A program made the position numbers and the translations under genes. From a virus, in the IMG/VR virus record IMGVR_UViG_3300021482_000008, positions 1 through 22,698 of that record: DNA of 22,698 nt. The stretch is one strand, 5' to 3'. Positions 1-22,698 of the stretch are shown here, in pieces (within the stretch, counting starts at the first letter, position 1; each line of letters opens with the position of its first letter). The notes under the pieces are model-generated. The model did no database searches, was not told the DNA's origin, and worked only from the letters and a program-made list of their open reading frames with translations.

Positions 1-2
1 TA

Positions 3-404
3 AATAGGAAAGAGGCAGATGCGGTCGCGGACTGGATTAAATCAGGTAAACCAGTACACATAATGCGTGACCATAAAAAACACACATCCCCGATGATGGG
101 AGGTATGTGGGGTGCTGTTAAAGGATTTATACCGGATGAGGTTTTCCTAAAAGTTTATCGCGAGTGGATAACCGCACTTCGCGCAGAGAAATTTAAGGGT
201 AAGGAATATTGTAAAAAAGACGGTAAAAGCGACCAAGGGTTTCTCGCACATAAAATATACCCTCTAGTAAAAGATAGGTGTTTAACTCACACGAGCCACA
301 AAAAATTTTCAGATGATGATATTCCATTTCCTAGTTCATTGCGTTATGGTAGATTCATCGGTCAACAGGTGAGGGCCAACGGAACATATGTAAAAGTAAG
401 ATAA
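3..404 (+). CDS. Glycosyltransferase-like protein, 3' part only
   Basis: The reading frame is already open at the left edge of the window (from base 3) and runs to a TAA at 402-404, so the ATG at 63 is probably internal and the gene starts outside the window. The visible part reads GKPVHIMRDHKKHT, then MMGGMWGAVKG, and near the end DDIPFPSSLRYGRFIGQQ. From memory, this HIMRDHP.H...GGMWG pattern followed by a terminal FxGQ motif recurs in glycosyltransferase-like proteins encoded in surface-polysaccharide loci and in large phage genomes. I see no catalytic DxD in this fragment; it would lie upstream. It is the first of a run of glycan-modification genes. The family assignment rests on motif memory, so the precise activity is open. 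Truncation is by the window edge, not by mutation. Confidence 0.6.
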   Translation, partial: NRKEADAVADWIKSGKPVHIMRDHKKHTSPMMGGMWGAVKGFIPDEVFLKVYREWITALRAEKFKGKEYCKKDGKSDQGFLAHKIYPLVKDRCLTHTSHKKFSDDDIPFPSSLRYGRFIGQQVRANGTYVKVR

Positions 405-415
405 GGGGAAACGGT

Positions 416-973
416 ATGATATATAACTTTGGTCAAACTACATCAAGCCACGTGCCGGTATTGTTAGAGTATATTGACAAATACGCACCAAGGTCAGTTC
501 TTGAATTTGGTGGCGGGGTATTTTCGACATCTATATTTTCCAGGCACATTGACAATATAACTACAATAGAGACACACCATGAATGGGCGGAATATTTACG
601 TGGCAGGTTTAATCATAAGGTGATATTTTTGGAAAAAGATATGGTTATGCACCATGTTGAACATATCATAAGCAGATTTGACCTGGTATTTATTGATACA
701 GTAAACAAATTGCGTAGGCCGTTAATTTTATCCGCTACGAAATTTACTGATACAATAATTTGCCATGATGCGCAATTGCCATTTTTAAGAAAGATCAGGG
801 TTGTGGGTTTCAAACGTGTTGATTTCAAAAATCCTCCGTTTAAATATAAAAATGGTTTACGTCCATGGACTTCATTATTTACGAGGGATATGAAAGTGTA
901 TAATTATTTTGTAAATTACGAGGAATCAGAATTGTATAAAAAGCACAGGTTTCCATATGGCGTTGAAAAATAA
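416..973 (+). CDS. Class I SAM-dependent methyltransferase-like protein
   Basis: A 185-residue protein with a Rossmann-type methyltransferase signature. Motif I is VLEFGGGVFS at residues 28-37 (hydrophobic, ExGGG). An acidic residue follows the next strand in TIETHHEW (E52), suited to the ribose of S-adenosylmethionine. FDLVFIDT lies at 88-95 as the strand-4 motif, and IICHDAQ at 114-120 resembles the IxxHD strand of small-molecule or sugar methyltransferases. The start ATG is preceded by AAGGGG at good spacing, 11 bases after the previous stop. Its last 17 bases overlap the sulfotransferase gene, so the two are likely translationally coupled. Context suggests a sugar or glycan O-methyltransferase; the substrate cannot be read from sequence. 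The fold call is firm, the role is inferred. Confidence 0.72.
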   Translation: MIYNFGQTTSSHVPVLLEYIDKYAPRSVLEFGGGVFSTSIFSRHIDNITTIETHHEWAEYLRGRFNHKVIFLEKDMVMHHVEHIISRFDLVFIDTVNKLRRPLILSATKFTDTIICHDAQLPFLRKIRVVGFKRVDFKNPPFKYKNGLRPWTSLFTRDMKVYNYFVNYEESELYKKHRFPYGVEK

Positions 974-1493
974 AGTTTTTTGCATTGGGATGTTTAAAAC
1001 CGGAACGAAGAGTTTCGGACAAGCAATGCGTGTGCTTGGTTATAAGGTGTTGGATCGCCCATGGTTTATACTCAAAGATAACTGGTACAACAATCCTAAA
1101 AAATGGCCGATATATTTTGACAAGATAAAAGAGCGGGCAAATATGTACGAGGCATTCAGTGATGCGCCCTGGATGTTTCTATTTAAACAGCTTGACGTTT
1201 GGTATCCTAATAGTAAATTCATATTGACGTTGCGAAAGGACGCTCTATCCTTGGCAAAAAGCGACCGCGGCCAGTGGCGTGGGAAGCCTAATACCCCGTC
1301 GCTTGAAAGGTTTATGGATAGGTATAATAAACATAATAAAATGGTGTCGGATTATTTTAAAAATCGTGATAACTTTATGACTATGTGTTTCGAACGTGGT
1401 GATGGGTGGGTAAAGCTGTGTAAATTTTTGGATATAAACAATATACCTCTAATACCATTTCCACATCTTAACAAAGGGAGATATAAAAGATGA
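957..1493 (+). CDS. Sulfotransferase family protein
   Basis: A 178-residue protein that would transfer sulfate from PAPS to an acceptor. The 5'-phosphosulfate-binding loop is visible at residues 10-19 (IGMFKTGTKS, followed by LGY at 27-29), the classic GxxKTGTxS P-loop-like element. A central strand YPNSKFILTLR (83-93) is followed by a serine-containing helix, as expected for the 3'-phosphate site. The C-terminal part GWVKLCKFLDI (150-160) plus IPFPHLNKG closely matches the W..LC.FL......FP..N ending of the Sulfotransfer_4/17 type. It is shorter than the usual 200-250 residues of that family but retains both cofactor-binding ends. The gene begins inside the end of the methyltransferase gene and its TGA overlaps the next ATG (ATGA). 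A host sulfate-activation pathway would have to supply PAPS. The acceptor is unknown; a phage-encoded glycan is a reasonable inference. Confidence 0.78.
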   Translation: MALKNKVFCIGMFKTGTKSFGQAMRVLGYKVLDRPWFILKDNWYNNPKKWPIYFDKIKERANMYEAFSDAPWMFLFKQLDVWYPNSKFILTLRKDALSLAKSDRGQWRGKPNTPSLERFMDRYNKHNKMVSDYFKNRDNFMTMCFERGDGWVKLCKFLDINNIPLIPFPHLNKGRYKR

Positions 1494-2119
1494 TTAAGCG
1501 GATAGGTAGTAAATATGGTGGGTGGTATATCGATCCAAACATCGTACCACAAAACAGTACGACAGATACAGAAAGGTCAAGACCAAGCTTCTGTTATATT
1601 ATATCGGCTGGTTTGGGCAATGATATATCGTTTGACCTGGCTATGATTAAGTTGACAAATTGCTTTGTAGTTGGTATTGATCCAACAACATTGGCCGCAA
1701 AGACAGTTAGTAAAATAAAGGAACCAAAATTTGTTTATATAAAAAGGGGACTATTCCCAAATGACAATGGAATGACGATGTCTAATTTAATGACTAATGG
1801 TAATTCTATATATTCATGTGGGAGAATGACAACAAAATTCCATACAATAAGTATTCCAACGTTGATTAAGATGTATAAAAACATTTCCGTATTGAAGATG
1901 AATATTGAAGGGGCGGAATACCCTGTATTGATGCACTTGCCAGAGATAGATATAAAACAGGTATGTATACGTTTCCATCACCGCAAGAAAACCGTACCCT
2001 ATAACCTGAAAAATACTGAGAAATGTATATTAAAATTAGTGCGAATGGGATATGAAGTGATGGAGACGAATGCCGGGAATAAAAACGTTGACTACGAGGT
2101 ATTATTGTGCAAAAAGTAA
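1490..2119 (+). CDS. FkbM-family SAM-dependent methyltransferase
   Basis: A 209-residue protein with the FkbM-type layout. It has an N-terminal YGGWYIDP (9-16), a glycine motif ISAGLGNDISFD (38-49) with the acidic VGIDPT (61-66) on the next strand, and VLKMNIEGAEYPVL (134-147). The last is the diagnostic KxDIEGxE-like motif of FkbM proteins, here with Asn in place of the usual Asp in the MNIEG part. A His pair (163-164) follows. Family members methylate hydroxyls of sugars or polyketides and are common in surface-glycan gene clusters. The start ATG is joined to the upstream stop as ATGA and is preceded by AAGGGAG. The end overlaps the next gene by 13 bases. The family call is strong; the target is inferred from the cassette. 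Confidence 0.85.
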   Translation: MIKRIGSKYGGWYIDPNIVPQNSTTDTERSRPSFCYIISAGLGNDISFDLAMIKLTNCFVVGIDPTTLAAKTVSKIKEPKFVYIKRGLFPNDNGMTMSNLMTNGNSIYSCGRMTTKFHTISIPTLIKMYKNISVLKMNIEGAEYPVLMHLPEIDIKQVCIRFHHRKKTVPYNLKNTEKCILKLVRMGYEVMETNAGNKNVDYEVLLCKK

Positions 2120-2895
2120 ACGTGATTATTGGACTGAATGAAAACCCTAATTATTTTAGTATATTGCCGGTTACTGTAGCCGCATACCGCAAATTTTTCC
2201 CAGAGGCGAGGGTTATAATAGGTTTGATTTCCGATAATGATTCATTCAGAATGAAACTCCTGAATATAGCTAAACCTGATTTTATTTATCGGTTCGATCC
2301 GATAAAGGGAATAGACACTGGGAACCAAGCGAAAATAATACGATATTTTTTAGCGTGTAACTATGGTAACAGTATATGTGTAATGAATGATGTTGATATA
2401 ATACCTCTATGTCGTAAATATTTTGAAAAGCGATTAAGCCGCAGGGTGCGGGAAAACCTGCTCACAGTCGGTTCAGAGTGGTATGGCAACGGCAAGTTTC
2501 CCACTCCGTGGTGTACCGGTGAGGGGTATTTGTTTAGCCAGTTTGTGAATCCATTATATTTTGAATGGGAACAATTTATAACCTGGACTGGTAATGTGTC
2601 AAAAATTGACGGCAAGGAAAGTATATCGTTACCATTTGGCAAGTTTTCTGATGAATCATTGATACGTAGCATGTTAAACAGACGTCCAGTCCCGGTAATA
2701 AATTTGAAGAAATATCCAAAAAATAAAATACCGATTTATGCGGTGTCGCGGCACCATGCTGTAAATGTTAAGAGATTGCACGCTGGAAAATATATAGAAG
2801 GTCATCATCTTTTCCCGTTCAATAAATACGGACATCTATTAATGGAGATAGTAAAATATATTGGATGTGATTTTGATCCGGAGTGGTACAAATGA
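2107..2895 (+). CDS. GT-A-like glycosyltransferase
   Basis: A 262-residue protein with a GTG start inside the end of the FkbM gene, preceded by a GAGG about eight bases upstream. The N-terminus (VNVIIGLNENPNY, then AAYRKFFPEARVIIGL) looks like the nucleotide-sugar binding half of a GT-A fold. A metal-binding DxD triplet is visible in VMNDVDIIPL (D95-V-D97). After it, PWCTGEGYLFS (134-144) and FSDESLIRSML (about 185-195) fit the acceptor side, where DE is often found in GT-A enzymes. C-terminal HAVNVKRLHAGKY is rich in His and Lys. I do not recognise a specific named subfamily. The sugar donor and acceptor are unknown. The neighbours all point to glycan synthesis or decoration. Confidence 0.65.
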   Translation: MQKVNVIIGLNENPNYFSILPVTVAAYRKFFPEARVIIGLISDNDSFRMKLLNIAKPDFIYRFDPIKGIDTGNQAKIIRYFLACNYGNSICVMNDVDIIPLCRKYFEKRLSRRVRENLLTVGSEWYGNGKFPTPWCTGEGYLFSQFVNPLYFEWEQFITWTGNVSKIDGKESISLPFGKFSDESLIRSMLNRRPVPVINLKKYPKNKIPIYAVSRHHAVNVKRLHAGKYIEGHHLFPFNKYGHLLMEIVKYIGCDFDPEWYK

Positions 2896-3146
2896 GTATG
2901 CGAGATGCGGCTGCTGTAAGAACAGTGTGCGAGGTATTACGGGAGATAAATGATTTACACCAGGAAAATACTGAGCATGATAAAATTGTAAGGGTTAAGT
3001 TGTGTGAAGCCGAAGATATGGCTAAAAGAATGTCAAAGAAATTGGTATCATACAACAAAAATGTTTACCGGGGGTGGTGGGAAAAGAATCCTAATTATGC
3101 GCGTGCCGTTAAGCAGAGGCTTGACAAAAAGTATTGTGTGGGGTAA
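2892..3146 (+). CDS. Small unknown charged protein
   Basis: An 84-residue protein that I do not recognise. The frame extends to a GTG at 2883, but the ATG at 2892 is the better start: it overlaps the preceding TGA as ATGA and has GGAG eight bases upstream. The sequence is largely helical and charged, with a possible coiled coil in its first 55 residues (EVLREINDLHQENTEHDK and following), then a tryptophan-rich basic part (YRGWWEKNPNYARAVKQRL). No cysteine cluster, signal peptide or membrane segment is seen. It sits between a glycosyltransferase and a membrane protein, inside the modification cassette. A partner or regulatory role is possible but unsupported. Confidence 0.6.
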   Translation: MSMRDAAAVRTVCEVLREINDLHQENTEHDKIVRVKLCEAEDMAKRMSKKLVSYNKNVYRGWWEKNPNYARAVKQRLDKKYCVG

Positions 3147-3148
3147 AT

Positions 3149-3412
3149 ATGAACAAATTTAAATTTATTTTAGAACAAATAATGGATGTTTTTGATGAAC
3201 TGATTTTTATTTTTATTATCTATCCTTTGGGATTATTTTTAACAGTGCTCGGTGCTATTTGGTTTTATAATTATAATCCCAAAACATGTGTTATGGCAGG
3301 TTTTATGGTTATGTGTTTTGTAGTTGTCGGTATTGTCATTTCCATTGTTTTAATTTTAATTGAAGGCATTAAAACTATTGTTTACAATTACAAAAAACGT
3401 TTTGGAAAATAG
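3149..3412 (+). CDS. Small two-helix membrane protein
   Basis: An 87-residue protein; the ATG at 3149 lies two bases after the upstream stop and is preceded by GGGG. The frame can be read from a TTG at 3134, but that would overlap the previous gene without better support. Two long hydrophobic segments are evident, about residues 17-40 (ending LTVLGAIWFYNY) and about 47-72, followed by a basic tail (YNYKKRFGK). Size, two helices and a charged C-terminus resemble a class II holin. However, no muralytic endolysin lies next to it, and the position inside a glycan cassette equally fits a membrane anchor or a small flippase-like partner. I leave the function open. Confidence 0.6.
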   Translation: MNKFKFILEQIMDVFDELIFIFIIYPLGLFLTVLGAIWFYNYNPKTCVMAGFMVMCFVVVGIVISIVLILIEGIKTIVYNYKKRFGK

Positions 3413-3421
3413 TAAATACAT

Positions 3422-4288
3422 ATGAAAATATTAATATTACAATCAGCCGGTGGACATACTGAAAATAAAGAATATAGAGAATGCCTATGTATGACTCGTG
3501 CGCTTAATCGTATTGATGGAGTCGAAGCAGTGACATGGGGGGTCGGGCATAAGAATTATAATATCCCATTTCGTAAAATGGAATCCTGGAGTGATGTAAT
3601 ATTTATTCTTGAAAATTATTCTCGTAAACCTTGGCTACCGGTTGATGCATTGTCGGCAAGTAAGAAATTGAAAATATTTTGGAGCATTGATTCGCATTGT
3701 GCATTAAATAGACATCAGGCGCTTGCAGTAAACGCGAAGGTGAATATCTTGCTTAATTCAACTTCAAGCTATCTGAAATATTTTAAACCGATAAAGTCAA
3801 TCTGGTTTCCTAACTGTTATCCGGATGATTTAATAAAACCTTTACCAATTGCCAAAAGTATAGATGTTGGTTTTTGTGGTAGTAAACTTAATCGCGCGAA
3901 GTGGTTGCAGACACTTTCAAGGAACTTTAACTTCAAGCAAGATATTTTTGTGCTTGGCAATAAAATGGTTTCGGCAATTAATTCTTATAAAATACATTGG
4001 AACCGTAACTATAAAAACGACATCAATTACCGGACCTTTGAAACGATGGGATGTAGAACTTGCCTTGTGACAAACAAAACCGATAAGGTTAATGAATTGT
4101 TTGAGGACTATAAACATCTCGTTTATTATAATACAATAACTGATTGTATTTACAAAATAAGAAGTCTGTTGAGAAATGAAAAATTATTGAACAATATTGC
4201 TCTTAATGGATATAATGAAGTAAAAAGTAAACACACTTATTATCATCGCGCATTAAGGCTGGTAAATATAATCAAGGAGTATATATAA
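3422..4288 (+). CDS. CgeB-like GT-B glycosyltransferase
   Basis: A 288-residue protein with the look of a single-polypeptide GT-B glycosyltransferase of the CgeB type. The N-terminal half begins with a strand and a Gly-rich turn (MKILILQSAGGHTENKEY). The C-terminal nucleotide-sugar domain starts at about residue 147 (IDVGFCGSKLNRAKWL, 147-162). It holds the donor-site helix YRTFETMGCRTCLVTNKT (203-220), where E207 is the likely ribose or phosphate contact, followed by ELFEDYKHLVYY and the terminal H271-TYYHRALRLVNII. These are the usual landmarks of CgeB and related glycosyltransferases. The stop overlaps the connector start (TAATG), so the gene is translationally linked to the structural genes. 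Its own ribosome-binding site is weak (GGAA). The acceptor is unknown. Confidence 0.75.
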   Translation: MKILILQSAGGHTENKEYRECLCMTRALNRIDGVEAVTWGVGHKNYNIPFRKMESWSDVIFILENYSRKPWLPVDALSASKKLKIFWSIDSHCALNRHQALAVNAKVNILLNSTSSYLKYFKPIKSIWFPNCYPDDLIKPLPIAKSIDVGFCGSKLNRAKWLQTLSRNFNFKQDIFVLGNKMVSAINSYKIHWNRNYKNDINYRTFETMGCRTCLVTNKTDKVNELFEDYKHLVYYNTITDCIYKIRSLLRNEKLLNNIALNGYNEVKSKHTYYHRALRLVNIIKEYI

Positions 4289-4623
4289 TGGCAACGAATA
4301 TTACACTGGATAAGTTGAAAAATAGTTTAAATTTGGGGAAAACTGATAACACTGAGGATACTGAGTTAACCAGTCTGATAACATACATCGTTAACGAGGC
4401 AGTTGAATATTTAGACAGGTCAACCATTACCGGGCAAAGTAACATGCCTGCGGCACTTGAGAGAAAATTATTAAAACAGATGTGTTACGAGTGGCGCAGG
4501 AGAAAAGACCCAGGGTTAAGCTCACAAGTGTTCCCGGACGGCTCTGTTAATAAATGGGAAATGAATGAGTGGCTGCCTGAAGTAAAGGCTGCACTCGACC
4601 GTAATTATAAAATAACTATATAG
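4288..4623 (+). CDS. Head-tail connector (gp6-like adaptor)
   Basis: A 111-residue, mainly helical protein matching the short gp6/HK97-type head-tail connector family. It opens with ITLDKLKNSLNL, then an acidic loop (DNTEDTELTSLI), a helix with VNEAVEYLDR (35-44), and ends with a helical part around LLKQMCYEWRRRKDPGLSS. Such proteins form the ring under the portal that joins head to tail. A strong AAGGAG lies nine bases before the ATG, which overlaps the upstream glycosyltransferase stop by one base. Portal, protease and capsid genes would be expected upstream of the cassette and are not in this window. It marks the beginning of the neck module. Confidence 0.75.
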   Translation: MATNITLDKLKNSLNLGKTDNTEDTELTSLITYIVNEAVEYLDRSTITGQSNMPAALERKLLKQMCYEWRRRKDPGLSSQVFPDGSVNKWEMNEWLPEVKAALDRNYKITI

Positions 4624-4631
4624 GATATATT

Positions 4632-4784
4632 ATGATAGTAGTTACCTATCTTGATGGAAGCACTGAAATGGTTACATTGGAAGTGGCAAAGACATTGCGG
4701 GATAATAACAAAATAATTATACCGGATGATGACGGTAAGGCATTGACAATTGAGGATGTGTTTGGGGAAGGGTATGGCGATTAG
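4632..4784 (+). CDS. Small acidic protein of the neck module, unknown
   Basis: A 50-residue frame from ATG at 4632 to TAG at 4782-4784. It is preceded by TAGGA six bases upstream and starts eight bases after the connector stop. The protein begins MIVVTYLDGSTEMVTLEV and ends with an acidic stretch containing IIIPDDDGKALTIEDVFGEG. It looks like a compact beta-strand protein. Its last 11 bases overlap the start of the next gene, which supports it as a real coupled gene rather than a spacer. No function is assigned. Genes of this size between connector and gp10-like proteins are common in siphoviruses. Confidence 0.55.
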   Translation: MIVVTYLDGSTEMVTLEVAKTLRDNNKIIIPDDDGKALTIEDVFGEGYGD

Positions 4785-5385
4785 AGGCAAAAAGGAAGTT
4801 ATACAAAATTTAAAACGTGAAATTAAGCGCATTGAGGAAAGAGTCATACATGTTTTACGAACGCATAGTAGACTATTAGTAACTCATATTCGTGCCAATT
4901 ATCTTACTGGAGGTACAACCAGAACGAGGCTTCGTAAACGTACTGGTAAGCTGTCAAGTTCATTGCAGCCATTACGGGTAAAAAAAATATCGACTGGTTA
5001 TCGTGCTGGTGTAAAATTTGGGGCCAAGTATGCGTCTACACATGTAGGCAAAAAAGGAAAGGTGACTACGATACGTCCCAAAAGCGCAAAAATGTTGGCT
5101 ATACCTCTTAGTGCTGCTAAGACTGGTAGGGGAGTACCACGCGGTAAGCCGAAGGATAAAAATGTTTTTGGTGATACATTTATCGCTAAATCTAAAAGAG
5201 GCAATTTGATTATTTTTGGTAAACAAAAGCGACAAAAGGGAAAAAATGTTGGCAAGACATTCGGTAATATCGTCCCATTATTCGTTCTTAAAAAGAAAGT
5301 AAAAGTGCGTGCACGGATACATCCGAAACCAATATTAAAATGGGTAAAGCCGAAGATAAAAAAAAGTTTGAAAGGAATCGTATAA
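4774..5385 (+). CDS. HK97 gp10 / GpZ-like neck or tail-completion protein
   Basis: A 203-residue, very basic protein. The ATG at 4774 (MAIRGKKEVIQNL) directly follows GGGGAAGGG and is preferred over an upstream TTG at 4750. An N-terminal helix (to about residue 45) contains a motif suited to binding the neck ring (LLVTHIRANYLTGG). It is followed by a beta-rich part with ASTHVGKKGKVTT, LAIPLSAA and PLFVLKKKVKVRARIHPKP, and ends in a helix (ILKWVKPKIKKSL). This order, including the PLFVLKK..V.V..RI.PKP element, is what I associate with lambda GpZ / HK97 gp10-like tail-completion proteins. Its place between connector and tail terminator agrees. The exact family was not checked by a search. Confidence 0.65.
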   Translation: MAIRGKKEVIQNLKREIKRIEERVIHVLRTHSRLLVTHIRANYLTGGTTRTRLRKRTGKLSSSLQPLRVKKISTGYRAGVKFGAKYASTHVGKKGKVTTIRPKSAKMLAIPLSAAKTGRGVPRGKPKDKNVFGDTFIAKSKRGNLIIFGKQKRQKGKNVGKTFGNIVPLFVLKKKVKVRARIHPKPILKWVKPKIKKSLKGIV

Positions 5386-5386
5386 T

Positions 5387-5845
5387 ATGGCAAGTGTACC
5401 AATTATAACACATATTATTAATGGCTTTGACATCCTGATAAGCAGTATTCCAGAAATTAATCAGGTAATGATATCGCCGATGCAGCCAGTAGACCGCGAA
5501 ACGGCAGTATTCCCGTTTACCGCTATTTACGAGGAACCGCGCGGTTGGGAGTCTCGTAATAGATTAGAGCATAACACTTCGGCGATCATATTGGAAACAT
5601 ATTTTGTCGTTACCGGTTCGAAAGAAAATTTATATCTCCAGGCAAAATATTTTGAGGCATTAATCCACAAAGCGATAATGACTGAAATATTAACAGGAAC
5701 TATAATAAAACCGTATATTGAAAATTTGCGCAAAAATGTATCTGAATATAATTTTCCCGACAATGAGTTGGGAGCGGTAATACAAGAATATGAAATTGAT
5801 TATTTATATACTTACGGTAATCCATTTACAAAAGAAAACTATTAA
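5387..5845 (+). CDS. Tail terminator (GpU-like) protein
   Basis: A 152-residue protein lying between the neck protein and the tail tube gene, the standard slot for the tail terminator that caps the tube and joins it to the head. The fold appears alpha/beta: an N-terminal helix (ITHIINGFDILISSI), strands in the middle (FPFTAIYEEPRG and SAIILETYFVVTG), then a helix (YLQAKYFEALIHKAIM), and a final strand with the acidic pattern AVIQEYEIDYLYTYG. That last element, a beta strand placed near the end, is usual for this family. The start is one base after the previous stop. The assignment leans on position and pattern more than on any diagnostic motif. Confidence 0.6.
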   Translation: MASVPIITHIINGFDILISSIPEINQVMISPMQPVDRETAVFPFTAIYEEPRGWESRNRLEHNTSAIILETYFVVTGSKENLYLQAKYFEALIHKAIMTEILTGTIIKPYIENLRKNVSEYNFPDNELGAVIQEYEIDYLYTYGNPFTKENY

Positions 5846-5859
5846 TTAAATCTAACCAT

Positions 5860-5865
5860 AGGAGG
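5860..5865 (+). promoter_or_regulatory. Strong ribosome-binding site of the tail tube gene
   Basis: AGGAGG lies six bases before the ATG at 5872. It fixes that ATG as the start rather than the in-frame TTG at 5866, and its strength fits the high copy number of a tail tube protein. Confidence 0.7.
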
Positions 5866-5871
5866 TTGTTT

Positions 5872-6669
5872 ATGTCTAATTCTGCACCAAGTACCGATAA
5901 TTATCTTGTTGGGAAAGGAAAACTCTATTTTGACCGGTTTGATGATGATGGGAATCTGACCGGTGAGCTTGACCTTGGGAATGATCCCAGCTTCGCCCTT
6001 ACCCCTGAAAACGAGCTATTGGAACATTTTAGCTCGATGGAAGGTGTGAAGAAAAAGGACAAAACAGCGGTAATATCAACTGAGTTAAATGGCAAGTTCA
6101 CTTTAGACGAAATTAACATTGATAATCTTGCACTTGCCTTATATTCAGATGATGTATCATATCTTACCCAGGATGACGGTAACCAAATTAATGCGCCGAT
6201 AACCGCGCACTCTGGTAAATGGATAAAACTACCGCACCGTAAACTTGCCACAGGCACAGTCAGCGTTACTAATGTCGCAGGTACTACTCACTACGTAGAA
6301 AATACCGATTATCGGATAGACTACACAATCGGTCGTATATTTATCGTCGTGGGAGGTAGTATCGCAGATGGTCAGACACTGCACGTTGATTATACGTATC
6401 AAGCCCACTCTTATCCTGTTGTATATCCTGCTACTAATGCAGAGTGTGAAGGATTGCTCAGGTTCGTTGGTAATGCTACGTTTGGGTTTGATTTCGAAGT
6501 GGTAATGTGGCGTGTAAAGTTATCACTGAATGGGGACATCAATTTTATTTCCGACGAGTGGGCGCAGTTTGAAATCAATTTTGAAGTTCTCGATGATTCT
6601 GCAAATCACCCTACATCACCATATGGTATGGTAATTGATACCGAGGGTGATGTAGCACCTGAAAGTTAG
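5872..6669 (+). CDS. Major tail tube protein
   Basis: A 265-residue protein placed after the tail terminator and before the assembly chaperone, with the best ribosome-binding site of the region. It begins with a typical tube-subunit entry (NYLVGKGKLYFDRFDDDG, then GELDLGNDPSFALTPE), followed by ELLEHFSSMEGVKKKD and a strand-rich core (VISTELNGKFTLDEINIDNLALAL). Tail tube proteins of this type use LG(N)-PSF...E..E..S...G..... and a long beta strand for ring stacking. An Ig-like stretch in the middle (about residues 130-185, with VTNVAGTTHYVENTDYRID) could be a surface-exposed insertion. The C-terminal part VMWRVKLSLNGDINFIS closes the barrel. Polymerises into the tube through which DNA passes. 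Confidence 0.78.
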   Translation: MSNSAPSTDNYLVGKGKLYFDRFDDDGNLTGELDLGNDPSFALTPENELLEHFSSMEGVKKKDKTAVISTELNGKFTLDEINIDNLALALYSDDVSYLTQDDGNQINAPITAHSGKWIKLPHRKLATGTVSVTNVAGTTHYVENTDYRIDYTIGRIFIVVGGSIADGQTLHVDYTYQAHSYPVVYPATNAECEGLLRFVGNATFGFDFEVVMWRVKLSLNGDINFISDEWAQFEINFEVLDDSANHPTSPYGMVIDTEGDVAPES

Positions 6670-6703
6670 AGATAATTAATTGACATATACGAAGGGGTAA
6701 AAC

Positions 6704-7069
6704 ATGTCAAAGAAAAAAGTAAAATTGGTAGAGGTAGAATATATTGACAAATATGAAGTAAGGCCGTGGACACTTGAAAAGCTTGAAAAGCTGTTACCGG
6801 TATTAAGCACTTTGGCAATTAAGTTTAAAGAGGCTGGAATAACATTAGAGTCTGCCGAAAAAAAATTTATGTCGGCTGCAACTTTGATTATTCCTCAACT
6901 GAAAACTATTATAGGTATTACCGTAGGTGTGCCGGAAGATGAAGTTTCGGGACTTGACCTTACGCTAACTGTGAGACTATCTCTTACAATTTTCAAACAA
7001 AATGTATTAACATTAAAAAACTTACTCGCCCCCGCATTGCAGATAATGAAGGAAATGACGGGGGCCTGA
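6704..7069 (+). CDS. Tail assembly chaperone (gpG-like)
   Basis: A 121-residue, mostly helical protein between tube and tape measure, the slot of the lambda G chaperone. It begins with charged residues (MSKKKVKLVEVEYIDKYEVRPW), then helices with EKLEKLLPVLSTLA, and ends in a helical LTLKNLLAPALQIMKEMTGA. A GAAGGGG ribosome-binding site is eight bases from the ATG. The stop TGA at 7067-7069 follows GGGGGCC, and an uninterrupted -1 frame continues into the following 108 codons. The gene therefore probably yields both a short form and a longer frameshifted form (229 residues), as in G and G-T of lambda. The chaperones coat the tape measure during tail assembly and are absent from the finished virion. 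Confidence 0.72.
   Translation: MSKKKVKLVEVEYIDKYEVRPWTLEKLEKLLPVLSTLAIKFKEAGITLESAEKKFMSAATLIIPQLKTIIGITVGVPEDEVSGLDLTLTVRLSLTIFKQNVLTLKNLLAPALQIMKEMTGA
7015..7021 (+). promoter_or_regulatory. Candidate -1 slippery heptamer A_AAA_AAC
   Basis: In the chaperone frame the codons read TTA AAA AAC, so bases 7015-7021 form A AAA AAC, a well-known -1 slippery heptamer. The -1 frame is open from 6958 to 7392, so a slip here would also give a fusion, with a different 15-residue junction. It competes with the site at 7060-7066 as the real shift point. Confidence 0.4.
7060..7066 (+). promoter_or_regulatory. Candidate -1 slippery heptamer G_GGG_GCC
   Basis: The last sense codons of the chaperone are GGG GCC just before TGA. 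A -1 slip gives GGG GGC CTG and continues into the downstream frame. An SD-like AAGGA at 7049-7053 sits seven to eleven bases upstream, similar in placement to the stimulatory element of dnaX. The A-site codon re-pairs imperfectly (GCC to GGC), which weakens it compared with classical heptamers. Its place at the very end of the gene is what is usual for G/T frameshifts. Confidence 0.45.
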
Positions 7070-7392
7070 TTGAAGGAGCGGAATTTTTAATATCACGTGG
7101 ACACCGGTACCAAGATATCGTGTCCACGTATCCGCTACCATTATTAACTGAGTTTATAAAAATTGCATCACGTAACTATGTTAGAGAACAGGAAATTTTA
7201 CAAAAGATAATAGCATCATCAACCAGGTTAAGCTATCATGCAAGCAACAAAGATTTCAAAAGATTTATGGATGATTACGAATTTAAGGAACGCATACGCA
7301 CAAGCAAGGAACGGAGAAGTAAAGTATCAAACGATGGTAAAAAAGCAAAGTCATTTTTCCAAAGGTTAATTCGTCATGGCAATGGATCGTGA
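7066..7392 (+). CDS. Tail assembly chaperone frameshift extension (gpT-like)
   Basis: This 108-codon region is in the -1 frame relative to the chaperone and has no good start of its own: the only early candidate is a GTG at 7120 with no ribosome-binding site. Read as a -1 fusion it continues GLIEGAEFLISRGHRYQDI, then VSTYPLPLLTEFIKIASRN. The pattern small-hydrophobic helix, RGHRY, Y-x-L, helix is typical of the T domain of tail assembly chaperones. The rest is charged and helical (about DFKRFMDDYEFKERIRTSK), suited to contact with the tape measure. The end overlaps the tape measure start by 17 bases. The sequence favours a programmed -1 shift; which heptamer is used is not settled. Confidence 0.7.
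   Translation: MIEGAEFLISRGHRYQDIVSTYPLPLLTEFIKIASRNYVREQEILQKIIASSTRLSYHASNKDFKRFMDDYEFKERIRTSKERRSKVSNDGKKAKSFFQRLIRHGNGS
7095..7129 (+). repeat. Perfect 10-bp inverted repeat (hairpin) in the frameshift region
   Basis: ACGTGGACAC (7095-7104) is complementary to GTGTCCACGT (7120-7129), with a 15-base loop that itself contains GGTACC and GATATC palindromes. It begins 28 bases after the second slippery heptamer and lies within the extension reading frame. Its right arm begins with the only early GTG codon of that frame. Confidence 0.6.
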
Positions 7393-9985
7393 AATTGGTG
7401 ATTTAGTTATATCTCTTCGTGGTGAAATATCCGAATTGAAAAAGGATTTCGGATTAGTTACCAACGAATTAAATAAATTTCAAAAACAGAATAAGAGCGT
7501 TTTTGCTTCGTTAAAGAAAAACTGGTTACTTTACGCTGGTGGAATTACAGCAGTTGTGTATTCGCTAAAAAAATTAACCCAGCCATTTATACAATTTCGG
7601 CAGAAAATGTTGGAGGTTAATACCCTTACCAATCTTAGCGAACGTAGTTTAAAAAAATTTGAAAATACTATTTTGGAATTAACTGCTAAAGTACCTCAGT
7701 CTGCCGATGAACTGGCGAATGCTCTATATGATATAGTGAGCGCCGGAGTTGGTGTTGCCGATGCCGCACGCGTATTAGAACAATCGTCCAAGGCGGCTAT
7801 TGCCGGTGTCACCAATACGAAAACAGCTGCTAATGCAGGGTTATCTGTTATAAATGCATACGGCAAGAGCATGTCGGAGCTTGGAAATATTTATGATATA
7901 TTATTCCAAACAGTAAAAGAAGGTGTAATTACATTCGAACAGCTTGCTGCCAGTGTAGGTACGGTATTACCTGTAGCTTCTGCGGCGGATGAAGATTTCA
8001 AAAATATCGCTGCGTCAATTGCTGTATTAACTAAGCAGGGTATTGATGCGCGCCAGGCAACTACGTTTTTGCGTTCTGGTATTCTTGCCCTTACCGCACC
8101 AACAGAGCAGGCAAAAGAGGCTATGCGTAAAATGGGTATTGAATGGAAAGGGTGGATACCTACTTTACGACAGATACAGAAGCTTGGTCTTGACCTTGAA
8201 GGGCTGAGGCAGATAATACCAGATGTTAGGGCTGGTCAGGCTATTATTGCATTGACAAATAATTTAGAGGATTTAGAAAGCGTGCTCAGCGAAATGGACG
8301 ACGCGGCAGGATCAATGCAAACCGCTTATGGCATTATGATGCAGTCACCGGAAAATCAAATTAAATTGTTATCAAATTCAATAAATTATTTGGGTATTGC
8401 CCTAACAAGAGCATTCTCACCTGCAATGATTACATTGATTAGGGAATTAACAAACGCATTAAATGATAATGTTATTATATGGCAAAGGTTAAATTACGAA
8501 CAACGACAGAATGCGGCTTACATTGATTATTTTGCAGAACAAATAAAAATATTTAAAATTCGTAGAGATGAACTTGAAAAAGAGCGAGACGTATTAAAAT
8601 CAGAAGGTAAAGAAATTACAGCTATTAATGAAAAAATTGAAAGGTATAACAAAGCTATAATAAAAATGGCCAAAATGTCAACTGGCTATTATAAAGAATA
8701 CAGTGACTCATTAAAAAGCATTAAACCGTCTGAAACACCAACTGCGACAGCACCTACGACACCAACTGCGACACCATTTGAAAAAATAGAGGAAGGATCA
8801 AAGGCTGCTGCAATTTCTTTAAAATTGTTTAATGAACAGGTTAAAACTGCTTTTCAAGAGTTGGATAATGCGTATAAAGACGGGGAATTAAGTGTTGAGC
8901 AATATTATAACGCGCGGCGACAGCTTGCAGAATCAGTATATAATACTGAGATAGACGCACTTAATAACCTGTATGCTAATACAGATGATGAAACAAAACA
9001 ACGTGAAATACGTGAAGATATTCTCGTTCGTGAAGTACAGTACGAAAGAGAATTAATAAATCTTAAACGTGAAGAGGCAGAAGCTAACAGTGAACTTGCT
9101 TCTAGTCAAGAACAAGTAAATAAGTTATTATCCGATATTGAATACAGGGCAAAATATGAAAGTGCAAATGAATATCAGCAACAGGTGTTAGAACTTCAAC
9201 GGCGTCAAGAAGATGAAAGACAGAATATTATAAAAAATTCATTGAATGTTGAGCGTGACTTACACCGTGCTGAAATAACCTGGCAAAAAGAACAGTCGAG
9301 ATTACTAGTTGATTATGAGATGCGAATGCAACAACAGCGATTGGAAGTCGCAACACAAGCGGCGGGAAACATGAAAAATGTTTTCTCCGGATTATATTCT
9401 GCCAGCGGCGAACATGTTGAAGCATTTTTTTACTTGACACAGGCGGCGGCTGCGGCAGAGGCTGCGGTGAATGGTGCCCTGGCAATTACTAAGTCATATA
9501 CAGTTGATCCATATGGGTTTCTGGCTGCTACAATTGCGGCGTCGGTGGGTGTACAAATAGGCAATATTTTAGCCCAAACAATAGCAGGCCCACCGAAAGG
9601 TATGGCACTCGGAGGAGAGGTTGAGGGGCCTTCTGGGATTGACAAAGTACCAGCGCGGCTTACTCGCGGAGAGTTTGTAGAACCTTTGAATGCAGTAAAT
9701 TACTATGGCAAGGGGGTAATGGAGGCAATAAGGCGACGCGCGATTCCTAAAGAATTGTTTGCAGGTTACGGCAACCTTGCCCCCAGGTCACCCTCCTTTG
9801 GTCGATATGCAGAGGGCGGAGTAGCGAAATCCGGCACACCCGGTAAGGATGCTAATTTACAAATAACAAATATAGTTGACCCGAATATATTCGGTCAATA
9901 TTTGTCACAAAAACCCGGTGAAGAAATGATATTAAATATAATAAGTAATAATGCTTACAAAATAAAAAGGAGACTGGGAATATGA
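7376..9985 (+). CDS. Tail tape measure protein
   Basis: An 869-residue protein that sets tail length and is ejected with the DNA. Residues about 75-290 match the conserved core of phage tape measures (TIGR01760 / PhageMin_Tail type): NTLTNLSERSLKKFENTI, VPQSADELANALYDIVSAGV, AANAGLSVINAYGKSMSELG, then TFEQLAASVGTVLPVASA. Hydrophobic stretches lie near the N-terminus (51-64) and at about 680-740. A Thr/Pro/Ala linker (about 453-466) with a repeated TPTAT separates the core from a long coiled-coil-like part. The C-terminus has the common MALGGEVEGPSGIDKVPARL and a final YLSQKPGEEMILNIISNN. A rough ruler of 1.5 angstroms per residue suggests a tail near 130 nm. An AAAGG precedes the ATG; the next Met is two codons on. 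It overlaps the chaperone extension by 17 bases. Confidence 0.92.
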   Translation: MAMDREIGDLVISLRGEISELKKDFGLVTNELNKFQKQNKSVFASLKKNWLLYAGGITAVVYSLKKLTQPFIQFRQKMLEVNTLTNLSERSLKKFENTILELTAKVPQSADELANALYDIVSAGVGVADAARVLEQSSKAAIAGVTNTKTAANAGLSVINAYGKSMSELGNIYDILFQTVKEGVITFEQLAASVGTVLPVASAADEDFKNIAASIAVLTKQGIDARQATTFLRSGILALTAPTEQAKEAMRKMGIEWKGWIPTLRQIQKLGLDLEGLRQIIPDVRAGQAIIALTNNLEDLESVLSEMDDAAGSMQTAYGIMMQSPENQIKLLSNSINYLGIALTRAFSPAMITLIRELTNALNDNVIIWQRLNYEQRQNAAYIDYFAEQIKIFKIRRDELEKERDVLKSEGKEITAINEKIERYNKAIIKMAKMSTGYYKEYSDSLKSIKPSETPTATAPTTPTATPFEKIEEGSKAAAISLKLFNEQVKTAFQELDNAYKDGELSVEQYYNARRQLAESVYNTEIDALNNLYANTDDETKQREIREDILVREVQYERELINLKREEAEANSELASSQEQVNKLLSDIEYRAKYESANEYQQQVLELQRRQEDERQNIIKNSLNVERDLHRAEITWQKEQSRLLVDYEMRMQQQRLEVATQAAGNMKNVFSGLYSASGEHVEAFFYLTQAAAAAEAAVNGALAITKSYTVDPYGFLAATIAASVGVQIGNILAQTIAGPPKGMALGGEVEGPSGIDKVPARLTRGEFVEPLNAVNYYGKGVMEAIRRRAIPKELFAGYGNLAPRSPSFGRYAEGGVAKSGTPGKDANLQITNIVDPNIFGQYLSQKPGEEMILNIISNNAYKIKRRLGI
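8735..8773 (+). repeat. Short direct repeat coding a Thr-Pro linker in the tape measure
   Basis: The 15-base unit ACACCAACTGCGACA occurs at 8735-8749 and again at 8759-8773. It encodes TPTAT twice within a flexible Thr/Pro/Ala linker. Confidence 0.6.
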
Positions 9986-11355
9986 ACTATAGAGGACATG
10001 ATATTAACACAGCAACAACACCTCGGCCTTGGGGAGCACGGGAAGAACAATGCTGGAAAGATACATTGGACTCCCTGTATGAAGACACTGTAACAGGCAC
10101 AAAGGCCACAACACACGGCCACCATCATTCAAAATTATATAGTGAAACAACTAATAATTTAACTTTACAAATAAATCAGCATGGATTTATAGGAATAAAT
10201 TGTCAACCGGGAAATTGGGATACTGATTTTAAATGCGTAATTGAAATGTTAGGGGCCAGTAATCAAACTAATCATGCAATATCATCTAATAGTGAACAGT
10301 TTTATATTTCAAGCGGAGTATATTATGATAATACAGATAACAGATGGGAATCAGAAAATGTAAATTCTTTTCACAGAATGATAAGGGGCATTGCAAGTGC
10401 TTGGGAAATAATGGGTAGAAGTTTTGGTGTTGCAGAAGGGGATCAGGTTGATTGGAGTTCAACTTCTGTCAATAGATTAATGATTGACGGGGGAGTAATC
10501 GGTACTGTCATTAATTATAATATGGGGAATTATAATACTATAATACGTGCAAGTGGGAAAGACAATGCTTTTTTTGTAAATGGTGCAAATGGATTTATTG
10601 GTATAGGAACAGATTCTCCTGATAATGAATTAGAAATAGTAAAAGATCAAAACACGCATACTCTTATCAGAGTAATTAATACAACTGATTCTGTCTCGGC
10701 AACCGCTGGAATTGATGCTGTTTCTTATGGTGATAATAGAATTGGTATCTTTGCCTGTCCACCAACATATATTCCTAATAGATTTCAAGACAAGGGGGTA
10801 TTATTATCAGATCAGAATTCAGGACTGATAATCAATCAGGTAGGAAATGAGCCTATTGAATTTCATACAAATGACGCTAATAGAGTAACAATAACAGGAG
10901 ATGGAAATATAGGGATAAACACGAGTGCACCGCTAAATAATATTGTCACGGCAGCAGGCGATTTATCCGGGCTGGGTTTGCATATAAAAAGTGATACCAA
11001 TGAACGAGCGTATTTAATTATTGAAGGCGATTCGGTATGGTCAAATGGTTTGTCAACAGCAGCCGCACATATTATTATGGCAGACTATGACACAATATTG
11101 CCTGGCATGATGGAGATAAGACAATATTCAGACAAATTACAGATACGAACTCTAAATCTGGATACTACAGTAAATAAAACTAATATAAGCATAGATGGAG
11201 GTAATCAGTATATAACTCATCATCATGCTACTGAAGATGTGCAGTTTCAGGATGCTGATGAAGCAACATGGGTCCAAAGTAGCTGGCAAGGTTGGATAAA
11301 AATATTTGTCAATAGTAGTACTTATTATATACCATTTGGTCAACCACCAGGTTAA
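9982..11355 (+). CDS. Fibre-like tail appendage protein
   Basis: A 457-residue, Asn/Thr/Gly-rich protein with the sequence style of phage tail fibres. Three copies of a G-x-IGI-x-T-x-x-P element are visible: HGFIGINCQPG (67-77), NGFIGIGTDSP (203-213) and DGNIGINTSAP (307-317). These are typical of trimeric beta-rich stalks. The N-terminus contains THGHHHSKLYSE (44-55), a His-rich segment that might bind metal, and ITHHHAT lies at 411-417. The C-terminus (QGWIKIFVNSSTYYIPFG) resembles a widespread terminal element of fibre proteins. No intramolecular chaperone (peptidase S74 domain) is seen. It overlaps the tape measure stop as ATGA, with AGGAG upstream. Its position before the distal tail and hub genes is unusual for a fibre. 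Receptor binding or a side appendage is inferred. Confidence 0.65.
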   Translation: MNYRGHDINTATTPRPWGAREEQCWKDTLDSLYEDTVTGTKATTHGHHHSKLYSETTNNLTLQINQHGFIGINCQPGNWDTDFKCVIEMLGASNQTNHAISSNSEQFYISSGVYYDNTDNRWESENVNSFHRMIRGIASAWEIMGRSFGVAEGDQVDWSSTSVNRLMIDGGVIGTVINYNMGNYNTIIRASGKDNAFFVNGANGFIGIGTDSPDNELEIVKDQNTHTLIRVINTTDSVSATAGIDAVSYGDNRIGIFACPPTYIPNRFQDKGVLLSDQNSGLIINQVGNEPIEFHTNDANRVTITGDGNIGINTSAPLNNIVTAAGDLSGLGLHIKSDTNERAYLIIEGDSVWSNGLSTAAAHIIMADYDTILPGMMEIRQYSDKLQIRTLNLDTTVNKTNISIDGGNQYITHHHATEDVQFQDADEATWVQSSWQGWIKIFVNSSTYYIPFGQPPG

Positions 11356-11373
11356 TTAAGGAAAGGATAATAT

Positions 11374-11580
11374 ATGAAAGGCAAAGAAATTTTGGAAACA
11401 TACGATGAGGTCGTCGAATCTTTCAGACATTACATGAATAGATGTAAGTCACATATTGAAAGCTTGAAAACATCTATTAAAAATCATCAGGCCAAATTAG
11501 AATATTATGAATCGTTATATGACAAACTCTTGAATATGTCTATAGAAAATTTTGCAAAAGAAAGACCTGATAAAACATGA
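11374..11580 (+). CDS. Small coiled-coil protein, unknown
   Basis: A 68-residue protein, almost wholly helical by eye, with heptad-like spacing in EVVESFRHYMNRCKSHIE and ESLKTSIKNHQAKLEYYES. Its ATG follows AAGGAAAGG by several bases. It is unlike any family I can name. It lies just after the fibre-like gene and could be a small helper for that fibre or for the hub, but there is no direct evidence. Confidence 0.6.
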   Translation: MKGKEILETYDEVVESFRHYMNRCKSHIESLKTSIKNHQAKLEYYESLYDKLLNMSIENFAKERPDKT

Positions 11581-11642
11581 ACAAATATAGAAAAGCTGAA
11601 TTATTATCTTGAGAAGAGTTCAGAGATAAATTTTTAAAATAA
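11577..11642 (+). other. Micro reading frame interrupted by TGA
   Basis: The only segment without an assigned gene here is 11581-11651. A start overlapping the previous stop (ATGA, 11577) opens an 11-codon frame that stops at TGA 11610-11612. The same frame continues as EEFRDKFLK to a TAA at 11640-11642. Joined across the TGA it would read as a plausible 21-residue peptide. It may be a decayed or leader peptide, or chance. Confidence 0.2.
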
Positions 11643-11651
11643 GGATTGATT

Positions 11652-11828
11652 ATGGATGAAAACATGACAGAAGAAAAACTAATTAAGGTATTGAAAAACC
11701 CTAATGTGTCTAAAGCGCATAAAGAGAGAGCAAAACAATGGTTAATAGAAATTGACAAATACAAGAAGTCATATGATAAATATATCAATATGACACCACA
11801 GGAACTATATAAATTAAGAAGGGGGTAG
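11652..11828 (+). CDS. Small charged helical protein, unknown
   Basis: A 58-residue protein. The ATG at 11652 has AAGGA at 11641-11645, so the in-frame TTG at 11646 is not used. The protein begins MDENMTEEKLIKVLKNP and looks helical: a helix (EKLIKVL), a turn (NPNVS), then a long helix (HKERAKQWLIEIDKYKKS). No motif is known to me. It precedes a zinc-knuckle-like protein gene by two bases and is probably co-translated with it. Confidence 0.55.
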   Translation: MDENMTEEKLIKVLKNPNVSKAHKERAKQWLIEIDKYKKSYDKYINMTPQELYKLRRG

Positions 11829-11830
11829 TT

Positions 11831-12235
11831 GTGCGAGTTAACTTTAATGAAGAACTAAGAGATATTACCGGCAAGTGCATTGAAGAAAAAAAACAGGTAT
11901 ACATTTGTCCAGGGTGCGGTGCCAAAGTTGATTTAGATGGTGGCGTAATTACCGAAGGTACTGGACAAAATGTTAAACTGAAAAATATTTGCATTAATGC
12001 ACTAATGGCAAATAGTCCTGATGAAAAAAACTTGTCTGCCGAAAAGAAATTTTATCGGGCTCAACTTGCCGAAAAAATTTACTTGGAGGGAAAAGGCGCC
12101 ATTGATATCAGGACAGAAGATATCGTGATGTTAAAAAGCCAGATATCAAAATTATATCCTCCGCTATTGGTATATCGCGCATTTCAGATTCTTGACCCGG
12201 AAGTCACTGACGATGTTGACGAAAGGGCAAAATAA
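11831..12235 (+). CDS. Conserved phage protein with a CPGCG zinc knuckle half
   Basis: A 134-residue protein with a GTG start preceded by a G-rich stretch (AAGGGGG). A single CxxC pair is present (YICPGCGAKVDL, 24-35), with no second pair. A conserved-looking second half follows: VKLKNICINALMAN (48-61), AEKKFYRAQLAEKI (70-83), EDIVMLKSQISKLYPPLLVY (96-115) and FQILDPE. This second half resembles a small-protein domain found next to phage structural or early genes, where it is usually labelled hypothetical. I recognise the pattern but not its function. The CxxC may bind zinc only as a dimer, or form a disulfide. Confidence 0.55.
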   Translation: MRVNFNEELRDITGKCIEEKKQVYICPGCGAKVDLDGGVITEGTGQNVKLKNICINALMANSPDEKNLSAEKKFYRAQLAEKIYLEGKGAIDIRTEDIVMLKSQISKLYPPLLVYRAFQILDPEVTDDVDERAK

Positions 12236-12237
12236 TA

Positions 12238-12876
12238 ATGGCAATTTACGGAAGCAATTTTGATTATGGTGATTCACACTACAAGGACGAGGGCGATGTC
12301 GCCCCGTCCATTGGTGAATTTTATTTCATGCCGGATTGGAATTATCCAGTTAAATTATCATATTCTTTTGAAACCCCAATATCAATTACACGCAGAAAAT
12401 ATGAGCAGAGAAAACCATTGAGAAGAATACCATTACGCGAAGAAACATTCACATACACAGGAAATAATAATTATGAGGACGTGTGGAATTATCTTGTTGA
12501 GCACCACGCAGAAAAAATGACAATTCCGATATTCACAGAACCTTGTTTACCTGTTGGTACCGGTTCGCTCGCGGGCTTAAATTCTATTGAGGTAAATAAT
12601 ATAGCCGGATATTACAATTTAAAAAATATGACAATATATGTTATTATCATAGACAAACTCGATTTAATCGGTGCTGAAATATTATTAATTGACAATGTGG
12701 AAAATGACAATACTATCAATTTAATAGACTGTATTACAGGTGAGTTTCCCAGAGAGCGTACTGTAATATACCCTATATTTGAAGCGTATTTAAAATCTCA
12801 TAGACGAATAGATAATACAGATACAATGACAACTATTGAATTGACATTTAAAGAACAAAATACATTCGGGTACTGA
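12238..12876 (+). CDS. Distal tail protein-like, first copy
   Basis: A 212-residue protein starting three bases after the previous stop. It has the pattern of distal-tail/baseplate-ring proteins upstream of DUF2163 hubs. FMPDWNYPVKLSYSFET (about 30-46) leads into RKYEQRKPLRRIPLREETF (about 53-71), an EQR...L..IP.R motif shared by this group. A helix VWNYLVEHHAEKMTIPIF follows, and a beta-rich C-terminal part contains EILLIDNVENDNTINL. The next gene encodes a protein with a similar order of elements (helix, IPI or FWLP motif, IxV strand, final strand pattern), so the two look like divergent paralogues. Probably part of the ring that joins tail tube to tip. Family name not certain. Confidence 0.58.
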   Translation: MAIYGSNFDYGDSHYKDEGDVAPSIGEFYFMPDWNYPVKLSYSFETPISITRRKYEQRKPLRRIPLREETFTYTGNNNYEDVWNYLVEHHAEKMTIPIFTEPCLPVGTGSLAGLNSIEVNNIAGYYNLKNMTIYVIIIDKLDLIGAEILLIDNVENDNTINLIDCITGEFPRERTVIYPIFEAYLKSHRRIDNTDTMTTIELTFKEQNTFGY

Positions 12877-12877
12877 T

Positions 12878-13510
12878 ATGGCTAATGACTGGCAGGATTT
12901 GACAAGGACAACAACTGTATTTACCAGGAAGCCTAATTGGGTTGAAAATCCTATTTCAACATTTGACACTAATAGTGAATTTATAAATTACCCCGGTACT
13001 CAAATGGATATATATAATTTAAGTAATTCCATTGGTTACGAAATAACATATAGATATAGTAACTTGACAAAAGATGATGAATATTATATTATAAATTTTT
13101 TTATTAACCAACAAGGAATGCTGAAAAGATTCTGGTTACCCTGGTGGAAAAATAGTTTTAGGCTTGCTCAAAATGTTTCTATAGATGATTCTGTTATTAC
13201 GATACAACATTGCGGGTACAATAAAATAGACCAAGGGTATGAAAGAATTTTTATCTTACTGGAAACAGGTGATTATATATCACGTAAAGTAGTGGCCGTA
13301 GTAGAAAATTATAATTATGAAAACATTATATTGCAAACACCAATGAATAAAAATATTAATCAGGATGATATTTTGTTTTTTGGCAGATTATTATTAGTCA
13401 GATTTGCAGATGATGAATTGAATCTGGATTTTTCGAATAATAAAATAAGCGATTTGTCAATCAAATACAAAGAACTTCCGAATGAATATGAATTGGAGGA
13501 AGAATCATAA
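12878..13510 (+). CDS. Distal tail protein-like, second copy
   Basis: A 210-residue protein whose start is one base after the previous stop. The N-terminus (WQDLTRTTTVFTRKPNW) is followed by IGYEITYRYSNLTKDD (about 52-67). It then reads YYIINFFINQQGMLKRFWLP (about 69-88), which resembles the FW-LP strand of GTA g12 / DUF2460-type distal tail proteins. Strands VITIQHCGYNKIDQG and YISRKVVAVVENYNYENIIL complete a beta-rich second half. It lies between its possible paralogue and the hub gene, the usual place for a Dit. Its last base is shared with the following ATG (TAATG). Best reading is a tail ring protein under the tube. Confidence 0.6.
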   Translation: MANDWQDLTRTTTVFTRKPNWVENPISTFDTNSEFINYPGTQMDIYNLSNSIGYEITYRYSNLTKDDEYYIINFFINQQGMLKRFWLPWWKNSFRLAQNVSIDDSVITIQHCGYNKIDQGYERIFILLETGDYISRKVVAVVENYNYENIILQTPMNKNINQDDILFFGRLLLVRFADDELNLDFSNNKISDLSIKYKELPNEYELEEES

Positions 13511-14307
13511 TGAGCATTCAAGAAAAAGATTCGCGAGAACAAATGTGTGATTTTCTTGAAACGTATTATTTTCACAATTCATTAAATGATTATTACTATA
13601 CTTCTTACAGCGAAGATGTTACAATAGATGGAAATACGTATCAAGCGGTACCAATACAGAGAAGTACATTCGACAAAAACCTTGAAGACGGCACTGTAAA
13701 AGTGAATATTACAGCACCTATTACGACAGCATTTTATCAATTTGTTGCTTCCTTTCCCGTATACCCTACAACAGTAAGAATAAGACGATATTATATGGAC
13801 GATTACACTGAATTTGCATTAGTATTTAATGGCAAAATAAATGCTATTTCAATAAGTAAACATACTGCAACTGCCGAATGCTTATCTTCAATGAACGAAT
13901 TGAATGCAAAAGTGCCGGGTGTATATATACAGTCATATTGCAATAATGTTTTGTATGGTGACGTTTGTCAAGCTCATAAAATAGCAGACCCATATGAAAT
14001 TATTGTTGACCCAAATGACAACGCACATCTCACATTAGTTACATCGTCAATTCTACCAGACAATTTTTATACATTGGGAGAGTGTCAATATAATAGTGAA
14101 CCTAGATTGATAACAAAACAAACGGGCAATGAAATTTATTTACATTTTCCATATAGAAATATTAATACCGGAGATACTGTTAATTTATTTGCGGGATGTG
14201 ACAAAACGCCTGAAACGTGTCATAATGTTCATGGTAATATAGATAATTTCGTTGGAATGTATTTTGTTCCCAAACCGCCTAATCCTGTAAATTGGGGTGT
14301 TGTATGA
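13510..14307 (+). CDS. Tail hub protein, DUF2163 / phage BR0599 type
   Basis: A 265-residue protein matching the DUF2163 plus BR0599 layout of GTA gene 13. The N-terminal half has strands TIDGNTYQAVPIQRSTF (38-54), and a hub-like segment follows (KINAISISKHTATAECLSS). The Cys-containing C-terminal landmarks are clear: SYCNNVLYGDVC (142-153), then GCDKTPETC (229-237), HGNIDNFVGM (241-250) and PKPPNP (254-259). Cys144, 153, 230 and 237 sit where family members have conserved cysteines. The stop overlaps the peptidase start (ATGA). The protein should form part of the hub at the tail tip, next to the peptidase and the large tip protein. Confidence 0.85.
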   Translation: MSIQEKDSREQMCDFLETYYFHNSLNDYYYTSYSEDVTIDGNTYQAVPIQRSTFDKNLEDGTVKVNITAPITTAFYQFVASFPVYPTTVRIRRYYMDDYTEFALVFNGKINAISISKHTATAECLSSMNELNAKVPGVYIQSYCNNVLYGDVCQAHKIADPYEIIVDPNDNAHLTLVTSSILPDNFYTLGECQYNSEPRLITKQTGNEIYLHFPYRNINTGDTVNLFAGCDKTPETCHNVHGNIDNFVGMYFVPKPPNPVNWGVV

Positions 14308-14780
14308 TGTCGATATTTTATGATAAGATGATATGGTACCGATTATTAACGGTATTATTAGATTGGTTAGGAACACCCTATGCTCATTTCAAAATGGACA
14401 AAAAGCGAGGGGCAGATTGTGCTCTATTCATTGCAGCATGTTTAAAAGAAATCGGAATTTTAAAAAATATAGCATATAAATATTACCCTAGATTTTGGCA
14501 TAAATTTACAGAAACAGAAGTGATATTAAATCATATCACAGGTTCAATAAATGAAAATATAAAAAAAGGATATAGACTTGTAAATGTAAATAAAAATAAT
14601 TTAACAAAAGGTGATATTATAATATTTTCTATACGTTCAAAAGTATCTAATCATGTGGCATTATATCTAGGAAATAATTTAATTACACATTCAATAAATG
14701 GCAGAGGGGTTTGTATAGTCCCCTTGTCAAATGAATATAAAAATAGAATAACAAATAATTTTAGAATTGTGAGGGTTTAA
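14304..14780 (+). CDS. NlpC/P60-like peptidase of the tail tip
   Basis: A 158-residue protein; the start at 14304 overlaps the hub stop as ATGA and has GGGG six bases upstream. It matches NlpC/P60-type cell-wall peptidases found at the tail tip (GTA gene 14 position). The catalytic Cys39 is in RGADCALFIAACL (35-47) after the LGTPYAHF (22-29) entry helix, and the catalytic His117 is in KVSNHVALYLGNN (113-125). A further polar residue, His129, is in LITHSINGRG, where the family often has a third active-site residue. No signal peptide is present. It would cleave peptidoglycan stem peptides during DNA entry. Confidence 0.8.
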   Translation: MMSIFYDKMIWYRLLTVLLDWLGTPYAHFKMDKKRGADCALFIAACLKEIGILKNIAYKYYPRFWHKFTETEVILNHITGSINENIKKGYRLVNVNKNNLTKGDIIIFSIRSKVSNHVALYLGNNLITHSINGRGVCIVPLSNEYKNRITNNFRIVRV

Positions 14781-16649
14781 ATGGGTGTCGATCCTTTGTC
14801 TATAATAGCATTAGTTCTTGTAGCTGCCGGTGCGGTTGTTGCCGCGGTATATGCGTCTAAAGCCCAAGATGCAATTGCCAGTCTGCCGGACGCAGAACAG
14901 CAGACAATAAGCGAAATGGAAGTGACAGAATTGTCAGAAGGTAAAGTTGTTCCTTTACTATATGGGTACAATTGTGTTGCTGGAAATATTATATCATGGT
15001 ACGCCGACAAACAAAATAGCGGCGAAGGTGATTATTACAAAATATGTCTATGGCTGGTATTAGGCATGGGAAAGCTGGTTCCGGTTGCAAAATATACTGG
15101 GGAATTGTATAAATATAAATTGTTTGGTTGGGATTGGTGGGATATTATCGAGAAATTAAGCCATGTAGGTATTTATGATGAAGTACAGCATTGGATATTA
15201 GACGATGAAAGGCCAATAGAAAATCATTTGGATAATTATGGTCAGTCGCCACAAATTGAATTCTCAGATATGCACCCATTACATTATTATCAGTCTGGCG
15301 GCGACGGTGAAAATTATAAGCTGCCATTAACATCACCGACAGGTCACGATATTCTAAACATACCACCGATTAGAGATGTATATACATTGTTTGCTACTAA
15401 ATTAAAGGGGATTGCTCATGTTTTTATGTATAATATAGATTTGGATGTTGGCAGAATAAATATACCGAATTATAAATTTAAAGTAAAAAAAATACTTGAT
15501 ACCGGATTGCCGTATGACAATATAAAAGTAAAGGAAGAAGGATACTGGTATGCGGCTTATATCGGGAACAATCCTGCGGGTATAATATATGATTTGTTGA
15601 CTAATAAACAATATGGATTAGGATTGGATTCAAGCGCAATAAATAAATCCAATTTTATTATTGCTGCAAATTACTTTTACGAAAAGAAAATGGCATTAAA
15701 TTTTGCGATTAATACACAAACAAGCGTAAGAGATATAATAAATAAAATCCAAGAATGGACTGATTGTTATTTAATTAAAAATATAGATGACAAATATGAA
15801 ATTGCAATATTACAAGAATCTGATATTAATAATCCCAAGGCAACAATTTACGATAAAGATATAATTGAATTGACAATAAGAAGAAAATCATGGGATGAAA
15901 CATACAACTCATTTACCGCCAATTATAAACCAACTTATCACGTAGACAGCGTAGGCTATGTTTTATATGATAACAACGAAACAAGAACAATGACCGCAAA
16001 AAATGAAGCGAATATATCATTTACAGGTGGAAAACGTGAAAAGGTAGTAGATTTAACTGGTTTTTCGTACCCTCCGGCTGTGGCCTACAGGCTGCACCAA
16101 ATAATGAAAAAAGAAAGCTATCCGTTTGCAAATGGTTATTTGAAAACTAATTTGTCATTTATATATTTACAGGTAGGCGATGTAATTATAATTGACAGCG
16201 ATGAATATAATGCAAGTATGCCATATAGGATTATAAACAAAAATGTAAATAAAATAGATGAAAATATTGTTGAATTTTCATTACTCCAGATGCGAGAAAT
16301 ATATGCAGATGATTCCTTTACAATAGATGATTATATTACAGGTTCGAGAAATAGAAATTCGCCAGAAATTACAACACCTCCATGTCTCGAAAACTTAACC
16401 TTTCCCGCATTTAGCGCAGTGTCGAATCCGTTATCATATAAATTTCAAGACGATAGTAAGTCAATTGTACATTGGGGAACTGGTCAATTAATGACTGGAA
16501 AATTGACTTATAATGTTGATTATACTGTAGATGAACACGACAAAATACATCTTAATGAAACCTTATATGCTGATGAAATTATGCATAATTCCAATGGGTT
16601 AATGAATATAGATGTTTACGAATTGGGATGTCCTTCTGTGGAGAGCTAA
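14781..16649 (+). CDS. Tail tip / host-specificity protein (GpJ / GTA g15-like)
   Basis: A 622-residue protein following the peptidase immediately. Residues 5-25 are strongly hydrophobic (SIIALVLVAAGAVVAAVYAS), resembling a membrane segment at the N-terminus. KVVPLLYGYNCVAGNIISW (55-73) is the P-x-x-YG-x-x-x-x-x-G motif that opens many GpI/GpJ-type tip proteins. NPAGIIYDLLTNKQYGLGLD (264-283) and DIINKIQEWTDCYL (318-331) match the conserved putative phage tail protein domain (Phage-tail_3). It is shorter than full GTA g15 and appears to lack a TIM-barrel half. The C-terminal part (from about 540) is strand-rich. It likely forms the hub that carries the tail fibre encoded next. Confidence 0.78.
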   Translation: MGVDPLSIIALVLVAAGAVVAAVYASKAQDAIASLPDAEQQTISEMEVTELSEGKVVPLLYGYNCVAGNIISWYADKQNSGEGDYYKICLWLVLGMGKLVPVAKYTGELYKYKLFGWDWWDIIEKLSHVGIYDEVQHWILDDERPIENHLDNYGQSPQIEFSDMHPLHYYQSGGDGENYKLPLTSPTGHDILNIPPIRDVYTLFATKLKGIAHVFMYNIDLDVGRINIPNYKFKVKKILDTGLPYDNIKVKEEGYWYAAYIGNNPAGIIYDLLTNKQYGLGLDSSAINKSNFIIAANYFYEKKMALNFAINTQTSVRDIINKIQEWTDCYLIKNIDDKYEIAILQESDINNPKATIYDKDIIELTIRRKSWDETYNSFTANYKPTYHVDSVGYVLYDNNETRTMTAKNEANISFTGGKREKVVDLTGFSYPPAVAYRLHQIMKKESYPFANGYLKTNLSFIYLQVGDVIIIDSDEYNASMPYRIINKNVNKIDENIVEFSLLQMREIYADDSFTIDDYITGSRNRNSPEITTPPCLENLTFPAFSAVSNPLSYKFQDDSKSIVHWGTGQLMTGKLTYNVDYTVDEHDKIHLNETLYADEIMHNSNGLMNIDVYELGCPSVES

Positions 16650-16650
16650 T

Positions 16651-18159
16651 ATGGGTAAACCTGGAATTGTATTAAATAGAAATTATTTTAACGCACTATC
16701 TGAATTGACCAATAGAACAATTATATTCCAAGCGAGTGATTGCGCAACCGACGGACGATTGTTAATAAAACGATGTGATTACGAAGGGCATGCCGGGACA
16801 GAACAGAAGATTTACGAACCTTGTAATGTATCAGTAAATTTTAGATTGTATTCTAATTTAATTGACACTGCACAAGACATCCACACATCCGCTACACCAA
16901 CATTCGCGGGATTGAATTTAAACGGCGATCTTATAGGTGCTGGCGGTACTTCTATCACAATGGATACTATGACAATAGCATCCGGCAGCATTATAGATTC
17001 AACCGGAGCAATTACGTTTGGGGACGAAAATTTGTCAACAGCAGGCACATTAACGTTATCAGCATTAACAAGCGGCAGCGTTTTATTTGCCGGTGCCGGC
17101 GGGCTGGTTTCAGAGGATAATGCCAATCTCTTCTGGGACAACACAAACAAAAGACTCGAAATAGACGGCTCGTTTTATCAAAAATCAAGCGCCAAAAGTT
17201 ATTTTGGCGGCAATGTAGGTATAATAACCACAAACCCGGATGCATTTTATTCCGCATTCCGTAACTTGGTCGTTGGCACAACCGGAACAGGCAATTCTCA
17301 CGGTATGACTATTTGTAGCGGAACTTCAGCATACGGAACCATAAGTTTTGCGGATTCAACATCAGGTAGCGGGCAGTATGCAGGGTTGATATGGTACAAT
17401 CACATTAAAAACCGACTGGAATTTTCTACAAATGGTGTAGGATGGACACCACTTGTAATTATAGACAAAGATGGAAATTTAATGATTAAGAATGACAACA
17501 AGAGCGTTCTATTTGGCCTTTTAAATGATATGAAAATTAATTATGACGGTACAGACGGGAATATTAACACAGCTTGTCGCGCAGCGTCAGATTTGAAAAT
17601 TACGTGCGGAGCAAATAAAACCATTGAATTGCAAAATTCTGTTTATGAAGATTTACAATTCACAATTCACACCGGTAAAGTTCCGGCGTCAGACGCACCC
17701 ACATGGGAGAATTTAACTGCAAATACAGGAGCCTACGCTTTCGGCGTTAATGATTACATAGATTGTGAGGCAAATGAAATTCCGCATTATTGGAAAGAGA
17801 CTACAACAGGGCATTTACATGTGCATTTCAGTATTAAGAGCGCTCAGAATACAGGTGCAAACAGGTATGTCAAGTTTACAATATGGTTAGCAATGGCGGA
17901 TACCGATGAAACGTTTACGGAAACATCATATACCACCGAATGCACAATACCTGACGGAACGGCAGCATTAACACATTTTTATTTTGACGTTGGAAGTGTT
18001 AATTTGTCAACCTATAAAATCGGCGCTATGGTAATTCCAAGAGTAAGGCGCATTGCCGCAACCGGGGGAACCGAATACGCTGATAGCGTATACATACACC
18101 AGATCGGTATCCATCTGGAAAAAAACACTATGGGATCGAGAACTGAAACGGTAAAATAA
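16651..18159 (+). CDS. Tail fibre / receptor-binding protein
   Basis: A 502-residue protein. The ATG at 16651 (GGAGAG upstream) is preferred over an ATG at 16612 in the same frame that would overlap the tip gene. After an N-terminal part for attachment (to about 75), a stalk rich in strand repeats appears: HTSATPTFAGLNLNGDL (78-94), TFGDENLSTAGTLTLSAL (122-139), FAGAGGLVSEDNANL and FWDNTNKRLEI (161-171). GGNVGIITTNP (187-197) matches the stalk motif seen in the earlier fibre-like gene. The C-terminal domain begins near 330, contains HLHVHF (388-393) and ends MGSRTE (494-499). That HxHxHF plus terminal GSR pattern occurs at the ends of many phage fibres and is probably the receptor-binding head. 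No S74 domain is visible. It is the last gene of the late operon. Confidence 0.78.
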   Translation: MGKPGIVLNRNYFNALSELTNRTIIFQASDCATDGRLLIKRCDYEGHAGTEQKIYEPCNVSVNFRLYSNLIDTAQDIHTSATPTFAGLNLNGDLIGAGGTSITMDTMTIASGSIIDSTGAITFGDENLSTAGTLTLSALTSGSVLFAGAGGLVSEDNANLFWDNTNKRLEIDGSFYQKSSAKSYFGGNVGIITTNPDAFYSAFRNLVVGTTGTGNSHGMTICSGTSAYGTISFADSTSGSGQYAGLIWYNHIKNRLEFSTNGVGWTPLVIIDKDGNLMIKNDNKSVLFGLLNDMKINYDGTDGNINTACRAASDLKITCGANKTIELQNSVYEDLQFTIHTGKVPASDAPTWENLTANTGAYAFGVNDYIDCEANEIPHYWKETTTGHLHVHFSIKSAQNTGANRYVKFTIWLAMADTDETFTETSYTTECTIPDGTAALTHFYFDVGSVNLSTYKIGAMVIPRVRRIAATGGTEYADSVYIHQIGIHLEKNTMGSRTETVK

Positions 18160-18192
18160 TGGGGTACATATAAAGTACCCCATATTTTTTTT
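18159..18192 (+). terminator. Intrinsic terminator of the late operon
   Basis: ATGGGGTAC (18159-18167) pairs perfectly with GTACCCCAT (18175-18183) around a 7-base A/T loop, followed after one base by eight T residues (18185-18192). The stem begins on the last base of the tail fibre stop codon. The reverse strand reads ATTATTTT beyond the stem, so it may also stop the converging minus-strand transcript. Confidence 0.88.
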
Positions 18193-18240
18193 AAGTGGTA
18201 AATTTGCCGGGCTTGGGCTATCAGACACGGAGTCTATGCC

Positions 18241-18435
18241 TTATTCGTTTTGTAGCGACCCTTCGTATTTTTCGACTTCCGAAATAGGATATCTCACAGA
18301 GTTTTTTGATGATTTCCCGAATCTAACATATTTGGGGCCTTTTCCAGATAGTCGCCAGTTTCGCAGGGTATTCGGTGATATGCTCCATCTCTTAGCCAAT
18401 TGTTTCGGTGTTATATATTTTTGTTCTTGACTCAT
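18241..18435 (-). CDS. Small helix-turn-helix DNA-binding protein (AlpA/MerR-like)
   Basis: A 64-residue protein whose whole length is a winged-helix HTH of the excisionase/AlpA/MerR group. YITPKQLAKRWSISPNTLRN (7-26) forms the HTH, WRLSGKGPKYVRFGKSSKN (27-45) the wing with its GKGPxYxRxG pattern, and VRYPISEVEKYE (47-58) the closing strand and helix. It is preceded by an excellent AAGGAGGT and its ATG overlaps the SbcC-like stop (ATGA). As the last gene of the leftward operon it could be a regulator, an excisionase-like accessory factor or a terminase-like DNA-binding subunit. No integrase is in the window. The fold call is firm; the role is open. Confidence 0.75.
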   Translation of the reverse strand: MSQEQKYITPKQLAKRWSISPNTLRNWRLSGKGPKYVRFGKSSKNSVRYPISEVEKYEGSLQNE

Positions 18436-20093
18436 GATATAGTACCTCCTTCAATCCAATATGCCAGACCTGAAAATTTTGACAGGTCGGGCATATCTGT
18501 TTTTTTGTCCATTGCAGATACAATAATCGCATTCAAGTCTGATTTAATTAGTATTTTAATCAAATCATTTCTTACGCTCGGTGTGAGTTCATCTGTATCG
18601 TCAATGATTACAAGCCGCGATTTTAGTTTGGTTGCCACCATTAGCTGTAATAATATCCGTGTACGGTATCGTTCAGATTTTGCGATTAACCGGCCGTATG
18701 GGACCCCCCCGGATAATATCTGACAATTATTATTAATTTCAACAGGTTTCCACCCTGCTTGATCGGTTATCATTTTCATTGAGTTGTTAATCGTTGCATA
18801 TGCTTTTGTCAATTTTTTATTGCGTATACCATCCGGGGAAAGGATATTACACAGTTTTTGATTTCTGACTATGTTATTATGCACAGATTGAGCTTCTTTG
18901 TATAGTTTGTATGCGTCATATCTCTCCTGGGCTAGAGTCAATTTACTTTTTGCTTTTTCTATATCCGCATCATTAGCTCTTGTTTTGTTTTTTTCAATAG
19001 CAGACAATTTTTTCTTTGACTCTTCGCATACTTTTAAGGCGGCCTTTTCTTCCCCGAATGATTTTAACAGCCTGTTATTTTGCGCCTGCAACGATTCAAT
19101 ATTTTTTTTCAATTGTTCAATTTCCTCTTTGCCCTTTTGGGCTTTTTTGTATTTCTCCTCTGGTATCTTTTTCAATTCGCCATTTGTCAATGTTAATTTC
19201 TCATTGCAAGATGGACACACCAGATTGCGTATTTCCCTAGTGCCTTCCATCATACGGAGAGCAGCCTTTTTACTTGCTAATTCCTTGTCAACAACATTCT
19301 GTTGCTTTACAATATTATCATATTTTTTCTTGACATCGGCAGTATTATTACATATGGCAGTCAGCCTTTCGACCTCAAAGGCTGATATTGCAACATCTTT
19401 TGCGGCGGCTTCATACCATTCTTTCGCTTCATTTAATTCCTCAATTAATTTTTCTTCAGGGATTTTTTCAAGCTCCGGACTCCAAGCGGCTGGTTGGTAT
19501 TGTTCACCAACACGTATACCCCATTTTTTTTGACCGGTAATATATTCCCATTTTGCTTTGAGCTTCACTCCCATTTCTTTCGCTTTTTTGTAGGCATTGT
19601 TCCATCCGTTCAGCGTTATTTCCTCCCATATTTTTACGAAATATTTTGAATTATCGCCTGAAGGAATGATGTTATTATCGGCCAGTTCTTTTTCCAATTC
19701 CGCCTTGGTTGGTAAGGCTTGCATCATGTCAACAACAAAATTGATACGATCATTGGTTTTGTAATCGACAAGGGAATCTATGCCTGATGATATAGTTGAC
19801 AGCGCAGGGGGTGTTCCCACTGCCGAATATTCTGCTTTCGGGTAATCTATTCTGCCCTTATTTTCCCCGTCAATTACCTCGACATATCCAGATGGTGTGC
19901 CGGAATGAACCAGCATCGACATTTCTTTTTTTGTAACATCTGAAAATGGGTTTGGATTACATGCCAAAACAGATCGTATCGCATCTATCAATGATGTTTT
20001 GCCTGCCGCGTTTTTACCGGCAATCATTGTTATTTTTGACAGCTCTATATCCGCGGTTGAAATTGCACGGTAATTTCTAATTCTGAATTTCAT
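18432..20093 (-). CDS. SbcC/Rad50-like ATPase
   Basis: A 553-residue protein. The start is the ATG whose complement ends at 20093 (MKFRIRNYRA), with AAGGAG eight bases before it; the frame itself extends further upstream. Walker A is AGKNAAGKTS (25-34). Two helical coiled-coil arms flank a zinc-hook-like CPSC (293-296, LVCPSCNEKL). Late in the chain come a signature-like AKSERYRTRILLQL (471-484) and Walker B LVIIDDTDEL (494-503). Arms are short compared with cellular SbcC or Rad50, as in phage relatives. No gene for an SbcD/Mre11 nuclease partner is seen here. Together with the upstream annealase and nuclease genes it suggests a role in recombination or DNA-end processing. Confidence 0.82.
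   Translation of the reverse strand: MKFRIRNYRAISTADIELSKITMIAGKNAAGKTSLIDAIRSVLACNPNPFSDVTKKEMSMLVHSGTPSGYVEVIDGENKGRIDYPKAEYSAVGTPPALSTISSGIDSLVDYKTNDRINFVVDMMQALPTKAELEKELADNNIIPSGDNSKYFVKIWEEITLNGWNNAYKKAKEMGVKLKAKWEYITGQKKWGIRVGEQYQPAAWSPELEKIPEEKLIEELNEAKEWYEAAAKDVAISAFEVERLTAICNNTADVKKKYDNIVKQQNVVDKELASKKAALRMMEGTREIRNLVCPSCNEKLTLTNGELKKIPEEKYKKAQKGKEEIEQLKKNIESLQAQNNRLLKSFGEEKAALKVCEESKKKLSAIEKNKTRANDADIEKAKSKLTLAQERYDAYKLYKEAQSVHNNIVRNQKLCNILSPDGIRNKKLTKAYATINNSMKMITDQAGWKPVEINNNCQILSGGVPYGRLIAKSERYRTRILLQLMVATKLKSRLVIIDDTDELTPSVRNDLIKILIKSDLNAIIVSAMDKKTDMPDLSKFSGLAYWIEGGTIS
18444..18451 (-). promoter_or_regulatory. Strong ribosome-binding site of the HTH gene
   Basis: On the minus strand AAGGAGGT lies eight bases before the ATG of the HTH gene, inside the end of the SbcC-like gene. 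It suggests independent, high translation of the small regulator. Confidence 0.7.
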
Positions 20094-20101
20094 GTCGTTT
20101 T

Positions 20102-20107
20102 CTCCTT
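20102..20107 (-). promoter_or_regulatory. Ribosome-binding site that decides the SbcC-like start
   Basis: AAGGAG on the minus strand lies eight bases before the ATG ending at 20093. It falls in the 19-base gap after the Bet stop, so the longer frame overlapping Bet is not needed. Confidence 0.65.
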
Positions 20108-20112
20108 TTTTT

Positions 20113-20982
20113 TTAAAATATGTCAAAATCATCATCAGTATCAGAATCTTCTTCCACCTCTGACTCTTGGACGAATATATTTGTCTGTTCATCATCTATC
20201 AATGAAGATTCGTTTACTTCTGGTATTGTATCATCGTTTTCTGCTGGCTGTTCCTCTATTGGTGTAGGTTCGTCGCTTACAATGTCTTTTGCATCTTCAG
20301 GCTTTTCCATTTCTTCACTAATTTTTCCTTCCTCTTCAATTGCCTGGTTGACACGTTCTGCTTCGTCTGGATCATAAACACCGCTCACACCGTATGCAAC
20401 ACGTATGCCTTGTATAATTGTCTTGTGGCGTAACATGCGCTTGGTATGTGTATCCCACGGGGACGGATAACTTTTATTCCCATTATAACATTCATCAAGA
20501 TGTTCACGTATTACAATGGGGTATTTACGATCTTTCCGATATATAACTATTTCAAGCCAGGGGTAACACTTTTTCCCTTTTTGAAACGTTATCATATGGG
20601 GTACTTTGTCCCCGTTCTCAGTTGTTTCCTCTGGATAATTAAAAGTGAAACCGTCATGTTGATCGTGACTATTCATTATCTTTAGCCAGCCGTCAATCGT
20701 TACTACCGGCATGACAACACCCTTTTTGTTACGAAATGCCGTGATTTCACCGGTAAATGGATTCAGCTTATACTTTTCCGCTACTGACAAGAGAGAGGCC
20801 ATTTCCGCATCATTTACAGCGTTTCCTTTGTCCATTTTAAAAGAGGTATTCCGCAAAATATTTGGTATATGAGCTTTGGGAATACTATACGTCATTTCCA
20901 TTTTGTCAAAAATGGTTTGCAGTATATGCTCTTTTGATTCGATTGTGGCATTTTTTCTGTTCTCGGTTTTTTTTTGTGACAT
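20113..20982 (-). CDS. bet: Bet/RecT-family single-strand annealing protein
   Basis: A 289-residue protein with the Redbeta/RecT core. LLSVAEKYKLNPFTGEITAF (64-83) is followed by VVTIDGWLKIMNSHDQHDGF (93-112), the hallmark of phage Bet recombinases. WLEIVIYRKDRKYPIVIREH (142-161) and WDTHTKRMLRHKTIIQGIRV (176-195) complete the core. It anneals complementary single strands after resection. A long acidic linker follows from about 205, and the last residues are DSDTDDDFDIF, resembling the C-terminal tip of SSB (DDDIPF). AAGGAG lies eight bases before the start. It sits directly between the nuclease and SbcC-like genes. The family call is very firm. Confidence 0.92.
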   Translation of the reverse strand: MSQKKTENRKNATIESKEHILQTIFDKMEMTYSIPKAHIPNILRNTSFKMDKGNAVNDAEMASLLSVAEKYKLNPFTGEITAFRNKKGVVMPVVTIDGWLKIMNSHDQHDGFTFNYPEETTENGDKVPHMITFQKGKKCYPWLEIVIYRKDRKYPIVIREHLDECYNGNKSYPSPWDTHTKRMLRHKTIIQGIRVAYGVSGVYDPDEAERVNQAIEEEGKISEEMEKPEDAKDIVSDEPTPIEEQPAENDDTIPEVNESSLIDDEQTNIFVQESEVEEDSDTDDDFDIF

Positions 20983-20994
20983 AATAAAGCTCCT

Positions 20995-21822
20995 TTATCG
21001 TTGGAAATATTTGCAAAAGTCCGTGCCATAAGCGCGGCAATATTTATCGCTACACAATGTTGATTGAGGGTTTGCCTTGAAACAGGCCGGATCCCCTTTA
21101 ATTTTAAAATCTTCAACATCGCGTATTAACTGATTTATAACATACCAAGATTCTTTAAGACAGAAATCTACGTCATATTTAATAAATTTAGTGCCTGGAT
21201 ACGATTTGTCAAGTGACACCCGTGGTATATGTATGATAGCCAAATGCTCCGGCTTGGGATCGCCGTCGGATATTGCCAGATTACCATAACCACCTAGTTG
21301 TGTGTGATATGGCCGTATTCGTGCTCCAGTTTTAGTGTCGAATATGGTTTTGAATGTCGTGATGTCAATGTGTCCTCGCACTGTATAACCCTTGACCTTG
21401 CGTTCAACGTCTCGCTCTATGCATTTATCATCAGTCGCAGTCTCCGGAAATTTTAAGTGCGGTTCCACGTCGCGGCGGAAAATTTTTACAAAACGCACAA
21501 TCTGTTTATATGCTGCATCGTGTGTTGGTGTTATTTTGTCGTATATAAGCGGTTCATCGGCTTCTTTTACCGATTTGTCATATTCTGCAATACCTGCATC
21601 TACATTGTCTTTTTCTTTATTCGTTTGACCAGTGACAATTTTATATGACAACAGGTTTCTAATTGCTGCATGTGTACCATTACCTACAGCCGTATATATC
21701 CCAACGCGCCTATCGTTTAGACTGTACCCTGCATCAATAATAATATTGTGGAACTGATTTACACACGCACGACGACAGCAGTCCTGCACGTTCGGCAACA
21801 TAGATATTCTAATTGTTTCCAT
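20995..21822 (-). CDS. PD-(D/E)XK exonuclease with Fe-S-type cysteines
   Basis: A 275-residue protein starting at METIRISMLP. A GGAG lies nine bases upstream, and the longer open frame would overlap the previous gene by a wide margin. Nuclease motifs are visible: GNGTHAAIRNL (48-58), GHIDI (150-154), FDTKTG (161-166, the D-x-K pair) and QLGGYGNLA (175-183), which is the QxxxY-type motif of RecB/Cas4-like nucleases. Cysteines at 15, 16 and 20, plus C247, C257, C262 and C270 (LCSDKYCRAYGTDFCKYF), fit a 4Fe-4S cluster as in Cas4 and AddB. Placed next to Bet, it likely acts as the resecting exonuclease that feeds the annealase. It overlaps the zinc protein gene by 14 bases. Confidence 0.82.
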   Translation of the reverse strand: METIRISMLPNVQDCCRRACVNQFHNIIIDAGYSLNDRRVGIYTAVGNGTHAAIRNLLSYKIVTGQTNKEKDNVDAGIAEYDKSVKEADEPLIYDKITPTHDAAYKQIVRFVKIFRRDVEPHLKFPETATDDKCIERDVERKVKGYTVRGHIDITTFKTIFDTKTGARIRPYHTQLGGYGNLAISDGDPKPEHLAIIHIPRVSLDKSYPGTKFIKYDVDFCLKESWYVINQLIRDVEDFKIKGDPACFKANPQSTLCSDKYCRAYGTDFCKYFQR

Positions 21823-22249
21823 AGTATCTAACTCCGAGCATAGATTTGCAATTATACAGGTGCGGAAATTCTTCTTCTGCGCACACGTCGCAATATGTAT
21901 GTGTGAAATTTTGGGATTGTACAACCATGCGCTTCCATGTATATCCGTCCGGTTGCAGAATCCTACCACAACGACAACATATACATGCCGAACCACATTC
22001 AGGGGTTTGACACACGCCGTAAATTGTTAACCCGCCACAAAATTTACAACGCGCGAATATATCAGACCTGCCCCATTCCCCGCGCGTTGTAATCAGAACA
22101 TGATCGCCGGTACGCGCACGAACACGTGAGAAAATGTCTTTCGTTAACATACGCTCCCCGACCTCTCTGCGGTACGATTTGCGCCACGCTTCAAGCGTGC
22201 ATTCGCGCCGCGCTTCTAAAAATGTATTGCCGATTTTTACTTTTGCCAT
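21809..22249 (-). CDS. Zinc-ribbon protein, unknown role
   Basis: A 146-residue protein starting MAKVKIGNTF. An ATG four codons upstream (to 22261) also exists, but its GGAGGA touches the codon and gives poor spacing. Cysteine pairs suggest two zinc ribbons: CKFC (68-71) with C80 and C85, then CICCRC (89-94) with CDVC (120-123). The N-terminal half is basic (LEARRECTLEAWRKSYRREV) and could contact nucleic acid. The region around EWGRSDIFARCKFCGG looks like the start of the first ribbon. Gene position before the nuclease suggests a role in early DNA metabolism or regulation. I do not recognise a named family. Confidence 0.6.
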   Translation of the reverse strand: MAKVKIGNTFLEARRECTLEAWRKSYRREVGERMLTKDIFSRVRARTGDHVLITTRGEWGRSDIFARCKFCGGLTIYGVCQTPECGSACICCRCGRILQPDGYTWKRMVVQSQNFTHTYCDVCAEEEFPHLYNCKSMLGVRYYGNN

Positions 22250-22251
22250 GA

Positions 22252-22650
22252 CTATTTCCATTCCTCCAAATAATATTCTGCTTCGATACCGTACGGCGTC
22301 GAAACGGTGACGATTCTTTTTTGTTTGTCAACTTTTATGAGCACCGGGACTTCTCCCCAACACTCGTTGTGTTTAATGACATTAATGTGGTCGTCCTCCA
22401 GCTCAGACCAAGGGAAACCATCGAGGTTGTGCAAGACGATTTCCCAGTCGATCGGTTCATCGCCCCACCAAATTTCCTCGTTGAGGGGCGTCCCCTCATC
22501 ATCAGCGCCGCATGCCGTGAGGATACCCCACGACGACGCGTAACCATCATACCAATTGGGACGATTCCCGACATAATCAGCAAGACGAATTGTTTGTCGA
22601 TTATCGGTTATTGATATGGTTGGTATTAATTGTCGGATATAATTTGCCAT
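22252..22650 (-). CDS. Unknown acidic protein of the early operon
   Basis: A 132-residue protein with no recognised motif. GGAG lies about four bases upstream of the ATG. It is acidic and Trp-rich: YDGYASSWGILTACGAD, EEIWWGDEPIDWEIVLHNL, then GFPWSELEDDHINVIKHNE. The final part looks beta-rich (VPVLIKVDKQKRIVTVSTP). The stop overlaps the next gene's alternative start. It is probably co-transcribed with the nuclease, Bet and SbcC-like genes. Function unknown. Confidence 0.6.
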   Translation of the reverse strand: MANYIRQLIPTISITDNRQTIRLADYVGNRPNWYDGYASSWGILTACGADDEGTPLNEEIWWGDEPIDWEIVLHNLDGFPWSELEDDHINVIKHNECWGEVPVLIKVDKQKRIVTVSTPYGIEAEYYLEEWK

Positions 22651-22698
22651 TTTTCTCCGTGTTGTATTATCAGCACAGGCGGCATGGGCGGCGCAGGA
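22626..22698 (-). CDS. Possible 3' end of a further minus-strand gene
   Basis: A minus-strand frame is open from the right window edge to a TAA at 22626-22628, coding 23 visible residues that end GEKWQIISDN. It overlaps the start of the previous entry by 25 bases, a bit more than the overlaps elsewhere in the operon. It could be the end of the gene before it, or chance. The sequence stops at the window edge. Confidence 0.35.
   Translation of the reverse strand, partial: PAPPMPPVLIIQHGEKWQIISDN

Follow-up and report, generated by a model that had tools for sequence, protein, structure and literature searches.

Glycan-enzyme genes at the left end of the window

The left end of the window (the whole 22 698 nt stretch of viral DNA that was analysed) is filled from position 3 to 4288 by eight plus-strand ORFs, which overlap or abut. 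The last of these and the gene for a gp6-like head-tail connector (4288–4623, plus strand; PF05135, 1.8e-5), the right border of the cassette, have one base in common. The initial annotation had described glycan-enzyme genes in overlapping tandem running into the connector, and this was confirmed by the ORFs and by their Pfam and profile assignments. Its term 'GT-A-like' holds at motif level only, the ORFs at 2883–3146 and 3134–3412 were missing from its list and the cassette is larger than it had described.

The first ORF, gI (3–404), is the 3′ part of a gene for a 227-aa GT-A-like glycosyltransferase, complete at 13915–14598 of the longer record G001, and gM (2107–2895) is likewise a candidate GT-A-like glycosyltransferase. 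The motif RDxDSR is invariant in the gI family (alignment A8) and D95xD97 in the six-member gM family; gM had no database match above noise and gI no such match in Pfam or the PDB, bar Glyco_transf_7C at 0.015 in one of seven members, so both assignments are made at the level of a DxD-type motif. The structure model of gM was poor (mean pLDDT 44.8).

Between these two genes lie gJ (416–973), gK (957–1493) and gL (1490–2119). gJ had no significant Pfam match alone, and was assigned to the class I SAM methyltransferases by comparison of its profile (A9) with the PDB, which gave the tRNA 5-hydroxyuridine methyltransferase TrmR (6e-4) and YrrM (1.9e-3). gK is a PAPS-dependent sulfotransferase (PF17784, Sulfotransfer_4, 1e-25, above the cut-off) and gL an FkbM-type O-methyltransferase (PF05050, 1.5e-5; PF13383, 7e-5). 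They are followed, after gM, by gN (2883–3146), a conserved 87-aa protein with 65% identity in locus L030 and 68% in L032, and gO (3134–3412), a 92-aa membrane protein with two to three hydrophobic segments in a hydropathy scan. gO is holin-like by shape only and has no family match. The last gene, gP (3422–4288), encodes a CgeB-like GT-B glycosyltransferase (Glyco_trans_1_2, PF13524, 6.1e-23), homologues of which lie directly 5′ of the connector in L011rc and L033–L036.

The cassette lies between capsid and connector genes

The longer record G001 is identical to the window and carries terminase, portal, protease and major capsid protein (MCP) genes, followed by the cassette and then the connector. 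The cassette comprises 16 genes over ∼11 kb, of which the window holds the right half; its first gene begins 74 b past the MCP gene and ∼6.6 kb before the window starts. The placement of the cassette within a virion-assembly operon, as first annotated, is borne out by this leftward extension, with portal and MCP on one side and the connector on the other. Bacterial polysaccharide genes joined by misassembly, which had been named as a finding that would refute the proposal, were ruled out, since the order MCP–cassette–connector is found in this virus and recurs in many relatives among divergent records, since a short record from another metagenome (L042; MCP identity 100%, gA within 372 b) has the same junction of the MCP gene with the cassette gene gA, and since no break in base composition is seen at the right edge.

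Matches to glycosyltransferases in Pfam, NCBIfam or PHROG were obtained for gB, gD, gE, gF, gH and gP, gB and gH matching PHROG glycosyltransferases. The core enzymes matched GT9 (2e-15) and, in two cases, GT-D-like families (9e-12 and 6e-9). For gA, the most constant cassette gene, PF13524 was matched by three of nine members (best 7e-5), the G001 member lying below the cut-off at 0.02; this weakly suggests that gA is a glycosyltransferase. No relation was found by hhalign between gA and gP, gM and gI, or gB and gH; profile searches of the PDB gave nothing useful with gB, gI, gM and GT-D, and weak or spurious matches with gH and gA.

Conservation was assessed among the best 80 of 135 MCP relatives, 53 of which form the clade, while 27, together with L121, were taken as remote. 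The clade consists of divergent, uncultured tailed phages (siphophages). gA lies 3′ of the MCP gene in 43 of the 45 clade loci with at least 1 kb downstream, a count that omits the eight of 53 with less than 1 kb (L042 among them) and includes near-identical records; the exceptions are L053, which has gB in this place, and L084, with 1.5 kb downstream. Within the same best 80 of 135, the figure is 34/36 after removal of the nine loci that supplied the models and 26/27 after dereplication by MCP. Cassette families were found in none of the 28 remote loci (the remainder of the best 80 of 135, plus L121), 22 of which have at least 1 kb downstream and six less. Both gA and gD were present in all 14 loci seen from MCP through to connector, and MCP distances correlate with those of gA (r 0.76, n 26), gD (r 0.84, n 18) and portal (r 0.67, n 26). 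The right half of the cassette is variable, with pyruvyl-transferase, WbqC or acyltransferase genes in other loci. tblastn of SULT, gA, gD and gE against a phage genome collection gave no match, and genome scans yielded no sulfotransferase relative; their single remote MCP match came from a contig of a Schlesneria MAG.

A sulfotransferase in three cassette viruses

gK matched SmSULT at 4.6e-11, and its AlphaFold model (pLDDT 79.8) had a sulfotransferase as its top Foldseek match (2.3e-7). The loop GMFKTGTKSxG, which we take to be a 5′-PSB-like loop, is invariant in five sequences. The family profile of the PAPS-dependent sulfotransferases (PF17784), a 5′-phosphosulfate loop and an alpha/beta fold were all found, and by family, loop and predicted fold gK is a genuine sulfotransferase, with its activity predicted. 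Three cassette viruses alone were found to have the gene; among the other loci visible over the whole span between MCP and connector, it was absent from all 14. It probably sulfates the cassette-built glycan in this virus, and could act on another substrate. A supply of PAPS from the host is assumed.

A cassette gene of G001, gG, was considered as a source of sulfate and rejected. Its best PHROG is 424 ('PAPS reductase') and part of it resembles phage endonuclease zinc fingers; it was present in no other cassette seen, its one other match (L047) lies upstream of terminase genes, and it was left as a passenger.

Capsid and tail proteins end in serine

Among the best 80 of 135 MCP relatives, the last residue of the clade MCP is Ser or Thr in 49 of 49 complete cases, four of the 53 clade loci having no complete MCP end, and in 26 of 26 distinct ends. 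The MCPs of one clade share ancestry and are not independent. In the major tail protein (MTP), Ser is last in all 14 distinct C-termini; the MTP of the window (5866–6669, plus strand; phrog_807, 3e-53), a proposed acceptor, ends GDVAPES, with the C-terminal Ser codon at 6664–6666. Residue −1 is nearly invariant, although residues −2 to −10 vary. In the remaining families that were modelled, S/T was found at 22 of 265 distinct ends, with 0/16 for the connector and 0/16 for the neck; proteins in which such ends were seen at times include the tac121 family (8/14), ta212 (3/7), portal (9/33) and protease (4/31). Two proteins of the window are possible further acceptors, a 210-aa tail-region protein, ta210 (12878–13510, plus strand), which has a Ser end and a small family that weakly shows the same pattern (S/T in 5/6 distinct C-termini), and a J-like tail-tip protein (14781–16649, plus strand; phrog_1101, 1.4e-36), which ends CPSVES and whose set, also a weak case (4/6), shares one end with another family and so has at least one false member.

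In mycobacteriophage Che8, glycans are reportedly carried at the C-termini of MCP and MTP, which end KTGS and SDGS respectively. That report (Freeman et al., 2023) may already describe the terminal serine in mycobacteriophages; our literature search found no paper in which phage capsids are glycosylated at a C-terminal serine. C-termini were read in 15 hand-picked cultured phages, in the order Che8, then Muddy, Dagobah, Kronos, Suzuki and Javan630, then nine others, and the ends of prophiGD17-2 were scored before its glycosyltransferase status was known. A Ser end was present on MCP in 6/6 and on MTP in 5/5 phages with a Che8-type glycosyltransferase, and in 0/9 and 0/6 of those without, the MTP counts omitting LittleLaf, AP45 and Dagobah, which lacked an available MTP, and Kronos. 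The 'tail protein' of Kronos ends in V and its identity is unclear, hence its omission. Neighbouring head-tail genes had S/T ends in 1/23 cases in glycosyltransferase-bearing and 4/23 in glycosyltransferase-lacking phages. Outside this comparison, the cassette-less Cr-LKS3, pCB2051-A and G003 have other last residues on both MCP and MTP.

Proposed glycosylation of the virion

The cassette behind the capsid gene, together with Ser ends like those of phages reported to be glycosylated, points to a probable sugar coating of the virus's own particles. The reading that we favour, and consider probable from sequence comparison, is a late, virion-directed pathway. In it, cytosolic glycosyltransferases whose genes accompany those of the head would link a first sugar to the Ser that ends MCP and MTP; the chain would be started by gA or gD, extended one sugar at a time and capped by enzymes of the variable right half, here two methyltransferases and the sulfotransferase. 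In this virus the chain would be capped by O-methyl groups and probably by sulfate drawn from host PAPS. That Ser is the acceptor is inferred, as are the donor sugars, the order in which the steps occur, late expression and the action of the sulfotransferase on this glycan. The capsid or tail decoration proposed in the initial annotation is partly supported overall, and is favoured by the soluble enzymes, their position and the C-terminal Ser. A broader proposal, in which MCP and MTP are glycosylated on Ser throughout the clade with swappable caps, sulfated here, and a dual Ser end predicts virion glycosylation generally, is put forward tentatively, at somewhat under even chances.

It appears unlikely that the enzymes remodel the surface of the host cell, in lysogeny or at a late stage of infection, for superinfection exclusion or receptor masking. 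The cassettes do contain CgeB-, GT9 (heptosyltransferase)-, FkbM-, WbqC- and pyruvyltransferase-type genes, which are common in surface-polysaccharide loci. However, no flippase, polymerase, lipid-carrier glycosyltransferase, ligase or ABC export gene was recognised by Pfam scans and hydropathy, the Pfam scans covering the G001 cassette and 20 chosen ORFs of five distant loci, several without any match. Hydrophobic segments above threshold are few (gO alone among the 16 G001 proteins; 6/101 cassette ORFs of the relatives, two being GT9 proteins barely over the threshold), the cassette sits among head genes, and a surface role does not predict a Ser end on MCP and MTP. The host-envelope alternative of the initial annotation is thus less supported.

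On a further reading, the Ser that ends MCP and MTP is structural, retained perhaps for packing, and the cassette decorates a different protein of the virion, for example a fibre or tail-tip protein. Common ancestry of the clade members and the frequent S/T ends of the J-like and ta210 proteins agree with this, but it does not sit well with a last residue fixed beside variable neighbours, nor with Ser ends that are found in glycosyltransferase-bearing cultured phages and are absent from those lacking the enzyme, including the Che8 MCP relatives Dubu (55% identity) and AGM5 (52%); this reading is considered decidedly improbable. Glycosylation of phage DNA (hypermodified bases) is very improbable: virus-encoded DNA-glycosylating enzymes are known (Pyle 2024, as cited in an extract of PMC12619734), but the position in the head operon speaks against it, the C-terminal Ser would be left unexplained, and the 15 records, which are fragments, held no Tet/JBP match (a weak negative, as no control genome matched either) and one of the thymidylate-synthase family.

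If virion-directed glycosylation is true, unrelated enzymes in a clade-wide, capsid-linked cassette would suggest that virion glycosylation arose more than once, and a core that builds the chain could be compared with a variable part that caps it. The C-terminal serine mark would allow prediction, and direct tests, from sequence alone. With a sulfated cap, the lineage of the window would have a phage-encoded, negatively charged virion glycan, which would alter the charge of the particle and might also affect adsorption and recognition. To our knowledge, phage virion glycosylation has been described mainly from mycobacteriophages.

Comparison with known systems

The cassette resembles bacterial surface-polysaccharide loci in its CgeB-type GT-B, GT9, FkbM, WbqC and pyruvyltransferase types, and differs from them in lying inside a phage head operon with no recognised membrane export or polymerisation genes. 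Sulfotransferase genes are also found in the genomes of marine OM43 phages and Synechococcus phage S-SRM01, and their function is called unclear in an extract of PMC10580990; a phage-made sulfated glycan, if true, would supply one. Those enzymes are of the Sulfotransfer_3 family, while the one described here is Sulfotransfer_4 and stands in a cassette tied to virion genes. The novelty first claimed for a sulfated phage glycan was partly overstated, as a sulphated sugar in the glycan of a virion is already reported for HRPV-1 (extract of PMC6137143). There the glycan is the N-glycan of VP4 of a pleomorphic archaeal virus, predicted to be host-made; here a tailed phage is concerned and the glycan is predicted.

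Che8 shares with this lineage phage-encoded glycosyltransferases (with gA a weak case here), a methyltransferase and a Ser end on MCP and MTP; in its gp108, GT2 and methyltransferase family matches lie within one protein. It differs in having three annotated glycosyltransferase genes, of the GT2 and GT25 families, near the right end of the genome, whereas here as many as 16 genes occupy one constant position, bounded by MCP and connector, and encode a sulfotransferase as well as enzymes of the GT9, GT-D and CgeB types. In Dylan, which has a gp110 relative, the glycosyltransferase genes lie directly 5′ of the protease gene, near MCP. Homologous glycosyltransferases were not found: none of the cassette HMMs matched Che8 gp108–110 at E ≤ 10, and the best BLAST value was 0.03, so the link to Che8 is by analogy. 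The cassette may work like the Che8 system while not being a member of it by enzyme descent.

Organization of the glycan cassette

The window, a complete IMG/VR record of 22,698 b, was identical over its full length to positions 14195-36892 of a longer record, IMGVR_UViG_3300021467_000016 (G001, 37,857 b). The gene order in G001 is terminase small and large subunits, portal, protease fusion (all four named by eye and position), major capsid protein (MCP; PF05065, 8.6e-34), cassette, connector, neck, tail terminator and major tail protein (MTP). The initial annotation had described a glycan-enzyme cassette at 3-4288; a cassette is located there, but its extent was underestimated, as these eight ORFs are the right part of a 16-gene cassette of ~11 kb. 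The count leaves out a 53-aa ORF between gA and gB. Gaps within the cassette range from -17 to +11 b and 74 b separate it from the MCP gene. An 82-base stretch (window 22604-22685 and locus L010 19417-19498) has a second copy, with 91% identity, ~0.5 kb past the window's right end in G001.

From the MCP side, the genes are gA (probable GT-B glycosyltransferase, GT), gB (GT), gC, gD (GT9), gE and gF (both GT-D-like), gG (PAPS-reductase-like), gH (GT), gI (GT-like), gJ (methyltransferase), gK (sulfotransferase), gL (FkbM methyltransferase), gM (GT-A-like), gN (87 aa, window 2883-3146), gO (membrane protein, window 3134-3412) and gP (CgeB-like). The weakest core assignment is that of gA, which matched PF13524 at 0.02 in G001 and in three of nine members (best 7e-5); profile comparison of gA with gP gave no match. 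gG (G001 12371-13210; L005 7221-8060) has a zinc-finger-like N-terminal part, and its counterpart was absent from every other cassette seen. gN matched no family and is 65-68% identical to its counterparts in loci L030 and L032, as against 32-48% for the cassette proteins on either side. In the cassette virus G004 an endolysin-like peptidase (L019 8546-8911; phrog_894, 3e-36) lies between the sulfotransferase and gM, and an ORF at L032 1269-1607 resembles it by eye. Together with small membrane ORFs such as gO, these hint that lysis genes may be dispersed across the head operon and cassette.

The cassette accompanies the capsid gene across a clade

In nine other records, two of them (L033 and L034) near-identical, the MCP gene is followed by gA, gB, gD, gE, gF and gH in unchanged order. 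Of 135 relatives found by the MCP-alignment scan the best 80 were retained, and downstream cassette genes were sought by six-frame HMM searches. gA was detected 3' of the MCP gene, 30-1472 b away, in 43 of the 45 clade loci with at least 1 kb behind MCP; in L053 gB was in place without gA, and the L084 record stops after 1.5 kb. Excluding the nine loci that supplied the models the count was 34/36, and 26/27 when dereplicated by MCP. At remote MCP loci cassette families were found in none of 28, 22 of which had at least 1 kb downstream.

Both gA and gD were present in all 14 loci covered through to the connector. The smallest cassettes (L065, L067, L068, L071 and L092) comprise gA, space for approximately one ORF and gD, with the connector 3.0-3.8 kb behind MCP; the largest seen in full is that of G001. 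Distant cassettes carry other GT2, GT17, methyltransferase and hexapeptide-transferase genes. The cassette core and MCP co-diverge, with Mantel correlations to MCP distances of 0.76 for gA, 0.84 for gD and 0.51-0.78 for gB, gE, gF, gH and gI; the virion genes gave 0.67 (portal), 0.58 (protease) and 0.49 (connector).

The cassette was not found among the cultured phages searched. In tblastn against the phage collection gA, gD and gE had no match and gP had one weak partial match, and the tail-gene relatives Cr-LKS3, pCB2051-A and G003 have no cassette. L033 and L034 diverge strongly in MCP only (3417-4778 and 3419-4783; pS 0.55, pN 0.076), the adjacent gA being mildly divergent (pS 0.12), an apparent capsid-gene allele swap. 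Two pairs of records sharing a metagenome number, L031/L046 and L006/L011, may each derive from a single phage, with its cassette split into a left and a right part.

A C-terminal serine on the capsid and tail proteins

Serine (47) or threonine (2) is the last residue of each of the 49 clade MCPs whose C-terminus was complete, and likewise of 26/26 distinct ends; MTP ends in serine in 14/14 distinct ends (11/11 in a smaller set). Serine or threonine ended 22 of 265 distinct ends of other families in the same records and one of 28 remote MCPs. Entropy at the last position was 0.39 bits for MCP and 0 bits for MTP, and 1.3-2.7 bits at positions -2 to -10. Against a strict rule, such ends also occurred in tac121 (8/14), ta210 (5/6), J-like (4/6), ta212 (3/7), portal (9/33) and protease (4/31) proteins, some of the small sets including false members. 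MCP and MTP are the likely acceptors of the glycan.

The abstract of Freeman et al. 2023 reportedly describes C-terminal O-linked glycans on mycobacteriophage capsid and tail tube subunits. Glycans are reported on the capsid protein of mycobacteriophage Che8 (PMC11256854), and the capsid and tail tube subunits of mycobacteriophages are reported to carry them on their C-termini (PMC12619734). In Che8 serine is last on MCP and MTP, and seven further proteins examined end in other residues. Among cultured phages with a GT of the Che8 gp110 type (Che8, Dylan, Fryberger, LittleLaf (MCP only), Neville and prophiGD17-2) serine ended 6/6 MCPs and 5/5 MTPs, and among nine lacking a GT by the gp110-type and Pfam GT2 criteria alone (Dubu, AGM5, AP45, P318, Muddy, Suzuki, Javan630, Dagobah and Kronos) 0/9 and 0/6; no probability is claimed for this association, because the set is small and author-chosen and some phages are mutually related. 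The latter group includes Che8-like MCPs (Dubu, 55% identity; AGM5, 52%). Muddy (L125) and P318 (L137), in which no gp110-type or GT2 gene was detected, have matching non-serine tails on MCP and MTP, EGE-type and SP respectively; matching tails within one phage may be a wider phenomenon.

The sulfotransferase

gK matched PF17784 (1e-25) and a Schistosoma sulfotransferase (4.6e-11). Structure search with its predicted model (mean pLDDT 79.8) returned sulfotransferases as best matches (2.3e-7, TM-score by query 0.66, rmsd 6.8), with a few P-loop kinases also below 1e-3. The loop GMFKTGTKS was invariant across five sequences, and change between gK and its relatives was mostly silent (pN 0.23-0.25, pS 0.61-0.88). 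The gene was detected in three cassette viruses (G001/window, G004 and G002) and in 0/14 of the other loci covered from MCP to connector, and tblastn detected no relatives among 50,697 phage records. Further relatives are possible, as the alignment-based scan relies on short patterns. In another phage type (L020/L021) a sulfotransferase of 43% identity lies within a large sugar locus that adjoins RecA- and ClpA-like genes (named by eye).

Proposed mechanism and comparison with known systems

Fifteen of the 16 cassette proteins had no hydrophobic segment over threshold in a hydropathy scan, and no export genes were recognised among the cassette proteins scanned. These features, together with the location of the cassette among head genes, are consistent with sugar being transferred directly to a cytosolic protein by soluble enzymes. 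gA and gD form the constant pair, and one of them may therefore begin the chain at the terminal serine. Modifying enzymes lie in the variable right half, an arrangement that fits a capping role; the window virus would cap the chain with two methyltransferases and one sulfotransferase, with PAPS assumed to come from the host.

Neither a C-terminal serine mark nor a phage sulfotransferase in virion glycosylation was found in the literature searched, which did not include Freeman et al. 2023. A sulphated virion glycan has a precedent in an archaeal virus, predicted to be host-made (PMC6137143). Virion glycosylation by phage enzymes is already known; new here are the enzyme set, its fixed capsid-linked site, its spread across the clade and the sulfotransferase.
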